DNA of 64,000 nt, taken from the NCBI GenBank assembly GCA_017854585.1, contig JAFMHK010000015.1, positions 1 to 64,000 on the forward strand, read 5' to 3'. Of this stretch, positions 1 to 64,000 are shown in pieces. Numbering within the stretch: position 1 is the first letter of the stretch; each line of letters opens with the position of its first letter. Under the pieces are notes generated by a model. It was given only the letters and a program-made list of their open reading frames with translations. It did no database searches and was not told where the DNA came from. The stretch comes from Paracoccaceae bacterium (lineage in GTDB: Bacteria; Pseudomonadota; Alphaproteobacteria; Rhodobacterales; Rhodobacteraceae). A program made the translations under genes and the position numbers.

Positions 1-581
1 GGGAAAGCCCGACCCTTGGCGCATGGGGCCTTGGTTGGGAGGTGTGGTGCGATGGCATGGAAGTCAGCCAGTTCACATATTTCCAGCAGGTCGGCGGACA
101 TGACTGTCACCCGGTCTCGGGCGAGCTGACCTATGGGTTGGAACGGCTGGCGATGTATGTGCTGGGCGTCGATCACGTGATGGACATGCCCTACAACGAT
201 CCGCAATCGCCCATCCCGCTGAGCTATGGCGATGTGTTCCGCCAGACCGAGCAGGAATATTCCCGCTGGAATTTCGACGTCGCCAATACCGAGGTATTGC
301 TGAGGCATTTCGAGGAGGCCGAGGCCGAATGCGAGGCCGCCCTTGCAGCCGAACACGTGGACCCCAAGACCGGCAAGCGCATCATCATGGCGCACCCCGC
401 CTATGACCAATGCATCAAGGCCAGCCACATCTTCAACCTGCTTGACGCGCGCGGCGTGATCAGCGTGACGGAACGGCAGGCGTATATCGGCCGTGTCCGT
501 GCCCTTGCCAAGCAATGTGCGGATGCTTTCGTGCAGACCGATGCAGGGGGCGGGGCCGTGGAAAAGGTGGGCGCGGCATGA
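1..581 (+). CDS. glyQ: Glycine--tRNA ligase alpha subunit, 5' end missing
   Basis: This is the catalytic alpha chain of the two-subunit bacterial glycyl-tRNA synthetase, which activates glycine and joins it to tRNA-Gly in the cytoplasm. The gene enters from before the window. The frame is open from base 3 and begins with the conserved segment [20 protein letters not shown], followed by [24 protein letters not shown] and [15 protein letters not shown], all hallmark GlyQ sequence. About 192 C-terminal residues are visible of a usual 300 or so. The stop overlaps the next start in an ATGA, and the beta subunit lies two genes downstream, so co-transcription is likely. Confidence 0.96.
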
Positions 582-1042
582 ACAGCGGGCGCGTTGTTTC
601 CATTGCCATTATCGCGCTCACGGCGGCGTTCGGCGCGGCGCTGTGGTATTCGCAGACGCGCGCCTACTATGAGCGGATCGAGATGGCGGCCCTGCCGCTG
701 ACATTGGCCAGTGGTGAAGAGTTCAGCTTGGAGCCGGATATGTTCACCGGGATTGACGCCGATACCTCTCCGCTCAGGTTTCGCGGCTGTTTTTCCGTGG
801 CCCCTGATGTCGCGGCGCGCGTCATTGCCGATGGTGTCCCGGCCGTGGACCCCACCCCGCTGATCGCACCGGCCTGGTTCGACTGCTACGATGCCAACAT
901 CGTCGGTGCGGATCTTGAGGCAGGTCGGGCCATTGCGGTCTTGGCCACACCAGAGATCGCCCGCGGTGTCGATCGCATCATCGCGCTTTATCCCGATGGG
1001 CGCGGCTTTGCGTGGCACCAGTTGAACGGAAGCCTGGAGTGA
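578..1042 (+). CDS. Small membrane-anchored protein, DUF6446-like, between glyQ and glyS
   Basis: The product has 154 residues. An N-terminal hydrophobic segment (about residues 7-23, [19 protein letters not shown]) serves as an uncleaved anchor or signal, and the remainder is a small soluble domain, probably periplasmic, with two cysteines (RFRGCFSV and WFDCYDA). I believe this is the small rhodobacterial family listed as DUF6446, but that is from memory. No catalytic motif is visible. The start was chosen at the ATG that overlaps the glyQ stop (ATGA), which implies translational coupling. Its position in the glyQS operon is consistent with a housekeeping link but does not show one; function unknown. 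Confidence 0.8.
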
Positions 1043-1046
1043 GACG

Positions 1047-1730
1047 ATGGTCGAGGTAGACGCGCTGGTCGCCCTTCAGGCGCAATATGACAAGCTCAAG
1101 CGGCGACAGGCCCGCAATGAACGCGCCCATTTCGCGCGCGGTCTGATGCAAGGCATCATGTCGATGCTGAAGCCCGGCGACGTCGTGCTCGACTGCGGCG
1201 CCAACATCGGGGAGGTGACCGAACCGCTGGCGGCGACGGGGGCAACCGTTCACGCGTTCGAACCCGACCCCTATGCGTTCGAACAAATCTCGCGCCGGAT
1301 GCAGGGTGTCGAAAATGTCGTCCTGCACAACGCCGCCGTGGCGGTCGAGGCGGGAAAACTGCGCCTGATGCGGGCGGTAAATTTCGACGACAACCCCAAG
1401 GCGGGCTCGGTCAAGAGCACGTTGATCGCGGGCGCGCGCAACATCAACGAACAAGACGGGATTGAGGTCGACGTGATCGCCTTGCCCGATCTGATCCGGG
1501 ATGTCGCGGGCAAACACGGCGAAGTCGCGTTCCTGAAGATGGATATCGAAGGCGCGGAACTGGACTTGCTGGAACAGATGCACACGGATCGGCTTTTCGA
1601 TCTGGTGCGGCTGACCGTGGCCGAAACGCATGAAAACAAATTCGCCGACCTTCGCCCCCGTTTCGCCGATCTGCGCGCGGCGGTGGCCGAGGCCTACCCG
1701 ATCACTCACGTCAACCTCGACTGGATCTGA
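1047..1730 (+). CDS. FkbM-family SAM-dependent methyltransferase
   Basis: A 227-residue class I methyltransferase. The SAM-binding motif I is VVLDCGANIGEVTEPLA (about residues 48-64), followed by the acidic strand end AFEPDPYAFE and, further on, FLKMDIEGAELDLLEQM, which is the DIEGAE motif typical of the FkbM family. Such enzymes usually O-methylate sugars or other small acceptors; the substrate here cannot be read from the sequence. It starts 4 bases after the preceding stop with GGAG upstream, and ends 3 bases before glyS, so it is inside the glyQ-glyS transcription unit. No signal peptide or membrane segment is visible, so it should be cytoplasmic. Confidence 0.85.
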   Translation: MVEVDALVALQAQYDKLKRRQARNERAHFARGLMQGIMSMLKPGDVVLDCGANIGEVTEPLAATGATVHAFEPDPYAFEQISRRMQGVENVVLHNAAVAVEAGKLRLMRAVNFDDNPKAGSVKSTLIAGARNINEQDGIEVDVIALPDLIRDVAGKHGEVAFLKMDIEGAELDLLEQMHTDRLFDLVRLTVAETHENKFADLRPRFADLRAAVAEAYPITHVNLDWI

Positions 1731-1733
1731 GCC

Positions 1734-3956
1734 ATGCCCGATCTCCTGCTGGAGCTGTTTTCCGAGGAAATTCCTGCGCGTATGCAGGGCAAGGCCGCGG
1801 CTGATCTGAAGAAGCTTGTGACCGAGGGATTGGTCGAAGCCGGGTTGACCTATGCCAGCGCGGGCGCGTTTTCGACGCCCCGCCGCCTGACCCTGACGAT
1901 CGAGGGCCTGACGGGCGCATCGCCGACCCTGCACGAAGAACGCAAGGGGCCGCGGACCGATGCCCCGGAGAAGGCGCTGGAGGGCTTCTTGCGCGCCACC
2001 GGGCTGACGCGCGACCAACTGGAAGCGCGCGATGACAAGAAAGGGCAAGTCTGGTTCGCGACCGTTACCAGACCGGGCCGCCCCGCCGCCGATATCATCG
2101 CCGAACTGATCCCCCAGATCATCCGGACGTTCCCTTGGCCCAAATCCATGCGCTGGGGGGCGGGCAGCCTGCGCTGGGTGCGCCCCCTGCATTCGATCTT
2201 GTGCCTGCTTGGGGATGAGGCGGGGACCGATGTGGTTCCCTTCGATGTCGATGGCATCGTCAGCGGCGCCACGACCGAAGGCCACCGGTTTCTGGCCCCG
2301 GGTCGTTTCGCGGTCTCCTCGTTTGCCGATTACGAGGCGAAATTGGCACGCGCCAAGGTCGTTCTGGCCGCCGAGGCGCGGGCCGAAACCATCTGGCATG
2401 ACGCCACGAACATGGCGTTCGCGGCAGGGTTGGAAGTTGTCGCCGACCCCGGTTTGCTGGGCGAAGTTGCGGGGCTGGTCGAATGGCCCGTCGTGCTGAT
2501 GGGCGAGATCGGGACCGATTTCCTTGGCTTGCCGCCAGAGGTGCTGCAAACGTCGATGCGGGAGCATCAGAAATTCTTCTCGGTGCGCGACACCGCGACC
2601 GGGCAGATCGCGCGGTTCGTGACAGTGGCCAACCGCGATACCGCAGATCACGGCGCGACCATTCTGGCGGGGAACCAAAAGGTGCTTGCCGCGCGTTTGT
2701 CGGACGCGAAATTCTTTTGGGAAAACGACCTGCGGATTGCGCGTTCCGATCTGAGTGTCTGGACGCAAGCGCTTGAAAACGTGACGTTTCATAACAAGTT
2801 GGGCACTCAGTCCGCCCGGATCGGCCGCATTGCCGCTTTGGCGCGTGAGATTGCCCCGATGGTCGGAGCCGACCCCGTGCAGGCCGAGGTCGCCGCGCGC
2901 ATCGCCAAGGCCGATCTGTCGTCTGAAATGGTCTTCGAATTTCCCGAGTTGCAGGGCGTCATGGGCCGGTATTATGCCGCCGCCGCGGGCCACCCGGCGG
3001 ATGTGGCCGCCGTGGCCGCCGAACATTATTCCCCGCTTGGGCCAGGGGATGCGGTGCCGACTGCGCCCTTGTCGGTCGCGGTAGCACTGGCGGACAAGAT
3101 CGATACCCTGACGGGGTTCTGGGCGATTGACGAAAAACCCACCGGATCGAAAGATCCGTTCGCGCTGCGGCGCGCGGCCTTGGGGGTGATCCGCATCATT
3201 CTGAATGGTAACCACCGCTTGCAGTTGGACAGGCTGTTTGATGCCCAAATTCTGCGCCACAAGATCACCCCGGCGGACGGCCCTCACGAGAAGGCGCTTT
3301 TGCGCGCGATCTTGGGCGAGATCGCCCGGCACGGCGTGTTCAGCGCCGCAGTTCGCGCCATCGTCGACAAGATCGAAGGCGACGCGCCGGATTGGGTCGA
3401 AGACGTGATTGCGCATGCCCCCGACACCAGCGACGATTTGCTTGCGTTCTTCCACGACCGCCTGAAGGTCTTTCTGCGTGACGAAGGGATACGGCATGAC
3501 GTCATCGATGCCTGCCTTGCGATGCCCGGCAACGATGATCTGAGCCTGCTTGTCAAACGCGCGCGTGCGCTGCAGGCCACGCTGCAAACCCCGGATGGCG
3601 AAAACCTGATCCAAGGGTTCAAGCGCGCCGCCAACATTCTGGCGCAGGCCGAAGAGGCGGATGGTGTCGAATACCGATATGGCGCAAACCCGAAGTTTGC
3701 CGAAACAGATGCGGAGCGCGCGTTGTTCTCCGCCCTGAAAACGGCCACCTCGGCGATTGCCCCGGCACTGGCGACCGAAGATTTTGCCGCTGCGATGCGC
3801 CATATGGCGAACTTGCGCGCGCCCATCGACGCGTTCTTCACGGCGGCGCAGGTCAATGCGGAGAATCAGGTTGTGCGGCGAAACCGGCTCAACCTGTTGC
3901 ATGAGATCGTGCAAACCTGCTCTGCGGTGGCCGATCTGACGCGGCTGGATGGGTGA
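1734..3956 (+). CDS. glyS: Glycine--tRNA ligase beta subunit
   Basis: The 740-residue beta chain of glycyl-tRNA synthetase, which binds tRNA-Gly and contributes editing/HD-type and anticodon-binding regions. It begins MPDLLLELFSEEIPARMQ, the standard GlyS N terminus, and contains FSTPRRLT, the PKSMRWG segment, LQTSMREHQKFF and the C-terminal anticodon-binding DALR-like region (NRLNLLHEIV). Its length is slightly above the usual 690 or so. The ATG lies 3 bases after the FkbM gene with only a weak ribosome site, implying coupling. A short hairpin (TGCCGCA/TGCGGCA) follows the stop at about 3959-3973. Confidence 0.97.
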   Translation: MPDLLLELFSEEIPARMQGKAAADLKKLVTEGLVEAGLTYASAGAFSTPRRLTLTIEGLTGASPTLHEERKGPRTDAPEKALEGFLRATGLTRDQLEARDDKKGQVWFATVTRPGRPAADIIAELIPQIIRTFPWPKSMRWGAGSLRWVRPLHSILCLLGDEAGTDVVPFDVDGIVSGATTEGHRFLAPGRFAVSSFADYEAKLARAKVVLAAEARAETIWHDATNMAFAAGLEVVADPGLLGEVAGLVEWPVVLMGEIGTDFLGLPPEVLQTSMREHQKFFSVRDTATGQIARFVTVANRDTADHGATILAGNQKVLAARLSDAKFFWENDLRIARSDLSVWTQALENVTFHNKLGTQSARIGRIAALAREIAPMVGADPVQAEVAARIAKADLSSEMVFEFPELQGVMGRYYAAAAGHPADVAAVAAEHYSPLGPGDAVPTAPLSVAVALADKIDTLTGFWAIDEKPTGSKDPFALRRAALGVIRIILNGNHRLQLDRLFDAQILRHKITPADGPHEKALLRAILGEIARHGVFSAAVRAIVDKIEGDAPDWVEDVIAHAPDTSDDLLAFFHDRLKVFLRDEGIRHDVIDACLAMPGNDDLSLLVKRARALQATLQTPDGENLIQGFKRAANILAQAEEADGVEYRYGANPKFAETDAERALFSALKTATSAIAPALATEDFAAAMRHMANLRAPIDAFFTAAQVNAENQVVRRNRLNLLHEIVQTCSAVADLTRLDG

Positions 3957-4024
3957 ATTGCCGCAGTGCGGCATGGATTTCCCGCAACAGCGACGAACTG
4001 TCTTCCCAAGTTGACAGGTGGTCA

Positions 4025-4053
4025 CTGGACAGGTCGCGCTTGGGTTGTATCAT
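4025..4053 (+). promoter_or_regulatory. Possible sigma70-like promoter for the PPDK-like gene
   Basis: A CTGGAC (4025-4030) is separated by 17 bases from TATCAT (4048-4053), 30 bases before the preferred ATG at 4084. The -35 match is poor, so this is only a suggestion. If used, it excludes the upstream GTG at 4018 as the start of the next gene. Confidence 0.25.
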
Positions 4054-4083
4054 TTGCCGCAGATGCACAATGAGGCAGCGACG

Positions 4084-6597
4084 ATGCTGACCACGCCTGA
4101 TTTCACCGAGTTGACCGCCACGGCCGAGGTGCGCACTTCGACCCATGGCAACCGTGCGAAGTGTCTGCAGCGTCTGTTGCGACTGAACCTGCCGGTGCCG
4201 TTGACCGTGGCGCTGCCGTTCAAGACCGTGCGTGCGATCGCGGAGGGCAAGATGCCCAACATGGCCGCGCTGGTGGGGATATTCGGTCCAGATCAACTGC
4301 TGTCGGTGCGGTCCTCCAGTCAGGCGTCGGATTGGGGTGGTCCGGGCACGATCCTGAATATCGGCATGAACGATGCGGTCGCGGCGCGGTTGGCGGCAAT
4401 CCATGGGCAATCTGCCGCCGACGCGCTCTATCTTTCGTTCATCCGGTCCTATGCGGTTGATGTCTTGCGACTGGATGAAGACGCATTCGATGGTCCGATC
4501 ACGCCGCGCATCGCCAAATCGCATTTCGAAGACGAGATGGAAGAGCCGTTCCCGCAAGACGCCGCGGTGCAGCTTTCCGAAGTGCTGCGGTCCATGGCGC
4601 GTGCGTGGGAAGGCACCACCGCGCGGTTGCTGCGCACCGCGCAGGGCGCGCCGCTTGATGCCGGGCTTGGGCTTGTGGTGCAGGCAATGGCACTGGGTAT
4701 CGGGCAGGGTGTCAGCGGGTCGGGTGTGGTGCAATTCGTGGCGCCAGATACCGGTGCGGCGCAAATGACGGGCCGCTATCTGCCGCAAGGGCAGGGCCGC
4801 GCCGCCCTGTCGGAAGGTGACGCGCAGTTCATCAACAGCGATCCGCGCGGCCCCGCGTTGGAAGATACTGCGCCCGAACAGGTCGAGGCGCTGCGTGATG
4901 CCGGCGCGATGATGCGCGAACGTCTGCGAGAGGAAATGCAGATCGAATTCACGCTGATGAATGGCGCGCTTTCGATACTGGATGCCGTCCGCGCGCCACG
5001 CATCGCGCGCGCCGATGTCGCCATTGCGGTGGCCTTGGCCAATGATAGCGTGATTTCGCGGGACGAGGCGTTGCTGCGAATTCCGCCGTTCTCGTTGAAC
5101 CAGATGTTGCACCGGCAGGTGAACCCGTTGGCCAAGCGCGACGTGCTGACCAAGGGTATTGCTGCGGCGCCGGGCGCGGCGACAGGTAAGATCGTATTTT
5201 CCGCGACCGCCGCCCAAGCCGCCGCCGCACAGGGCGAGGCGTGCATTCTGGTGCGCCGCGAAACCAGCCCCGAGGATATTCGCGGCATGCATGCCGCACA
5301 GGCCGTGTTGACGGAGCGGGGCGGCATGACCAGCCATGCGGCTGTGATCGCGCGCGGGATCGGCTTGCCGTGTGTGTCGGGCGCGACCCGTTTGCAGATG
5401 GATGCGCGCAAGAAGACCCTGACCGTGCCGGGCCGCAAGGTGTTCCACGAAGGCGATGTCATCACCGTCGACGGATCTTCGGGCGAGGTTCTTGTCGGGG
5501 CCGCTGAAATGATTGAACCGGCCCTTGGCGGGGCGTTTGCAACGCTGATGGATTGGGCGGACGATGCGCGCGACATCGGCATTCGCGCGAATGCCGACAC
5601 CCCCGAGGACGCCGCGATGGCGCAGCGGTTCGGGGTTGACGGCATCGGACTGTGCCGGACCGAGCATATGTTCTTTGACGCCAACCGCCTGACCGTGATG
5701 CGCGAGATGATCTTTGCCGAAACATCAAGTGATCGGGCGGCGGTTCTGGACCGGCTACTGCCGATGCAGCGGGCCGATTTTCTGGAATTATTCAAATTGA
5801 TGCGGGGGCAGCCGGTTTGCATTCGCTTGTTCGACCCGCCGCTGCATGAATTTCTGCCTGCAGATCGCGAAGGCATCCGGGCCATGGCCGAGGCGCTGGA
5901 CCTGCCAGTGTCCCGCGTGGCCGCGCGGATCGAAAGCCTGCAGGAATTCAACCCGATGCTGGGGATGCGGGGCGTGCGCCTTGGCGTGACCCTTCCCGAA
6001 ATCTACGACATGCAGTTCCGCGCCATTTTCGAGGCGACGTTACAGGCCAGCGAGGGCGGAGAGCCCGTGGTTCCTGAAATCATGATCCCGCTGGTGGTGG
6101 CCGCGCGCGAAGTCGAGTTGGTGAAAGCGCGTGTCGATGCCGTTGCCGCCGCGGTGCGGTCTGAAACCGGCCTTGCCTTCACGTTCCGGCTGGGTGTGAT
6201 GGTGGAAACGCCAAGGGCCGCGCTGCGTGCCGGTGAAATCGCCGATATTGCAGCCTTTTTGTCGTTCGGCACCAACGACTTGACCCAGATGACCTATGGT
6301 CTCAGCCGCGACGACGCGGGCCGTTTCATGTCGGAATATGTCCAGCAGGGCGTGTTCCCCGAGGATCCGTTCCAGCAATTGGATACCGAGGGCGTGGGTG
6401 AGTTGTTGTTGATTGGGGCCGCGCGTGGCCGGGCCGCCAAGCCCAATGTCGTTCTGTCGATCTGCGGCGAGCATGGTGGACACCCGCAATCCATCGCGTT
6501 TTCGCGTCAGGCGGGGTTCGATTACGTGTCGTGTTCGCCGTTCCGGGTCCCGGTAGCCAAATTGGCGGCTGCGCAATTTGCCATTCAAGACAAATAG
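4084..6597 (+). CDS. PEP-utilizing protein related to pyruvate phosphate dikinase, ATP site degenerate
   Basis: An 837-residue relative of pyruvate, phosphate dikinase (PPDK), which interconverts pyruvate and phosphoenolpyruvate. The swivelling phosphohistidine domain is intact (TERGGMTSHAAVIARG, His about 418). The PEP/pyruvate barrel also looks intact: GIGLCRTEH, IRLFDPPLHEFLP, GVMVETPRAAL, SFGTNDLTQM and ICGEHGGHP with Cys about 794. The N-terminal nucleotide-binding domain differs: the usual GGKGAN loop reads THGNRAK, and the usual LQTRNGKR end reads LDAVRAPR, so by-eye alignment loses the ATP-site Lys and Gln. True PPDK is about 880 residues. The start at 4084 has GAGG 8 bases upstream; in-frame ATG 4063 and GTG 4018 are alternatives. 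It may need a partner kinase or have another role. Confidence 0.85.
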   Translation: MLTTPDFTELTATAEVRTSTHGNRAKCLQRLLRLNLPVPLTVALPFKTVRAIAEGKMPNMAALVGIFGPDQLLSVRSSSQASDWGGPGTILNIGMNDAVAARLAAIHGQSAADALYLSFIRSYAVDVLRLDEDAFDGPITPRIAKSHFEDEMEEPFPQDAAVQLSEVLRSMARAWEGTTARLLRTAQGAPLDAGLGLVVQAMALGIGQGVSGSGVVQFVAPDTGAAQMTGRYLPQGQGRAALSEGDAQFINSDPRGPALEDTAPEQVEALRDAGAMMRERLREEMQIEFTLMNGALSILDAVRAPRIARADVAIAVALANDSVISRDEALLRIPPFSLNQMLHRQVNPLAKRDVLTKGIAAAPGAATGKIVFSATAAQAAAAQGEACILVRRETSPEDIRGMHAAQAVLTERGGMTSHAAVIARGIGLPCVSGATRLQMDARKKTLTVPGRKVFHEGDVITVDGSSGEVLVGAAEMIEPALGGAFATLMDWADDARDIGIRANADTPEDAAMAQRFGVDGIGLCRTEHMFFDANRLTVMREMIFAETSSDRAAVLDRLLPMQRADFLELFKLMRGQPVCIRLFDPPLHEFLPADREGIRAMAEALDLPVSRVAARIESLQEFNPMLGMRGVRLGVTLPEIYDMQFRAIFEATLQASEGGEPVVPEIMIPLVVAAREVELVKARVDAVAAAVRSETGLAFTFRLGVMVETPRAALRAGEIADIAAFLSFGTNDLTQMTYGLSRDDAGRFMSEYVQQGVFPEDPFQQLDTEGVGELLLIGAARGRAAKPNVVLSICGEHGGHPQSIAFSRQAGFDYVSCSPFRVPVAKLAAAQFAIQDK

Positions 6598-6778
6598 TTG
6601 CATTGCGTTGTTGATGTGGGCTTGGTGCATTTGCATCGCAACAGGTAGCGGGCCTTCGGCCACTTATCCACAACACTGAGGGCCGATTTTGCATGGCTGG
6701 CCCGACAAGCTATTAACCTTACCAAGCGATTCGCATCAGACAGTCGCAACTGGGGCGCAGGCCTCCGGAAAGGTGAAC

Positions 6779-7456
6779 ATGTGCAAACGTCTTCTTTGGG
6801 TCGCCGTCACGGCTGGCCTTTTGAGCCTTTCGGGTGTTGCCTCGGCGCAGGTCACTGTCAGCACGTCAACCGACCCGACCGATGCCATCACCTTGCGCCT
6901 GAGCAGCCTGATGGGCGAAGATCACGCCGCGTTGTCGGCGCTGCGGCCTGACCGCTTGCGCTATATCGGTTCCCCGTTCGTCGGCCGCGACCGCGGTCGC
7001 CGTGGATCGGACGACCGCGTCTGGACAGCCTCCGAACTGGATCAGATGCGCCGCCCCCGGCGTGGCCGGGAATGGGAATGCCTGACCGAGGCGCTGTATT
7101 TCGAGGCCCGTGGTGAAAGCATCGAAGGCCAATATGCCGTGTCCGAGGTTATCTTGAACCGGGTTGATTCCGACAACTACCCGAACTCCATCTGCGGGGT
7201 GGTCAATCAGGGAACGGGCAGGCGGAATGCGTGTCAGTTCAGCTATACATGCGACGGCATTCCCGAACGGGTCACCGATGATAGGACGTGGGACCGGTTG
7301 GGCCAGATCGCCCGCATCATGATGAACGGCGCGCCGCGCGACATCACCGGTGATGCCACCCATTATCACACCACCGCCGTCAACCCGCACTGGGCGCGGG
7401 TTTACCCGCAGACGGCGCAGGTGGGCGTGCATCTTTTCTATCGGCAACAATACTGA
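6779..7456 (+). CDS. Exported cell wall hydrolase, SleB type
   Basis: A 225-residue exported protein. Residues 1-24 form a clear signal peptide (MCKRLLWVAVTAGLL... ending SGVASAQ). The C-terminal half is a Hydrolase_2/SleB domain: LTEALYFEARGES, followed by YAVSEVILNRV, NACQFSYTCDG and THYHTTAVNPHWA. Family members act on peptidoglycan (germination-type lytic transglycosylase or amidase), with the Glu in YFEARGE as likely catalytic residue. The ATG at 6779 was chosen because it begins the signal peptide and has GGAAAGG upstream; a longer frame to 6689 would add 30 residues before it. It is preceded by 180 bases of non-coding sequence, so it is probably transcribed alone. Confidence 0.88.
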   Translation: MCKRLLWVAVTAGLLSLSGVASAQVTVSTSTDPTDAITLRLSSLMGEDHAALSALRPDRLRYIGSPFVGRDRGRRGSDDRVWTASELDQMRRPRRGREWECLTEALYFEARGESIEGQYAVSEVILNRVDSDNYPNSICGVVNQGTGRRNACQFSYTCDGIPERVTDDRTWDRLGQIARIMMNGAPRDITGDATHYHTTAVNPHWARVYPQTAQVGVHLFYRQQY

Positions 7457-7557
7457 GGTCGCATTGACGCGCCCGCACGCCGTGTTTTGGGCGGGCAGGT
7501 GGGGCGTGTCGCTGTTAGACAGGGCGCGACCATGCGCCTGACCGGACCGATAGCCCC

Positions 7558-8484
7558 ATGACCGATGAGACCAGCCTTGCCTTCCAACACCCCGCGGCCC
7601 GCGCGCAGGCGACGGGCGGACCTGATCCGTTGGACCGGATTTCGATGTCCGACCACGAGCGGGAGGTGGAAATAGGCGCGTTTCAGGCCGAACGCGGCAC
7701 CACGCAACGGGTGCGCTTCAATGTCGTGGTCGAGGTCCGGTCCGCTGCCGAAAGTGCCGCCGACGATGTGGATCGCATCTTGTCATACGACACCATCGTG
7801 GAGGCGATCGACCACGCCCTTGCCGCAGAACGGGTCAACCTGCTGGAAACTCTGGCGGCGCGGATCGCCGAACAGATCCTTGCGCACCCGCTGGCGGCGC
7901 GATGTTTCGTGCGGATCGAAAAGCTGGATCGCGGCCCCTTTGTTCTGGGTGTGGAGATCGTGCGGCAGGCCCCGGAGCGCGCGCCGTTGCGCCCCGCGCC
8001 ACAGGGATCGCCACATCCGGTCGTCGTGTTCTTGTCCAACGCGGCCATTCACCGCCCCGATCTGGCCACCTTGCTGAACCGACTGGCGATGGGCCGCGCC
8101 CCCCTGATCTTGTGCGTCGGGCCATCTGACTTGCCTGTGCCCCGCGCCGCCCACGCCATGCCTCAACGCCGGATTGATCTTCTGGCCATGGAGCAGAACG
8201 CCTGGGTTCTGGCCGCGCTGGATGCGCGATGCGTGGTGGTCTCCAGCCGCACCGAACTGGATTGGGCGATGAAACACGGGCAGATTTCAGTTTGGGCCCC
8301 GTCCAAGTTGGTGCTTGATGCGGTCGCGGGGCCGGCGGCCACGGTCACCGATCCACTGGCGCTGACAGGTTGGTTCGCGGCCCAATTCGGGGCGGAACAT
8401 CTGTTGGTGTTCGGGCACGACGCGCCCGATGCGGGCACCATCCCGGCATTGTGCATTCCCGCCGACGGGTTTCCGCCGTCCTGA
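7558..8484 (+). CDS. folB: Dihydroneopterin aldolase fused to a kinase-like C-terminal domain
   Basis: A 308-residue protein, more than twice the length of ordinary FolB (about 120). Residues 25-140 are a dihydroneopterin aldolase that makes 6-hydroxymethyl-dihydropterin in folate synthesis: IGAFQAERGTTQRV carries the catalytic Glu, LSYDTIVEAI and LLETLAARIA follow, and RIEKLD has the catalytic Lys. Residues 155-308 read like an amino-acid-kinase fold: VVVFLSNAAI, AHAMPQRRIDLLAMEQNAWVL, ISVWAPSKLVLD and TVTDPLALTGWFAAQFGAE match the pattern of MfnE-like AAK proteins. The glycine-rich nucleotide loops are absent, so it is probably not an active kinase. It is followed closely by folP, in keeping with pterin synthesis. 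Confidence 0.85.
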   Translation: MTDETSLAFQHPAARAQATGGPDPLDRISMSDHEREVEIGAFQAERGTTQRVRFNVVVEVRSAAESAADDVDRILSYDTIVEAIDHALAAERVNLLETLAARIAEQILAHPLAARCFVRIEKLDRGPFVLGVEIVRQAPERAPLRPAPQGSPHPVVVFLSNAAIHRPDLATLLNRLAMGRAPLILCVGPSDLPVPRAAHAMPQRRIDLLAMEQNAWVLAALDARCVVVSSRTELDWAMKHGQISVWAPSKLVLDAVAGPAATVTDPLALTGWFAAQFGAEHLLVFGHDAPDAGTIPALCIPADGFPPS

Positions 8485-8565
8485 GGGGGGCGAAGGTGTG
8501 GGCGGGCCATGGCCCACCGCAACGTCCCACTTGTGGGGCAGCAGTGCTTTGGCTAGGTCAGCGCG

Positions 8566-9600
8566 ATGCAAGATTACCTGCGCCCCATCCCGATAAGCGA
8601 CCCGGCCAACATCGCCGGTGCCTTGCCGCTGGCGGGCGGCTGGGCGCGGTTCACGCATGTGGAGTTGCTGTCGCGTGGTGACGCGCCGCGTGTGCTTCCC
8701 GCCAGCAGCCTGTCGCCCGAACAGCTTGCCCCGCTGATCGCGCCGCGTGCGGATGTCGCGGAAATATCGCTGGATCGGCCCCGCCTGATGGGGATCTTGA
8801 ACGTCACACCCGACAGCTTTTCAGACGGCGGGCGCCATCTGGCCCCGTTGGCGGCGTTGGCCCAAGCGCGTGCAATGGCCGAGGCAGGGGCCGATCTGAT
8901 CGATATCGGCGGCGAATCCACCCGGCCCGGCGCGGCGGAAATGCCCGTCGCAGAGGAAGTGGACCGCGTCGTTCCGGTGATCTGTGCAATGCGCGCCGCC
9001 GGGCTGACCCTGCCGATCAGCATCGATACCCGCAAGTCGCCGGTGGCCAAGGCCGCCCTTGCCGCGGGGGGATCGGTCCTCAACGATGTGTCCGGCCTGC
9101 GGTTCGACCCCGATCTGGCGGAGGTTGCGGCGCATCATGATGTGCCTTTGATCGTGATGCATTCCATCGGCACGCCCGAAACGATGCAAGCCAGCGCCGC
9201 GGCCGCGTATGACGATGTCTTGCTGGATGTTTACGATAGCCTTGCGGCCATCGTGGCGGGGGCCGTGCGCGCGGGCGTTGCGCGCACGCGGATCATGGTG
9301 GATCCCGGTATCGGTTTTGGCAAGACTCCGGCGCAAAATCAGGCGCTTCTGGCCCGGCTCAGCCTGTTTCACGGGTTGGGGTGTGGGATATTGCTGGGCG
9401 TTTCGCGCAAGGGGTTCGTGGGGACGATCGGTCGGGAACCGCGTGCCGACAGGCGCGATGCGGCATCGGCGGCGGTTGGCCTATGGGCGGTCAGCCAAGG
9501 GATACAGATGCTGCGGGTTCATGATATAGAGACCCACAGGCAAATGATCGCGTTGTGGCAACATGCCCGCGGCGCGACGGAAAAAAGGGCAGACACGTGA
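8566..9600 (+). CDS. folP: Dihydropteroate synthase
   Basis: A 344-residue enzyme that condenses hydroxymethyl-dihydropterin pyrophosphate with p-aminobenzoate to form dihydropteroate, the target of sulfonamides. The hallmark motifs are [57 protein letters not shown] and LLGVSRKGF. About 65 residues precede the catalytic barrel; this N-terminal extension is common in alphaproteobacterial FolP. It lies 81 bases after the folB-like gene and its stop overlaps the glmM start (GTGA), giving a folB-folP-glmM group. The classical order in many bacteria also places folP directly before glmM. Confidence 0.97.
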
Positions 9601-10940
9601 CGCGGAAGCTTTTTGGCACCGATGGCGTGCGCGGACGCGCCAACACCTATCCGATGACTGCTGAAATGGCGCTGCGCCTTGGGGCTGCGGCCGGGCGGTA
9701 TTTCCGCCGCGACAGCAGCACCGCGCACCGGGTGGTGATTGGTAAGGATACCCGGCTTTCGGGCTACATGATCGAAAACGCGCTGACGGCCGGCTTCACC
9801 TCGACCGGGATGAACGTGCTGTTGCTGGGCCCTGTGCCTACCCCTGCCGTGGGCATGTTGACGCCGTCGATGCGGGCCGATGTCGGGGTGATGATTTCCG
9901 CAAGTCACAATCACGCCGCCGATAACGGTATCAAGTTCTTTGGCCCCGATGGGTTCAAGTTGTCCGATGAGGCCGAGGCGGAGATCGAGGCGCTTGTCTT
10001 TTCCGAGGTGGCACCCGCACACGCCGAGAATATCGGGCGTGCCAAGCGCATCGACGATGGGCGCTATCGCTATATGGAGCGGGTCAAAAGCACGTTTCCG
10101 CAGGGTCTGACGCTTGACGGGCTGAAGGTCGTGATCGATTGCGCCAATGGGGCCGCCTATCGCGCAGCGCCCGAGGTGTTGTGGGAACTGGGTGCGGAAC
10201 TGTTGCCAATCGGCGTGTCGCCCGACGGCACGAACATCAACGCGGGCGTAGGGTCGACAGCGCCCGAGGCGGCGGCAGCCATGATCCGTGATACAGGCGC
10301 CGATGTGGGGATATGTCTGGATGGAGATGCGGACCGGGTCATCTTGATCGACGAGACCGGCGTTGTGGCGGACGGTGACCAGATCATGGCCCTGTTTGCC
10401 AACCGTTGGGCCGAAGAGGGACGTCTGAAAGGCCAGACGCTTGCCGCGACAGTGATGTCGAACCTTGGGCTGGAACGCTACCTTGCGGAGCGCGCAATCG
10501 CGCTGCACCGGACCCCGGTCGGCGATCGTTACGTGGTAGAGGCGATGCGCGCGCGCGGCCTCAACCTTGGTGGAGAGCAATCGGGACATATCGTCATGAC
10601 CGATTATGCAACCACCGGTGACGGGCTGATCGCGGGCCTGCAATTTCTGGCTGAAATGGTCAGGACGGGCCGCCCTGCCAGCGAACTGGTGCGCAGTTTC
10701 GAGAAGGTTCCCCAGTTGCTGCGCAACGTCCGCTATGCGGCGGGGCAGACGCCGCTGGATCTGCCCGCGGTTCAGGCCGCGATTGCCGCTGGTGAGGCGC
10801 GCTTGACCGGAACCGGTCGCCTGCTGATCCGGAAATCCGGGACCGAACCGTTGATCCGTGTGATGGCCGAGGCCGAGGACGAGGCGCTGATGGTGGCGGT
10901 CGTCAATGATATCGTCGGCGCGGTGCAAGCCGCCGTCTAG
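9597..10940 (+). CDS. glmM: Phosphoglucosamine mutase
   Basis: A 447-residue enzyme that converts glucosamine-6-phosphate to glucosamine-1-phosphate on the way to UDP-GlcNAc for peptidoglycan and lipopolysaccharide. It opens with [14 protein letters not shown]. The phosphoserine motif is [16 protein letters not shown], the magnesium loop is CLDGDADR, sugar binding is GGEQSGH, and the phosphate-binding loop is [13 protein letters not shown]. The GTG at 9597 overlaps the folP stop and yields the standard N terminus; the frame extends upstream to 9555 but only adds unrelated residues. Translational coupling to folP is likely. Confidence 0.97.
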
Positions 10941-11027
10941 CGCCCTGACCGGTTGGTGCGCCTTGCGGGGCATGCCTATTCGTGCGGTTGGCGCCGGTGG
11001 GGTCGCGGACGGCGCCCGCCGATGCGA

Positions 11028-12311
11028 TTACCCGACGGGGGTGCCCGCGACGTAGACCTGCGCGATGGCGCGGTCATCACCCATCATGATGGTGGGGAAA
11101 ACCGCCTCCCAGATGTCATTGGCGCGTGCGGCACGCTGTGCGATGGCCGGGGTGGAGGCAAGGTCGAGCACGGTGATATCGGCCTCCATCCCGACGGCGA
11201 TCCGCCCGATCGTGTCGTCGAGATGCAGCGCCCGGGCCGAGCCCGCCGTCGCCAGCCACAGCAGTTCCGCCGGATGCAGGGCAATGCCGCGCAACTGTCC
11301 GATCTCATAGGCCGCTGCCATCGTGCGCAGCATCGAAAAGCTGGATCCACCGCCGGTATCTGTCGCCAGCCCGACACGCAGTCGCGCCCGCAATCCCATG
11401 TCGAACAGGCCGGACCCGATGAAACTGTTGGAGGTCGGGCAGTGCACCACCGCCGCCCCGACTTCCGCCAGACGGTCCACCTCGCGGGGTTCCAGATGGA
11501 TCGCGTGGCCGTAAACGCCCCGCGCGCCCAGCAGGCCGTGCGCCTCGTAGGTATCGAGATAGTCGCGCGCGCCGGGGTAAAGGCCACGCATCCAGGCGAT
11601 TTCGTCTACCTGTTCGCTCAGGTGGGTCTGCATCAGACAGTCGGGGTGTTCCGCCCACAGCGCGCCAAGCGCGTCGAGTTGCGCGGCCGTGGACGTGGGC
11701 GAGAACCGCGGTGTGATGACATAACTCAGCCGATCCACGCCATGCCAACGCTCCAGTAGCGCGCGGCTGTCGTCATAGGCGCCTTGGGCCGTGTCGCGAA
11801 GCGCCTTGGGCGCGGTGTCGCGGTCCATGCAGGTCTTGCCCGCCAGTGCACGCAGCCCCCGGGATTGGGCGGCGCCGAAAAAGGCGTCGACGCTTTCGGG
11901 GTGTATGGTGCAGTAGCTGGACACCGTGGTGGTGCCATTCGCCACAAGCAGGTCAAGATAGCGCGCGGCGACATCGGCCGCATAGGCGGGATCGTCGAAC
12001 CGCATTTCCTCGGGAAAGGTATAGCTGTTCAGCCAATCGATCAGGCGCTTGCCCCATGATGCGATGATCGCGGTTTGCGGGTAATGGGCGTGGGCATCCA
12101 CGAAACCCGGCAAGATCAGGTGATCGCCGTGGTCGGTGACCGGCACGCGGGGGTGCGCCGCGCGCACCATATCCGCGTCACCCACCGCTGCGATCCGCCC
12201 ATCATGCAGCAGGACCGCCCCGCGCCGGGTATGGCGCACGGCCCCAAGCCCGGCGGCGAACGGGTCTGCCTCAAATTCCAGCATTTGACCTGTCAGAAGG
12301 CGGTCCGTCAT
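11028..12311 (-). CDS. guaD: Guanine deaminase
   Basis: A 427-residue amidohydrolase that deaminates guanine to xanthine in purine catabolism. It carries the metal motif LPGFVDAHAHYPQT, then TTTVSSYCTIHPES, LMQTHLSEQVDEI, VYGHAIHLEPRE, VVHCPTSNSFIGSG and the DTGGGSSFSML aspartate loop, a pattern specific to guanine deaminases. The ATG at 12311 (MTDRLLTGQMLEF) was chosen because upstream frame sequence overlaps the divergent gene and is not family-like. It runs convergent to glmM and divergent from mgtE, so it is probably transcribed alone from the 82-base gap. Confidence 0.92.
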   Translation of the reverse strand: MTDRLLTGQMLEFEADPFAAGLGAVRHTRRGAVLLHDGRIAAVGDADMVRAAHPRVPVTDHGDHLILPGFVDAHAHYPQTAIIASWGKRLIDWLNSYTFPEEMRFDDPAYAADVAARYLDLLVANGTTTVSSYCTIHPESVDAFFGAAQSRGLRALAGKTCMDRDTAPKALRDTAQGAYDDSRALLERWHGVDRLSYVITPRFSPTSTAAQLDALGALWAEHPDCLMQTHLSEQVDEIAWMRGLYPGARDYLDTYEAHGLLGARGVYGHAIHLEPREVDRLAEVGAAVVHCPTSNSFIGSGLFDMGLRARLRVGLATDTGGGSSFSMLRTMAAAYEIGQLRGIALHPAELLWLATAGSARALHLDDTIGRIAVGMEADITVLDLASTPAIAQRAARANDIWEAVFPTIMMGDDRAIAQVYVAGTPVG

Positions 12312-12393
12312 GGGGTCACCCTTTTCATCGTTAGCCCCTCCTGTCATACCCGGCTCGATGGTGCCCGCAAGTGGGCATGGCCCTTTCGGGAGG

Positions 12394-13791
12394 ATGCGCC
12401 AGTTGAGCGAAGACACCGACGAGCTGCTGGAGGAAGACCGCGACGCCTACGCGCTGGACGATAGCCTGCGCGCCCAGTTGCGCCGTGCGGTCGCCGCCGA
12501 GGACGTGCCCGCCATCGATGCGTTGATGGAACCGCTGCACCCGGCCGACATTGCCGACATCCTTGAACAGATATCCAGTTCGGAACGGGCAGCGCTGTTG
12601 GGGCTTTGGTCCGACGGGATCGATGGCGAAGTCCTGTCCGAACTGGAATGGTCCATCCGGGACGACGTGCTGGCCCTGTTGCCCGCCGATGTGCTGGCCG
12701 AGGCCGTGCGCGATCTGGACAGCGACGATGTGGTCGATCTGGTCGAGGATCTGGAGGACGATCAGGCCGAGGCGATCCTTGCCACGCTGAACGATGTGGA
12801 CCGGGCCGCCGTTGAACAGGCGTTGGCCTATCCTGAGGAATCGGCCGGGCGCCTGATGCAGCGCGAGGTGGTGCGCGCGCCCGAACACTGGACCGTGGGC
12901 CAGATGATCGATTTCCTGCGCAACGATCCCGACAGCCTTCCGGAACAATTCTATCATGTCATTCTGGTTGATCCCCGGATGAAGCCGACGGCCTATGTGT
13001 CGTTGGGGCGGCTGTTGGCCAGCCCGCGCTCGGTCAACCTTGCGGATATCGCGGAAGACAGCTTTCGCATCATTCCGGCGACGCAGGACGAAGACGAGGT
13101 TGCCTATGCCTTCAATCAATACCACCTGATCTCTGCCCCGGTGGTGGATGACGACGGGCGGTTGGTCGGCGTCATCACCATCGACGATGCCATGATCGTG
13201 CTGGATGAGGCCAACGAGGAAGACCTTCTGCGCCTTGCCGGGGTCGATAGTGAAGGCAGTCTGAACGACAACGTGTTCGAAACGACGCGTCAGCGGTTTC
13301 CGTGGCTGTTCGTGAACCTGATCACCTCGATCCTTGCATCGTTGGTGATTGCCCAGTTCGAGGATGCGATTGCCCAGTTGGTGGCGCTGGCGGTCCTGCT
13401 TCCGATCGTGGCCTCCATGGGGGGAAACGCGGGCACCCAAAGCCTGACGGTGGCGGTGCGTGCGCTTGCCACCAAGGATTTGACGCGCTCCAACCTTGCG
13501 CGGGTGATCACGCGTGAGGCCGGGGTGGGGCTGATCAACGGTGTGATCTTTGCCGTGGTCATGGGAATTGTCGGGGTGGTCTGGTTCAGCACGCCGTTGC
13601 TGGGTGTGGTGATAGGCGCCGCGATGGTCATCAACCTGCTGGTTGCGGGTTTGGCGGGGGTTCTGGTTCCCGTGGTGTTGGACCGTCTGCGCATTGACCC
13701 GGCGCTGGCATCGGGGGCTTTCGTTACCACGGTCACCGATATCGTGGGCTTCTTCGCCTTCCTCGGTCTTGCGGTTCTGCTTTTGCTCTAG
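12394..13791 (+). CDS. mgtE: Magnesium transporter MgtE
   Basis: A 465-residue inner-membrane magnesium channel. The order is an acidic superhelical N domain (about 20-150, with IADILEQIS and DDVVDLVEDLEDDQA), two CBS domains (about 155-275, ISAPVVDDDGRLVGVITIDDA), and five transmembrane helices at the C terminus. The pore signature MGGNAGTQSLTVAVRAL is intact, as is VTDIVGFFAFLGLA. In this family the cytoplasmic acidic domains close the channel when intracellular magnesium is high. The ATG at 12394 sits directly after GGGAGG, too close for that site; a TTG at 12403 would have good spacing, so the start may be 3 residues downstream. Confidence 0.95.
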   Translation: MRQLSEDTDELLEEDRDAYALDDSLRAQLRRAVAAEDVPAIDALMEPLHPADIADILEQISSSERAALLGLWSDGIDGEVLSELEWSIRDDVLALLPADVLAEAVRDLDSDDVVDLVEDLEDDQAEAILATLNDVDRAAVEQALAYPEESAGRLMQREVVRAPEHWTVGQMIDFLRNDPDSLPEQFYHVILVDPRMKPTAYVSLGRLLASPRSVNLADIAEDSFRIIPATQDEDEVAYAFNQYHLISAPVVDDDGRLVGVITIDDAMIVLDEANEEDLLRLAGVDSEGSLNDNVFETTRQRFPWLFVNLITSILASLVIAQFEDAIAQLVALAVLLPIVASMGGNAGTQSLTVAVRALATKDLTRSNLARVITREAGVGLINGVIFAVVMGIVGVVWFSTPLLGVVIGAAMVINLLVAGLAGVLVPVVLDRLRIDPALASGAFVTTVTDIVGFFAFLGLAVLLLL

Positions 13792-13853
13792 GCCGGTTTT
13801 CGTGTGTTACGGCAGGGCCGACCACAGGCGCGCCGGGCGAATTGGAAATGGCG

Positions 13854-16800
13854 CTATGAAGCGATTTCCAAGGTGATGTTGCGACCATTCTTGATGTATT
13901 GCAGCGTCGTTTCCCCGATCGCGGCGACCTGCCCGCCATCGATCCGATCGCCCACGCCGACGCGCACAAACCGCCCCGACGCAAGCCGCACCAGCGCGTA
14001 TCTGTCGGAGGGCGAGCCAGTCACCCCGATCAGGTTGATCCGCCGCAGGTTCAGGACGTTGTCCTCGGTCGCGGCGCGGGTCACGCTGGCGTTTGACGGA
14101 ATGACGGGGGCGGCGGAGGCCGCGACGGCGGGCACCGCTTCGGCGTCGGCTTCGGGCGCCGTTGCGGCGGCGGCCACGATGCGTTCGATGCTGGCAGGGC
14201 GCAGGACTGGCACGCTGGAGGACACGACCGCCAAGGCGGTGCCCGTGATCGGCCCGCCATCCTCGGGCGCGGTTTCCGCTGCCAACAGGCTGTCCGCCGT
14301 TGCAGATCCGGCAGCCGCCAGTGGCACCAGCGATGCGTTGGCGGCGGCGGCCACTTCCTGCGCCGACGCAGGGCGCGTGGTGGGGCGCAGGGTCGCCAAT
14401 TCGGTCGTCGTCAGGCCACCCAGCAACTGCCGTTCGCGCAATTCACCCAAGTCGTCGGGCCGCAGTTCGGGCCGGAACGCCCGCAAGATGACATCGTCCA
14501 CGTTGATGACCGGCGCAATCACCACCTCGCGCGGGCGCGGGACGGCCTGCACGGGCGGGGCGCCGGCGATGATGAATGCGCCCGCAGGGGTCAGCGCACC
14601 TTCGGGTGTGGGTTCGACAAGCCCCTGATCGTTCAATGCAAACGTCGCTCCGAAGGCTGCGGGCGAGGCTTGCCGCATGACTTCCTCGTTCGGGTTGATG
14701 CCCGTTTCAGGCAGCGCGATGGCATCCAGTCCGGTGATCTCCGGATCGATGGAGGCGGTGTAAAGACCGTCAATAACGTCAAGGTTGCCGGGCTGTGGTG
14801 CGTCGGGCGGCAGTTGCCAGATGCTGAAAGCCGCATACATCTCCTCGGTGGCTTCCAGTGTCGGCAATGGCGGCGTCGGCTCGGCGGCCAAGGGATCGGG
14901 GCCAAGATCGAAATCGGCGTCGATGTCCGGCAATGTGGCCGGAGCCTGCACATCGGGCAATTGCGCGATCAGTGCTGCCTCTTCATCCATGTCGGCCAAG
15001 GCACCAACATCTGCAGCGGCCTCATCTTCATCCAGCAAACGGGTCACCGGCAAGGCGGCGGCCGTGTCAAACGCGGGCGGCGGCGGCGTGATCGGCGGCA
15101 GATCGTCGGGCGCGGGGGCGCTTGCAACCACGGGGTCTTGGGCAAAGAGCCTTCCGATGGTGCTGTTGGGCAGGAAAATCACCGCCCATATCGCGATCAG
15201 GGCCAGCAAGATCAGCAACACGAGCGTCAGGATCAGCCCGGTGCGGAACGATGGCCCGGCTGTGACGGGTGATGCCTTGCGCGCCAGAAGCCCCTCGGAA
15301 AAGCTGCTTTCGGTTGTCTCGGCGCCAGTGGCCGACGCGGCGACCGGTTCGGCGCGGTCTTGCGCGGTGTCGGCCTTGGGCTTGTCCGTTGTTTCTGCCG
15401 TGTCTTTGCGCCGTGTCGGTAGCAGGCGCCCAAACAATCCCGAACGCCCGGTCCCGGTCTTTGCGGTGTTGGCTGCCGGTTCCGGCGTACGGCTCTGGCC
15501 GACGGGGCGAAGCGGCGCATCATAGGCCGCCGTCTGCGTCAGATTGCTTGGGGGTGCTGGGGTCGGCTTGGCGACGCTTCGGCTTGCATCCCGGACACGG
15601 GTCAATTGCGCCGCCAGTCTGGACGGCGGTGTGGCGCCCGACGTGGCCCCAGTTACGGCCCCGGTTTCAGTTGGGAAATCGGCGGCATCGGGGTGCAGAA
15701 CACGCCCTGCGGCCGGGGATGGGAACGTTGCGGGTGCATCACCGGGTCTTCCGGTGTCGACCCGAGCCTGACGGTTGTTGCTGACCACGCGGGCCGTTCC
15801 GTGCCCGGCGGTGCCCCCCGGACCGCGCCTTGCCAAGAAATTTGCGGGGACTGGCGGCAGATCATCATCCACTGATGGATCGCTCAGCACCTCGTCTTGC
15901 CCCGACTTGCTGGGGACGGTGGGCGTAAAGCGTGCTACGCGCGTTTCCGTGGTCGTATCAGGGGTGGTTCTCTTGGCGGTCAGTGGCGCGGCCTGTCGCC
16001 CCTTGGGTTGCAGTGTCGCACTGTCTTTTGTGGCGACAAGGCGCGCGTCTTTGGCCGGTGTGTCTTGGGCCATGGGACTGACAGCCGGGGCGGCGTCGTC
16101 GTCATCGGTGTCGGGCAGGGGGGTGACGGGCCGTGTCACCGCATCATCCATGGCGTCAGGCGGCGTATCGTCGGCTTCCGTGGGGGTGGTGGGTTCCGCT
16201 GTGGTCGTGGGTTTGGGTTCTGCGGTGCGGCCATTTGGGGCCGCTTGGCTCGTCAGAGCAGGGCCAGCGTCAGGTGCGGTTTTCGCTACGGCCGCGGGCG
16301 GGGTCGGCGACACGGCGGGCGGCGGGGTATCGGGAAGCGGCGCTGCGGGGGCGGTTTCGGCGGCTTCGCGTGGGGCGGCGACTACGGGCGCGGCGGCCCT
16401 GTCCGTGGTCACGGAGGTGTCAGTTGCGGTGTCCTTGGCCCCGGCGGTGGCAGTGTCTGCCGCAGTGGGCGATGCCTCGGGGGTTGCCTGTGCTGACGCG
16501 GCGGCGGGGGCGGTTGCGGGCGGCTTGGCCGTCCACTGATCCGGTCCAAAGGCCAGCCCCTCGTCAGGCAGATGCAGGGTGTCGCCATCTGCGGTTTTTC
16601 CGAAGACAGGCACACCCGGGAACCGTTCCAAAGGCGGAGCGGCGGCAAAGGCCACGCTGTTAAAGCCTGCATCGGTGGCGAAGGCGCGGGCCTCATCCAA
16701 TGTTTCTTGGGCCACGACCGCCAGTTTGACGCGAATATCGTCAACCTCGCGCAGATCCCATACCAGATCGGCCACGCCATAAGGCGTCAGGCCATCCAGC

Positions 16801-17069
16801 CCTTCCTCGATCCGGGCGGTGCGCAACGGGCCATCGCCGGGCGGCACGGTCAGCGAGGTGTAAAGGATCTGGTCATCGGGCAAGACCAGAAGGGTGGCAA
16901 AGTTCTGGCCACCGCGTTCCTCGCCCTTCTTCAGCAAGTCCGCCAAGGCGTCCTTGAAATTGGGTACGTCCAGCGCCGTATCGCCGACAAAGGCCCAATG
17001 CCCTGCTGGCTGACGGTGCGCCAGAGCGATACCTTCGGGTGACAGGAACAGCGCGAAATCAATTTTCAA
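13854..17069 (-). CDS. Large envelope protein: actin-like N domain, Pro/Ala/Thr-rich linker, one TM helix, PilP/GspC-like C domain
   Basis: A 1071-residue protein of unknown function. Residues 1-175 (KIDFALFLSPEGIALAHR, AIARTARIEEGLDGL-type region, VKLAVVAQETLDEAR) resemble the cytoplasmic actin-like domain of GspL/PilM. Residues about 185-600 are low-complexity, rich in Ala, Pro, Thr and Asp. One hydrophobic helix follows at about 610-632 (GLILTLVLLILLALIAIWAV). The last 75 residues (NLRRINLIGVTG, YALVRLASGRFVRVGVGD, LQYIKNGRNITLEI) resemble the PilP/GspC homology region. The TTG at 17069 fits a ribosome site AGAGG 6 bases before and the domain boundary; the open frame runs on to 17306. Such proteins are sometimes mislabelled as initiation factor 2. 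The secretion-like role is inference. Confidence 0.6.
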   Translation of the reverse strand: MKIDFALFLSPEGIALAHRQPAGHWAFVGDTALDVPNFKDALADLLKKGEERGGQNFATLLVLPDDQILYTSLTVPPGDGPLRTARIEEGLDGLTPYGVADLVWDLREVDDIRVKLAVVAQETLDEARAFATDAGFNSVAFAAAPPLERFPGVPVFGKTADGDTLHLPDEGLAFGPDQWTAKPPATAPAAASAQATPEASPTAADTATAGAKDTATDTSVTTDRAAAPVVAAPREAAETAPAAPLPDTPPPAVSPTPPAAVAKTAPDAGPALTSQAAPNGRTAEPKPTTTAEPTTPTEADDTPPDAMDDAVTRPVTPLPDTDDDDAAPAVSPMAQDTPAKDARLVATKDSATLQPKGRQAAPLTAKRTTPDTTTETRVARFTPTVPSKSGQDEVLSDPSVDDDLPPVPANFLARRGPGGTAGHGTARVVSNNRQARVDTGRPGDAPATFPSPAAGRVLHPDAADFPTETGAVTGATSGATPPSRLAAQLTRVRDASRSVAKPTPAPPSNLTQTAAYDAPLRPVGQSRTPEPAANTAKTGTGRSGLFGRLLPTRRKDTAETTDKPKADTAQDRAEPVAASATGAETTESSFSEGLLARKASPVTAGPSFRTGLILTLVLLILLALIAIWAVIFLPNSTIGRLFAQDPVVASAPAPDDLPPITPPPPAFDTAAALPVTRLLDEDEAAADVGALADMDEEAALIAQLPDVQAPATLPDIDADFDLGPDPLAAEPTPPLPTLEATEEMYAAFSIWQLPPDAPQPGNLDVIDGLYTASIDPEITGLDAIALPETGINPNEEVMRQASPAAFGATFALNDQGLVEPTPEGALTPAGAFIIAGAPPVQAVPRPREVVIAPVINVDDVILRAFRPELRPDDLGELRERQLLGGLTTTELATLRPTTRPASAQEVAAAANASLVPLAAAGSATADSLLAAETAPEDGGPITGTALAVVSSSVPVLRPASIERIVAAAATAPEADAEAVPAVAASAAPVIPSNASVTRAATEDNVLNLRRINLIGVTGSPSDRYALVRLASGRFVRVGVGDRIDGGQVAAIGETTLQYIKNGRNITLEIAS

Positions 17070-17373
17070 AGCGAACCTCTGGCAGGATGGTCGGAATCCC
17101 GACGCGTTAACGCGGCAAGTCTTAACGCAGGAAACCGCTTGTGGAAACCAAATGCGCATGACTGTTCGGCCGATCGGCGGAAACAAGTCTAGGGCGTTTG
17201 TTCGATTGATAAAAGAGCAGAGGCGACATTGCCCGGGATCGCCCTTGTAATCTGCCGTATTGCGGGGGTTTTTCCCGGCCTTGTTCAGGCCCGGCGGTGC
17301 CGACACCTCGGCGTAAAACGGCGCATGCGGCGGCGCAGGTCAGGGGTGTTGGGGCGCAACACCGTCGCGCCGG

Positions 17374-17407
17374 ACTGGCGACCGTCGCGTGCGCGACGGT
17401 CGCCAGT
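17374..17407. repeat. Perfect 16+16 bp palindrome after metY
   Basis: ACTGGCGACCGTCGCG (17374-17389) and CGCGACGGTCGCCAGT (17392-17407) are exact reverse complements with only TG between them. It starts 22 bases past the metY stop on the strand metY is read from. There is no U-rich tail in that direction; on the plus strand it is followed by TTG. It may be a stem-loop end of the metY transcript or a protein site. The rest of 17070-17429 shows no gene. Confidence 0.6.
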
Positions 17408-17429
17408 TTGATCGTTGGGTCGCCGTGCG

Positions 17430-18725
17430 TCAGCTGCAGGCTTTGTCCAGCGCCTGATCCAGATCGGCGATCAGGTCTTTCACATCCTCGGTCCCGATGG
17501 ACAGACGCACCACGTTCGGTGCCGCCCCGGCGGCCACTTGCTGTTCGGGTGTCAGTTGCCGATGAGTTGTCGATGCGGAATGGATGATCAGGCTGCGCGT
17601 ATCGCCCAGATTGGCGACGTGGCTGAAGATCTCAAGGCTGTCGACCAGCTTGATGCAGGCCTCATACCCGCCCTTCACAGCGAAGGTGAACAGCGCACCG
17701 GCGCCCTTGGGGCACACGTCCTTGACACGGTCGTAATAGGGCGATGACGGCAGGCCCGCATAGGTCACGAAATCGACGCGCGGATCATTTTCCAGCCAAG
17801 TCGCTACTTTCACTGCATTTTCCACGTGCCGTTCCATGCGGAGCGACAGGGTTTCGATGCCCATCAGCGTGTAATGCGCCGCCTGCGGGTTCAACGTCAT
17901 GCCCAGATCGCGCAGACCGATGGCGATGCCATGGAAGGTGAAGGCCAGCGGGCCGAACGTTTCGTGGAATTTCAACCCGTGATACGCTGGTTCCGGCGCG
18001 CTGAGGCTGGGGAACTTGTCGGAGGCGGACCAGTCGAACTTGCCCGAATCAATCACCGCACCGCCGGTGACGGTGCCATTGCCGGTCAGGTACTTGGTGG
18101 TCGAATGCACGACCAGCGTGGCACCGAGTTCGATCGGACGGCACAGGTATGGCGTGGCCGTGGTGTTGTCGATGATCAGGGGAATGCCTGCGTCATCCGC
18201 GATATCCGCGATCGCGCGCACATCCATGATGTAGCCGCCGGGGTTCGCAATTGCTTCGCCGAAGATCGCGCGGGTATCGTCGTTGATCGCGGCGCGCACA
18301 GCGTCCAGATCGTCGAAGTCAACAAAGGTCGCGGACCAGCCAAAGCGTTTGATCGTCTGGCTGAACTGCGTGATCGTTCCGCCGTAAAGCCTTGTGGATA
18401 CAACAATATTCTTGCCCGGCGTCATCAGCGGGAACAGCGCCATGATCTGTGCCGCGTGGCCGGATGAACAGCAAACTGCGCCAACGCCGCCTTCCAGCGT
18501 GGCAAGCCGTTCTTGCAGCACCGCGACCGTGGGGTTGGTCAGGCGCGAATAGATGTAGCCAACTTCTTGCAGATTGAAGAGCGCCGCGGCGTGGTCCGCA
18601 TCACGAAACACATAGGCCGTTGTCTGGTAGATCGGCGTCTGCCGTGCGCCGGTCGCGGGATCGGGGCGGGCGCCTGCGTGGATTTGCAGGGTGTCAAAGC
18701 CGTAGCTGGGGGTTGTTTCGGTCAT
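17430..18725 (-). CDS. metY: O-acetylhomoserine sulfhydrylase (aminocarboxypropyltransferase)
   Basis: A 431-residue PLP enzyme that makes homocysteine from O-acetylhomoserine and sulfide (or methionine with methanethiol) in the cytoplasm. Family features are YGFDTLQIHAG, TPIYQTTAYVF, YSRLTNPT, the substrate/PLP region VCCSSGHAAQ, NTTATPYLCRP, the PLP lysine in VVHSTTKYLTGNG, and NLGDTRSLIIHSASTTH near the C terminus. Length matches MetY (about 430) rather than the shorter MetB/MetZ. The ATG at 18725 has GGGAGG 4 bases upstream. It is transcribed divergently from the NDUFA12 gene, with an inverted repeat in the shared upstream region. Confidence 0.95.
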   Translation of the reverse strand: MTETTPSYGFDTLQIHAGARPDPATGARQTPIYQTTAYVFRDADHAAALFNLQEVGYIYSRLTNPTVAVLQERLATLEGGVGAVCCSSGHAAQIMALFPLMTPGKNIVVSTRLYGGTITQFSQTIKRFGWSATFVDFDDLDAVRAAINDDTRAIFGEAIANPGGYIMDVRAIADIADDAGIPLIIDNTTATPYLCRPIELGATLVVHSTTKYLTGNGTVTGGAVIDSGKFDWSASDKFPSLSAPEPAYHGLKFHETFGPLAFTFHGIAIGLRDLGMTLNPQAAHYTLMGIETLSLRMERHVENAVKVATWLENDPRVDFVTYAGLPSSPYYDRVKDVCPKGAGALFTFAVKGGYEACIKLVDSLEIFSHVANLGDTRSLIIHSASTTHRQLTPEQQVAAGAAPNVVRLSIGTEDVKDLIADLDQALDKACS

Positions 18726-18880
18726 CGGGGCCTCCCTTGAGATTGGTTGGGGCTGTGCATACGCGAAGGCCGCCGGCCCGACAACGGGCCGCCGCATGGG
18801 AAAGGACAGATGGTTCTGGCGGCGCGATCCGGTGGAACGGCCGTTTTTCGGGGCGTCGTTTTTGGGGACATGTCGCCAAG

Positions 18881-18924
18881 ATAGGTTACAAAAAATCGCG
18901 AAAAGTCGAAAGTTTGTAACCTAT
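18881..18924. promoter_or_regulatory. 12-bp inverted repeat in the metY / NDUFA12 divergent region
   Basis: ATAGGTTACAAA (18881-18892) and TTTGTAACCTAT (18913-18924) are perfect inverted copies separated by 20 bases, so their centres are 32 bp apart, about three helical turns. The stretch is AT-rich against a GC-rich background and lies 156 bases upstream of metY and 137 upstream of the plus-strand gene. It looks like a paired operator; the regulator is unknown. It does not match the SAM-II riboswitch consensus as I remember it. Confidence 0.55.
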
Positions 18925-19060
18925 TTATGCGCCATCGTGCCGTTCATCCGCGGTTAATGGGGGGCGTGACCCGCGACACCGCGGCCGGGCATTGCCCCTA
19001 GACCTCGGCCTGCGTCTGGGGCATTACGAGGACCAGATCAAACCCAGCGGAGACGCCCCC

Positions 19061-19438
19061 ATGCTCAGGTTCATCAAACGCCTTGTCACCTGGTGGGATG
19101 GCCAGACGATCGGCACGCAGTTGCTGACGTGGCGCCGTGGCGTGAAGGTGGGCGAGGATGATCAGGGCAACGTCTATTACACGGATCGTGCCGGCGTCCG
19201 CCGATGGGTGATTTTCAACGGTCTGGTCGAGGCAAGCCGCGTTTCGCCGGAATGGCATGGCTGGTTGCACCACACTTGGCACGAAACACCCGAGGCCAAG
19301 CCCCTGACGCACAAGCCGTGGGAAAAGGCGCATCTGCCGAACCTGACCGGCACGCCGCAGGCGTATGCGCCGGCGGGGTCGATCCGCCGGGCAGAACCCG
19401 CCCCCCGCAGCGATTACGAGGCATGGAGCCCCGAGTGA
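19061..19438 (+). CDS. NDUFA12-family subunit of NADH:ubiquinone oxidoreductase
   Basis: A 125-residue accessory subunit of respiratory complex I, related to the mitochondrial 17.2 kDa (NDUFA12/B17.2) subunit. The typical pattern is [18 protein letters not shown] near the start, [29 protein letters not shown] and then [18 protein letters not shown]. It is expected on the inner, matrix-like arm in contact with the inner membrane. The ATG at 19061 has GGAG about 9 bases upstream; the frame is open to 18992 but the family starts here. It begins a run with the mlaD-like and DUF2155 genes, an order that is conserved in rhodobacteria as far as I recall. Confidence 0.95.
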
Positions 19439-19457
19439 CCGGAAGGCGCTGATTGCC

Positions 19458-19913
19458 ATGGCTGAAAACACCACAGTCGAAGTTCTGACCGGGGCCGCCG
19501 TTCTGGCAGCCGCCGTAGGGTTTTTCGTTTACGCCGCACAGGTGACGGGTTTCGAACGCGATACCGGCAGCTATGAATTGAACGCCTCGTTCCGATCGGT
19601 GGAGGGGGTGTCGGTGGGCACCGATGTGCGTTTGGCCGGTGTGCGGATCGGGTCTGTGACGGGGTTGGACCTGAACCCGCAGACATTTCGCGCCGATACA
19701 TCCTTCAGCGTGAGCGACGACATCGATATCCCCGACGACAGCGCCATCGTGATCGCGTCCGAGGGACTTTTGGGCGGTAACTTCGTTGAGATCATTCCTG
19801 GTGGGTCGCCCTTCAATCTGGAACCGGGCGGCGAAATCATCGACACCCAAAGTGCCGTCAGCTTGCTGACCCTGCTGATGCGGTTCGCCAGTGGAAGCGG
19901 TGAGGGTGAATGA
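19458..19913 (+). CDS. mlaD: MlaD-like phospholipid transport protein (MCE domain)
   Basis: A 151-residue periplasmic-facing protein with one N-terminal transmembrane helix (VLTGAAVLAAAVGFFVYAA) and a single MCE domain: YELNASFRSVEGVSVGTDVRL, AGVRIGSVTGLDL, and SEGLLGGNFVEIIPGG. MlaD assembles as a hexamer under the inner-membrane MlaFE ABC transporter and moves phospholipids between the membranes. Here no mlaE, mlaF or mlaC is adjacent, so the rest of the system must be elsewhere. The ATG at 19458 follows GGAAGG by 11 bases. Its stop overlaps the next start as ATGA. Confidence 0.88.
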   Translation: MAENTTVEVLTGAAVLAAAVGFFVYAAQVTGFERDTGSYELNASFRSVEGVSVGTDVRLAGVRIGSVTGLDLNPQTFRADTSFSVSDDIDIPDDSAIVIASEGLLGGNFVEIIPGGSPFNLEPGGEIIDTQSAVSLLTLLMRFASGSGEGE

Positions 19914-20464
19914 CGCGCGCGACCGTATTTGCCTTTCTTTTACTGGCGCAAGCCGCCTCGGCACAGCAAAACGGCCCCACGATCATCACCACGACACTGC
20001 CGCCGATTGAGGGACAGCAACAGGGTGTCGTGCCATCCTTGGCGGATGATGGTCTGCGCGACGATACGGGCGTTATCCTGCAATTGACGCCGGGCGGGCA
20101 GGACGGTGTGCTGCTGGAAAGCATCCCGAACCCGCGCGCGTCGGCCGTGACATCGGTTACCGAGCGTGAGGCGGGGACAGGCACGGGCGCGATCTTGCGG
20201 GCGTTGGACAAGACCCTTGGCCGGCCCACCGATATCGAGCTGCTGAGCGGGCAGACGGTCCTGTTCGGGCGCATCGCGATTCGGTTGCTGGAATGCCGGT
20301 ATCCGATGGATGACCCGTCATCGGATGCCTATGCGCATCTGCAAATTCTGGATACGGCCGGGATTGAGTTGTTCGATGGCTGGATGATCGCCTCCAGCCC
20401 CGCGCTGATGGCGTTGGAGCACCCGCGTTATGACGTCTGGGTTCTGAGATGCAGCAGTTCCTGA
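19910..20464 (+). CDS. Exported DUF2155 protein
   Basis: A 184-residue protein with a short signal peptide (TRATVFAFLLLAQAASAQ, cleavage about residue 19). The C-terminal half is the DUF2155 domain: ILRALDKTLGRPTDIEL, VLFGRIAIRLLECRYP, ELFDGWMIASSPALMALEHPRYDVWVLRC. DUF2155 is widespread in alphaproteobacteria and its biochemical role is unknown to me; an envelope location is expected. The start overlaps the mlaD stop. Its last 37 bases overlap the end of aat on the opposite strand, a tail-to-tail overlap that is unusual in length and limits where a terminator could sit. Confidence 0.92.
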   Translation: MTRATVFAFLLLAQAASAQQNGPTIITTTLPPIEGQQQGVVPSLADDGLRDDTGVILQLTPGGQDGVLLESIPNPRASAVTSVTEREAGTGTGAILRALDKTLGRPTDIELLSGQTVLFGRIAIRLLECRYPMDDPSSDAYAHLQILDTAGIELFDGWMIASSPALMALEHPRYDVWVLRCSSS

Positions 20465-21093
20465 ACCGGGGTCGGATCAGGCAGGGCAAGGAAATCGGCC
20501 TTGGCGGTCAGGGCGTTGGCCAAGGCGACCCGGTAAGCTGATCGGGAAATTTCCACACCACCAAGGCTGATCAGATGTTCGGTGACGAATTGCGTGTCGA
20601 AAAGGGTGAACCCCCCGGCCCGCAGGCGCACAACCAGATAGGCCATGGCGATTTTCGATGCATCGCGGCGGCGCGAGAACATGCTTTCGCCGAAGAACGC
20701 GGTGCCCAGTGTGACGCCGTAGATGCCGCCGACAAGGTCCGACCCGTCCCAGACTTCAACTGAATGGGCAAAGCCTTGGGCGTATAGTTCGTTGTAAACG
20801 CTGGCAATTTCGGCGTTGATCCAAGTCGGTTCCCGATCTGCGCAGCCCGCAACGACACCGGCGAAATCGTGGTCGATGGTCACGCGAAACGTCGTGCCCC
20901 GGATGCGCCGCGCAAGCGAGCGGGACATGTGAAACCCATCCAGCGGCATGACCCCACGCCATTCCGGATCGACCCAGAAAACCTCGGGGTCGTCCGCGCC
21001 TTCGGACATCGGGAAAACGCCGGCAGCATAGGCGCGCAGCATCAGGGACGCGGAAAGGGGGGGGCGGGAAGGGGTGTGCATGTCGTGCGCCAT
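20428..21093 (-). CDS. aat: Leucyl/phenylalanyl-tRNA--protein transferase
   Basis: A 221-residue enzyme that attaches Leu or Phe from charged tRNA to proteins with N-terminal Arg or Lys, marking them for ClpS/ClpAP degradation (N-degron pathway). Motifs include LMLRAYAAGVFPMSEG, FWVDPEWRGVMPLDGFHMSRSLAR, SVEVWDGSDLVGGIYGV, FFGESMFSRRRDASKIA and LFDTQFVTEHL. The start is uncertain: ATG 21093 (MAHDMHTP) and ATG 21081 (MHTPSRPP) are both possible and neither has a strong ribosome site. It follows accC by 60 bases on the same strand, so it is probably the end of an accB-accC-aat operon. Confidence 0.95.
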   Translation of the reverse strand: MAHDMHTPSRPPLSASLMLRAYAAGVFPMSEGADDPEVFWVDPEWRGVMPLDGFHMSRSLARRIRGTTFRVTIDHDFAGVVAGCADREPTWINAEIASVYNELYAQGFAHSVEVWDGSDLVGGIYGVTLGTAFFGESMFSRRRDASKIAMAYLVVRLRAGGFTLFDTQFVTEHLISLGGVEISRSAYRVALANALTAKADFLALPDPTPVQELLHLRTQTS

Positions 21094-21153
21094 GCCACGC
21101 AATATAGGCAATTTTCGTGGCCGCCGCCGCAGGAAAACCGCGGCGGCGCCAAA

Positions 21154-22503
21154 TCACTTGCCGTAGGTGTCTTCCAGCCAGCCTTCCAGCCAGTGAATGT
21201 TGTAGTCACCGGTCTGCACGGCGGGCGCGCCCATCAGTTCGCGGAAAAGCGGCACGGTTGTATCGACACCATCCACGATCAGTTCGCCCAAGGCACGGTT
21301 CAAACGCGCCAGCGCCTCGGGGCGGTCGCGTCCATGCACGATCAGCTTGGCGATCAGGCTGTCGTAGTAGGGCGGGATCCGGTAGCCGTCATAGAGGGCC
21401 GAATCCATCCGCACACCCAGCCCACCGGGGGCGTGGTATTGGGTGATCCGTCCGGGCGAGGGCGCGAAATTTGGCAGCTTCTCGGCGTTGATCCGCACCT
21501 CGATCGCGTGGCCGTTCACCTGCAGATCTTCTTGCGCGAAGGACATGGGCAGGCCGGATGCGACGCGGATCTGTTCGCGCACCAGATCAACACCGAAGAT
21601 CGCCTCGGTGACGGGATGTTCGACCTGCAGACGGGTATTCATCTCGATGAAGAAGAATTCGCCATCCTCATAGAGAAACTCGATCGTGCCCGCGCCCTCA
21701 TAGCCGAGGTCGGCCACGGCCTTGGCGCAGGTCGCGCCGATTTCAGCGCGCAGTTCGGGGCTGATGGTTGGGCCGGGGGCTTCTTCCAGCACCTTCTGGT
21801 GGCGGCGTTGCAGAGAGCAGTCGCGTTCGCCCAGATGCACGGCCCGGCCGCGACCGTCGCCGAAAACCTGCACTTCGATATGGCGGGGCGTTCCGAGGTA
21901 TTTCTCGATGTAGACTTCGTCGTTGCCAAAAGCGCCCTTGGATTCGGAGCGCGCGGTGCGAAACGCGGTTTCCAGTTCATCCGCCGAGCGGGCCAACTTC
22001 ATGCCACGCCCACCGCCGCCCGCGGTTGCCTTGATGATGACCGGAAAGCCCATGTCGGCGGCGACCGCCTTTGCCGTTTCGAAATCCGGAACGCCACCAT
22101 CGGAGCCCGGCACGCAGGGCACGCCAAGCGCCTTCATGGTGTCCTTGGCGGTGATCTTGTCGCCCATCATGCGGATATGCGCCGCCGAGGGACCGATGAA
22201 CTTGATCCCGTGATCTTCCACGATCTGCACGAAGCTCGCGTTTTCGGACAGAAAGCCATAACCGGGGTGGATCGCCTCGGCCCCGGTGATCTCACATGCC
22301 GAGATGATGGCAGGCACCGACAGGTAGCTTTGCATGGAGGACGGCGGGCCGATGCAAATCGCCTCGTCCGCCATGCGCACGTGCATGGCATCGGCATCGG
22401 CGGTCGAATGAACGGCAACGGTGCGCACGCCCATTTCGCGCGCGGCGCGGATGACGCGGAGGGCAATTTCGCCCCGGTTGGCAATCAATATCTTGGAGAA
22501 CAT
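21154..22503 (-). CDS. accC: Acetyl-CoA carboxylase, biotin carboxylase subunit
   Basis: A 449-residue ATP-grasp enzyme that carboxylates the biotin on BCCP, the first half-reaction of fatty acid synthesis. It starts [21 protein letters not shown]. The [10 protein letters not shown] motif, the glycine-rich loop [34 protein letters not shown] and the catalytic [14 protein letters not shown] are all present. Length is typical (about 450). It lies 5 bases downstream of accB on the minus strand, so the two are translated from one message, as in most bacteria. Confidence 0.98.
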
Positions 22504-22508
22504 CAGCT

Positions 22509-22994
22509 TTATCCGATGATCATCAGGGGGGCGCCGAATTCGACCGGCGCGCCATCTTCGACCAAAATGCGTTTCACGGTGCCAGCGCGGGGGCTGGGGA
22601 TCTGGTTCATGGTTTTCATGGCTTCCACGATCAGGAGGGTCTGACCCTCGGACACCTTGTCACCGACAGCCACGAAAGCGGGGGTGCCGGGTTCGGATTG
22701 CATGTAGATGGTGCCGACCATGGGCGACGTGACTGCGCCGGGGTCTTGTGCGGGATCTTCGGGGGCCGCGTAGGCGGTGGCAGCCGGCGCCGAGATGGCC
22801 GGAGCCGCCATGGCGGGCATTTGCGGCGCAGCAAGTGCGGGGGCCTGCATGATCTGCCGGGAGACGCGGACATTCAAGCTGTCGGCATCGCCATAGTCGC
22901 GCTTGACGTGCAGTTCCGTCAAATTGTTCTCGTTCAGCAGTTCGGCCAGCGCCTTGATGAAAGCCACGTCCGTCTCATGGGTCTTGTTGCTCAT
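22509..22994 (-). CDS. accB: Acetyl-CoA carboxylase biotin carboxyl carrier protein
   Basis: A 161-residue carrier whose biotinylated lysine shuttles CO2 between AccC and the carboxyltransferase. The C-terminal biotinyl domain has the site [15 protein letters not shown], with Thr in place of the more usual second Met, a variation common in alphaproteobacteria. The N-terminal helix ([22 protein letters not shown]) interacts with AccC, and an Ala/Pro-rich linker joins the two (about 65-95). It is the first gene of the accB-accC-aat group and is divergent from preT with 268 bases between. Confidence 0.97.
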
Positions 22995-23262
22995 GATTGT
23001 CCTCGCATCCCTTCAGTCGTTCTTAGGGCCCCGGCCCCGGTTTTCGCGTTCTATACTGCACCCAAGGGGCGGGGGAAAGCGCGGTGACCGGGAAAACGCA
23101 CGCGGGCCTTCCCCCGCCCGAACGGGGGTCTGCACAAAATCAGGGCAAATGCAGATTGGCGGCGTCGAAAAGCGATGTTCAGGAATTTACCGTTTGATAA
23201 AAAATTTGACCCGTGCCAGCCTTTCCAAGAACGGAAATGTCATTCGGTCACGGGAGAGGTCC

Positions 23263-24597
23263 ATGACGAACAGCCCCTACACCCCCGGTATCGCGCCCGC
23301 CCGGCTGGACGCGGATACGCTGGCCGGGAATTTCACTGATCTGCATCATCCGCTGGATGATCATGCGGCATTGGTGGCCGCCGACAGGTGTTATTTTTGC
23401 CACGACGCGCCGTGTATCACGGCATGCCCGACGGATATCGACATCCCGCTTTTCATCCGGCAGATCACCACGGGCATGCCCGACGCGGCGGCGAAAACCA
23501 TTCTGGACCAGAATATTCTGGGTGGTATGTGCGCCCGTGTCTGTCCGACCGAAACGCTGTGCGAACAGGCCTGCGTTCGCGAAATGGCCGAAGGCAAGCC
23601 GGTGTTGATCGGGCAATTGCAGCGATACGCCACCGATACGTTGATGGCCAAGGGTGTGCATCCTTTTGCGCGGGCGGCAGCGACCGGCAAGCGCGTTGCG
23701 GTTGTGGGCGCGGGCCCTGCGGGGTTGGCGTGTGCGCACCGGTTGGCGATGAAGGGTCACGACGTGGTCATGTTTGACGCGCGGCCCAAGGGCGGTGGCC
23801 TGAACGAATATGGGATCGCGGCCTACAAGGCGGTGGGCGGGTTTGCCGAGGCCGAGGTCGACTGGTTGCTGCAGATTGGCGGCATCGAGGTGAAGACCGG
23901 GCAGGCGCTGGGTCGTGACGTGACGCTGGACGGGTTGCAGGCCGCGTTCGACGCCGTGTTTCTTGGCATGGGTCTGGCGGGGGTGAATGCCCTTGGCACC
24001 CCCGGCGAAGACAAGGCCGGTGTGCTGGATGCCGTCGGTTTCATTGAGGATTTGCGGCAGGCCGACGATTTGGCGGCCCTGCCTGTCGGGCGGAATGTGG
24101 TGGTGATCGGTGGCGGGATGACGGCGATTGATGCGGCCGTGCAGTCCAAATTGCTGGGCGCGGAAACCGTGACGGTCCTCTATCGGCGGGGACGCGAAAA
24201 GATGCCTGCCAGCCGTTATGAGCAGGATCTGGCGGCGTCCAAGGGCGTGCGCTTCATCTTCAACGCGATGCCGTTGGAGGCGGTCGGGAACGGATCGGTT
24301 ATCGCGTTGCGCGCCGAATACACCGCCGATACCGGCAACGGATTGCAGCCGACGGGGGAGGTGTTCGAACTGCCTGCCGACATGGTGCTGAAGGCCATTG
24401 GTCAGACGCTGGACGGTGCGCCCACGGGCGTTGCGCTGACGGGCGGCAAAATCGCCGTGACGGGCGCAGGCCGCACCAGCGCAAAGGGCGTCTGGGCCGG
24501 GGGGGATTGTGCCGCCGGTGGTGAAGACCTGACGGTGACTGCGGTGGCGGAAGGCCGCGACGCGGCCGAGGACATTCATCGGGAGTTGATGGCATGA
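23263..24597 (+). CDS. preT: Dihydropyrimidine dehydrogenase, FAD/NAD(P)H subunit
   Basis: A 444-residue flavoprotein that feeds electrons to PreA for reduction of uracil and thymine. The N terminus carries two cysteine clusters for iron-sulfur centres (CYFCHDAPCITACPTD and CARVCPTETLCEQACVR). Next are the FAD-binding VVGAGPAGLACAHRL and the NAD(P)H-binding VVVIGGGMTAIDAAVQ, with AGGDCAAGGE near the end, the GltD-like layout. The ATG at 23263 has a strong GGGAGAGG site 4 bases upstream. TTGACC at 23207-23212 in the upstream region matches half of a RutR operator, but no second half is visible. The stop overlaps the next gene (ATGA). Confidence 0.93.
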   Translation: MTNSPYTPGIAPARLDADTLAGNFTDLHHPLDDHAALVAADRCYFCHDAPCITACPTDIDIPLFIRQITTGMPDAAAKTILDQNILGGMCARVCPTETLCEQACVREMAEGKPVLIGQLQRYATDTLMAKGVHPFARAAATGKRVAVVGAGPAGLACAHRLAMKGHDVVMFDARPKGGGLNEYGIAAYKAVGGFAEAEVDWLLQIGGIEVKTGQALGRDVTLDGLQAAFDAVFLGMGLAGVNALGTPGEDKAGVLDAVGFIEDLRQADDLAALPVGRNVVVIGGGMTAIDAAVQSKLLGAETVTVLYRRGREKMPASRYEQDLAASKGVRFIFNAMPLEAVGNGSVIALRAEYTADTGNGLQPTGEVFELPADMVLKAIGQTLDGAPTGVALTGGKIAVTGAGRTSAKGVWAGGDCAAGGEDLTVTAVAEGRDAAEDIHRELMA

Positions 24598-25082
24598 ATG
24601 GCCTGAGGACGCTTGCGGCGGCGGCGTTCCTGATGCCCGGGGCTGCCTTTGCCTGCGGGCCGGAGGTGGGGGCCGGATATGACGCGATGGACGCGGCGGC
24701 ATGGGATCGGTTGGCGGTGTCAGCCTATCTGAGTGTCGATGAGCTTCGCGCCGCTTACGGAGAGATCAGGGCCGCGCAGGCAGATCTGAACGGTGATGGT
24801 CAAACCGAGATCTGTATCGAGGCGAATACCAGCGCCACCTGTTCGATGGGGGTCGCGGTCTGCCTGTTTCTGGTCCTTGGCCCCGCGCCCGAACGCGCCG
24901 TGCTGCTTGAGACCGCGGCGCATCGGCTGGTTGCCGATGATGAGGCGGGCCTCATGAACGATTGGGCGGTGTTGCGGACAGAGACCGACACCGGCGACGG
25001 GACAAACATGACCCAATACATCTTTAATCCATCGCTTGGCCGGTACGATCAGGTGGCCACGGGCCCCAAAGCGGAGAATTGA
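24594..25082 (+). CDS. Exported protein of unknown function between preT and preA
   Basis: A 162-residue protein I do not recognise. Residues 1-20 are a signal peptide (LRTLAAAAFLMPGAAFA, cleavage before CGPEV; the Cys just after could also indicate a lipoprotein but the lipobox is poor). The mature part contains DLNGDGQTEICIEANTSATCS, which resembles an EF-hand or FG-GAP type calcium loop (DLNGDGQTE), and several further cysteines. It starts on the preT stop (ATGA) and ends 2 bases before preA, so it is co-translated with both subunits of a cytoplasmic enzyme, which is odd for an exported protein. Confidence 0.75.
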   Translation: MNGLRTLAAAAFLMPGAAFACGPEVGAGYDAMDAAAWDRLAVSAYLSVDELRAAYGEIRAAQADLNGDGQTEICIEANTSATCSMGVAVCLFLVLGPAPERAVLLETAAHRLVADDEAGLMNDWAVLRTETDTGDGTNMTQYIFNPSLGRYDQVATGPKAEN

Positions 25083-25084
25083 TC

Positions 25085-26386
25085 ATGGCAGACCTCAGTT
25101 CCAATTTTCTTGGTATCAAATCGCCCAACCCGTTCTGGCTGGCCTCGGCACCGCCGACGGACAAGGAATACAACGTCGTGCGCGCGTTCAAGGCGGGGTG
25201 GGGCGGCGTCGTGTGGAAGACGCTGGGCGAAGATCCCAACGTGGTGAACGTGAACGGCCCGCGCTATGGCGCGGTCTATGGTGCCGATCGGCGATTGCTG
25301 GGCATGAACAACATCGAGTTGATCACCGATCGCCCGCTGGAGGTGAACCTGCGGGAGATCAAGGCGGTCAAGGCGGCGTGGCCCGACCGGGCGATGATCG
25401 TGTCGCTGATGGTGCCGTGCGAGGAAGAAAGCTGGAAACGCATTCTACCGCTGGTCGAGGATACCGGCGCTGATGGGATCGAGCTGAACTTTGGCTGCCC
25501 GCATGGGATGTCCGAGCGTGGCATGGGTGCCGCCGTGGGGCAGGTTCCCGAATACATCGAAATGGTGGCGCGCTGGTGCAAGCAGACGACGCGGATGCCG
25601 GTGATCGTAAAGCTGACGCCGAATATCACGGATATCCGGTATCCCGCACGTGCGGCGAAAAGGGGCGGGGCGGATGCCGTCAGCCTGATCAACACGGTGT
25701 CGTCGATCACGTCGGTCAATCTGGATACGATGAGCCCGGAACCATCGATCGACGGCAAGGGGAGCCATGGCGGCTATTGCGGCCCGGCGGTGAAGCCGAT
25801 CGCGCTGAACATGGTTGCCGACATCGCGCGCGATCCTGAAACGGCCGGGATGCCGATCTCGGGTATCGGCGGGGTGACGACGTGGCGCGATGCGGCCGAG
25901 TTCCTGAGCCTTGGGGCGAGCAATGTGCAGGTCTGCACGGCGGCGATGACGTATGGCTTCAAGATCGTGGAGGAGATGAAGACAGGCCTGTCCCAGTGGA
26001 TGGACGAAAAGGGCTATGCTTCGATTGATCAGGTGGTTGGCCGTGCGGTGCCGAACGTGACCGACTGGCAGTACCTGAACCTGAACTACGTCACCAAGGC
26101 GCGGATCAGCCAAGATGACTGCATCAAATGCGGACGCTGCTACGCGGCGTGCGAAGACACCAGCCATCAGGCGATCTCGATGAGCGCGGACCGCGTGTTC
26201 GAGGTGATCGACGCGGAATGCGTGGCGTGCAACCTGTGCGTCAACGTCTGCCCGGTGCAGGATTGCATCACGATGGAGCGCCTTCCGGCGGGCACCGTGG
26301 ATGCGCGCACCGGCAAGGTGGTCAGCGATGAGTACGCCAACTGGACGCAGCATCCGAACAATCCGTCAGCGAAGGCGGCAGAGTAA
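25085..26386 (+). CDS. preA: Dihydropyrimidine dehydrogenase, FMN catalytic subunit
   Basis: A 433-residue enzyme that reduces uracil and thymine to their 5,6-dihydro forms, the first step of the reductive pyrimidine pathway. An FMN barrel of dihydroorotate-dehydrogenase type (SPNPFWLASAPPTDKEY, GWGGVVWKTLG, ELNFGCPHGMSERG, VKLTPNITDI, SLINTVSSI, ISGIGGVTTWRDAAEFL) is followed by two 4Fe-4S motifs (CIKCGRCYAAC and CVACNLCVNVC). At the place of the catalytic Cys of mammalian enzyme (ACGQ) this protein reads AAVGQ; I recall Val in E. coli PreA too. The ATG at 25085 was chosen over 25079 because the family starts MADLS. Confidence 0.95.
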   Translation: MADLSSNFLGIKSPNPFWLASAPPTDKEYNVVRAFKAGWGGVVWKTLGEDPNVVNVNGPRYGAVYGADRRLLGMNNIELITDRPLEVNLREIKAVKAAWPDRAMIVSLMVPCEEESWKRILPLVEDTGADGIELNFGCPHGMSERGMGAAVGQVPEYIEMVARWCKQTTRMPVIVKLTPNITDIRYPARAAKRGGADAVSLINTVSSITSVNLDTMSPEPSIDGKGSHGGYCGPAVKPIALNMVADIARDPETAGMPISGIGGVTTWRDAAEFLSLGASNVQVCTAAMTYGFKIVEEMKTGLSQWMDEKGYASIDQVVGRAVPNVTDWQYLNLNYVTKARISQDDCIKCGRCYAACEDTSHQAISMSADRVFEVIDAECVACNLCVNVCPVQDCITMERLPAGTVDARTGKVVSDEYANWTQHPNNPSAKAAE

Positions 26387-26388
26387 CA

Positions 26389-26421
26389 CGTTCGCCACGG
26401 GCAAGGCGCGTGTGGCGAACG
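26389..26421. terminator. Stem-loop between convergent preA and rutR
   Basis: CGTTCGCCAC (26389-26398) pairs perfectly with GTGGCGAACG (26412-26421) around a 13-base loop, starting 2 bases after the preA stop. No U-run follows on either strand, so an intrinsic terminator is possible but not typical. It lies between two converging genes. Confidence 0.4.
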
Positions 26422-26494
26422 ATGCGCGGAAAAGACGGCGCCCGAACCTGCGGCGATCAAGGTTGGGCGGCTGCTCGCCAGTGACCCGGCCGGG

Positions 26495-27106
26495 TCAGGG
26501 GGCCAGAAGCTTGGTGAAAAGCGTGCGCAAGAAAGCCTCGGCCTCGGCATAGGGGTCGCGATCAGGCCCCAGAACGGCCTGAACCTGGACGTCGAAGTCG
26601 GCGTAATGCTGGGTGAGCGCCCAGATCGAGAAAATCAGATGATGCGGGTCCACGGCGGCGATCTTTCCCGCATCGGCCCACGCGCGAAGGACGACCGCCT
26701 TGTCATCGACCAGCCCTTTGAGATCGGTGGCCAGCGCGGTCTGCATCCGGGGTGCGCCTTGGACGATTTCATTTGCGAACAGGCGCGATTCCCGTGGGAA
26801 ATCGCGGCTCATCTCCAGCTTGCGGCGGACGTATGCCAGAATCTCTTCGACCGGGTCGCCGTCCGGGTCCATTTCGCGCAGCGGGTCAAGCCAGGTTTCC
26901 ATCAGCGTGCTGAGCAAGGTGATGTGAACGACCTCTTTCGACGGGAAGTAATAGAGGAGATTGGGTTTGGACAGGCCCGATTGGGTCGCGATCTGATCCA
27001 GCGTGGCGCCGCGAAACCCGTGTTGGGAGAAGACCTCCAATGCGGCGTCCAGAATGGTCTTGCGGTTCTTGCGCTGGATGCGCGTGCGGGGCGGGGTCAT
27101 GTTCAT
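26495..27106 (-). CDS. rutR: TetR-family regulator of pyrimidine catabolism, RutR type
   Basis: A 203-residue repressor. The N-terminal helix-turn-helix is KTILDAALEVFSQHGFRGAT followed by LDQIATQSGLSKPNLLYYFPSKEVV, and the long C-terminal part fits the RutR ligand-binding domain (ESRLFANEIVQGAPRM, IFSIWALTQHYADFDVQ). E. coli RutR binds uracil and thymine and then releases its DNA site. The context supports the same role here: preT-preA lies on one side and the hydrolase/aminotransferase operon on the other, with a matching operator at 27258. Start is ATG 27106 or 27100, both with weak ribosome sites. Confidence 0.9.
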   Translation of the reverse strand: MNMTPPRTRIQRKNRKTILDAALEVFSQHGFRGATLDQIATQSGLSKPNLLYYFPSKEVVHITLLSTLMETWLDPLREMDPDGDPVEEILAYVRRKLEMSRDFPRESRLFANEIVQGAPRMQTALATDLKGLVDDKAVVLRAWADAGKIAAVDPHHLIFSIWALTQHYADFDVQVQAVLGPDRDPYAEAEAFLRTLFTKLLAP

Positions 27107-27257
27107 CTTGTCAGCATGGCGGGGAAGGCGGGCGCGGGCAAGATGGCGCGGGCGCGGATTACCGCAGTGAACACGCGAACTTTCATCATTTGGCTTGCGG
27201 TCCCGGCCTGCTCGGTTTCAAGTCATTGACTGGCGCGGCACCTCTGCTAGCCTGATC

Positions 27258-27273
27258 TTGACCGGATGGTCAA
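27258..27273. promoter_or_regulatory. RutR operator palindrome before the pyrimidine-degradation operon
   Basis: TTGACCGGATGGTCAA is a perfect 6+6 palindrome with a 4-base centre and matches the RutR consensus TTGACCA-NN-TGGTCAA at all but one base. It sits 64 bases before the aminotransferase start and 151 from rutR. A possible promoter, TTGACT (27226-27231) and TAGCCT (27248-27253), would place the operator over the transcription start, as expected for repression. Confidence 0.8.
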
Positions 27274-27337
27274 ACCGCAACACACACCCTTGCCCCCGGA
27301 CCGATTGCCCCGGGCAGATAGCATATGGATGAGCCTC

Positions 27338-28660
27338 ATGGCGCTTGACCGGTCTACACCGAACGATCTTTCGGCATTCTGGATGCCCTTCACCGCGAAC
27401 CGCCAGTTCAAGAAGAACCCGCGCATGTTCGTGAGTGCCGACAAGATGCATTACAAAACCGCCGATGGGCGGTCGGTTCTGGATGGCACTGCGGGCCTGT
27501 GGTGCTGCAACGCCGGCCACAACAGCCCCCGGATCGTGGAAGCGATCCAGAAGCAGGCGGGCGAGTTGGATTATGCGCCCGCATTCCAGATGGGTCACCC
27601 GGTGGCGTTCGAATTGGCCAACCGGTTGCGTGATATGGCGCCAGAGCCGTTCGAGCACGTGTTTTTCACCAATTCCGGGTCCGAGTCGGTCGAAACCGCC
27701 CTGAAGATCGCGATCGCATATCAACGTGCGATCGGACAGGGCACGCGCACCCGGCTGGTGGGGCGCGAGCGGGGCTATCACGGGGTCAACTTTGGCGGCA
27801 TTTCGGTGGGGGGCATCGTCAACAACCGCAAATATTTCGGGACGCTGCTGGCTGGTGTCGATCACCTGCCACACACCCATATCAAGGAAAACGCATTCAC
27901 CCGCGGTCAGCCGGAACATGGCGCGCATCTGGCCGATGAATTGGAGCGGATCGTGGCCCTGCATGGTCCCGAAACGATTGCCGCCGTCATCGTGGAGCCG
28001 ATGGCCGGGTCAACCGGCGTGCTGTTGCCGCCCAAGGGCTATCTGCAACGCCTGCGTGACATCTGCACCAAGCATGGCATCTTGTTGATCTTCGACGAGG
28101 TCATCACCGGTTTCGGGCGGTTGGGATCAAGTTTTGCCGCCGAGCATTATGGCGTCATGCCCGACATGATCACCTGCGCCAAGGGCTTGACCAACGGCGT
28201 GATCCCGATGGGGGCCGTGCTGGCCACCAAGGAAATTCACGACGCCTTCATGCAGGGCCCCGAACACATGATCGAGCTGTTCCACGGCTATACCTATTCC
28301 GGCAACCCGATTGCATCGGCGGCCGGGGTCGCATCGCTGGAGACCTACAAGGAAGACGGCTTGTTCGAACGCGCGGCCGCGTTGGCCCCCTATTGGGAAG
28401 ATGCGCTGCATTCGCTGAAGGACCACCCGCACGTCATCGACATTCGCAACGAAGGTCTGATCGGCGCGGTGGAGTTGGAACCGATCGCGGGCGAGCCGAC
28501 CAAGCGGGCCTTCAGTGCGTTTCTGGATTGCTACGATCATGACTGCCTGATCCGCACGACGGGGGACATCATCGCCATGTCGCCGCCCTTGATCATCGAG
28601 AAGGCGCACATCGATCAACTGATCGGGACGTTGGGCGACACGTTGAAGCGGATTGACTGA
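27338..28660 (+). CDS. Omega-amino acid (beta-alanine)--pyruvate aminotransferase
   Basis: A 440-residue class III PLP aminotransferase. It opens SAFWMPFTANRQFKKNPRMF, typical of omega-amino acid:pyruvate transaminases, followed by DGTAGLWCCNAGHNSPRI, FFTNSGSESVETALKIA, IFDEVITGFGRLG and the PLP lysine in CAKGLTNGVIPMGAV. In this operon it most probably converts beta-alanine (or 3-aminoisobutyrate from thymine) to malonate semialdehyde, the last step of reductive pyrimidine breakdown. The ATG at 27338 was preferred because GGATGAG lies 5 bases upstream; ATG 27329 adds 3 residues. It is the first gene after the RutR operator. Confidence 0.92.
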   Translation: MALDRSTPNDLSAFWMPFTANRQFKKNPRMFVSADKMHYKTADGRSVLDGTAGLWCCNAGHNSPRIVEAIQKQAGELDYAPAFQMGHPVAFELANRLRDMAPEPFEHVFFTNSGSESVETALKIAIAYQRAIGQGTRTRLVGRERGYHGVNFGGISVGGIVNNRKYFGTLLAGVDHLPHTHIKENAFTRGQPEHGAHLADELERIVALHGPETIAAVIVEPMAGSTGVLLPPKGYLQRLRDICTKHGILLIFDEVITGFGRLGSSFAAEHYGVMPDMITCAKGLTNGVIPMGAVLATKEIHDAFMQGPEHMIELFHGYTYSGNPIASAAGVASLETYKEDGLFERAAALAPYWEDALHSLKDHPHVIDIRNEGLIGAVELEPIAGEPTKRAFSAFLDCYDHDCLIRTTGDIIAMSPPLIIEKAHIDQLIGTLGDTLKRID

Positions 28661-28687
28661 GCAACCAGCAAATATTGGGGATATCGG

Positions 28688-29938
28688 ATGCCAGCACCCG
28701 GCGAGAACCTGAAGATCAACGGCGAACGGTTGTGGGACAGCCTGATGGAGATGGCCAAGATCGGGCCGGGGGTGGCGGGCGGCAACAACCGGCAGACCCT
28801 GACCGATGCCGATGGTGAAGGCCGCGCCCTGTTCCAGAGTTGGTGCGAGGCGGCCGGGTGTTCCATGGGGCTGGACCAGATGGGCAACATGTTCGCCCGT
28901 CGCGAGGGCACGGACCCCGACGCGCTGCCGGTCTATGTCGGGAGCCATCTGGATACTCAGCCCACGGGCGGCAAGTATGACGGGGTGTTGGGCGTGTTGG
29001 GCGGATTGGAGATTATCCGCTCGCTCAACGATCTGGGTATCAAGACCAAGCATCCGATTGTCGTGACCAATTTCACCAATGAGGAAGGCACCCGGTATGC
29101 GCCCGCGATGCTTTCGTCGGGCGTTTTTGCCGGGATCCACACGCAGGACTGGGCCTATGCCCGCACCGACGCCGAGGGGAAGACCTTTGGCGCGGAGTTG
29201 GCGCGGATCGGTTGGCGGGGCGAGGAGGCGGTTGGCGCGCGCAAGATGCACGCCTTCTTCGAACTGCATATCGAGCAAGGCCCGATTCTGGAGTCCGAGG
29301 GTGTCGACATCGGCGTGGTGACGCACGGGCAGGGCCTGAGCTGGACGCAGGTGACCATTACCGGAAAGGACAGCCACACCGGGTCGACGCCGATGCCGAT
29401 GCGCAAGAATGCCGGGCTTGGCATGGCGCGGGTGCTGGAACTGGTGGACCAAATCGCATGGAGCCACGCGCCCCACGCCGTGGGTGCGGCAGGCCATATC
29501 GACGTCTACCCGAATTCGCGCAACGTAATCCCCGGCAAGGTCGTGTTCACCATCGATTTCCGGTCGCCTGATCTGGCCGTGATCGAGGATATGGAGGCAC
29601 GCTTGCGGACCGATGCGCAGAAGATCTGCGATGACATGGGGCTGGGCGTTGCGTTCGAGAAGGTTGGCGGGTTCGATCCCGTGACCTTTGATACGGGGTG
29701 TGTGACGGCGATACGTGACGCGGCCACCCGTTTGGGTTATTCCCACCGCGACATCATCAGCGGTGCGGGGCATGATGCGTGCTGGATCAACCGGGTCGCC
29801 CCCACGGCAATGGTGATGTGCCCGTGCGTCGACGGCCTCAGCCATAACGAGGCCGAGGAAATCAGCCCGGAATGGGCCGCTGCGGGTGCCAATGTATTGT
29901 TCCACGCCGTCGTGGAAACAGCGGAGATTGTTGAGTGA
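28688..29938 (+). CDS. Zn-dependent N-carbamoyl-beta-alanine amidohydrolase (beta-ureidopropionase type)
   Basis: A 416-residue M20-type amidase that hydrolyses N-carbamoyl-beta-alanine to beta-alanine, CO2 and ammonia. Metal ligands are visible in order: GSHLDTQPTGGKYDG (His and Asp), TNFTNEEGTR (Glu), ELHIEQGPILE (His) and SHNEAEEI (His). GAGHDACW completes the family pattern. The HyuC group also includes N-carbamoyl-L-amino acid hydrolases; the neighbours (dihydropyrimidinase and preA) favour the pyrimidine role. It lies 27 bases after the aminotransferase, and its stop overlaps the following lipoprotein gene (GTGA). Confidence 0.93.
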   Translation: MPAPGENLKINGERLWDSLMEMAKIGPGVAGGNNRQTLTDADGEGRALFQSWCEAAGCSMGLDQMGNMFARREGTDPDALPVYVGSHLDTQPTGGKYDGVLGVLGGLEIIRSLNDLGIKTKHPIVVTNFTNEEGTRYAPAMLSSGVFAGIHTQDWAYARTDAEGKTFGAELARIGWRGEEAVGARKMHAFFELHIEQGPILESEGVDIGVVTHGQGLSWTQVTITGKDSHTGSTPMPMRKNAGLGMARVLELVDQIAWSHAPHAVGAAGHIDVYPNSRNVIPGKVVFTIDFRSPDLAVIEDMEARLRTDAQKICDDMGLGVAFEKVGGFDPVTFDTGCVTAIRDAATRLGYSHRDIISGAGHDACWINRVAPTAMVMCPCVDGLSHNEAEEISPEWAAAGANVLFHAVVETAEIVE

Positions 29939-30201
29939 AAAATTTGAAGAAAATCGCCTTGGGCCTTGCCTTGTTGAGCCTTGGCGCCTGCGTGACGCCA
30001 ACGCCCGAGGGGGAATCCATCACGTTGCCGGAGGAGGTTCTGGCCCTTGTGGCTCCGGGGCAGGACATTACCACCGCGCGGATAGAGTCGGACGGGTGTT
30101 ATTGGTATCTGTACGTCGGCCCGGTTGAAAGCACCTACATCCCGCTGTTCACGCGTGACGGGCGGATGATCTGCACCGTGGCGCAGGAGCAGATCGGCTA
30201 A
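29935..30201 (+). CDS. Small predicted lipoprotein in the pyrimidine operon
   Basis: An 88-residue protein I do not recognise. Residues 1-19 form a lipoprotein signal (KNLKKIALGLALLSLGAC) with lipobox LGAC, so the mature protein would be about 70 residues attached to a membrane, carrying GCYWYLYVGPVESTYIPLFTRDG and a second Cys near the end. The GTG start overlaps the amidohydrolase stop and the dihydropyrimidinase follows 20 bases later, so it belongs to the operon. A short-lived structural or envelope role is possible; no function can be read. Confidence 0.75.
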   Translation: MKNLKKIALGLALLSLGACVTPTPEGESITLPEEVLALVAPGQDITTARIESDGCYWYLYVGPVESTYIPLFTRDGRMICTVAQEQIG

Positions 30202-30221
30202 TCCAGATATGAGGGAATGAC

Positions 30222-31685
30222 ATGAGCAAGGTGATCAAGGGCGGCACCGTGGTGACCGCAGACCGTCAATGGAAGGCCGATGTGCTGATCGAGGGCGAGA
30301 AGATCGCGCAGATCGGCGAAAACCTGTCGGGCGACGAGGTGATCGACGCCGAAGGCGCCTATGTCATTCCCGGCGGGATCGACCCGCACACCCACCTTGA
30401 AATGCCCTTCATGGGCACGACGGCGGCGGAAACCTTCGAATCCGGGACCTTCGCGGCGGCGGCGGGTGGAACCACGATGCTGGTCGATTTCTGCCTGCCC
30501 GGTGCGGATGGCAGCCTGCTGCGCGCGATCGACGACTGGGACCGGAAATCGAAGGACCAGATCTGTGTGGACATCAGTTACCACATGGCGATTACCGGCT
30601 GGAACGAGAACATTTTCAATGAGATGGAGGCCGTCGTTAAAGAGCGCGGCATCAACACGTTCAAGCATTTCATGGCCTACAAGGGCGCGCTGATGGTGGA
30701 GGACGACGAGATGTATGCCTCCTTCAGGCGGTGTGCCGAATTGGGCGCGCTGCCGTTGGTGCATGCAGAAAACGGCGACATCGTGCAGGAGTTGCAGAAC
30801 AAGTACCTTGCCGCAGGCGTGACCGGCCCCGAGGGGCACGCCTACAGCCGCCCGCCCGAGGTGGAGGGCGAAGCCGCAAACCGCGCCATCATGATCGCCG
30901 ATGCCGCCGGGACGCCGCTTTACATCGTGCATGTGAGTTGCGAGCAGGCACACGAGGCCATTCGCCGGGCCCGCCAAAAGGGGATGCGGGTCTATGGTGA
31001 ACCGTTGATCCAGCATTTGACGCTGGATGAGACTGAGTATTTCAACAAGGATTGGCAATACGCCGCACGCCGCGTGATGTCGCCGCCGTTCCGGTCCAAG
31101 GACCATCAAGATGGGCTGTGGGCAGGGCTTGCGGCGGGGTCGCTGCAGGTGGTGGCCACGGACCACGCGGCGTTCACCGATGCGCAAAAGCGGATGGGGC
31201 TGGATAATTTCACCACCATCCCGAACGGCACCGGCGGGCTTGAGGAACGGATGGCGATGCTGTGGACGCGCGGCGTTGAAACCGGGCGCCTGACGCCGGA
31301 GGAGTTCGTGGCCGTGACGTCATCGAACATCGCCAAGATCCTGAACATCTATCCGATGAAGGGTGCGATCGTGCCGGGAGCCGACGCCGATGTGGTGGTT
31401 TGGGACCCGACGATCACCAAGACGGTGTCGGTCAGCACCCAAAAATCCATCATCGATTACAACGTGTTCGATGGCATGCAGGTGACGGCGCAACCGCGTT
31501 ACACCCTGAGCCGGGGCGATGTGGTCTGGGCCTATGGGCAGAATTCGCAGCCGCAACCGGGGCGTGGAAAGTTCGTGCGCCGCAACGCCTTTGCCAGCGC
31601 GTCACAGGCGTTGAGTAAATGGAAGGCGCTGAACACCCCAAGGAAAATCGCGCGCAATCCGCTGAACATTCCGAGCGGGGTGTGA
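30222..31685 (+). CDS. hydA: Dihydropyrimidinase
   Basis: A 487-residue cyclic amidohydrolase that opens dihydrouracil and dihydrothymine to N-carbamoyl-beta-amino acids. The first metal motif is GGIDPHTHLEMP (HxH). The carboxylated lysine is in FKHFMAYKGAL. Further metal ligands are in PLVHAENGD and YIVHVSCEQAH, and VVATDHAAF holds the catalytic Asp. Length and motifs match D-hydantoinase/dihydropyrimidinase rather than dihydroorotase or allantoinase. It is preceded by the lipoprotein gene by 20 bases and its TGA overlaps the ATG of the ABC ATPase by one base. Confidence 0.95.
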   Translation: MSKVIKGGTVVTADRQWKADVLIEGEKIAQIGENLSGDEVIDAEGAYVIPGGIDPHTHLEMPFMGTTAAETFESGTFAAAAGGTTMLVDFCLPGADGSLLRAIDDWDRKSKDQICVDISYHMAITGWNENIFNEMEAVVKERGINTFKHFMAYKGALMVEDDEMYASFRRCAELGALPLVHAENGDIVQELQNKYLAAGVTGPEGHAYSRPPEVEGEAANRAIMIADAAGTPLYIVHVSCEQAHEAIRRARQKGMRVYGEPLIQHLTLDETEYFNKDWQYAARRVMSPPFRSKDHQDGLWAGLAAGSLQVVATDHAAFTDAQKRMGLDNFTTIPNGTGGLEERMAMLWTRGVETGRLTPEEFVAVTSSNIAKILNIYPMKGAIVPGADADVVVWDPTITKTVSVSTQKSIIDYNVFDGMQVTAQPRYTLSRGDVVWAYGQNSQPQPGRGKFVRRNAFASASQALSKWKALNTPRKIARNPLNIPSGV

Positions 31686-32500
31686 TGGCTGCGGACGATG
31701 AAGTGAACGTTGCCTTGCAAGCCCCTGTTATCGAGGCGAAAAACCTTGATCTCACCTTTGATGCCAATGACGGACCGATACAGGCGCTGTCGAACGTCAA
31801 CCTGACGATCAACAAGGGCGAGTTCGTCAGCTTCATCGGGCCTTCGGGCTGCGGCAAGACCACGTTCCTGCGGGTAGTGGCGGCGTTGGAGCAGCCCACG
31901 AGCGGCAGCGTGACGGTCAACGGGATGACCCCGGACGAGGCGCGGCGCAACCGCGCCTATGGCTACGTGTTTCAGGCGGCGGGCCTGTACCCGTGGCGGA
32001 CCATCGAGAAGAACATCAAGCTGCCACTGGAGATCATGGGGTTTGACCGGGCCGAGCAGAATCGGCGCGTGAAGAACGTTCTGCAACTTGTTGATCTTGA
32101 AGGGTTTGGAAACAAATTTCCTTGGCAGTTGTCAGGCGGAATGCAGCAACGCGCATCGATCGCGCGGGCGCTGGCGTTCGATGCGGATCTGCTGCTGATG
32201 GACGAACCCTTTGGTGCGCTGGACGAGATCGTGCGCGATCACCTGAACGAGCAGTTGCTGGCGTTGTGGGCGCGGACGGAAAAGACCATCGGCTTTGTCA
32301 CGCATTCCATCCCCGAGGCGGTCTATCTGTCGACCAAGATCGTGGTGATGTCGCCGCGACCCGGACGAATCACGGATATTATTGAAAGCGACCTGCCGCG
32401 CGACCGCCCGCTGGATATCCGCGACAGCCCGGAATTTCTGGCGATTGCGCATCGGGTGCGCGACGGACTGCGGGCGGGGCATGCCTATGACGATGCGTAG
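31685..32500 (+). CDS. ABC transporter ATP-binding protein (nitrate/taurine/NMT1 type)
   Basis: A 271-residue ATPase for the importer encoded downstream. Walker A is GPSGCGKTT, the Q loop is YVFQAAGLYPW, the signature is LSGGMQQRASIARALA and Walker B is LLLMDEPFGALDE, followed by the switch His in FVTHSIPEAVYLS. This pattern is that of the SsuB/TauB/NrtD group. The ATG at 31685 shares a base with the dihydropyrimidinase stop; the upstream frame to 31619 lies within that gene. Together with two permeases and a THI5-like binding protein it probably imports a pyrimidine or related ring compound. Confidence 0.93.
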   Translation: MAADDEVNVALQAPVIEAKNLDLTFDANDGPIQALSNVNLTINKGEFVSFIGPSGCGKTTFLRVVAALEQPTSGSVTVNGMTPDEARRNRAYGYVFQAAGLYPWRTIEKNIKLPLEIMGFDRAEQNRRVKNVLQLVDLEGFGNKFPWQLSGGMQQRASIARALAFDADLLLMDEPFGALDEIVRDHLNEQLLALWARTEKTIGFVTHSIPEAVYLSTKIVVMSPRPGRITDIIESDLPRDRPLDIRDSPEFLAIAHRVRDGLRAGHAYDDA

Positions 32501-32512
32501 GGGCCGCCGGGG

Positions 32513-32848
32513 ATGAGCTTGGCATTCTATCTTTGGCTGGGGGCCTCGATGGTGGTTTTCCTGACCGCGACGACCAGCATCCGCGCCTATGTCGGGCAAG
32601 ATCGGCTTTGGATGCTGATTGGAGGGCTGATGCTGTATACGCTTGGCAACCTGATCATGGTGCGCCTGATGCGTGAAAGCGGGATGGCGATCGCCATTTC
32701 GCTGTCGGCGGTGATCCAGTTGTTGATGGCGACGGCGGTTGCGGTCGCGGTGTTCGGCGAACGTCCGACGGCCGTGCAGATGGCGGGAATTGCGTTGGGT
32801 GTGGTGGCGGTGGCGTTGATTGTGTGGCCCGCGCGGGGGCAGGGGTGA
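32513..32848 (+). CDS. Small multi-pass membrane protein, SMR/EamA-like
   Basis: A 111-residue, very hydrophobic protein with four predicted helices (about 4-22, 32-50, 58-77 and 85-105). The last half (IAISLSAVIQLLMATAVAVAVFGERPTAVQMAGIALGVVAVALIVW) has the G-E-x-P-T and GIALG pattern of small multidrug resistance and EamA transporters. The first helix (FYLWLGASMVVFLTATTS) lacks the membrane-embedded Glu that EmrE needs for drug/proton exchange, so it is not a canonical SMR pump. It is placed between the ATPase and permease of an ABC importer with overlapping stop/start, so a transport accessory role is possible. Confidence 0.75.
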   Translation: MSLAFYLWLGASMVVFLTATTSIRAYVGQDRLWMLIGGLMLYTLGNLIMVRLMRESGMAIAISLSAVIQLLMATAVAVAVFGERPTAVQMAGIALGVVAVALIVWPARGQG

Positions 32849-33738
32849 TGCGGTCCGTGATCCCGGTGTTGACGGTTGTGGCCGTGATCGTGGCGATCTG
32901 GTTTGCGGGCAGCATTGGAATGAACCGTGCATGGACCGTCGATCAGGCCGAACGGCGGGGGCTGGAATTGAGCGCCGCCGATATCATTGCGGATACCTTG
33001 CGGCAGGAACGCCCGGTGCTGCCGACGCCCGCGCAGGTCATGGCTGAATTATGGGCCACCACGGCGGGAGAGCCGGTGTTTCGGGAGCGGCGCGGCCAGA
33101 TGCAAGGCAACCCGCGCAGCCTGTTCTTTCACGCGTGGCAGACGCTGGCGCCGACGATGCTTGGGTTCGTGATGGGAACGCTTGCGGGGATCTTGCTGGC
33201 GGTGGGGATCGTGCACAACCGGGCGATGGATCTGGGGGTGATGCCTTGGGCAATCGCCAGCCAGACCATTCCGATTCTGGCGGTGGCCCCGATTGTCATC
33301 GTGGTGCTGAACGCGGTTGGGTTGGAGGGGTTGGTTCCCAAATCGCTGATCTCGGCCTACCTGTCGTTCTTTCCGGTCGTCGTCGGGATGGTGAAGGGGT
33401 TGCGCAGCCCCAACGCCATGGATCTGGACCTGCTGCGGACCTATTCGGCCAGCAACGCGCAGACGCTGTGGAAATTGCGGCTTCCGGCCTCGGTGCCGTA
33501 TCTGTTCACGTCGCTCAAGGTCGGGATCGCGGCGGCGCTGGTCGGGACCATCGTGGCGGAACTGCCAACGGGCGCGCGATTTGGGTTGGGCGCGCGGTTG
33601 CTGACGGGCAGTTATTACGGGCAGACGATCCAGATCTGGTCGGCCCTGTTCATGGCGGCGATCTGCGCGGCCTGTCTGGTCGCATTGCTGAGCGCGGCAG
33701 AGCGGGCGACGACCCGGCGAATGGGGTTGGGCCGATGA
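32848..33738 (+). CDS. ABC transporter permease (first of two)
   Basis: A 296-residue inner-membrane permease of the SsuC/TauC type. After an N-terminal helix and a periplasmic stretch of about 80 residues, the core has the family segments AWQTLAPTMLGFVMGTLAGILL, PIVIVVLNAVGLEG and the EAA-like cytoplasmic loop DLDLLRTYSASNAQTLWKLRLPA. The ATG at 32848 overlaps the previous stop (TGATG), and its own stop overlaps the next permease start. The two permeases probably form a heterodimer, since they differ in length and N-terminal region. Confidence 0.88.
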   Translation: MRSVIPVLTVVAVIVAIWFAGSIGMNRAWTVDQAERRGLELSAADIIADTLRQERPVLPTPAQVMAELWATTAGEPVFRERRGQMQGNPRSLFFHAWQTLAPTMLGFVMGTLAGILLAVGIVHNRAMDLGVMPWAIASQTIPILAVAPIVIVVLNAVGLEGLVPKSLISAYLSFFPVVVGMVKGLRSPNAMDLDLLRTYSASNAQTLWKLRLPASVPYLFTSLKVGIAAALVGTIVAELPTGARFGLGARLLTGSYYGQTIQIWSALFMAAICAACLVALLSAAERATTRRMGLGR

Positions 33739-34661
33739 GCGTTGGCCTTGCACCCGTTCGCCAGCGATGGATCTGGCCCGCGCTTGGCGCGAGCGTGGTG
33801 GTCATCGCGGCCATATACGACGTGCGGCTTGGCATCATCATGGGCGTCTGGTTGGGGGCATGGGCCGTCAACGGATGGCTTGCGGGCGCGGCACGTGGCA
33901 CGGGCGTGCGGGTGATGGTGCCGCTGATCTTCGGCGCGACGTTGCTGGCGCTATGGGAGATCACGGTCGGGCTATATGACGTCTCACCCATCATCTTGCC
34001 CGCGCCATCTTTGATCGTGGCGCAATTCGCGGTGTCGACCGATGTGCTGTGGGCCGATTTTCAGCAGACCATCCTGAAGGGGGCGCTGGCCGGTTACGTG
34101 ATTGGCTGCGGCGCGGCGGTGTTGGTGGCGCTTGCGGTGGATCGGTCCATGTTCCTGCAACGGGGCGTGCTGCCGGTGGGAAATTTCATTGCCGCCCTGC
34201 CGATCGTGGGCACCGCGCCGATCTTGGTCATGTGGTTCGGTTTCGGCTGGCAGTCCAAGGCGGCGGTGGTCGTGGCGATGGTGTTTTTCCCCATGCTGGT
34301 GAACACGGTGCAGGGGTTGAAGGCGTCGGGCGCGATGCAGCGCGACCTGATGCACACCTATGCGGCCAGCTATTGGCAGAGCCTGTTCAAGCTGCGCCTG
34401 CCAAATGCCTTGCCCTTTATCTTCAACGGGTTGAAAATCTGCACAACGCTTGCGCTGATCGGTGCAATCGTGGCGGAGTTTTTCGGCTCTCCCACGGTGG
34501 GGATGGGCTTTCGGATAAAAATCGAGGTGGGGCGTTTGGCCATGGATATGGTCTGGGCATCCATCTTTGTGGCGGCGCTGGCGGGCACGGGTTTTTACGG
34601 GCTGGTGGCGTTGATCGAGCGGTGGCTGACATTCTGGCATCCGTCCCAAAGACGGCGCTGA
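33735..34661 (+). CDS. ABC transporter permease (second of two)
   Basis: A 308-residue permease paralogous to the preceding one. Two hydrophobic segments near the N terminus (about 13-30 and 31-50) precede the transporter core: VPLIFGATLLALWEITVG, LPAPSLIVAQF, ALPIVGTAPILVMWFGFG and the EAA loop LMHTYAASYWQSLFKLRLPNALPF. Motif order is that of SsuC/ThiX-like permeases that work with NMT1/THI5 binding proteins. It starts on an ATGA overlap with the first permease. The binding protein gene follows 35 bases later, with a GGAGGAA ribosome site. Confidence 0.9.
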   Translation: MSVGLAPVRQRWIWPALGASVVVIAAIYDVRLGIIMGVWLGAWAVNGWLAGAARGTGVRVMVPLIFGATLLALWEITVGLYDVSPIILPAPSLIVAQFAVSTDVLWADFQQTILKGALAGYVIGCGAAVLVALAVDRSMFLQRGVLPVGNFIAALPIVGTAPILVMWFGFGWQSKAAVVVAMVFFPMLVNTVQGLKASGAMQRDLMHTYAASYWQSLFKLRLPNALPFIFNGLKICTTLALIGAIVAEFFGSPTVGMGFRIKIEVGRLAMDMVWASIFVAALAGTGFYGLVALIERWLTFWHPSQRRR

Positions 34662-34696
34662 GACAGTAATAACGGTTCCAACCTGGAGGAAGACCA

Positions 34697-35695
34697 ATGA
34701 AGAAGACGATCACGACCGCACTGGCCCTTGGCCTTGCAAGCGGTGGCATGGCGCACGCGGACGCCCATGCCGATTCGGTGACATTGCAGTTGCAGTGGGT
34801 CACCCAAGCCCAGTTCGCGGGCTATTACGTGGCGCTTGAGAACGGATACTACGACGAGGAAGGCCTGAACGTGACCATCCAGCCGGGCGGCCCGGACATT
34901 GCGCCGCCGCAGGTTCTGGCCGGTGGCGGGGCCGATGTGATGCTGAACTGGATGCCATCGGCGTTGGCCGCACGCGAGCGGGGGCTTCCGGTGGTGAACA
35001 TCGCGCAGCCATTCGTGCGGTCGGGCCTGATGCTGACCTGCTGGGCGGACAGCGGCATCGTGGAACCCGCCGATCTGGCGGGTCACACCGTAGCGCATTG
35101 GTTCTTCGGCAACGAATACCCGTTCCTCAGCTGGATGAGCCAGCTTGGCATCGGTGTCGATGGTGGTGACGACGGCGTGACCCTGTTGCAGGCCGGTTTC
35201 AACGTCGACCCCCTTTTGCAGCGGCAGGCCGATTGCATCTCGACCATGACGTATAACGAATACTGGCAGATCATTGATGCCGGTGTCACACCTGAGGAAC
35301 TGGTGACGTTCAAGTATGAGGATTATGGCGTCGCGACACTGGAAGATGGCATCTGGGCGTTGGAAGAGAATCTGTCTGACCCCGAGTTCGTGGACCGTAT
35401 GGTGCGTTTCGTGCGCGCCTCGATGCGCGGATGGGCTTGGGCCGCTGAGAACCCCGATGATGCGGCGATGATCGTGCTGGATTACGACGAGACCGGCGCC
35501 CAGACCGAAGAGCATCAGCTGCGCATGATGGGCGAAATCGCCCTGCTGGTCGCGGGTGGTGACGGATCCTTGGATGAAGCGGCCTATGCCCGGACCGTGT
35601 CGACATTGCTGGCGGGTGGGTCTGATCCGGTGATCAGTGCCGAGCCGCAAGGCGCGTTCACCCACGTGATCACTGACGCGGCGCTGGCGAACTGA
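34697..35695 (+). CDS. ABC transporter substrate-binding protein, NMT1/THI5 family
   Basis: A 332-residue periplasmic binding protein. The signal peptide is KKTITTALALGLASGGMAHA. The mature part begins VTLQLQWVTQAQFAGYYVALENGYYDEEGL, the classic NMT1/THI5-like opening (family members bind hydroxymethylpyrimidine precursors, riboflavin or similar rings). PGGPDIAPPQVLAGGGADV and the cysteine-bearing RQADCISTMTYNEYWQ continue the pattern. Position as last gene of the pyrimidine operon, followed by a strong terminator, suggests uptake of a pyrimidine base or its breakdown product; the exact ligand is inference. Confidence 0.9.
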   Translation: MKKTITTALALGLASGGMAHADAHADSVTLQLQWVTQAQFAGYYVALENGYYDEEGLNVTIQPGGPDIAPPQVLAGGGADVMLNWMPSALAARERGLPVVNIAQPFVRSGLMLTCWADSGIVEPADLAGHTVAHWFFGNEYPFLSWMSQLGIGVDGGDDGVTLLQAGFNVDPLLQRQADCISTMTYNEYWQIIDAGVTPEELVTFKYEDYGVATLEDGIWALEENLSDPEFVDRMVRFVRASMRGWAWAAENPDDAAMIVLDYDETGAQTEEHQLRMMGEIALLVAGGDGSLDEAAYARTVSTLLAGGSDPVISAEPQGAFTHVITDAALAN

Positions 35696-35718
35696 GCCAC
35701 GTTTGATCCGACGACCCT

Positions 35719-35751
35719 GCCCGGGCGCGCAAGCCGCGCCCGGGCTTTTTT
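35719..35751 (+). terminator. Intrinsic terminator of the pyrimidine operon
   Basis: A perfect 11-bp stem GCCCGGGCGCG (35719-35729) with CGCGCCCGGGC (35735-35745), a 5-base loop and a TTTTTT tail, 23 bases after the binding-protein stop. This is the clearest intrinsic terminator in the window. Confidence 0.93.
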
Positions 35752-35863
35752 GTTCTTTGCACATTGCCGCCCGAGCGTTCACTCAATTTTGTCGCTTTTG
35801 GTGGACAAGCTGGGATCCGAAAGAATCGCATAATTATCAGCCGACAAACCGGATTGCAGACCC

Positions 35864-36946
35864 ATGCCACTTATCGATGTCGTCAACGGATCAAGCACCA
35901 CGTACCCGACCAGCGGGCTGGCCTTGGGCGTGAACAGCACATTCACGATCAATGCGGGCTTCTTTCAGGTGATCGTCGACGACGACGATTTCGTCTTCAA
36001 CGGCGACCAGATCGTCAACGAAACGCCGGATGACCTGAACCAGACGACCAATATCGGCGGGGCCGATCTGGCCATTGCCTATGATTACTCGTTTCTGGCC
36101 CGCTCTGGTGGAACGACTTACGAATTTGCCATCATCGATGTGGATGCCAATGGCGACGGCAATTTCGGCGACGGGACGCTTGGCGGCGCCGATGCGGGCG
36201 AACAAGTCTATTATATTGCGGTTCTTGGCCCAAGTGTGCCTGTCATTCCGCCCGGTGGCGCCACGTTCCGTATTGTCGATAACGTTGCGGACAACACCCG
36301 GCAGAACTTTGATCAATTCATCTGCTTTGCCAGCGGAACGCGCATCTTGACCGCGTCGGGCGAACGGCCGGTCGAGACATTGCGCCCGAATGACATGGTC
36401 TGGACAGCCGATAACGGATGGCAGCCGCTGCGCTGGCATGGACGGCGCAGCGTGCGTACGCTGCCGGGGGACGGGCCGGTGCGTATCAGGGCGGGGGCAT
36501 TGGGGAACACGCGCGATCTGATCGTATCGCCCCAGCACCGCATGGTTGCGGCGGGGCCAGCGGTGACATTGGCTTTCGGAACCGAGGAGGTGCTGGTTGC
36601 CGCCCTCCATCTGGTTGACGGGCAGTACATCACGGTCGAAGCCGCCGGGCAGGTCACCTACCATCATCTCTTGTTCGATCGTCACGAAATCATCTTTGCC
36701 GAAGGCATTGCCAGCGAAAGTTTTCATCCCGGCGTGCAGGCGGAGGAGTTGCTGACGATGGCGCAGCGGACGGAAATCAGACAATTGATGCCAGCCGCGT
36801 TTCAGCAAGGTGTGGGTGGGGATCATACCTTGTCCCGCCCCTGTGTGCGCCGGGCGGAGGCGGCGATCTTGCGGCAAATGGTGGCCGCGCGACAGCATTG
36901 GCCCATCGTCGCCTGCGTGCCAAATCAAGTTGCGAAGGCGGCCTGA
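35864..36946 (+). CDS. Hint-domain protein
   Basis: A 360-residue protein. Residues 1-150 are an acidic beta-rich domain with many Asp/Asn (VIVDDDDFVFNGDQIVNE, DVDANGDGNFGDGTLGGADAG), suggestive of a secreted calcium-binding module. Residues 152-300 are a Hint (hedgehog/intein) domain: CFASGTRILTASGERPVETL, WQPLRWHGRRSV, LIVSPQHRMV, TYHHLLFDRHEIIFAEGI and SESFHPG. Hint domains often self-cleave before the Cys of CFASGT. No Sec signal peptide is visible, and the acidic N domain is compatible with type I export without a signal, as in many roseobacter Hint/RTX-like proteins (inference). Confidence 0.85.
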   Translation: MPLIDVVNGSSTTYPTSGLALGVNSTFTINAGFFQVIVDDDDFVFNGDQIVNETPDDLNQTTNIGGADLAIAYDYSFLARSGGTTYEFAIIDVDANGDGNFGDGTLGGADAGEQVYYIAVLGPSVPVIPPGGATFRIVDNVADNTRQNFDQFICFASGTRILTASGERPVETLRPNDMVWTADNGWQPLRWHGRRSVRTLPGDGPVRIRAGALGNTRDLIVSPQHRMVAAGPAVTLAFGTEEVLVAALHLVDGQYITVEAAGQVTYHHLLFDRHEIIFAEGIASESFHPGVQAEELLTMAQRTEIRQLMPAAFQQGVGGDHTLSRPCVRRAEAAILRQMVAARQHWPIVACVPNQVAKAA

Positions 36947-37521
36947 ACCGTGACACCTTTGCCGCGTATCCGCCAGCCGTCAGGCCGGATGGCAGGCGTG
37001 GGGTGCGCTGTTGGTGACCCAAGGTGGGTTCCAAGGCTGGGATGTGGTCTTGAGCCAAGGCCAATCACGCGCGCCAACCACACCGGATCATGGGCGGGGC
37101 ATGTCGGCAGCAGATGTCGAGGATCCGGGTGCTAGACCCGCTTGTCCAACCGCGATTGGGTGGGGTCGACGGGGGGAACAAACCCGATCGACAGAAAGGT
37201 GTTGCGTCCGTCGCCATCGCTGACGTGGCGGGTATCAAGCGCCTGCACGTCCGCACCCTTGATCACATGGGGCGCGCCGGGTGCCGTGCTTGTCGGTGTT
37301 GGATAGAGGCTGGGTGATGTGGCGAAGATGTTCATTGGGAACCCGGCTGCAAGCTGTGTTGAGGCCTTAGTTCCTTAACGACCCCTAAATGTCACGCCCC
37401 TGCGTGAACGGCTGGTTAACAGATTGCTTGCCGAATTTACCATCTGATGCTTAGCGCATTGGCAAGGCTTGAAAATTCTGTAAAGTTTATGTCAGATTTT
37501 GTGATCATGGGAGAATGGTTC
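36947..37521. other. Mostly non-coding 575-base stretch before the XRE regulator
   Basis: Apart from one small minus-strand frame (37132-37335) I see no gene here. 37360-37450 is AT-richer (CCTTAGTTCCTTAACGACCC, GGTTAACAGATTGC) and is the likely promoter region of the downstream regulator. TTAACGACCCCTAAA at 37374-37388 resembles a CtrA half-pair (TTAA-N7-TTAA) but with one mismatch. Confidence 0.4.
37132..37335 (-). CDS. Small hypothetical protein
   Basis: A 67-residue frame (MNIFATSPSLYPTPTSTAPG start, PPVDPTQSRLDKRV end). Third codon positions are mostly G or C, as in neighbouring genes, and the composition looks protein-like rather than random. There is no clear ribosome site before the ATG, no signal peptide and no domain I recognise. 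It could be a real small gene, or the remnant of a longer one. It is on the opposite strand to both neighbours. Confidence 0.4.
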   Translation of the reverse strand: MNIFATSPSLYPTPTSTAPGAPHVIKGADVQALDTRHVSDGDGRNTFLSIGFVPPVDPTQSRLDKRV

Positions 37522-38859
37522 ATGCCGCCCGCAGTACCACCGCCGCGCTATTTGCAGCGCACCGGCAGCAGGATTCGCGAACGTCGGCTGATGCAGGGGT
37601 TGCGGCAGGCCGATGTGGCGGGGCGGGCGGGTATTTCGGCCAGCTACTTGAATCTGATCGAGCATAACCGCCGCCGGATTGGTGGCAAGTTGTTGATCGC
37701 GATCGCGCGGGCATTGGACGTTGAGCCGACGCTGCTGTCCGAAGGGGCCGACGCGACCCTTGCGGATGTGCTGTTTCGTGCGGCGCAAGGCGGGCACGTC
37801 GGGACGGGGACGGCCCCTGAAGTCGAGATGATTGATGCGCTTTCGGGTCGCTTTCCGGGGTGGACCGATCTGATTGCCGCGCAGCAAAAACGGATCACCG
37901 GACTTGAGGCGCTGGTTGACGCGCTGCGCGACCGGCTGAGCCACGATCCGGTACTGGCGGAGACGATGCACGAAGTGCTGTCAACGGTGGCGGCGATCCG
38001 GTCCACCGCCGATATTCTGGTGCGCGAGCCAAACCTTGAGGCGCCGTGGCGCACGCGGTTCCATCGGAACCTGCACGAGGAGGCCGAGCGCCTGTCGATC
38101 CGGGCCACCGCCATGCTGGCCCATTTCGAGGATGCAACGCCGCGCGGCGACGGCCCCGCGACCCCGTTGGAAACCGTCGAGGCGATGTTCGATGCCGCCG
38201 GGCATCATTTTCCGGCAATCGAAACCGGCGGCAAGGCGGCGATCCTGCGGGTGCTGGAACGCGCCGCCGGTATGGAGGACAGTGTCACCCGCGATTTGGC
38301 CGCGCAGATGTTGACCGCCTACGCGCAAGATGCCGCGCGCCTGCCATTGGCCGAAATCATGCCAGCGGCGGCGGCGGTGGATTTTGCCCCCGAACGGCTG
38401 CTTCATATGGGGCAGGGGGATGCGGCGCTGGTGTTGCGTCGGTTGGCCAGCTTGCCGCGTGCGCCCGATGGCAGCGGCGCACCCGAGGTAGGGCTGGCCA
38501 TATGCGACGGTTCGGGGGCGTTGTTGTTCCGGCGGCGCGTGGCGGGTTTTGCCATTCCGCGTTTTGGCGCCGGCTGTCCGCTATGGCCGCTTTACGGCGC
38601 GCTGAACCGCCCCGGACAACCCATTGTCGCGGTTCTGGATATGCCGGGCGGTGGGCAGTTTCAGGCATGGTCCGTCAGCCAGCCAGCGGAACTGGTTGGG
38701 TTCGGCGCGACACCCGTCATGCGTGCGACGATGTTGGTGCGCGCCATTGATGACCCCGCGCACGACCCCGCCGCGCCGACCATTGCCGCAGGTCCGGGGT
38801 GTCAGGTCTGTGCGCGCACCGCGTGCACGGCGCGGCGCATGATCGGGCCGGGTGGCTGA
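37522..38859 (+). CDS. XRE-family regulator of short-chain fatty acyl metabolism (ScfR/RamB type)
   Basis: A 445-residue DNA-binding regulator. The N-terminal HTH is SRIRERRLMQGLRQADVAGRAGISASYLNLIEHNRRRI. The long C-terminal region ends in a cysteine motif GCQVCARTACTARRMIG, as in RamB/ScfR (DUF2083) proteins, which control acetate and propionate metabolism and sense acyl-CoA status. The ATG at 37522 has GGGAG 8 bases upstream; ATG 37507 would add 5 residues. It lies just upstream of a response regulator and a symporter-kinase, which strengthens a carbon-source-sensing role. DNA targets cannot be read from this window. Confidence 0.85.
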   Translation: MPPAVPPPRYLQRTGSRIRERRLMQGLRQADVAGRAGISASYLNLIEHNRRRIGGKLLIAIARALDVEPTLLSEGADATLADVLFRAAQGGHVGTGTAPEVEMIDALSGRFPGWTDLIAAQQKRITGLEALVDALRDRLSHDPVLAETMHEVLSTVAAIRSTADILVREPNLEAPWRTRFHRNLHEEAERLSIRATAMLAHFEDATPRGDGPATPLETVEAMFDAAGHHFPAIETGGKAAILRVLERAAGMEDSVTRDLAAQMLTAYAQDAARLPLAEIMPAAAAVDFAPERLLHMGQGDAALVLRRLASLPRAPDGSGAPEVGLAICDGSGALLFRRRVAGFAIPRFGAGCPLWPLYGALNRPGQPIVAVLDMPGGGQFQAWSVSQPAELVGFGATPVMRATMLVRAIDDPAHDPAAPTIAAGPGCQVCARTACTARRMIGPGG

Positions 38860-38945
38860 CGGGGTGGCCAAGGGCCGGTCCGAAATCGCCCATTGCCTAA
38901 ATTCCGGGCAAACTGCAGACTGATCCGATCCGGAGGAGGATAGCC

Positions 38946-39353
38946 ATGCCCGGTCGGGTGCTGTTGGTCGAGGACGAGACAAACATCATGGAGGCCATCG
39001 GCTTTCTGCTGTCGCGCGACGGCTGGGCCGTAAACGGGCATGGAAACGGGGCCACCGCGCTGGAGGCGATTGCCCGGTTGGCGCCCGATGTGCTGGTCTT
39101 GGACATGATGCTGCCGGGGCGGTCGGGTCTGGATATCCTGCGCGACCTGCGTGCCGATCCCAAGACGGAGCACCTTCCGGTGCTGATGCTGACCGCAAAG
39201 GGACAGATACGGGATCGCGACATGGCGCTGGCGCTGGGGGCCAATGCGTTCCTGACCAAGCCCTTTGCCAATGCCGAATTGGTCGAGACCTTGCGCAGCA
39301 TGGCCAGAACCGCCAATCTCGACGATGTCGCGCGCGGCGGCGGCGCCGCCTGA
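38946..39353 (+). CDS. Single-domain response regulator (CheY-like)
   Basis: A 135-residue receiver with no output domain. It has the acidic pair (LLVEDETN), the phosphorylation Asp in VLVLDMMLPGRSG (about residue 55), the Thr/Ser switch in VLMLTAKG and the Lys in FLTKPFANAE. A short Ala/Gly tail follows. GGAGGA lies 5 bases before the ATG. It precedes the small membrane protein and the symporter-histidine kinase, so it is the likely phosphate acceptor. Without a DNA-binding domain it must act through protein contact or in a relay. Confidence 0.92.
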   Translation: MPGRVLLVEDETNIMEAIGFLLSRDGWAVNGHGNGATALEAIARLAPDVLVLDMMLPGRSGLDILRDLRADPKTEHLPVLMLTAKGQIRDRDMALALGANAFLTKPFANAELVETLRSMARTANLDDVARGGGAA

Positions 39354-39386
39354 CGCGCCCCGCACCAAGCTGAGGGGACGACGGCC

Positions 39387-39665
39387 ATGGCCAAGCGCCT
39401 GTTTCTGGAACGCCGCACCTACCGCCGGAACCGGTTGCAAGATGCCGCCCGGTTGATGCCTGTGCTGGGCGCGCTGTTGATCTTTGGGCCTGCGTTCATC
39501 CGGGGGTCGAACCCGGCCGACGATGCCGGGCTGTCGGCTTGGCTGATCTATTTCATGATCATCTGGCTGGGCTTGATCGTGTTGACGGCCATCGTGGCGC
39601 GTGCCCTTGGCAGTATGGGGGGCACAGATCAACCGCCCGAAGGAGATCGCGCGCCCGATGCTTAG
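39387..39665 (+). CDS. Small two-helix membrane protein before the symporter-kinase
   Basis: A 92-residue protein with a basic N terminus (LFLERRTYRRNRLQDAAR) and two transmembrane helices (about 22-40, LMPVLGALLIFGPAFI, and 50-72, WLIYFMIIWLGLIVLTAIVA). Its last 8 bases overlap the start of the symporter-histidine kinase gene. Small membrane proteins precede SSS-family symporters in many acetate loci (DUF4212/DUF485 group) and may be partners; this one is only loosely similar. Function not known. Confidence 0.82.
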   Translation: MAKRLFLERRTYRRNRLQDAARLMPVLGALLIFGPAFIRGSNPADDAGLSAWLIYFMIIWLGLIVLTAIVARALGSMGGTDQPPEGDRAPDA

Positions 39666-42342
39666 TTTCGACGGCCTTGTCGCGGTTTGCGTGATTTACG
39701 TGGCCGGCCTTTTCGGGGTGGCCTTTCTGGCCGAAAAGCGGGCGGCCGAAGGCAAGGGCCGTTGGCTGAGCAGCCCCGTTACCTACACCTTGTCGCTGTC
39801 GATCTACGCGACGGCATGGACGTTCTATGGCGCCGTAGGCTCGGCGGCGCGGACCGGGTTGGAGTTTTTGACGATCTACCTTGGTCCGACGCTGGTTTTT
39901 GTCGGCTGGTTCTGGCTGTTGCGCAAGATGGTGCGGATCGGCCGAGCGCAGCGCATCACCTCGATCGCCGACATGATCAGTTCGCGTTACGGAAAATCGG
40001 GGGGGCTGGCGGCGTTGGCCACGGTCTTGATGGTGGTGGGGGCCACACCCTACATCGCGTTGCAGTTGCAATCGGTCACCTTGTCGTTTTCGGTGTTTGC
40101 AAGCTCTGGCGCGCTGGGCCAGCCCGACGCCGAAAGCACGGCCACATGGGTCGCGGCGGGCCTTGCACTCTTCACCATCATCTTCGGCACCCGGTCTCTT
40201 GATGTGAACGAGCGGCATCCGGGGCTGGTTTCGGCGATCGCGTTGGAGGCAATCGTGAAGCTGGCTGCGTTGCTGGCGGTGGGGGCCTATGCGGTCTGGG
40301 GCGTCGCGAACGGCCCGTCGGACATGCTGGCGCGGATCGCGGCCAGCCCGCTGTCGGAGATTGAATGGAACGGCGCGCGATGGTTGGGCCTGACGATGCT
40401 GTCGGCGGCGGCGATCTTGTGTCTGCCGCGCATGTTTCAGGTTCTGGTGGTCGAAAACGCGGATGAACGGCATCTGGCGACGGCCAGTTGGGCCTTTCCG
40501 CTGTATCTCTTGTTGCTGAGCCTGTTCATCGTACCGATTGCGGTCATCGGTCTGGACCTGCCGGCAGCGGGCGGCAACCCGGACCTTTTCGTGCTGACCG
40601 TGCCGCTGTCGCAAGGCAAGGACGGGCTGGCGTTGTTCGTGTTTCTGGGCGGGTTTTCGGCGGCGACATCCATGGTGATCGTTGCGGCGCTGGCGCTGTC
40701 GACGATGCTGTCGAACCATATCATCGTGCCGTTGTGGATACGGGCCACCCAAGGCGACCGCCCCCGGTCGGGCGATATGCGGCGCGTGGCGCTGACGGCG
40801 CGGCGATTGTCGATCGGCGCGGTCTTGTTGCTGGGGCTTGCCTATTACCGGATGTCGGGCGGGCGCGATGCGCTGGCCGATATCGGATTGATCAGCTTTC
40901 TGGGCGTGGCGCAGGTGTTGCCCGCATTGCTGGGGGGCATCTTGTGGCGTGGGGCGACGCGGGTCGGTGCGGCACTTGGCATCGGGGCCGGTTTCGCGGT
41001 CTGGGGCTGGCTGCTGTTGTTGCCGAACGTGGCAGAGACGGGCGGCGTGATGCTGTCCATCATGTCCGAGGGGCCATTCGGTATTGGCTGGCTCAACCCC
41101 GTGACACCGTTGGGGTTGCAGGCGACCGACCCTTTGCTGACGGCGATGATGTTGTCGCTTGGTGTCAATGTGCTGTTGTTCATCCTTGGGTCACTTTTCA
41201 GCTTTCCCAGCCCGCTGGAACGGCTGCAGGGGGCGCAGTTCGTCAATATTTATGATCACAGCAACACGCCGTCCGTGTGGCGCGGCAGTGCGGGGACGGC
41301 TGATGACCTGCTCGTGATGGCACAGCGGATCTTGGGATCCGGTCGCGCGGGGCGCTTGTTTCAGGATGCTGCCTTGGGGCAGGGGCGCGACGGCGATCTG
41401 CCCGAACCGACCGCAGGGTTTCTGGAACAGTTGGAGCGGGAATTGGCAGGCTCGGTGGGGGCGGCCACGGCGCATGCAATGGTGACGCAGATCACCGGCG
41501 GGGCATCGGTCAGCGTGCGCGACCTGTTGGCGGTGGCGGACGAGACCGCGCAGATCATGGAATATTCCAGCAAACTTGAGGCGAAATCGGCCGAGCAGGC
41601 CCAGACCGCCGCACGCCTGCGCGATGCGAACGCGAAGTTGACCCAACTGTCGGTGCAGAAAGACGCCTTCTTGTCCCAGATCAGCCACGAGTTGCGGACG
41701 CCGATGACCTCGATCCGGTCTTTTTCCGAGATATTGATGCAAGATGACGGGATGGACGCCACCGCCCGCGCCCGGTTTTCACAGATCATCCATGACGAGA
41801 GCCTGCGGTTGACGCGTTTGCTGGATGATCTGCTGGACCTGAGTGTGCTGGAAGACGGGCGCGTGACCCTGCATGAAGCGGAGGTGGAATTGGCCCAGAT
41901 ACTGGACCGGGCCATCTATGCCGCGGGCGCACAGGAGGCGGGTGGCAAGATCGCGATCCGCCGTGACCGGGGAGCCGAGGCGGTCATGCTGTGGACCGAC
42001 GCCGACCGGCTGTCACAGGTTTTCATCAACCTGATCTCCAACGCGCAGAAATACTGTGACGCGGAGACGCCGGAACTGATGATCAGTGTGCATCATCGCC
42101 CCGGACGGATCGAGGTGGAGTTCGCGGATAACGGTCTGGGCATCCCTGCCCTGCAACAGGCCTTGATTTTCGAGAAGTTCGCCCGGCTGGAGTCCGCACA
42201 GGGCCGCCCCGGCGCCGGTCTTGGCTTGGCCATCAGCCGCGAAATCATGAGCCGTCTGGGCGGTGGATTGACCTATGTGCCGGGGGGTGCAGGAACCCGG
42301 TTCCGGGTGCGACTGCCAGCGAAAGCCCTGCGGGCTGCTTGA
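39658..42342 (+). CDS. Sodium:solute symporter fused to sensor histidine kinase (CrbS/CbrA-like)
   Basis: An 894-residue inner-membrane sensor. Residues 1-520 are an SSS-family symporter with about 13 helices (SPVTYTLSLSIYATAWTFYGAVG, ISSRYGKSGGLAALAT, IIFGTRSLDVNERHPGLVSAIALEAIVKL). Residues 540-640 form a linker like the STAC region (TADDLLVMAQRILG, PEPTAGFLEQLERELAG). The kinase follows: H box FLSQISHELRTPMTS with His about 677, and the ATP domain with INLISNAQKYCD, FADNGLGIP, FEKFARLE and GAGLGLAIS. CrbS homologues control the acetate switch; CbrA senses histidine. The regulator upstream favours acetate or another short acid, as inference. Confidence 0.93.
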   Translation: MLSFDGLVAVCVIYVAGLFGVAFLAEKRAAEGKGRWLSSPVTYTLSLSIYATAWTFYGAVGSAARTGLEFLTIYLGPTLVFVGWFWLLRKMVRIGRAQRITSIADMISSRYGKSGGLAALATVLMVVGATPYIALQLQSVTLSFSVFASSGALGQPDAESTATWVAAGLALFTIIFGTRSLDVNERHPGLVSAIALEAIVKLAALLAVGAYAVWGVANGPSDMLARIAASPLSEIEWNGARWLGLTMLSAAAILCLPRMFQVLVVENADERHLATASWAFPLYLLLLSLFIVPIAVIGLDLPAAGGNPDLFVLTVPLSQGKDGLALFVFLGGFSAATSMVIVAALALSTMLSNHIIVPLWIRATQGDRPRSGDMRRVALTARRLSIGAVLLLGLAYYRMSGGRDALADIGLISFLGVAQVLPALLGGILWRGATRVGAALGIGAGFAVWGWLLLLPNVAETGGVMLSIMSEGPFGIGWLNPVTPLGLQATDPLLTAMMLSLGVNVLLFILGSLFSFPSPLERLQGAQFVNIYDHSNTPSVWRGSAGTADDLLVMAQRILGSGRAGRLFQDAALGQGRDGDLPEPTAGFLEQLERELAGSVGAATAHAMVTQITGGASVSVRDLLAVADETAQIMEYSSKLEAKSAEQAQTAARLRDANAKLTQLSVQKDAFLSQISHELRTPMTSIRSFSEILMQDDGMDATARARFSQIIHDESLRLTRLLDDLLDLSVLEDGRVTLHEAEVELAQILDRAIYAAGAQEAGGKIAIRRDRGAEAVMLWTDADRLSQVFINLISNAQKYCDAETPELMISVHHRPGRIEVEFADNGLGIPALQQALIFEKFARLESAQGRPGAGLGLAISREIMSRLGGGLTYVPGGAGTRFRVRLPAKALRAA

Positions 42343-42413
42343 GGATTCCTTAACCAGTTCATTGCGATAACGGCGACGGGCGTAGCGGCGCGCCCGCGAT
42401 TGCAGGGATCGTC

Positions 42414-43433
42414 ATGAGCGAACAGGCGGCCACACCCTCGGCCAAGGCGCGGATCGTGGCGGCACACCGGCGTGCCCCCGCCCCCAGTCGTGGTCGCTTG
42501 GCCGAACGGGCGTGGGACCGCACCTTGCGCCGGGCGGCAATGCCGTTCGACGGACTGGGCCTGCAACCGACGGCGTTGGCCGTTCAATGGGACCAACGGG
42601 TGGATGCGGTGACAGGCGCATTGCCAGCGCAGGGATTGGTCGTGATGCTGGAAGACAGCGCCGGGCGGCGCGGCGTGCTGGCAATGGATCATGGGATGAT
42701 CGATGCGCTGGTCGAGGTGCAGACGACCGGCCGCGTTGATCCGCAACAGGGCCCGATACGGCCCATCACGAAGATCGATACTGCGCTCTGCCGTGATTTC
42801 ATTGATCTGACCATGTCACATTTCGCGACCGAACAGGCGGCGGTGCCGGACCGCGACTGGCCTGATCGCATGGCCTTTGGCAGCACACTGCCCGACCGCC
42901 ACAAGCTTGGACTGCTGTTGCCCGATCAAGCCTATCATATCTTCAGCGCCGATCTGACGTTCGGAGTTGGGGGGCGGGGTGGTCAGATGGTTCTGGCGTC
43001 GCCGGTCGACCGGAGTCTGATCAAGGTGGCTGCGGCGCATGCCCCGGCACCCGACGGGCCGTGGCGCGCGGCCGTGGCGCGGGTGTTGGCGGACACGGCC
43101 ATCCCGCTCAACGTCATCTTGCTGCGCGTTACCCGACCGCTTGCCGTGATCGAGGGGATGAAGCCCGGTGACCTGATCCCGTTCGATGCCAGCGATCTGG
43201 GCGCAGTCCGGGTTGAGGACGCTCAGGGGCGGACGGTTTTCAACGGTCGACTTGGCCAGATCGGCGGCAAACGCGCCGTGCGACTTGGCAGCGGAGAGGG
43301 CGTCGTGTCCGATGCGCCCCGGCCCGCCGACGATGGTGGCGATCTGACCGATCATCCGCACACGCATTTGCCGAAACTGGGCACACACCCGGCCCTTGCC
43401 AAGACGCTGGACGCGCAGGCCGACGGCGGCTAG
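42414..43433 (+). CDS. FliM/FliN-like (SpoA domain) protein outside a flagellar operon
   Basis: A 339-residue soluble protein. Residues 110-140 (KIDTALCRDFIDLTMSHF) recall the FliM middle region, and residues 220-300 (VADTAIPLNVILLRVTRPLAVIEGMKPGDLIPF, then RVEDAQGRTVFNGRLGQIGGKRAVRL) form a SpoA/FliM-C domain. The N-terminal CheY-binding segment of true FliM is absent, replaced by a basic Ala-rich stretch. No other flagellar gene is nearby. It begins 71 bases after the symporter-kinase and could share its transcript. It may be an alternative motor-switch component or a repurposed relative. Confidence 0.75.
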   Translation: MSEQAATPSAKARIVAAHRRAPAPSRGRLAERAWDRTLRRAAMPFDGLGLQPTALAVQWDQRVDAVTGALPAQGLVVMLEDSAGRRGVLAMDHGMIDALVEVQTTGRVDPQQGPIRPITKIDTALCRDFIDLTMSHFATEQAAVPDRDWPDRMAFGSTLPDRHKLGLLLPDQAYHIFSADLTFGVGGRGGQMVLASPVDRSLIKVAAAHAPAPDGPWRAAVARVLADTAIPLNVILLRVTRPLAVIEGMKPGDLIPFDASDLGAVRVEDAQGRTVFNGRLGQIGGKRAVRLGSGEGVVSDAPRPADDGGDLTDHPHTHLPKLGTHPALAKTLDAQADGG

Positions 43434-43511
43434 CGCCGGCACTGCAGATGGCGTTGCAAATCCCCGAACGGCGGGGCAGGGTCGGCGGATCAGCAAGGGG
43501 GCGGGACGAGT

Positions 43512-44276
43512 TTGGCCGACGCAAGGATATTTCGCGCGCAGGTGGCGCGGGGCGACATACTGACGGGGACGTTCATGAAGACGCCCGCCGTTGACGTACT
43601 GGAGGTGTTGATCCTTGCCGGGCTTGATTTCGTCTGCATCGATCAGGAGCATGCCGCGTTTGACCGCGGCACATTGAACACCTGCTGCGCCGTTGCGCGG
43701 GCGGCCAATTTCCCGATCCTTGTGCGTGTGCCAAGCGCCGCGCCCGATGGCATTCTTGCCGCGCTTGACCTTGGGGCCACGGGCATCGTCGTGCCGCATG
43801 TGATGGACGCCGAGATGGCAGCGCGCGTGGCCCGGCAAGCGCGCTTCGGTCATGGCGGGCGCGGCTATGCCGGGTCGACCCGGTGGGCCGGATTTGGCAC
43901 CCAGACGATGCCCGATCTGTTGGCGCGCAGTCAGCGCGAGACGCTTGTAATTGCGCAGATCGAAGACCCCGAAGCGGTCGAGCAGGCCGAGGCGATCGCC
44001 GCGACCGACGGGATCGATGCGGTCTTTCTTGGACCCGCCGACCTGACCGTGGCCTATGGCCATGACACGCAGCCGAACGCGGCGCTGGATGCCGCGACGG
44101 CGCGGGTTGGCGCGGCGGCCAAGGCGGCAGGCAAGGCCTATATGACGTTCGTGGCCGATGCAGCCGGAGCGCAGGATCGCGCGGCGCATGGTTTTACCGT
44201 ATTTTTCGTGGCATCGGAACATGCCTGGATGCTGAGCGGCGCACGCGCCGCAATTGCCGGAGTGAAAGCGATATGA
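43512..44276 (+). CDS. HpcH/HpaI-family aldolase
   Basis: A 254-residue class II pyruvate aldolase of the HpcH/HpaI/YfaU group. It has GTFMKTPAVDVLEVLILAGLDFVCIDQEHAAFD (active-site Asp/Glu), VRVPSA, LDLGATGIVVPHVMDAEMA, YAGSTRWAGFG, IAQIEDPEAVEQAEAIAAT and FLGPADLTVAYG. Such enzymes cleave 2-keto-3-deoxy sugar acids or related hydroxy-keto acids to pyruvate plus an aldehyde, with a divalent metal. The start is a TTG at 43512 preceded by GGGACGAG; no ATG fits. It overlaps the next gene in an ATGA, so the two act together. Confidence 0.87.
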   Translation: MADARIFRAQVARGDILTGTFMKTPAVDVLEVLILAGLDFVCIDQEHAAFDRGTLNTCCAVARAANFPILVRVPSAAPDGILAALDLGATGIVVPHVMDAEMAARVARQARFGHGGRGYAGSTRWAGFGTQTMPDLLARSQRETLVIAQIEDPEAVEQAEAIAATDGIDAVFLGPADLTVAYGHDTQPNAALDAATARVGAAAKAAGKAYMTFVADAAGAQDRAAHGFTVFFVASEHAWMLSGARAAIAGVKAI

Positions 44277-45106
44277 AATTTGTTCGATACGGTGCCCCCG
44301 GGGCCGAGAAGCCCGGCGTGATCGATGCCGACGGGCAGTTGCGCGACCTGTCGGGGCAGGTTTCTGACCTGTCGGGCGACGTGCTGACGCGACTGGAGAC
44401 GCTGACGGCAGACGGCCCCGTTGTTCCCGGCAACCCGCGCCTTGGGCCCCCTGTGGGTGGCACGCGCAAGATGGTCTGCATCGGGCGCAACTATGCCGAT
44501 CATGCTGCGGAAACCGGGTCCGAGCTGCCACCGGAACCGTTGATCTTCATGAAGGCGACCAGCGCGATGCAGGGCCCGAATGACCCGGTTGTCATCCCCC
44601 GGGACGCCACCAAAGTGGATTGGGAGGTTGAATTGGGCGTCGTCATCGGCCGCCCCGCGCGCTACGTATCCGAAGCGGACGCGCTGTCGCATGTCGCGGG
44701 CTATTGCATCGTGAACGACGTGACGGAACGGCATTGGCAGAAACATCGTGCCGGCCAATGGACCAAGGGCAAGAGCCCTGACACCTTCGGCCCGACCGGC
44801 CCTTGGCTGGTCACGCCGGACCTTGTCGGAGATCCGCAGGCGCTGGACCTGTCGCTGTGGGTGAACGGTGATATTCGTCAACAAGACAACACCGCCCAGA
44901 TGATCTTTGGGGTGGCGCATCTGATCAGCTACCTCAGCGGATTTTTCACGCTGGAGAGCGGTGACATCATCGCCACCGGCACACCCGCGGGCGTCGGCGC
45001 CGGCATGTCCCCACAGCAGTTCCTGAAGGCGGGCGATCATATGCGCCTGACGGTCGCGGGATTGGGCGAGCAGCAGATACCAGTGATCAAGGACGAGGGA
45101 TACTGA
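44273..45106 (+). CDS. Fumarylacetoacetate hydrolase-family protein
   Basis: A 277-residue FAH-fold enzyme. Motifs are VCIGRNYADHAAE, PLIFMKATSAMQGPNDPVVIPRD, VDWEVELGVVIGRPA (metal Glu pair), GYCIVNDVTERHWQK, GKSPDTFGPTGPWLVT and DIIATGTPAGVGAGM. The family includes acylpyruvate hydrolases and the 2,4-diketo-3-deoxy sugar-acid hydrolases of fucose and rhamnose breakdown; it is often labelled ureidoglycolate lyase by default. Coupling with the HpcH aldolase suggests that the pair degrades a keto-deoxy acid to central metabolites. The exact substrate is unknown. Confidence 0.88.
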   Translation: MKFVRYGAPGAEKPGVIDADGQLRDLSGQVSDLSGDVLTRLETLTADGPVVPGNPRLGPPVGGTRKMVCIGRNYADHAAETGSELPPEPLIFMKATSAMQGPNDPVVIPRDATKVDWEVELGVVIGRPARYVSEADALSHVAGYCIVNDVTERHWQKHRAGQWTKGKSPDTFGPTGPWLVTPDLVGDPQALDLSLWVNGDIRQQDNTAQMIFGVAHLISYLSGFFTLESGDIIATGTPAGVGAGMSPQQFLKAGDHMRLTVAGLGEQQIPVIKDEGY

Positions 45107-45274
45107 CGTCCGCACAGGAAACAATAAAGGCAGATTTGCCACAATTACGGCTTGAATTCATCGCAAAATGACCATGGGAAAGCTTTGCGTTCATCGCAAT
45201 TCCGCCGCGTCCCGGTTGCATGTTCCTACCTGCACAATAAGCAGATGACCCGGCCACCGGGCAGGAGCACGCGC

Positions 45275-45928
45275 ATGAAACGATTTCTTCCCATTCTTGT
45301 TTTGGCGGCCGCCGGTCTGGTGTCGGCCTGCGCCTCGCCCAACACGGTGATGCGGAACGCGCCGATTGGTTTGTCTGTTCCGGCCGGCGCGAACGTTGCC
45401 GCAAGCTCTGGCCCGACCGCAGCCGAGATCGATGACTGGAGCGTTGCGCAATTGATCGTCAATGTTCCAGAAACCCTGACTGTCTCCGAGGCGAACACCA
45501 TAAAGCCGCGCGCCGATATCGTATGGCACGGCGATCCCCTGGGCAATCGCCGCGAGCAGGTCACGCAGGTCATGACCGAGCCGCTGGAAACACTGTTGGC
45601 CGGCATGGACGGCGAAACGCCGGTGATCATCCGTCTGGATGTGACGCGGTTCCATGCGCAGACCCCCCGCGTGCGCTATACATTTGGCGGTGAACACGAG
45701 ATCGAATTCAATTTGATCGTTGCGGACGCAGTGACCGGGCGGGTGCTGATGGGTCCTGTTGCGCGTGATCTGACCTTCCGTGCCTTGGGTGGGAGTGAAG
45801 CGATTGCCGCGGAAGCAATTGGCATGGGACAGCGCGAGCGCATTCAGATCCGCATAACGGAATGGGCGCAGGAGGAATTCCGTCTGGGCGGCACCTCTGA
45901 TGAGACGGGGCCGGCACTCGGCAGCTGA
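45275..45928 (+). CDS. Lipoprotein of unknown function (DUF6778-like)
   Basis: A 217-residue predicted lipoprotein. The signal is KRFLPILVLAAAGLVSACA with lipobox VSAC (lipid Cys about residue 19). The mature part starts ASPNTVMRNAPIGLSVP and contains VNVPETLTVSEANTIKPRADIVWHGDP, typical of a rhodobacterial family I recall as DUF6778; the name is uncertain. The ATG at 45275 has an AGGAG site 8 bases upstream; an open frame continues to 45152 but lacks a signal. It is followed by a hairpin and then the methyltransferase gene. Confidence 0.8.
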   Translation: MKRFLPILVLAAAGLVSACASPNTVMRNAPIGLSVPAGANVAASSGPTAAEIDDWSVAQLIVNVPETLTVSEANTIKPRADIVWHGDPLGNRREQVTQVMTEPLETLLAGMDGETPVIIRLDVTRFHAQTPRVRYTFGGEHEIEFNLIVADAVTGRVLMGPVARDLTFRALGGSEAIAAEAIGMGQRERIQIRITEWAQEEFRLGGTSDETGPALGS

Positions 45929-45960
45929 TCTTGCTTTCGCAATCCGACAAACACCGTTAG

Positions 45961-45987
45961 AGGGGGCGTATGACAACGCCCCCTTTT
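45961..45987 (+). promoter_or_regulatory. Hairpin enclosing the start codon of the rRNA methyltransferase gene
   Basis: AGGGGGCGT (45961-45969) pairs with ACGCCCCCT (45976-45984), leaving the six-base loop ATGACA, whose ATG is the start codon of the next gene. The ribosome site AGGGGG is inside the stem, and TTTT follows the stem. It could terminate the lipoprotein message, hinder initiation of the methyltransferase, or both. Confidence 0.6.
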
Positions 45988-47166
45988 CCCGTTTTGCGCC
46001 TTAAACCCAAGGCTGACGCCCGCTCCATCCGCCATGGCCATCCTTGGGCCTGGGCGGACGACCTCGTTCTTGACCGTCGCGGGCGGGCAATTCCCGCCGG
46101 CGCTCTCGCAATCCTCGAGGATGCGGACAGGTCGCCTCTGGGTCTTGGCGTCGCCACGGTGGAGGCGAAGATCGCCCTGCGCCTGCTGGACCGTGACCCT
46201 AACGCCGTGATCGACCGGGATTGGCTGACAGCCAAGATCGGCGCCGCCCATGCGTTTCGCACACAGATCTACGACGCGCCTTACTATCGTTTGATCCATG
46301 CCGAAGGTGACGCGCTGCCGGGCCTGATCGTGGACAGGTTTGGTGATACCCTCGTCATTCAGCCGAACGCCATCTGGCTGGAGGAACGGCTGGACCTGCT
46401 GAGTGAAGTGTTGGCGGATGTGACGGGCTGCACCACCTTGATCAAGAACGGCACCAGCCGCGCGCGCGCCGCCGAAGAACTGCCCGAAGAGATGGTCATG
46501 CTGCGTGGCGAGGCCCCGGAGGGGCCGCTTCCGGTGCACATGAACGGTGCGATCTACATGGCCGATGTCATGGGCGGCCAAAAAACCGGCCTGTTCTACG
46601 ATCAGCGCCCGAACCATGCGATGGCGGCGGGCATGACCCGCGGGTCACGGGTGTTGGATGTGTTCTCGCACGTCGGTGGGTTCGGGCTGGCAAGCCTTGC
46701 GGCGGGGGCGCAAAGCGCACTCTGCGTCGACAGCTCCGCGCCCGCGCTTGCCCTTGCCGAGGCGGGCGCTGCCGCGATGGGCAAGCCCCTGACGACCCGG
46801 CAAGGTGATGCCTTCGCGGTGATGGAAGCGCTGGCCACTGAGGGTGAAACATTTGATCTGGTCGTGGCGGACCCGCCGGCCTTCGCGCCGGCAAAAACCG
46901 CACTCGACAAGGGGTTGCGCGCATATGAACGCGTGGCAAGGTTGGCCGCCGGGCTCGTCGCGCCGGGCGGGATCGTGATCTTGTGTTCTTGCTCCCATGC
47001 CGCTGATCTGCCGAAGTTCCGTGCGGCATGCCTGCGCGGCATCGGCCGGGCAGGGCGTACCCCACGCCTGATCCATACCGGGTTTGCTGGGGCTGACCAC
47101 CCGCAACATCCGAACCTGACGGAAACCGGCTATCTCAAGGTTTTGGCTTTTCGCCTTCTCCCATGA
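45970..47166 (+). CDS. RlmI-like class I SAM-dependent rRNA methyltransferase
   Basis: A 398-residue 23S rRNA (cytosine-5) methyltransferase-like enzyme. Residues 1-75 are a PUA domain (RLKPKADARSIRHGHPWAWADDL), 76-180 the EEHEAD-like middle (YYRLIHAEGDALPGLIVDRFGDTLVIQ), and the rest a Rossmann methyltransferase with GGQKTGLFYDQRPNH, VLDVFSHVGGFGLASLAAGA and LVVADPPAFAPAKT. The C-terminal segment ILCSCSHAADLPKF is also family-typical. Its start codon lies in the loop of a GC-rich hairpin, and it overlaps the PIN gene by 4 bases at the end (ATGA). Confidence 0.9.
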   Translation: MTTPPFPVLRLKPKADARSIRHGHPWAWADDLVLDRRGRAIPAGALAILEDADRSPLGLGVATVEAKIALRLLDRDPNAVIDRDWLTAKIGAAHAFRTQIYDAPYYRLIHAEGDALPGLIVDRFGDTLVIQPNAIWLEERLDLLSEVLADVTGCTTLIKNGTSRARAAEELPEEMVMLRGEAPEGPLPVHMNGAIYMADVMGGQKTGLFYDQRPNHAMAAGMTRGSRVLDVFSHVGGFGLASLAAGAQSALCVDSSAPALALAEAGAAAMGKPLTTRQGDAFAVMEALATEGETFDLVVADPPAFAPAKTALDKGLRAYERVARLAAGLVAPGGIVILCSCSHAADLPKFRAACLRGIGRAGRTPRLIHTGFAGADHPQHPNLTETGYLKVLAFRLLP

Positions 47167-47705
47167 GGGCGGTCATCGACGCCTGCGCACTTTACCCCAC
47201 GGTGCTGCGCCATATCCTCATGGGGGTCGCGGATGCGGGGCTGATCACGCCGCTGTGGTCCGCCCGCCTTTTTGCGGAATGGAAAGGGGTGGCCGCACGG
47301 CACGCCCCCGTCGACGCCATGGTGACGGCGGGCGAGATTGCCCTGCTGCGCGCGGCCTATCCTGCCGCCGAGATCCCGGCCGATGCCGCTCTTGAGCGGC
47401 AGTTGTGGTTGCCCGACAGCGGTGACATTCACGTGCTGGCAACCGCCATCACCGGGCAGGCGGATGCAATCATCACGCTTAACTTGCGTGACTTTCCCCT
47501 GCGGGAACTGGCCCCACACAACCTGCGCGCCATCCACCCCGATGCGCTGCTGCACGATCTGTGGCTGGCGCATCCCGATCAGATCGCCGCTGCAACCTGC
47601 GCCGTTCACGCCGAAGCCGTGCGTTTGTCGCCCACCCCGATCCCGCTCCGCGCCCTTTTGAAGCGCGCCCGCCTGCCACGGTTGGGCAAGGCGCTGGCAA
47701 GCTGA
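47163..47705 (+). CDS. PIN-domain protein (RSP_2648-like family)
   Basis: A 180-residue PIN-like nuclease. It starts RAVIDACALYPTVLRHIL, giving the first acidic residue (Asp5). The pattern continues with LFAEWKGVAARH, LPDSGDIHVLATAITGQADAIITLNLRDFP, where the conserved DxHVLA and NLRDF acidic residues are seen. I recall this as the RSP_2648 family of rhodobacterial PIN proteins. PIN domains are metal-dependent RNases, often toxins, but no small antitoxin gene precedes it; instead it overlaps the rRNA methyltransferase stop. A role in RNA processing is possible. Confidence 0.82.
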   Translation: MRAVIDACALYPTVLRHILMGVADAGLITPLWSARLFAEWKGVAARHAPVDAMVTAGEIALLRAAYPAAEIPADAALERQLWLPDSGDIHVLATAITGQADAIITLNLRDFPLRELAPHNLRAIHPDALLHDLWLAHPDQIAAATCAVHAEAVRLSPTPIPLRALLKRARLPRLGKALAS

Positions 47706-47714
47706 CCGCACAGG

Positions 47715-47778
47715 CTTCTTTCATCTTGGTCGAAAAACTCCGGGGGAAGGCCGCAGGCCTGGGGGCTGGCCCCCTATT
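47715..47778. other. Intergenic element with short hairpins between convergent PIN and M48 genes
   Basis: CTTCTTTCATCTTGGTCG leads into AAAAACTCCGGGGG, then two small stems: AGGCC/GGCCT with a GCA loop, and GGGGG (47761-47765)/CCCCC (47770-47774) with a CTGG loop, the latter running into TATT. It may be the terminator for the plus-strand operon. The leading part resembles another intergenic element at 55500. Confidence 0.4.
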
Positions 47779-48475
47779 CCGGTCGCGGCAATTCGCGTTG
47801 CCACCGCGCCTCAAGCGCCTCAATCGCGGCGATCCGTTCTGCGGTCTTGGGGTGGCTCATCAGCCATGCAGGCATCCCGCGCCCACCCATGCCTGTTAAT
47901 GTCTCCAGCTTCGTGAACAGCGATTTCTGCGGCCCCGTTCCGATCCCGGCCTTGACCAGCAGCGCCGAGGCATAGGCATCGGCCTCGTATTCATCCTGAC
48001 GGCTGAGCCGGGCGGCCAGCAGTCTGGCCAAGCCATTTGCAATCAACACACCCACGCCGGGGATCAATCGGCCCAGCACCGTCGCAAGCGCCACGCGGAT
48101 GGCGTTTTGCCCAGAAAAGTCGATCATCCGCCGCCGCGAATGGCCAAGGGCGACATGGCCCAGTTCGTGCGCAATTACACTGGCCATCTCTTCGCCCGAC
48201 ACTTCTCCGACGCGGTATTTGTTGTAAAATCCGCGGGTCAGGAAAATCCGGCCATCGGGAGCCGCCAGCCCATTCACCACGTCAATTTCGTAAAGGTTCA
48301 CCCGGATACGGTCCAACCCAAGCGCGTCTGCCATCTTCTGGGTGAGGGCGCGCAGGCGTGGGTCTGCCAGCTCGGTCGATTTCGCATCCAGTTCCCGGGC
48401 GGTGCGCCAAGCGGAAAACTGGTACATCACCAAGGCATAGCCGATGGCCAGCAAGATCGGGGTCAGCTTCAACAT
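47774..48475 (-). CDS. M48-family zinc metallopeptidase
   Basis: A 233-residue membrane-associated peptidase. It has an N-terminal hydrophobic segment (LTPILLAIGYALVMYQFSAW), the zinc-binding motif SVIAHELGHVALGH (HExxH type, the E in HELGH catalytic), and the third ligand region YEADAYASALLV. The middle contains a further hydrophobic stretch (ATVLGRLIPGVGVLIANGLARLL). Family members include Oma1, HtpX and BepA, which take part in membrane-protein or outer-membrane quality control. It is the last gene of a run of minus-strand genes, 20 bases after the DedA-type gene. Confidence 0.87.
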   Translation of the reverse strand: MLKLTPILLAIGYALVMYQFSAWRTARELDAKSTELADPRLRALTQKMADALGLDRIRVNLYEIDVVNGLAAPDGRIFLTRGFYNKYRVGEVSGEEMASVIAHELGHVALGHSRRRMIDFSGQNAIRVALATVLGRLIPGVGVLIANGLARLLAARLSRQDEYEADAYASALLVKAGIGTGPQKSLFTKLETLTGMGGRGMPAWLMSHPKTAERIAAIEALEARWQRELPRPE

Positions 48476-48495
48476 GATGCAGATATGGGGCCGGC

Positions 48496-49146
48496 TCAGG
48501 GGTGCGGCAATGGCAAATCATCATCTTCGGGCGGGTTCTGATCCGGCGACCGCCGTCTTTGTCGCAAGCGCAGCGCCGCCCTCAGCCAAAGGCCAAGGCC
48601 ACCGGCCATGGCCAGTGCCGCCAGAAGGCCCGAGGCGCTGCCAAGCAGATCGGCAAGGGCCAGAATGTCATCGGCAAAAACGGCGCCAAGGCCGATATAG
48701 ATCGTGACCCAGACGGCCTCTCCGGCGACACCTGCGCGGGTGAAGCGGACCCAGTCAAGCTGCGCTGCCCCGCCGACGAAATTGACGTAAGGTCCAAGGG
48801 GCGAAAACAGCCAACGGCTCAGGAAAACAGCCAGAGATCCCTTGTCTTGCAGATAGGCGCCCGCTTGCGCCATCAGTGCAGTGCGCCCCGCCGAGAGCTT
48901 GCGCGCGGAAAAGAGCCGCCCACCAAGACGCCCGGCCTGATACCCCAATTGGTCGCCCAGAACTGCGCCCCCAAGTGCCGCAGCACCCGCCTGCCAAAGG
49001 ACAAGATCACCCGCCGCAGCGAAACCGCCAGCCGACAGCATGATGAGCGAGCTTGGAATCGGCAGGGCAAGGCAGGAAAGCAGCGTGCCAAGCGCGATCA
49101 GCACCAAGCCATAGACCGGCACAAGCGCCAGAATCGTCTCGGTCAT
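48496..49146 (-). CDS. DedA/VTT-family membrane protein
   Basis: A 216-residue multi-pass inner-membrane protein with the VTT domain: CLALPIPSSLIMLSAGGFAA, GDQLGYQAGRLGGR, FLSRWLFSPLGPYVNFVGGAA and WVTIYIGLGAVF. DedA proteins move undecaprenyl phosphate or lipids between membrane leaflets and support membrane potential. The tail (RQRRRSPDQNPPEDDDLPLPHP) is hydrophilic. Its ATG overlaps the stop of the upstream gene (ATGA), so it is translated with it. Confidence 0.88.
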   Translation of the reverse strand: MTETILALVPVYGLVLIALGTLLSCLALPIPSSLIMLSAGGFAAAGDLVLWQAGAAALGGAVLGDQLGYQAGRLGGRLFSARKLSAGRTALMAQAGAYLQDKGSLAVFLSRWLFSPLGPYVNFVGGAAQLDWVRFTRAGVAGEAVWVTIYIGLGAVFADDILALADLLGSASGLLAALAMAGGLGLWLRAALRLRQRRRSPDQNPPEDDDLPLPHP

Positions 49147-49505
49147 TGGGTGCGCGCCGCGACGATCGCGGCCTCGATGCGCGCGATGAGATCGGGAAGC
49201 GGGACACCCTCGGCCTCGGCAAGGCGTTCCAGCGTGGGGCGCCTGTTTGCCGCCGCCTCGGCGGGGAGCGCCAACAGGGCGCGGATCACGTCGGGATCCA
49301 CGTCATATGATTGGGCGACGTAACGCGGTGTCATCCAGCCTTCGATTGGCTGGTCGCGATGTGCGGGATCGGACCAATAGATGGTGAAAAGCGCAAGGCG
49401 AACGGCGAAAACCACGGCAACGACAAGGGCGAGGGCAAAGCCGACCAAGGCCAACCGATGATGGCGCCACAGAAACGACAGCGACGAGACGGGGGGCGGG
49501 GTCAC
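49143..49505 (-). CDS. Small single-helix membrane protein next to VWA gene
   Basis: A 120-residue protein: a Pro-rich start, one transmembrane helix (about 18-42, LALVGFALALVVAVVFAVRLALF), then a soluble part of about 75 residues (WSDPAHRDQPIEGWMTPRYVAQSYDVDPDVIRALL, AEGVPLPDLIARIEAAIVAAR). The GTG at 49505 overlaps the VWA stop (GTGA) and is in frame with the family-like region; the open frame runs further upstream into the VWA gene. The soluble part looks like a small helical domain of unknown role. I do not recognise the family. Confidence 0.78.
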   Translation of the reverse strand: MTPPPVSSLSFLWRHHRLALVGFALALVVAVVFAVRLALFTIYWSDPAHRDQPIEGWMTPRYVAQSYDVDPDVIRALLALPAEAAANRRPTLERLAEAEGVPLPDLIARIEAAIVAARTQ

Positions 49506-50686
49506 CGGCTCAATTCCCGCATGCCTCTGTCGATCCCCGTCAGCGTCATCGGCACCATGCGGCCCTGAAAGACCTCGGAAATCATGGAGATCGATTGCGT
49601 ATGGGCCCAGTGCTTCTGGGGCGTCGGGTTGATCCACAGGTGATTGGGCCATTGGGCGCGCGCACGTTCCAGCCAGACCTGCCCGGCCTCGGCGTTCCAG
49701 TGTTCATTCGCGCCGCCCGGAAAGGCGATTTCATAGGGGGACATGCTGGCATCTCCTACGAAAATACATTTATAATCAGGGCCGTAGGTGTTCAGAACGT
49801 CCCATGTCGGGATCTGTTCGGACCAGCGGCGTTTGTTGTCACGCCAGACGGCCTCGTAGAGGCAGTTATGGAAATAGTAGTGTTCGAGATGCTTGAATTC
49901 GGCACGGGCGGCCGAAAACAGTTCTTCAAGCACTTTGACATGCGGGTCCATTGATCCGCCGACGTCAAAGAAAAGCAGAACCTTGACCGCGTTGCGCCGT
50001 TCGGGGCGGGTTTTTACATCTAGATAGCCATGTTCGGCGGTGGCGCGGATGGTTCCGTCGATGTCCAATTCCTCGGTCGCGCCGTCACGCGCCCATTGGC
50101 GCAGACGTTTCAGAGCCACCTTGATGTTGCGGGTTCCAAGTTCAACGTCACCGTCGAGGTTCTTGAAATCACGCTTGTCCCAGACCTTGACCGCGCGTTG
50201 GTGGCGCGAGCCATCTTGCCCGATCCGCACGCCTTCCGGGTTATAGCCATAGGCGCCGAAGGGCGATGTGCCCGCCGTTCCGATCCATTTGTTGCCGCCC
50301 TGATGGCGCCCCTGTTGCTCCTTCAGGCGTTCGCGCAGCGTCTCCATCAACTTGTCGAACCCGCCAAGCGCCGCGATTTCGGCGCGTTCGTCTTCGGTCA
50401 GGTGTTTCTCGGCCAGTTTGCGCAACCATTCCTCGGGGATGTCGACGGCTTCGAGGACCTGTTCGGGCGTGATCTGCTCCAACCCGCCAAAGGCATGGGC
50501 AAAGGCCTGATCGAAGCGGTCCAGATGACGCTCATCCTTCACCATCGTGGCGCGCGCGAGGAAATAGAAGCCATCAATGTCATACGTCACCAGCCCGGCG
50601 CTGACCCCGTCAAGAAAGGCCAGATATTCGCGCAGCGATACCGGAATACGTGCCCGGCGAAGGGTGTCGAAAAACGGCAGGAACAT
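49502..50686 (-). CDS. VWA-domain (CoxE-like) protein
   Basis: A 394-residue cytoplasmic protein. The N-terminal region (FFDTLRRARIPVSLREYLAFL) and the VWA domain, with MIDAS motif LLFFDVGGSMDPH (about residue 246) and the later loops FHNCLYEAVW and CIFVGDASMSPYEIA, match CoxE/YehP-type proteins that work with MoxR ATPases in metal-centre insertion or complex assembly. The matching MoxR ATPase (52795-53634) is on the same strand 2.1 kb upstream, separated by three genes. It is the first gene of a GTGA/ATGA-coupled trio. Start ATG at 50686. Confidence 0.9.
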   Translation of the reverse strand: MFLPFFDTLRRARIPVSLREYLAFLDGVSAGLVTYDIDGFYFLARATMVKDERHLDRFDQAFAHAFGGLEQITPEQVLEAVDIPEEWLRKLAEKHLTEDERAEIAALGGFDKLMETLRERLKEQQGRHQGGNKWIGTAGTSPFGAYGYNPEGVRIGQDGSRHQRAVKVWDKRDFKNLDGDVELGTRNIKVALKRLRQWARDGATEELDIDGTIRATAEHGYLDVKTRPERRNAVKVLLFFDVGGSMDPHVKVLEELFSAARAEFKHLEHYYFHNCLYEAVWRDNKRRWSEQIPTWDVLNTYGPDYKCIFVGDASMSPYEIAFPGGANEHWNAEAGQVWLERARAQWPNHLWINPTPQKHWAHTQSISMISEVFQGRMVPMTLTGIDRGMRELSR

Positions 50687-50698
50687 AAGTGTAGCCTG

Positions 50699-50863
50699 TC
50701 ACGCGGGCGGTGGGACCACAAGCATCGCGAATGCCCCAAGAACGAAACCGACCAGCCCGAACACCGCCGCGTAGTGCAGCATGTCCATCGCATTGCCGCC
50801 ACGCCGCCAAGCGACCCCCACCCCAAGGATCAACCCCAGGATACCCCCGATAAAATTCAGCAT
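50699..50863 (-). CDS. 54-residue two-helix membrane protein
   Basis: A very short gene: MLNFIGGILGLILGVGVAWR, then a turn RGGNAMDM, a second helix LHYAAVFGLVGFVLGAFAML and the tail VVPPPA. It begins at ATG 50863 and ends in TGA 50699-50701, 12 bases before the VWA gene. Both helices are typical hydrophobic segments joined by a basic/polar loop. Its placement, codon use and spacing suggest a real gene in the operon, though I do not recognise a family. Confidence 0.7.
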   Translation of the reverse strand: MLNFIGGILGLILGVGVAWRRGGNAMDMLHYAAVFGLVGFVLGAFAMLVVPPPA

Positions 50864-50886
50864 GTGTCCGCCTGTTCAGCCTGTGC

Positions 50887-52248
50887 TTAGCCCAATGGCG
50901 ACAGGGCGGCGACCTCGGTCAACCGATCCTCTACCGCTCCGTTTGCGCCGAACCCATAGCGGCCCCACGCCAGACTGTCGAGCCTGAGGGCGCGCGCTTC
51001 GGACGTCCGGTCCAAATCATCCAGTGCTTCGGCCCGGATCATCAAGATCGTGGACAGAAGGCTGGCGTTTTGTGCTTGGGTGGCGGCGGGCATGGCGGCC
51101 CCCGTCAGTTGCAGGGCCGAATCCGCATCGCCCTGGGCCAGGGCAAAGGCGGCAAGCTGCATCTGGACATGGGCCAGATGAATGCCACCGGGGGAGGTGC
51201 GTTCAAAAATGGCCGCAGCCTCTGTGAAAGCGGCGCGTGCCATGTTCGGGTCACGCGCCAGCGTCAGCCGCCCCAAAGCGAACCATGAAAAGCCGGAACG
51301 GGTGTCATTCCAGCCCTGGGTCTGGGCAATGGCGACAGCCCGGTTCGCGGCTGCGATCCGGCCCGCATCCGAAGTGCCCGGACCAAGTGCGGCCTCGACC
51401 GCGTCAATCCACGCACGTGGCGTTTCAGAAATGCTGGCGGTGCTGGCCGTGTTGCCGCGCGGGTTCAGCCGCGACAGGATGCCGGGCAGGGCTGCCGCCA
51501 CCTCGGTCCGCGTCATGCCCGAACGCAGTGCAGGGTCATAATACGTCCGCAAAATCAGCATGTCGAAGCCTGTCAGCACGGCATTGAAATTGTCGTCATT
51601 GAAGACACTGTCGGGCAGGCGATACAGATCATTCAGCGGGCCAAGCGCTTGCGCGACCTCTTCGTGCAGACAATCGCGCACCTCTTGCGGACTAACGTCG
51701 GACGGAATGAAGACGGCAATGTGTTCGCGGATCTCGAGGGTTGTCCAATCCAGATCGCGGCTTGTCCGGCTGCCACGAAAATCGGCCCATGACGTGACGC
51801 GGGGCACCACGAAACACGCCGCTTGCGGCACGACGCGCTGCATCCGTGCGCGGGGCATGGTTTCGATCGTGATATTGGCCTGCCCGCTGGTGATGCGGCG
51901 GATGTCGATCATCGCCTCGCGGTTCAGGCGGCCGATCAGGGCATCAAGGTCGCCGATCAGAGAAACCGGCGCGCCATCTGCCACGGAAATGGAGATTGGT
52001 CCCTCAAACCTGCTTAACCGAGGGATCTGACGACCGCTTTCCATCTGGAAACTGAGCGCGAGAAAGTCCTGTGCAATGGCGGCGTTGCTGCGTGTGGGCG
52101 GATCGACTTGCGGCGTCCCGAACCGGTTCATCACAGGCAAATCCTGTGGCAAGGCGGCACTGCGGCGTTCAGGCAGCTCGGTCATCGCTGCGGGCATGCA
52201 TGCGGACAGGGCCGCAATCAGCGCGAAGGGGGCAAGGCGAACCAACAT
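50887..52248 (-). CDS. DUF2927 lipoprotein
   Basis: A 453-residue predicted lipoprotein (signal LVRLAPFALIAALSAC, lipobox LSAC). The DUF2927 domain covers about residues 50-260: RSNAAIAQDFLALSFQMESG, LSRFEGPISIS, ADFRGSRTSRDLDWTTLEIREHIAVFIP, and DCLHEEVAQALGPLNDLYRLPDSVFNDDNF, which includes a HEE that could bind metal. The C-terminal half is helical and repeats in a TPR-like manner (ARAAFTEAAAIFERTSPGG). The ribosome site GGAGTTAAGGG overlaps the GNAT gene end, 3 bases from the ATG. Function unknown. Confidence 0.88.
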   Translation of the reverse strand: MLVRLAPFALIAALSACMPAAMTELPERRSAALPQDLPVMNRFGTPQVDPPTRSNAAIAQDFLALSFQMESGRQIPRLSRFEGPISISVADGAPVSLIGDLDALIGRLNREAMIDIRRITSGQANITIETMPRARMQRVVPQAACFVVPRVTSWADFRGSRTSRDLDWTTLEIREHIAVFIPSDVSPQEVRDCLHEEVAQALGPLNDLYRLPDSVFNDDNFNAVLTGFDMLILRTYYDPALRSGMTRTEVAAALPGILSRLNPRGNTASTASISETPRAWIDAVEAALGPGTSDAGRIAAANRAVAIAQTQGWNDTRSGFSWFALGRLTLARDPNMARAAFTEAAAIFERTSPGGIHLAHVQMQLAAFALAQGDADSALQLTGAAMPAATQAQNASLLSTILMIRAEALDDLDRTSEARALRLDSLAWGRYGFGANGAVEDRLTEVAALSPLG

Positions 52249-52251
52249 CCC

Positions 52252-52701
52252 TTAACTCCGCACGTATTTCATGAAATCGGTCGGTGTGGCGATCCGATCA
52301 TAGAGGGCGCGGGCGGTTGTGTTCCCGGTGTTGGTCATCCAGTAGACCGATGGCCTGCCGGCGGCATCCGCGTCATCATAAACCGTCTCGATCAGGGCAC
52401 GTGCCACGCCATTTCCCCGCGCCGCCGGCGTGGTGAAAAGATCTTGCAGGTATGTGACATCGGCCAGTTGCCACCCATGGGGATGGGCGATTGCATGCAC
52501 TAAACCGACCGCCTGCCCGTCGATCCAGGCAAGCCAAGCGCGCATGCCGGGACGGGCCGGATCGATGAAACGGGAAAATGTGGCATCGAACACAGAATCA
52601 GGCCGGGATGTGCCATAAAACGCAAGGTAATCGCGCCAAAGCGCTGCCCATACGGGTCTGTCTTCTTCCCGTAATGGGATAATCGTAACACGCGTGGACA
52701 C
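52252..52701 (-). CDS. GNAT-family acetyltransferase
   Basis: A 149-residue acyltransferase. After IIPLREEDRPVWAALWRDYLAFY comes the acetyl-CoA loop LQDLFTTPAARGNGVARALIE (the R-x-x-G-x-G/A pattern) and YWMTNTGNTTARALYDRI near the C terminus. The acceptor (small molecule or protein) cannot be read. The GTG at 52701 was chosen because GAGAGG lies 7 bases upstream; ATG 52722 would add 7 residues and lose that site. It sits just upstream of the DUF2927 gene. Confidence 0.88.
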   Translation of the reverse strand: MSTRVTIIPLREEDRPVWAALWRDYLAFYGTSRPDSVFDATFSRFIDPARPGMRAWLAWIDGQAVGLVHAIAHPHGWQLADVTYLQDLFTTPAARGNGVARALIETVYDDADAAGRPSVYWMTNTGNTTARALYDRIATPTDFMKYVRS

Positions 52702-52794
52702 TGACCAACCTCTCGATCTCATACGGTAGATGCTGGTACCGCTAGGGTCGCATTATGGCACAAATCTGGCGTGCAGCTAGCGGAAACAGTTTGT

Positions 52795-53634
52795 TTACCT
52801 TTGGCCCCGCGCCAAGAATGCCAACCGTTCGAACAGGGCAACGTCTTGTTCGTTCTTGAGCAGCGCGCCGTGCAATTTCGGCAGTGCGCTGGCACCGTCG
52901 CGGCGCAGATCCTCTGGTGACAGATCCTCGGCCAGCAGCAGTTTCAACCAGTCCAGCACTTCGGACGTGGAGGGCTTTTTCTTGACGCCCTGCTGCTCCC
53001 GGATTTCATAGAACTGCGTCAACGCGGTTGTCAGCAGTGCCTGCTTGATGCCGGGGTGGTGCACCTCGACGATCTTCTTCATCACGTCCATTTCCGGAAA
53101 CCGGATGTAATGAAAGAAACAGCGCCGCAAGAACGCGTCAGGCAGTTCTTTTTCGTTATTCGAGGTGATGATCACGATGGGTCTGATCTGGGCTTTCACC
53201 GTCTCGCCGGTCTCGTAGACGAAGAATTCCATCCGGTCGAGTTCTTGTAGCAGATCGTTGGGAAACTCGATGTCTGCCTTGTCGATCTCGTCGATCAGCA
53301 AGACGGTCTTGCCGGTGGCGGCAAAGGCCTGCCACAGTTTGCCGCGCCTGATATAGTTGCGAACGTCGTTGACCCGCTCATCGCCCAGTTGGCTATCGCG
53401 CAACCTGCTGACGGCGTCGTATTCATATAGCCCTTGCTGGGCGCGGGTGGTGGATTTGATATGCCATTCGATGATGGGTAGTCCCAGCGCCGTCGCGACT
53501 TGGCGGGCCAACTCGGTCTTGCCGGTGCCCGGCTCTCCCTTGACCAGCAATGGCCGTTCCAACGTGACCGCCGCGTTTACCGCCACGGTCAGGTCTTCGG
53601 TCGCAACATAGTCTGCGGTTCCATCAAAACGCAT
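52795..53634 (-). CDS. MoxR-family AAA+ ATPase
   Basis: A 279-residue ATPase. Walker A is LLVKGEPGTGKTELARQVA, Walker B is VLLIDEIDKAD, sensor 1 is IVIITSNNEKELPDAFLRRCFF (with arginine finger RR), and the C-terminal helical lid follows. MoxR proteins work with VWA-domain partners to mature enzymes or complexes (for example methanol dehydrogenase and CO dehydrogenase assembly by CoxD/CoxE). The VWA partner (49502-50686) is on the same strand downstream, with GNAT, DUF2927 and a small membrane gene between them. It is divergent from dksA. Confidence 0.93.
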   Translation of the reverse strand: MRFDGTADYVATEDLTVAVNAAVTLERPLLVKGEPGTGKTELARQVATALGLPIIEWHIKSTTRAQQGLYEYDAVSRLRDSQLGDERVNDVRNYIRRGKLWQAFAATGKTVLLIDEIDKADIEFPNDLLQELDRMEFFVYETGETVKAQIRPIVIITSNNEKELPDAFLRRCFFHYIRFPEMDVMKKIVEVHHPGIKQALLTTALTQFYEIREQQGVKKKPSTSEVLDWLKLLLAEDLSPEDLRRDGASALPKLHGALLKNEQDVALFERLAFLARGQR

Positions 53635-53819
53635 GGGTTTACCTCAAAATTTCAGCATATTGCCCCGATTAGGGGGTTGTCGGGTTCTTGGCTGGCATAT
53701 CCGGGCACAAGGGACGTGACAAGGGAAGCGCGTTCTTGTAATCGGGCGGCGGAGGTGGCCGGATGACCGCATTGCCAGACAGCGAAATGAAAAAAACCGG
53801 CCCCGAAAAGGGGAATGAT

Positions 53820-54242
53820 ATGAAAGCCGAGACCTTTTTGCCTGCTGACTATCGTCCTGCCGAGGACGAGCCCTTCATGAACGACCGCCAATTGGAATAT
53901 TTCCGGCGCAAGCTTCTTTCCTGGAAAGAAGACTTGCTTGAGGAAAGCCGCGACACCGTCGCAACCCTTCAAGACGGCACCCGCAATATCCCCGATGTGG
54001 CCGACCGCGCGTCCGAAGAGACTGACCGCGCGTTGGAGCTCCGGACCCGTGATCGTCAGCGCAAGCTGATCGGCAAGATCGACTCGGCCCTGCGTCGGAT
54101 CGCGCAGGGAGAATACGGTTATTGTGAAATCACCGGAGAGCCGATCTCGCTCAAGCGGCTTGATGCCCGCCCGACGGCCACGATGAGCCTTGAGGCACAG
54201 GAAAAGCACGAGCGTCGGGAGCGGGTTCACCGCGAAGACTGA
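53820..54242 (+). CDS. dksA: RNA polymerase-binding transcription factor DksA, single-cysteine type
   Basis: A 140-residue DksA that joins ppGpp in adjusting RNA polymerase during starvation. It starts KAETFLPADYRPAEDEPFMN and has the coiled-coil tip (PDVADRASEETDRALELR) with its Asp/Ala tip residues. The C-terminal zinc-finger region retains only one of the four Cys (YCEITGEPISLKRL, C102; the later pair is replaced by TMSLEAQ). I recall single-cysteine DksA in Rhodobacter, so this is a lineage feature. Start ATG at 53820 has GGGG 7 bases upstream; the frame extends to 53763. An intrinsic terminator follows. Confidence 0.93.
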   Translation: MKAETFLPADYRPAEDEPFMNDRQLEYFRRKLLSWKEDLLEESRDTVATLQDGTRNIPDVADRASEETDRALELRTRDRQRKLIGKIDSALRRIAQGEYGYCEITGEPISLKRLDARPTATMSLEAQEKHERRERVHRED

Positions 54243-54288
54243 TTGCGACGACGGGCCGCGCGCAGATGGGGCCCTGACGGATTAGAAC

Positions 54289-54318
54289 AAGGGCATCCCG
54301 CCGTGGGGGTGCCCTTTT
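54289..54318 (+). terminator. Intrinsic terminator after dksA
   Basis: AAGGGCATCCC (54289-54299) pairs with GGGGTGCCCTT (54306-54316) with one G-T wobble, a loop of six bases and TTTT at 54315-54318. It begins 46 bases after the dksA stop and ends 16 bases before the next start codon. Confidence 0.8.
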
Positions 54319-54334
54319 CAATTGGAGCGCGGCA

Positions 54335-55498
54335 ATGTTGATCGGACGCGAGCTAACGGTCTTGGGTGGCGGCATCGGTGGTCTTGCGACAGCCATCGCA
54401 TTGGCCATGCGCGGTGCCCACGTGCGCGTGCTGGAACAGGCTGCTGCGATCACCGAGGTGGGGGCTGGCATGCAGATCAGCCCCAATGGCATGGCGGTGC
54501 TGCGGGGGCTTGGCTTGGATGATGCGGTGCGCGCGCGCGCGCCGCGCGCCACCGGCGTGCGATTGCGCGATTTTCGCCGTGGCGCCGAAGTGGCCCATCT
54601 GTCTCTCGCGCGGGGGGACCGCCCGTATCATTTTGTACACCGCGCCGATTTCGTCGGGATCTTGCACGATGCCGCCCGGGCGGCCGGGGTGAAGATCACG
54701 CTGGACGCACGGGTGACGGAAGTCGCACAAGCGCCCGACGGTGCCGCACTGACCCTTGCCGATGGCCGGACAGAAACCGTCCCGCTGCTGATCGCGGCTG
54801 ACGGTCTGCATTCGGTGGTGCGCAAGGTCATCAACCCCAAATCGCGGCCCTTTTTTACCGGGCAAGTGGCGTGGCGTTGCATTATTCCCAGCGATACGCC
54901 CCTGCCGCCCGAGGTCGATGTCTTCATGGGGCCGGGGCGCCATCTTGTCCGCTATCCGCTGCGCGACGGAACCCTGATCAACATCGTGGCCGTGGAGGAA
55001 CGCGATGCATGGGCCGCCGAGGGCTGGCATCACCGGGATGATCCTGAAAACTTGCGCCGCGCCTTCATCGATTTCTGTCCCGAACTGCGCACGCTTCTAA
55101 GCCGGGCCGACGATGTTTTCCTCTGGGGGCTGTGCCGCCATCCGGTTGCCGATCACTGGCACGACGATCACATGGCCCTGATCGGTGACGCGGCCCATCC
55201 GACACTGCCGTTTCTGGCGCAGGGTGCGAACATGGCGTTGGAGGATGCTTGGGTCTTGGCCGATTGCCTGTCACACGAGGATCAGCCTGCCGCCCTGCAG
55301 CGCTACCAATCGCACCGCCGGCTGCGCTGTATGCGCATCGTTGATGCAGCGGCCGATAATGCGCAGAATTATCACCTTCACCCTGGCCCATATCGGCTGG
55401 CCGCGCATACCGCCCTGCGCGCGGCAAGCCGCTTCGCACCCCATATCCTGACAAGCCGCTTCGATTGGCTTTACGGTCATGATGTGACGCGCGGCTGA
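54335..55498 (+). CDS. FAD-dependent monooxygenase (salicylate hydroxylase-like)
   Basis: A 387-residue flavoprotein hydroxylase. FAD binding is by LTVLGGGIGGLATAIALAMRGAHVRVLE, the DG motif is LLIAADGLHSVVRKV, and the second FAD motif is MALIGDAAHPTLPFLAQGANMALED. The family hydroxylates aromatic or related acids with NAD(P)H and oxygen (salicylate, 3-hydroxybenzoate or 6-hydroxynicotinate-type). GGAG lies 9 bases before the ATG. No other catabolic gene is adjacent, so the substrate is unknown. Confidence 0.9.
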   Translation: MLIGRELTVLGGGIGGLATAIALAMRGAHVRVLEQAAAITEVGAGMQISPNGMAVLRGLGLDDAVRARAPRATGVRLRDFRRGAEVAHLSLARGDRPYHFVHRADFVGILHDAARAAGVKITLDARVTEVAQAPDGAALTLADGRTETVPLLIAADGLHSVVRKVINPKSRPFFTGQVAWRCIIPSDTPLPPEVDVFMGPGRHLVRYPLRDGTLINIVAVEERDAWAAEGWHHRDDPENLRRAFIDFCPELRTLLSRADDVFLWGLCRHPVADHWHDDHMALIGDAAHPTLPFLAQGANMALEDAWVLADCLSHEDQPAALQRYQSHRRLRCMRIVDAAADNAQNYHLHPGPYRLAAHTALRAASRFAPHILTSRFDWLYGHDVTRG

Positions 55499-55499
55499 T

Positions 55500-55534
55500 C
55501 ATCTTTGCTTCTGAAATATGGCCGCCGGAGGCAT
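55500..55534. other. Intergenic element resembling the one at 47715
   Basis: CATCTTTGCTTCTGAAATAT followed by GGCCGCCGGAGGCAT lies directly after a stop codon. It has the same order (CTT-rich start, GAAA-A centre, CTCC/CCGG-rich end) as 47715-47760. I recall sequences of this general form after genes in Rhodobacterales; their role is not known to me. The rest of 55499-55646 has no feature I can support. Confidence 0.3.
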
Positions 55535-55646
55535 CTGGTCCCGCCATGTGCGACATCGGCACGAACCGGTGCGCATTGGTTGCGTCGCAGTCGTGGAAAC
55601 GCGGTGCGCCGATGGCTCCCGCAGGGGGCTTGAGGCGCGCCGCCGC

Positions 55647-56387
55647 CTAGTCCAGCGAATAGGACGGCAGCCGCTGAAACGCCTCTTTCAACGCATCGCC
55701 CCAACCCGAGGAGATCATTTCGAAAAACGGGTCATCCTTGGCGATGCGGCGCATCGGGCCGTGGCGAAAGGTGTCGGCCTCGTAGAGGTGCAGGTCCAAC
55801 GGCAGGCCGACGGACAGGTTCGCCTTGATGGTCGAATCAAAACTCACCATCAGCAGTTTCACCGCATCCTCGAAACTCATGTCGCGATCATAGGCCCGGA
55901 TCAGAATGGGCTTGCCGTATTTCGCCTCTCCTATCTGAAAGAACGGGGTGTCTTCCGCGGCTTCCACGAAGTTCCCTTCGGGATAGATCATGAACAACCG
56001 CGGCTCGCCTCCGCGCACCTGCCCACCCAATATCAATGTTGCGCCAAATGCATTTTCGGCTTCGGGTCCATCAATGCCGGCTTGGTCCCGGATCACCTCG
56101 CGCAGGGTTTCACCCACCAGCTTGGCGACCTGAAACATCGAGGGCGCTTCCATGATCGACAGGACCCCACGATCATCGGCGGCCTTCGAGCGTTCGTTCA
56201 ACAGGCTGACCACGGCCTGCGTGGTCGCCAGATTGCCGGCCGTCATTAACGTTATGGAGCGTTCCCCCACGGCTTCCCAAAGAAACATCTTCTTGAATAC
56301 GCTGATATTATCGACGCCCGCGTTGGTTCGGGTGTCCGATAACATTGCAAGGCCACGGTTGAGTTTCAGCCCTACGCAATATGTCAT
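55647..56387 (-). CDS. Anbu (proteasome-like) peptidase
   Basis: A 246-residue Ntn-fold protease of the Anbu/BPH group. The likely catalytic Thr is the second residue (TYCVGLKLNRGLAMLSDTRTNAG), exposed after removal of Met1, and the proteasome pattern LSDTRTNAG and AFGATLILGG follows. Structural studies of other Anbu proteins show open rings. The gene is the last of a four-gene minus-strand operon (ATP-grasp, alpha-E, transglutaminase, Anbu) that is conserved in many bacteria. The spacing to the transglutaminase gene is 27 bases. Confidence 0.9.
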   Translation of the reverse strand: MTYCVGLKLNRGLAMLSDTRTNAGVDNISVFKKMFLWEAVGERSITLMTAGNLATTQAVVSLLNERSKAADDRGVLSIMEAPSMFQVAKLVGETLREVIRDQAGIDGPEAENAFGATLILGGQVRGGEPRLFMIYPEGNFVEAAEDTPFFQIGEAKYGKPILIRAYDRDMSFEDAVKLLMVSFDSTIKANLSVGLPLDLHLYEADTFRHGPMRRIAKDDPFFEMISSGWGDALKEAFQRLPSYSLD

Positions 56388-56414
56388 TTTCTTCTTAGCC
56401 CTTAAGCTGTCTTA

Positions 56415-57218
56415 CTATTGCTGTTGCACCTGAATATCGACACTCAGCCGCTCTTTTCCAGACCCGAACCGCAATCCTGATACCGGCGCAGCTTCGTGGT
56501 AATCCAGACCCGTCGCAACACGTACGTAGCGGCCATCGGGCGAAATGCCGTTGGAAATGTCAAAGCCGACCCAGCCGATTGGTTCTACATAGACTTCGGC
56601 CCATGCATGGCTTGCATCTTGATGCACACGGTCGTCCATCATCAGGTAGCCCGACACGTAGCGGGCGGGGTAACCCATGGCGCGTGCGCCGGCCAAGAAG
56701 ATATGGGCATGATCCTGACACACCCCGCAACCGATCTCGATCGCTTCCTCGGCGGTCGTCTCTGCGCCGGTTTGCCCGATCTCGTATGATACGCCGTCCC
56801 GGATCCGCTCAGAAAGGGCATGCAAGCGGGGCAGATCTTCCGACTCGGTATCGCGCAGGCCCTTGATCAAGCGTCGTACATTGACGCCAGCATGGGTCAG
56901 ATCGGTTGAGCGCTGAAAGAACCACAATGGCGCAAAGCCACCATGCTTGCCGATGACGCCTGATACGTCTGCGTTTTCGACTTCTCCGGTACAGTGCACC
57001 ACGATCGAGGTCGCCATGGGTGAAAATGCGATCAGCGACACCCGGTTCTGATTGTGATCGTTGAATTCAACCTCGGCCGTGCCGCCCTCAATCTGCATGT
57101 CCCATCTGACCACCTGCTGGCCCGCACGACTTTTTGGGATCAGGCGCAACTGCTGCAGCCCGTAGGACACGGGCTGGTCGAAGTTATAAGTCGTCGTGTG
57201 AAGAATTTTCAGACGCAT
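56415..57218 (-). CDS. Transglutaminase-like protein of the Anbu operon
   Basis: A 267-residue protein. The N-terminal region (RLKILHTTTYNFDQPVSYGLQQLRLIPKS) is the bacterial transglutaminase-like N domain. The catalytic triad is visible: Cys in IEIGCGVCQDHAHIFLAGARAMG, His in DASHAWAEVYVE and Asp in GWVGFDISNG. The family includes peptidases and cross-linkers; it is nearly always encoded with alpha-E and circularly permuted ATP-grasp proteins. It lies 3 bases after the alpha-E gene on the minus strand, so translation is coupled. Confidence 0.92.
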   Translation of the reverse strand: MRLKILHTTTYNFDQPVSYGLQQLRLIPKSRAGQQVVRWDMQIEGGTAEVEFNDHNQNRVSLIAFSPMATSIVVHCTGEVENADVSGVIGKHGGFAPLWFFQRSTDLTHAGVNVRRLIKGLRDTESEDLPRLHALSERIRDGVSYEIGQTGAETTAEEAIEIGCGVCQDHAHIFLAGARAMGYPARYVSGYLMMDDRVHQDASHAWAEVYVEPIGWVGFDISNGISPDGRYVRVATGLDYHEAAPVSGLRFGSGKERLSVDIQVQQQ

Positions 57219-57221
57219 GAT

Positions 57222-58163
57222 CTATCCAAGGAACCTGTAGTCCTGTTCAATTTGTGCACCCAGCCGAGAGATGTCGGCCAAGAAATCGGTGATGAATTCG
57301 TGCAGACCGTCTTCGAAGACGTTTTCCACGGTGGTCTTTTCAAGGCGGGCGTTCAACACATCGATCTGGTCATGGCAGGGGTGCCGTTCGCCGTATTCGC
57401 CGACCAGATAGTTCAGGTTGGTGGCGATCTTGCTGGTCGAGAACTTTAGGCTGCGTGGCATACGGCCATCGAAAATCAGGAAATCGGCAATCCCCACCGG
57501 GCTGCTTTCACCTTGATTGATCCAGCGATAGGCCCGTTGGCCCGCCACGGATCGCAAGATGGTTTCCCATTGGACATTGTCCAGACTTGATCCGATCTGA
57601 CTGAGCGATGGCAGCAGGACGTAATACTTGACGTCCAGAATGCGCGCGGTGTTGTCGGCGCGTTCCAGAAACGTTCCGATGCGGGCAAAGTCGAAGACAT
57701 CATTGCGCAGCATGGTGCCGTGCAGTGCGCCGCGGACAAGGGCGGATTGCTGGCGGATCGTGGCCAGCACTTCGGGCAGATCGCGGGTGCGCACGGGGCG
57801 GGCCAGCGTCTGCTTCAAGATCATATAGCTGTCGTTCACGGCCTCCCAGACTTCGCGGGTCAGCGCGGTGCGGACTAACCGGGCGTTCTGTCTGGCAGAT
57901 GAGATGGCGGTCAGCACCGAAGAGGGGTTCCCGACGTCGCGCAACAGGAAGTCGATCGCTTTCGATGCCTCGACCTCGCCGTGGGCGGCCGTGTAGAGGC
58001 CGGCGACTGACGCGGTTTGCAGCACGCTGAGCCATTCATCGTCGGACCCATCGGGCCGCGTCAGTCCGATGCGGAACCCGGCCTCGACGAGGCGCGCGGT
58101 ATTTTCGGATCGTTCGAGATAGCGGAACATCCAGAACAGGCCGCCTGCGGTTTTGCCAAGCAT
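57222..58163 (-). CDS. Alpha-E domain protein of the Anbu operon
   Basis: A 313-residue all-helical protein of the alpha-E family. It begins LGKTAGGLFWMFRYLERSEN, followed by ARLVEAGFRIGLTRPD, VWEAVNDSYMILKQTL and FLERADNTARILDVKYYVLL. No enzymatic motif is known; the family always travels with ATP-grasp and transglutaminase-like proteins. The ATG at 58163 has a very strong ribosome site (GGAGGAATAGGA) that overlaps the end of the upstream ATP-grasp gene; the frame extends to 58184 but adds only gene-overlap residues. Confidence 0.92.
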   Translation of the reverse strand: MLGKTAGGLFWMFRYLERSENTARLVEAGFRIGLTRPDGSDDEWLSVLQTASVAGLYTAAHGEVEASKAIDFLLRDVGNPSSVLTAISSARQNARLVRTALTREVWEAVNDSYMILKQTLARPVRTRDLPEVLATIRQQSALVRGALHGTMLRNDVFDFARIGTFLERADNTARILDVKYYVLLPSLSQIGSSLDNVQWETILRSVAGQRAYRWINQGESSPVGIADFLIFDGRMPRSLKFSTSKIATNLNYLVGEYGERHPCHDQIDVLNARLEKTTVENVFEDGLHEFITDFLADISRLGAQIEQDYRFLG

Positions 58164-58165
58164 TC

Positions 58166-59590
58166 CTATTCCTCCAGAACCCAAGTGTCTTTTGTGCCGC
58201 CGCCCTGACTGGAGTTGACGACCAATGACCCCTTCTTGAGCGCGACACGTGTCAGCCCGCCCGGCGTGATATTGATCTCGTTCGGTGAGACGAGCACGAA
58301 GGGGCGCAGGTCGACATGGCGCGGCGCAAGGCCCTTTTGCGTGAGGATCGGCACGGTGGACAGGGCCAGTGTGGGCTGCGCAATGTAGTTGCCCGGTCGT
58401 GCCAGCAGCTTGGCGCGAAAGGCCGCGAGTTCCTTTTTCGACGCTGCCGGGCCAACCAGCATGCCATAGCCACCCGATCCGTGCACTTCCTTCACCACCA
58501 GATCGCTCAGGTTATCCAACACATATGCGAGGGCGTCCGGCTCGGAACAGCGCCACGTCGGCACGTTCTGAAGGATCGCCTTTTCGCCGGTGTAGAACTC
58601 AACGATGTCTGGCATGTAGCTGTAGATGGCCTTGTCATCCGCAATGCCGGTGCCGGGGGCATTGGCGATGGTGATGCCGCCCGCGCGATACACATCCATG
58701 ATGCCCGGCACGCCCAGCATGCTGTCCGCATTGAAGTTGAGCGGGTCAAGATAGTCGTCGTCGACCCGCCGATACAGCACATCAATTGCCTTGTAGCCAC
58801 GCGTGGTGCGCATCGCGATCTTGCCATCGACAACGCGCAGGTCGCCGCCTTCCACAAGTTCGACGCCCATGTGGTCCGCAAGGAAGGCATGTTCAAAATA
58901 GGCCGAGTTGTGGATGCCCGGCGTCAGGACGGCGACGGTGCACCCTTCTGCATTGGGCGGCACGCAGGCGCCAAGGGACCTGCGCAGATTCAGCGGGTAA
59001 TCAGACACTTGCCGGATCTTGATGCTGCTGAACAATTCAGGGAACATCTGCAGCATGGTTTCGCGATTTTCCAGCATGTAGCTGACGCCCGATGGGGTGC
59101 GGGCGTTATCCTCAAGCACGAAAAAGTCGTCTTCGCCGGTGCGGACAAGGTCTATCCCGACGATATGGGTATAGACGCCGCCCGGCGGGGCCATGCCGAT
59201 CATCTGCGGCAGGAACGCGTCGTTCCGAGAGATCAAGTCGGCAGGAACCCGGCCCGCACGAATGATTTCCTGTCGATGATAGATGTCATACAAGAACGCG
59301 TTGATGGCGCGCACCCGTTGTTCGATGCCCTTGGTCAGACGCGTCCATTCGCGGGCAGAGATGATCCGGGGAACAATATCGAACGGGATAAGCCGTTCGT
59401 CGGCATCCGACGCGCCATAGACGTTGAAGGTAATCCCCGTCCGGCGAAAGAAGGCTTCCGCTTCCAGCGATTTCTTGCGCAGTTCGCGGATATCTTCCGC
59501 GTGAAACCAGCCGTCATAGCTGGTGTAGGGTGGCCGGGGGCCGTCGCCATTTCCCAGCATCTCATCAAAGAAATTCAGATCTTGTGTCAT
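58166..59590 (-). CDS. Circularly permuted ATP-grasp protein of the Anbu operon
   Basis: A 474-residue member of the circularly permuted type 2 ATP-grasp group. Key segments are RNDAFLPQMIGMAPPGGVYTHIVGIDLVRT, FVLEDNARTPSGVSYMLENR (the ATP-grasp acidic/Asn pair), NFNADSMLGVPGIM, LVVKEVHGSGGYGMLVGPAAS (lysine and glycine-rich loop) and RHVDLRPFVLVS. ATP-grasp enzymes of this type form amide bonds; the product of this operon is unknown. It is the first gene of the operon, with 103 bases between it and dtd. Confidence 0.93.
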   Translation of the reverse strand: MTQDLNFFDEMLGNGDGPRPPYTSYDGWFHAEDIRELRKKSLEAEAFFRRTGITFNVYGASDADERLIPFDIVPRIISAREWTRLTKGIEQRVRAINAFLYDIYHRQEIIRAGRVPADLISRNDAFLPQMIGMAPPGGVYTHIVGIDLVRTGEDDFFVLEDNARTPSGVSYMLENRETMLQMFPELFSSIKIRQVSDYPLNLRRSLGACVPPNAEGCTVAVLTPGIHNSAYFEHAFLADHMGVELVEGGDLRVVDGKIAMRTTRGYKAIDVLYRRVDDDYLDPLNFNADSMLGVPGIMDVYRAGGITIANAPGTGIADDKAIYSYMPDIVEFYTGEKAILQNVPTWRCSEPDALAYVLDNLSDLVVKEVHGSGGYGMLVGPAASKKELAAFRAKLLARPGNYIAQPTLALSTVPILTQKGLAPRHVDLRPFVLVSPNEINITPGGLTRVALKKGSLVVNSSQGGGTKDTWVLEE

Positions 59591-59693
59591 GTGCCCCCTC
59601 TGCCATACCCCTATAGGGAACCGTGCAGCAATTGCGGCACGATGCCATCACGTGCTGTGGCACGCTCTGCGGTCTCGGCAGGTTTTGCTTAGT

Positions 59694-60146
59694 TTATAGG
59701 CTGCTTGCCTGATTATCCAGCCAGATCGTAACGGGCCCATCGTTGACCAGCGATACCGCCATATCGGCGCCGAATTGGCCCATGCCGACGGTCGGTCCAA
59801 GGGCGCGCAAAGCAGCGGCGAAGTGCAGATATAGCCGTTCGCCATCGTCCGGGGCGGCAGCGGCGGAAAAGCCCGGACGGTTCCCGCGCGACGTATCGGC
59901 CGCCAGCGTGAACTGGCTGACGACCAAGGCACTGCCGCCCGTATCCAGCAGGCTACGGTTCATTTTTCCGGCGTCATCCTTGAAGATGCGCAGTTTGGCG
60001 ATCTTGCTGGCCATCGCATCGGCGTTTGCGGCGGTATCGCCCTGCATCGCGCAAATCAGGATCAGTAGGCCGGGGCCGGTCTGGCCGATGGTTTCACCTG
60101 CCACGTCCACCTGTGCGCGGCTGACCCGTTGGATCAGGGCCCGCAT
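59694..60146 (-). CDS. dtd: D-aminoacyl-tRNA deacylase
   Basis: A 150-residue enzyme that removes D-amino acids (and Gly from tRNA-Ala) from tRNAs. It begins [16 protein letters not shown], has the catalytic [17 protein letters not shown] motif (about residues 77-93) and the Gly-cisPro motif [10 protein letters not shown] near the end. Length is standard. The ATG at 60146 shares a base with the stop of the sugar kinase gene (TGATG), so the two are co-expressed. Confidence 0.97.
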
Positions 60147-61066
60147 CAGATCTGGTCGCGGCGGGGCGGGTTTGCACCGGCGCGGGTGACCGTTACGGCG
60201 GCGGCGGCGACGCCCAGTTCCAAGGCGGCGGTGATCACGGCGGGATCGACATCGGCAACACCGGATTTCGTCAATTGGCCGGCCTCGGCCAGGCCCGCAA
60301 GGAACCCGGCATTGAATGTATCGCCCGCGCCGACGGTATCGACGACCTCGACCATTTGAGCGGGAACAGTCAGCGATCCGCCCGGCCAATAGGCAGTCAC
60401 GCCTTTTGCGCCTTGGGTGATCAACAGCAGCTTTGGCCCTTCGTCGAGCAGTTTGGTGGCAAGGTCGGGTATCGCGCCGTCGCCTTCAAGCCAGTGCAGA
60501 TCCTCGTCAGACAGCTTGACGACATCGGCGACGGCCAACATCCGCGCCAGACGCGCACGGTACCTGTCGGGGTCGGTGATGAAGCCGGGGCGAATGTTGG
60601 GGTCGATCATGATCAGACGGCGCGCGGGATCTTGCAGGCACAGCGCCTCATAGGCGGCAGCGCAAGGTTCCACAGCAAGGGAAATACCCCCGAAGAACAG
60701 TGCCTCCACCCCATCAAGACTTGTGGGAAGGTCAGCGGCCGCCAGCATTCGCCCGGCGGTATTCTCATCATAGAAGGCATAGCTGGCCTGCCCGTCGGTC
60801 AATGTCACGAAGGCCAGCGTTGTCGGCCGATCCGATCGGGCGGCCATGTCATGGGCCACGCCATTTGCGGTCAGGACCGCCGCGAGGCGATCGCCGAAAA
60901 GGTCATTGGCCAGACCGGTGAACATCCCCGTCGGCTGACCCAATCGCGCCAGCGCGATGGCGGTGTTGAAGACCGCGCCTCCGGGATAGGGAGCAAATGC
61001 GGCCTCGCCCCCCTCGGTCTTGCGGGGCAACATGTCGATCAGCGCTTCGCCACAACATAGGATCAT
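60146..61066 (-). CDS. PfkB-family carbohydrate kinase (fructokinase-like)
   Basis: A 306-residue ribokinase-family kinase. It starts [13 protein letters not shown], then [20 protein letters not shown] (substrate binding) and ends with [21 protein letters not shown], the PfkB signature 2 with the catalytic Asp. Such enzymes phosphorylate fructose or related sugars. The ATG at 61066 has GGAGCG 6 bases upstream; the frame extends to 61087. No transporter is adjacent, so the sugar is inferred from similarity to fructokinases only. Confidence 0.88.
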
Positions 61067-61135
61067 GGGTTTCGCTCCTTCGGGCAATATCCTCGGGTGG
61101 GTGATTAGCCCGTTCTACCGCGCGCGACCAGTCCG

Positions 61136-62323
61136 TTACTTTGTGAAACCAACCCCTCCGCCAGACACGGAGGGCACAAACGAACCGCTGCCTCCCTCGC
61201 CATAGACGGAATAAAGATAGAGGCCTGCCGCGATCAATATCAATGCGGTCAACACGGCAAAGGTGATCTTCCACGCGGACCATGGCCGTTCGCCCTGCAC
61301 CTTGCCGGTCTGGGCGTTGACCACGAACCGATAGCTCTTGCGCCGGTATTTGTAGGCAGCCAGCCAGATGGGCAGCAAAACATGCTTGAACGTCACGTCC
61401 GACACGTCGGTATCAAGGGTGATGATCCGTTGCCTGTCACCGCCGATATCACGGCGCACATCCGCGCGGATCTGCGCATCCATGATCTGGCGGGCCTCGG
61501 TCATGCCTTCTTCCAGATCGACGGTGTAGCCTTCGGCCCTGAACCCGGCCAGATACTCTGGTTGGTAAGTCTCAAGCTTGCTCAGATCCCATGGCGCCAG
61601 ACCATCGGTATATCGTTTCGGCAACGACCGCGCGGCCAGAACCAGAACATCATCGAAGAACCGGCTGACGCGGCCGGACACGCCGGTCCAGCGAATGCGC
61701 TGTTCCTGACGCGGTTTGCCGTCTGGGCCGCGCACGGTGACATAATAGACGGTCCCGCGCTGGCCCGTGTAACGCGAGGCGGTCTTGGCGTCATAGGTCC
61801 AGTAGGGCGTATAGATGCCGTCCATCTTGCGGCCCTTGCGCGCATATTCCTTGAGGCCATTCGGCGCGAACCACAAGCGGCCCAGCCACCGGGTCATCGC
61901 GTCGCGGGCCTGATCTTCCGTCAATGTGAAGGGCAAGACGCCCTTGGGTTTGATGTGGCGGTGTGTTCCTGTGTCCGCAACAACCGGTGTGGCGCAGAAC
62001 GGACATTCGGCGGCATGGACATCGGGCTGAAATTCCACCTGAGCCGCGCAATTCGGGCAGGTGGTGACGCGGGTTTCTTCCATCTCCTGCGCGGGAAGCT
62101 GTTCGCGCAGGGCAGCCTGAAAATCCAACTCCTTCAGGCCCTGCGTGTCCCACGGCCCGCTGTCATCCGCGGGTTTGGTATTGCCGCAATGATCGCAGAC
62201 CAACATCGACTTGGCCGGATCGAACCGGAAATCCGACCCGCAGTTATCACACGGAAACCGATGCTCCTCCAACGGGGATGCCGTTGTGTCTTCGCTGTCG
62301 AAATCGGACGGGCTCTGGCTCAT
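61136..62323 (-). CDS. Zinc-ribbon membrane protein (TFIIB-type ribbon, one TM helix)
   Basis: A 395-residue protein. The N terminus has two zinc ribbons: FPCDNCGSDFRFDPAKSMLVCDHCG (about residues 23-47) and TCPNCAAQVEF with CPFCATP. A conserved central region follows (IKPKGVLPFTLTEDQARDAM, GIYTPYWTYDAKTASRYTGQRG), a segment VLLPIWLAAYKYRRKSY, one transmembrane helix (ITFAVLTALILIAAGLYLY) near the C terminus and a Gly/Ser-rich tail. Similar proteins are often encoded beside SPFH-domain proteins, as here. Sometimes misannotated as primosomal protein N'. Function unknown. Confidence 0.8.
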   Translation of the reverse strand: MSQSPSDFDSEDTTASPLEEHRFPCDNCGSDFRFDPAKSMLVCDHCGNTKPADDSGPWDTQGLKELDFQAALREQLPAQEMEETRVTTCPNCAAQVEFQPDVHAAECPFCATPVVADTGTHRHIKPKGVLPFTLTEDQARDAMTRWLGRLWFAPNGLKEYARKGRKMDGIYTPYWTYDAKTASRYTGQRGTVYYVTVRGPDGKPRQEQRIRWTGVSGRVSRFFDDVLVLAARSLPKRYTDGLAPWDLSKLETYQPEYLAGFRAEGYTVDLEEGMTEARQIMDAQIRADVRRDIGGDRQRIITLDTDVSDVTFKHVLLPIWLAAYKYRRKSYRFVVNAQTGKVQGERPWSAWKITFAVLTALILIAAGLYLYSVYGEGGSGSFVPSVSGGGVGFTK

Positions 62324-62341
62324 GTCATGGGTATCCGTGGG

Positions 62342-62935
62342 TCACAAAAATCGATGGAAGGCGCGCGGCGCCATTATGCGTAAAGCGTTATCGCGTAGCC
62401 AAAGGTGGCGCCAGACGTGGAATCCCGCATGGCCGATGACGATGGCGAACAAGACGTAGAACTCGATGGCATGGATCTGGCCAACCAGATCGTTGGCTGC
62501 GGGCATGTCCAGCGGTGGTGCGATCGGCACGATGCCCCCTGCCCACAGCAAGATGGCCGAGGTCAGACCCAGCAAGAACCCCGAAACCGCCACGCCGAAC
62601 AGGCCCCAGATCAGCGTCTTGTGGAGTGCGGGATGCACGGCCCGTGCCCACCGGGGCAATTTCGGCCCCGGCCGACTGGCCAGACCGCGCTGCAGGTAAT
62701 CAACCGTCCAGAACAACGCGAGAGAGACAAACGTGAGGCCCAAGGCGGAATGCAGCTTTACCGCCCATTGTCCAACGCGTGCCACATCGCGCGGCTCCAC
62801 CAGAAAAAACCAGATCAAAAGGGGGATGACCAGAAGATGCAGCACCTTCAGCACTGTGCGACGATGCGGCCGCAGATGTTTCAGCCCCGGTATCGGCCAG
62901 CGGTTTTTGATTCCATCGCGCCATGCGGTCATCAT
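62342..62935 (-). CDS. Cytochrome b561-type membrane protein
   Basis: A 197-residue four-helix membrane protein. Histidines in the helices that could bind haem include LKVLHLLVIPLLIWFF, AVKLHSALGLTF, HPALHKTLIWGLFG and IHAIEFYVLFAIVIGHAGFHVWRHLW. This is the cytochrome b/b6 (Ni,Fe-hydrogenase/thiosulfate reductase/b561) family, which moves electrons from the quinone pool. The ATG at 62935 overlaps the stop of the upstream GFA gene; ATG 62932 is next to it. No obvious partner oxidoreductase is in the window. Confidence 0.85.
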   Translation of the reverse strand: MMTAWRDGIKNRWPIPGLKHLRPHRRTVLKVLHLLVIPLLIWFFLVEPRDVARVGQWAVKLHSALGLTFVSLALFWTVDYLQRGLASRPGPKLPRWARAVHPALHKTLIWGLFGVAVSGFLLGLTSAILLWAGGIVPIAPPLDMPAANDLVGQIHAIEFYVLFAIVIGHAGFHVWRHLWLRDNALRIMAPRAFHRFL

Positions 62936-63255
62936 CAGACCCCGCAGACGACGGGCACATCCACCAGCGCCGATTGATCGAAATTCGCCATCTGGACGCC
63001 GATCCGTTCGATATCGGCCCTTGCGGGCGACCAATGCGTTGTCACCCCGCAGATCGCGCAATGGTGAAAGGTGATCACCCTCTCGGCCCGCTGATAGGGT
63101 GTCGTCGGTCCGGTGACCTCCACGCTTTCGGGTCGGAAATACCCCCACCTGCCGCCTATTTGCTGGCAATAGCGGCAGGGACACGCATTGATGCGCCGGG
63201 GCGGGCCGGGGATGGTGACGCGCACGGCCCCGCAATCGCATTGCCCGGTCAGCAT
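62935..63255 (-). CDS. GFA-family protein (zinc-binding, glutathione-dependent formaldehyde-activating type)
   Basis: A 106-residue GFA-domain protein. Zinc-binding Cys pairs are in GQCDCGAVRV, ACPCRYCQQ and FHHCAICGVTTHW, the signature of the family. Although named for S-hydroxymethylglutathione synthase, most family members have no proven role. The ATG at 63255 was chosen; a GTG at 63264 overlaps the SPFH stop in a GTGA and is equally possible. Upstream and downstream genes overlap it, so all are in one operon. Confidence 0.85.
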   Translation of the reverse strand: MLTGQCDCGAVRVTIPGPPRRINACPCRYCQQIGGRWGYFRPESVEVTGPTTPYQRAERVITFHHCAICGVTTHWSPARADIERIGVQMANFDQSALVDVPVVCGV

Positions 63256-63260
63256 CAGGG

Positions 63261-64000
63261 TCACGCCGGCGGTGGCGGCGGCGGCATGACCGTGAACAGT
63301 TGCGCCAGTTCCGTCACCTCGCCGGCGGTCTTCCACCCATCTTGCCCGGCGGTCCAGACATGGGTCTGGCGCGTCAGGCTGCCATCGCCCGCCATGCGCC
63401 CCAGATCGGCCTTGGAAAACGGCCCCGAGGTTTGTCCGTTCACGGCGATATGCCAGACATGTTCGACAGGTGGCGGCGGCGGGGTGGCGGCAGCACGTTG
63501 CCCCTGTTGCCCACCCATCATGTTCCCCATCTGGTTGGCCATCGCCATGCCCATACCCATCCCAAGACCTTCGCCCATACCGCTGCCGCCGGGGGTGGTG
63601 GCTGCGGCCTGCATCGCTTCGGCGGCGGCAAACTGCTGATATTTCGACAAATCGCCGACGACCCCCATCGAGGTTCGCTTGTCCAGCGCCGCCTCGACCG
63701 CCGGGGGCAGGCTGATGTTCTCGATATAAAGTTCGGGCAGTGTCAGGCCGTAAGTCGTGATCGTTTCCGATATCTTGTCGGCCACCAGTTTGCCCAGATC
63801 GCCGGTATTTGCCGCCATATCCAGCACCGCGATGCCACTGGCTGCGATGACGCTGCTGAATTGCTGGACGATGATGTTGCGGATCTGGTTCGTGATCTCA
63901 TCGGTGGTGAATTCGCCATCCGTGCCGACGATCTCGGTCATGAAGCGGCCGGCATCGGCCACCTTGACCGTATAGGTACCAAAGGCGCGAATGCGGGTTG
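63261..64000 (-). CDS. SPFH-domain protein with C-terminal GYF_2 domain, 5' end missing
   Basis: The C-terminal 245 or so residues of an SPFH (stomatin/prohibitin/flotillin) protein that continues past the window end. Visible are RAFGTYTVKVADAGRF, TTDEITNQIRNIIVQQFSSV and LPELYIENISLPPAVE, typical of the virion core/YdjI-like SPFH group. A Met/Gly-rich linker (GMGEGLGMGMGMAMANQM) leads to a GYF_2 domain (HVWHIAVNGQTSGPFSKADLGRMAGDGSLTRQTHVW). Such proteins form membrane-associated rings. It overlaps the GFA gene and is upstream of the zinc-ribbon protein, its common partner. Confidence 0.88.
   Translation of the reverse strand, partial: TRIRAFGTYTVKVADAGRFMTEIVGTDGEFTTDEITNQIRNIIVQQFSSVIAASGIAVLDMAANTGDLGKLVADKISETITTYGLTLPELYIENISLPPAVEAALDKRTSMGVVGDLSKYQQFAAAEAMQAAATTPGGSGMGEGLGMGMGMAMANQMGNMMGGQQGQRAAATPPPPPVEHVWHIAVNGQTSGPFSKADLGRMAGDGSLTRQTHVWTAGQDGWKTAGEVTELAQLFTVMPPPPPPA

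Follow-up and report, generated by a model that had tools for sequence, protein, structure and literature searches.

A Rhodobacteraceae dihydroneopterin aldolase joined to a probable remnant of the methylofuran kinase MfnE

The gene ahead of folP in this Rhodobacteraceae contig encodes a dihydroneopterin aldolase (FolB) with a long C-terminal extension that has no Pfam or NCBIfam name. What is this second domain, where did it come from, and what could it do for a folate enzyme? The initial annotation, made from the sequence alone, had read the protein as FolB fused to a degenerate MfnE-like amino-acid-kinase domain. We analyzed the gene in the window, the whole 64,000-nucleotide stretch of DNA under study, together with its relatives. 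The evidence points, with reasonable probability, to a Rhodobacteraceae dihydroneopterin aldolase composed of FolB and a dead MfnE from a methylofuran cluster, the latter re-used non-catalytically for folate.

Gene layout and the FolB half

The fusion gene is an open reading frame of 308 amino acids on the plus strand (7558–8484), with its ATG at 7558 and its stop codon at 8482–8484; the features of this gene and folP given below lie on the same strand. Orthologues of about the same length occur throughout Rhodobacteraceae, mostly at 54–75% identity, and the closest named relatives (68–75%) belong to Roseobacter sp., Rhodophyticola, Boseongicola, Nioella, and Roseicyclus. The protein begins with a segment of residues 1–23 (7558–7626), which has the near-invariant pattern AF..P..R (A8, F9, P12, and R15) and two predicted helices at 4–8 and 12–19. 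The FolB domain follows at residues 24–139 (7627–7974), as delimited by PF02152, by fold matches to dihydroneopterin aldolase (DHNA) structures, and by conservation. A variable linker of residues 140–152 (7975–8013), with a mean pairwise identity of 21% and a pLDDT below 50 at 142–149, leads to the pseudo-MfnE domain at residues 153–290 (8014–8427), which is defined by the AlphaFold2 model, the VIA match to 7qrh, and hhalign. The full-length model has a pTM of 0.59, and the arrangement of the domains in it is uncertain.

Residues 28–125 match Pfam PF02152 (FolB) with an E-value of 7.7e-18 and 65.5 bits against a curated cut-off of 31.8. The NCBIfam equivalog folB, TIGR00525, scores 52.3 bits, below its cut-off of 72.15, and the FolB function is therefore claimed from residues and context and not from this model. 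In the full-length model, the FolB half matches DHNA structures with Z up to 14.3. Its active-site residues E45, Q50, Y77, E97, and K122, which correspond to E22, Q27, Y54, E74, and K100 of Staphylococcus aureus DHNA, do not vary among the 78 relatives compared (78 of 78), in agreement with the earlier claim that the FolB residues are intact. The loop following the active-site lysine is shorter in the fusion than in ordinary FolB: EKLDRGPGALGVEI.

The genomic context is that of folate synthesis. The FolB domain of the fusion is the sole FolB of the genome. The gene lies between a cell-wall hydrolase (6689–7456) and folP, the dihydropteroate synthase gene at 8566–9600 (TIGR01496, 286.9 bits, above cut-off), which is followed by glmM. 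We compared the named Rhodobacteraceae loci that have long flanks, 67 in number. All 67 contain folP, 62 contain glmM, and 63 contain the hydrolase, always on the same strand, and the adjacency to folP noted in the initial annotation holds in every one of them. Collectively, the active-site residues, the uniqueness of the gene in the genome, and the folP neighbor suggest that the FolB of the fusion supplies 6-hydroxymethyl-dihydropterin for folate.

Several further features were observed in this context. FolP has approximately 70 residues ahead of its pterin-binding domain (8566–8790), and in the relatives inspected at this locus the alignment of this extension starts at residue 1. One genome carries two fusion genes in tandem (L248 and L253; G408 C114). 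In the L253 copy, E45 and Q50 of FolB seemingly became G and V, with the Y, E, and K kept, and this copy may be a second pseudo-enzyme. In two nearly complete Rhodobacteraceae genomes (G014 and G029), no FolB was found by profile search, and these organisms may use another pterin route or folate uptake.

Fold and decay of the C-terminal domain

Sequence searches of Pfam, NCBIfam, and the PDB with the single protein or with C domains returned no family for this domain, residues 150–308 of the query matched no Pfam or NCBIfam model, and none matched consistently across 29 orthologues. In particular, Pfam PF00696 matched none of 29 C domains; it does match a standalone relative and an MfnB-FolB-MfnE triple fusion. 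From the alignment of 29 C domains, AlphaFold produced an amino-acid-kinase fold with a pLDDT of 94.5 and a pTM of 0.90. When 1000 chains were realigned with VIA, the best match of this model was 7qrh, the 5-(aminomethyl)furan-3-yl methyl phosphate kinase MfnE of Methanococcus vannielii (Z 16.4, rmsd 2.7, 153 residues). UMP and aspartate kinases came next at Z of 13.9 or less, 2.5 below, and many amino-acid kinases lay at 11–14. Plain Foldseek placed the UMP kinase 8yh1 and 7qrh jointly at the top (E 3e-5 to 1e-4), and the C half of the full-length model again gave 7qrh first (Z 15.9). The single return of the C-domain profile from PDB sequences was also 7qrh, at a weak E-value of 0.31. Two results had been named in advance as contradicting the proposed identity, namely the absence of an amino-acid-kinase fold and the presence of a different known domain; the fold is present, and the closest known structure is MfnE.

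Profile comparison links the domain to one branch of this fold. Aligned by hhalign with MfnE-like kinases of bacterial C1 clusters, the C-domain profile reached an E-value of 4.4e-17 over 134 columns at 27% identity, and individual MfnE-like members matched it with probabilities of 74–98%. Thirteen controls, comprising the five other amino-acid kinases of the genome and eight unrelated proteins of the window, stayed at or below 0.3%. The match together with the negative controls indicates kinship of the C-terminal 155 residues to MfnE-like kinases specifically and not to the fold in general, as had been proposed. A generic amino-acid kinase was ruled out as the ancestor, given that the five other such kinases of the genome had no profile match.

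To locate what the domain has lost, we compared the motifs of 35 MfnE-like kinases with those of 29 fusions. In the amino-acid kinase family, the residues of the KLGGS, GGG, and TSDS motifs bind ATP and catalyze the reaction, and the solved MfnE has all three. All 35 kinases carry the KLGGS lysine with its GG pair, the GGG loop, and the TSDS aspartate. In contrast, neither the catalytic lysine nor the TSDS aspartate occurs in any of the 29 fusions. In the window, F158-L-S-N-A162 (8029–8043) stands at the place of the catalytic KLGGS, and C-V-G-P-S at 186–190 (8113–8127) stands at the place of VPGGG, with the PFAD.VR segment after it deleted. This bears out the earlier statement that the glycine loops are replaced, FLSNAA aligning with KLGGS and GPSD with PGGG. 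Likewise, D265-P-L-A268 (8350–8361) occupies the place of TSDS, and the invariant aspartate is lost (L267). Of the GGG loop, only the first glycine is common among the 29 fusions; the segment after the loop is deleted, and all 29 lack the C-terminal ATP lobe of approximately 60 residues. No less degenerate intermediate was found among the 17 weakest-scoring Rhodobacteraceae copies (16 genomes), all of which show the same loss. Collectively, the loss of the residues expected for ATP binding and phosphate transfer marks the C-domain kinase as dead by sequence. The predicted structure, the fold matches, the profiles, and the motifs all support a degenerate MfnE-like domain fused to FolB.

Other parts of the domain are well conserved. 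The long helix at 200–221 (AMPQRRIDLLAMEQNAWVLAAL; 8155–8220) corresponds in the model and the alignment to the MfnE helix AHxMAxLAMEQ and is kept. Most of the 18 conserved fusion columns that are common to MfnE-like kinases lie in this helix or at W246, P248, and W272. A further 22 columns are conserved in the fusions only, including R204, R205, W216, R231, T232, E233, D235, W236, K250, and D254. Column comparison places some of these in R231-T-E-L-D-W236 (8248–8265), a new near-invariant motif absent from MfnE-like kinases, and others in W246-APSKLVLD-A255 (8293–8322), where the W and P are common to MfnE and K250 and D254 are fusion-specific. Across 71 close pairs, FolB had a median dN/dS of 0.067, compared with 0.123 in the C domain; the core of the latter (200–275) stood at 0.084 and the tail at 0.365. 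Collectively, the strong purifying selection on the pseudo-MfnE domain and the columns conserved only in fusions argue for a new role rather than decay.

Spread and origin of the fusion

A survey of how widely the fusion occurs, as the initial annotation had suggested, found that 165 of the 199 genera of Rhodobacteraceae have the C domain, and the open frame that holds it almost always spans approximately 300–340 residues. In one locus (L240; G397 C247), the C domain lies in a 161-residue frame and the FolB part seemingly in another, probably through an assembly frameshift. Outside the family, class and phylum samples showed no such fusion; what they contained were MfnE-like kinases that have motifs of their own. 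When 289 genomes of the class were searched with the profile, standalone amino-acid kinases were returned outside the family, with E-values down to 5e-16. MfnB (PF04476) is absent from 37 of 37 Rhodobacteraceae genomes tested, including the source genome. In the openly available literature, we found no paper on a FolB-pseudo-MfnE fusion or on DUF556 (MfnB) with FolB.

In bacteria, MfnB, MfnE, and MfnF have homologues in Orf22, Orf21, and Orf9 of Methylorubrum (PMC8141765). Two of the standalone kinases from the 289-genome search sit in clear methylofuran/tetrahydromethanopterin (H4MPT) clusters, which contain FolB, the amino-acid kinase, a flavoprotein, a DUF6513/pterin-binding protein, MfnB, and a hydantoinase-like protein. 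Of 24 MfnE-bearing genomes in one methylotroph family of Alphaproteobacteria, 23 have a FolB domain directly before MfnE, and in seven genomes of other families folB stands immediately ahead of mfnE. Pfam supports an MfnB-FolB fusion in all five proteins scanned (L257, L260, L273, L236, and L259), four of which come from the methylotroph family. L259 (G595) encodes all three parts in a single MfnB-FolB-MfnE frame of 621 residues (1465–3327, minus strand) with the kinase motifs intact. FolB seems to belong regularly to the methylofuran clusters of bacteria, where it has been little noticed; neither this neighborhood of FolB and MfnE nor the spread of the fusion through nearly the whole family was part of the initial annotation.

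In a FolB tree that includes the MfnB-linked FolBs, the Rhodobacteraceae FolBs group with them, at a support that is strong by bootstrap (100) and weak by SH-aLRT (76); with one more row, the values are 97/87. Within this group, an unfused FolB of the Rhodobacteraceae genome G004 (L213, C942:190000–198000), a 172-residue frame that follows the same upstream genes, is sister to all fusions. It may represent an early branch with the ancestral state or a secondary loss. In the kinase-half tree, the fusions lie on a long branch with no clear sister and are too diverged to place.

It is rather unlikely that a native Rhodobacteraceae FolB captured mfnE independently, with the FolB half not coming from a methylofuran cluster. 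Such a capture would accord with the first trees, in which four cluster FolBs did not group with the fusions, with the rejection (p-AU 0.046), under this poorer sampling, of a clade with a different set of five cluster FolBs, and with the lack of a clear sister for the kinase half. However, the fusions join the MfnB-linked FolBs once these are added (100/76), and many methylotrophs carry folB and mfnE in the same order. The first trees, built without the MfnB-linked FolBs, were misleading in that they made the fusions look like a lineage of Rhodobacteraceae only.

From gene context and trees, we infer that the fusion descends from adjacent folB and mfnE genes of a methylofuran/H4MPT cluster and that the rest of the pathway was lost. 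The starting point would have been a neighboring folB-mfnE pair, which became fused; the methylofuran pathway would then have been lost, the kinase site would have decayed, and the domain would have been put to a new use, with FolB kept for folate. The order of fusion and loss in this scheme is itself inferred. Such a descent suggests that methylofuran/H4MPT genes were present in, or acquired by, the ancestors of Rhodobacteraceae, and a folate enzyme would seemingly have come from another one-carbon cofactor pathway with the kinase of that pathway as a pseudo-enzyme.

Possible roles and comparison with known systems

What remains is the function of the pseudo-kinase. Most likely, the C domain has a non-catalytic part to play, in assembly or in ligand sensing: a module that would hold the FolB assembly together, bind a small ligand to tune FolB, or both. 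The retained helix speaks for assembly, and the newly conserved charged residues would suit either ligand binding or a new interface. We regard a purely structural role, in which the long helix dimerizes and stabilizes the FolB oligomer, as conceivable though short of probable. The long helix pairs subunits in many amino-acid kinases, and in the fusion helix 200–221 is among the best conserved stretches common to MfnE, with the ATP-side residues gone; yet many of the newly conserved charged residues lie outside this helix. An allosteric sensor, in which a pterin, folate, or phosphate in the old acceptor pocket would switch the aldolase, is an equally tentative proposal. It would account for the new near-invariant charged and aromatic residues listed above and for the purifying selection on the domain, and it has a precedent in N-acetylglutamate synthase, whose synthase is inhibited by arginine (PMC3236213). 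The suggestion of the initial annotation, that the domain may bind a pterin or phosphate and regulate or channel substrate, would likewise fit these residues and this selection. However, the same residues could equally make a protein interface. By extension, a methylofuran kinase may have become, after fusion and loss of its pathway, a metabolite-binding sensor that controls a folate aldolase in an abundant marine family; we put this forward with less than even confidence.

Two other explanations carry much less weight. A new reaction of the C domain, for instance a further step between FolE and FolP, is improbable: the new invariant residue set and the adjoining folP would fit it, but the domain no longer has the residues known to be catalytic in this fold. 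Least probable by far is a decaying relic without function. The loss of the catalytic motifs and of the C-terminal lobe, as well as the G004 FolB that lacks a C domain, are what a relic would leave; against this stand the dN/dS of 0.12 (core 0.084), the presence in 165 of 199 genera, and the residues invariant across Rhodobacteraceae. Whether a dead kinase regulates folate synthesis is now a direct question that can be tested.

Compared with known systems, the fusion shares with ordinary FolB (PF02152, EC 4.1.2.25) the fold and the five checked active-site residues and differs in its extra conserved N-terminal segment, shorter post-lysine loop, and 155-residue C-terminal domain. With MfnE (7qrh; Orf21 in Methylorubrum), it has in common the amino-acid-kinase fold, the homology over 134 columns, and the W/P/helix core, whereas the catalytic lysine, glycine loops, aspartate, and ATP lobe are missing, and the fusion genomes have no MfnB. 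The methylotroph MfnB-FolB and MfnE proteins (L254–L276, L236, and L259) show the same FolB-MfnE order and a similar FolB with the short EKLELGPG loop; in contrast, their MfnE keeps the catalytic motifs and their FolB is joined to MfnB. As a working parallel, N-acetylglutamate synthase comes closest, in which an amino-acid-kinase fold is also joined to another biosynthetic enzyme and serves as an arginine-binding regulator, although it belongs to another lineage of the fold, has another partner enzyme, and has a known ligand.
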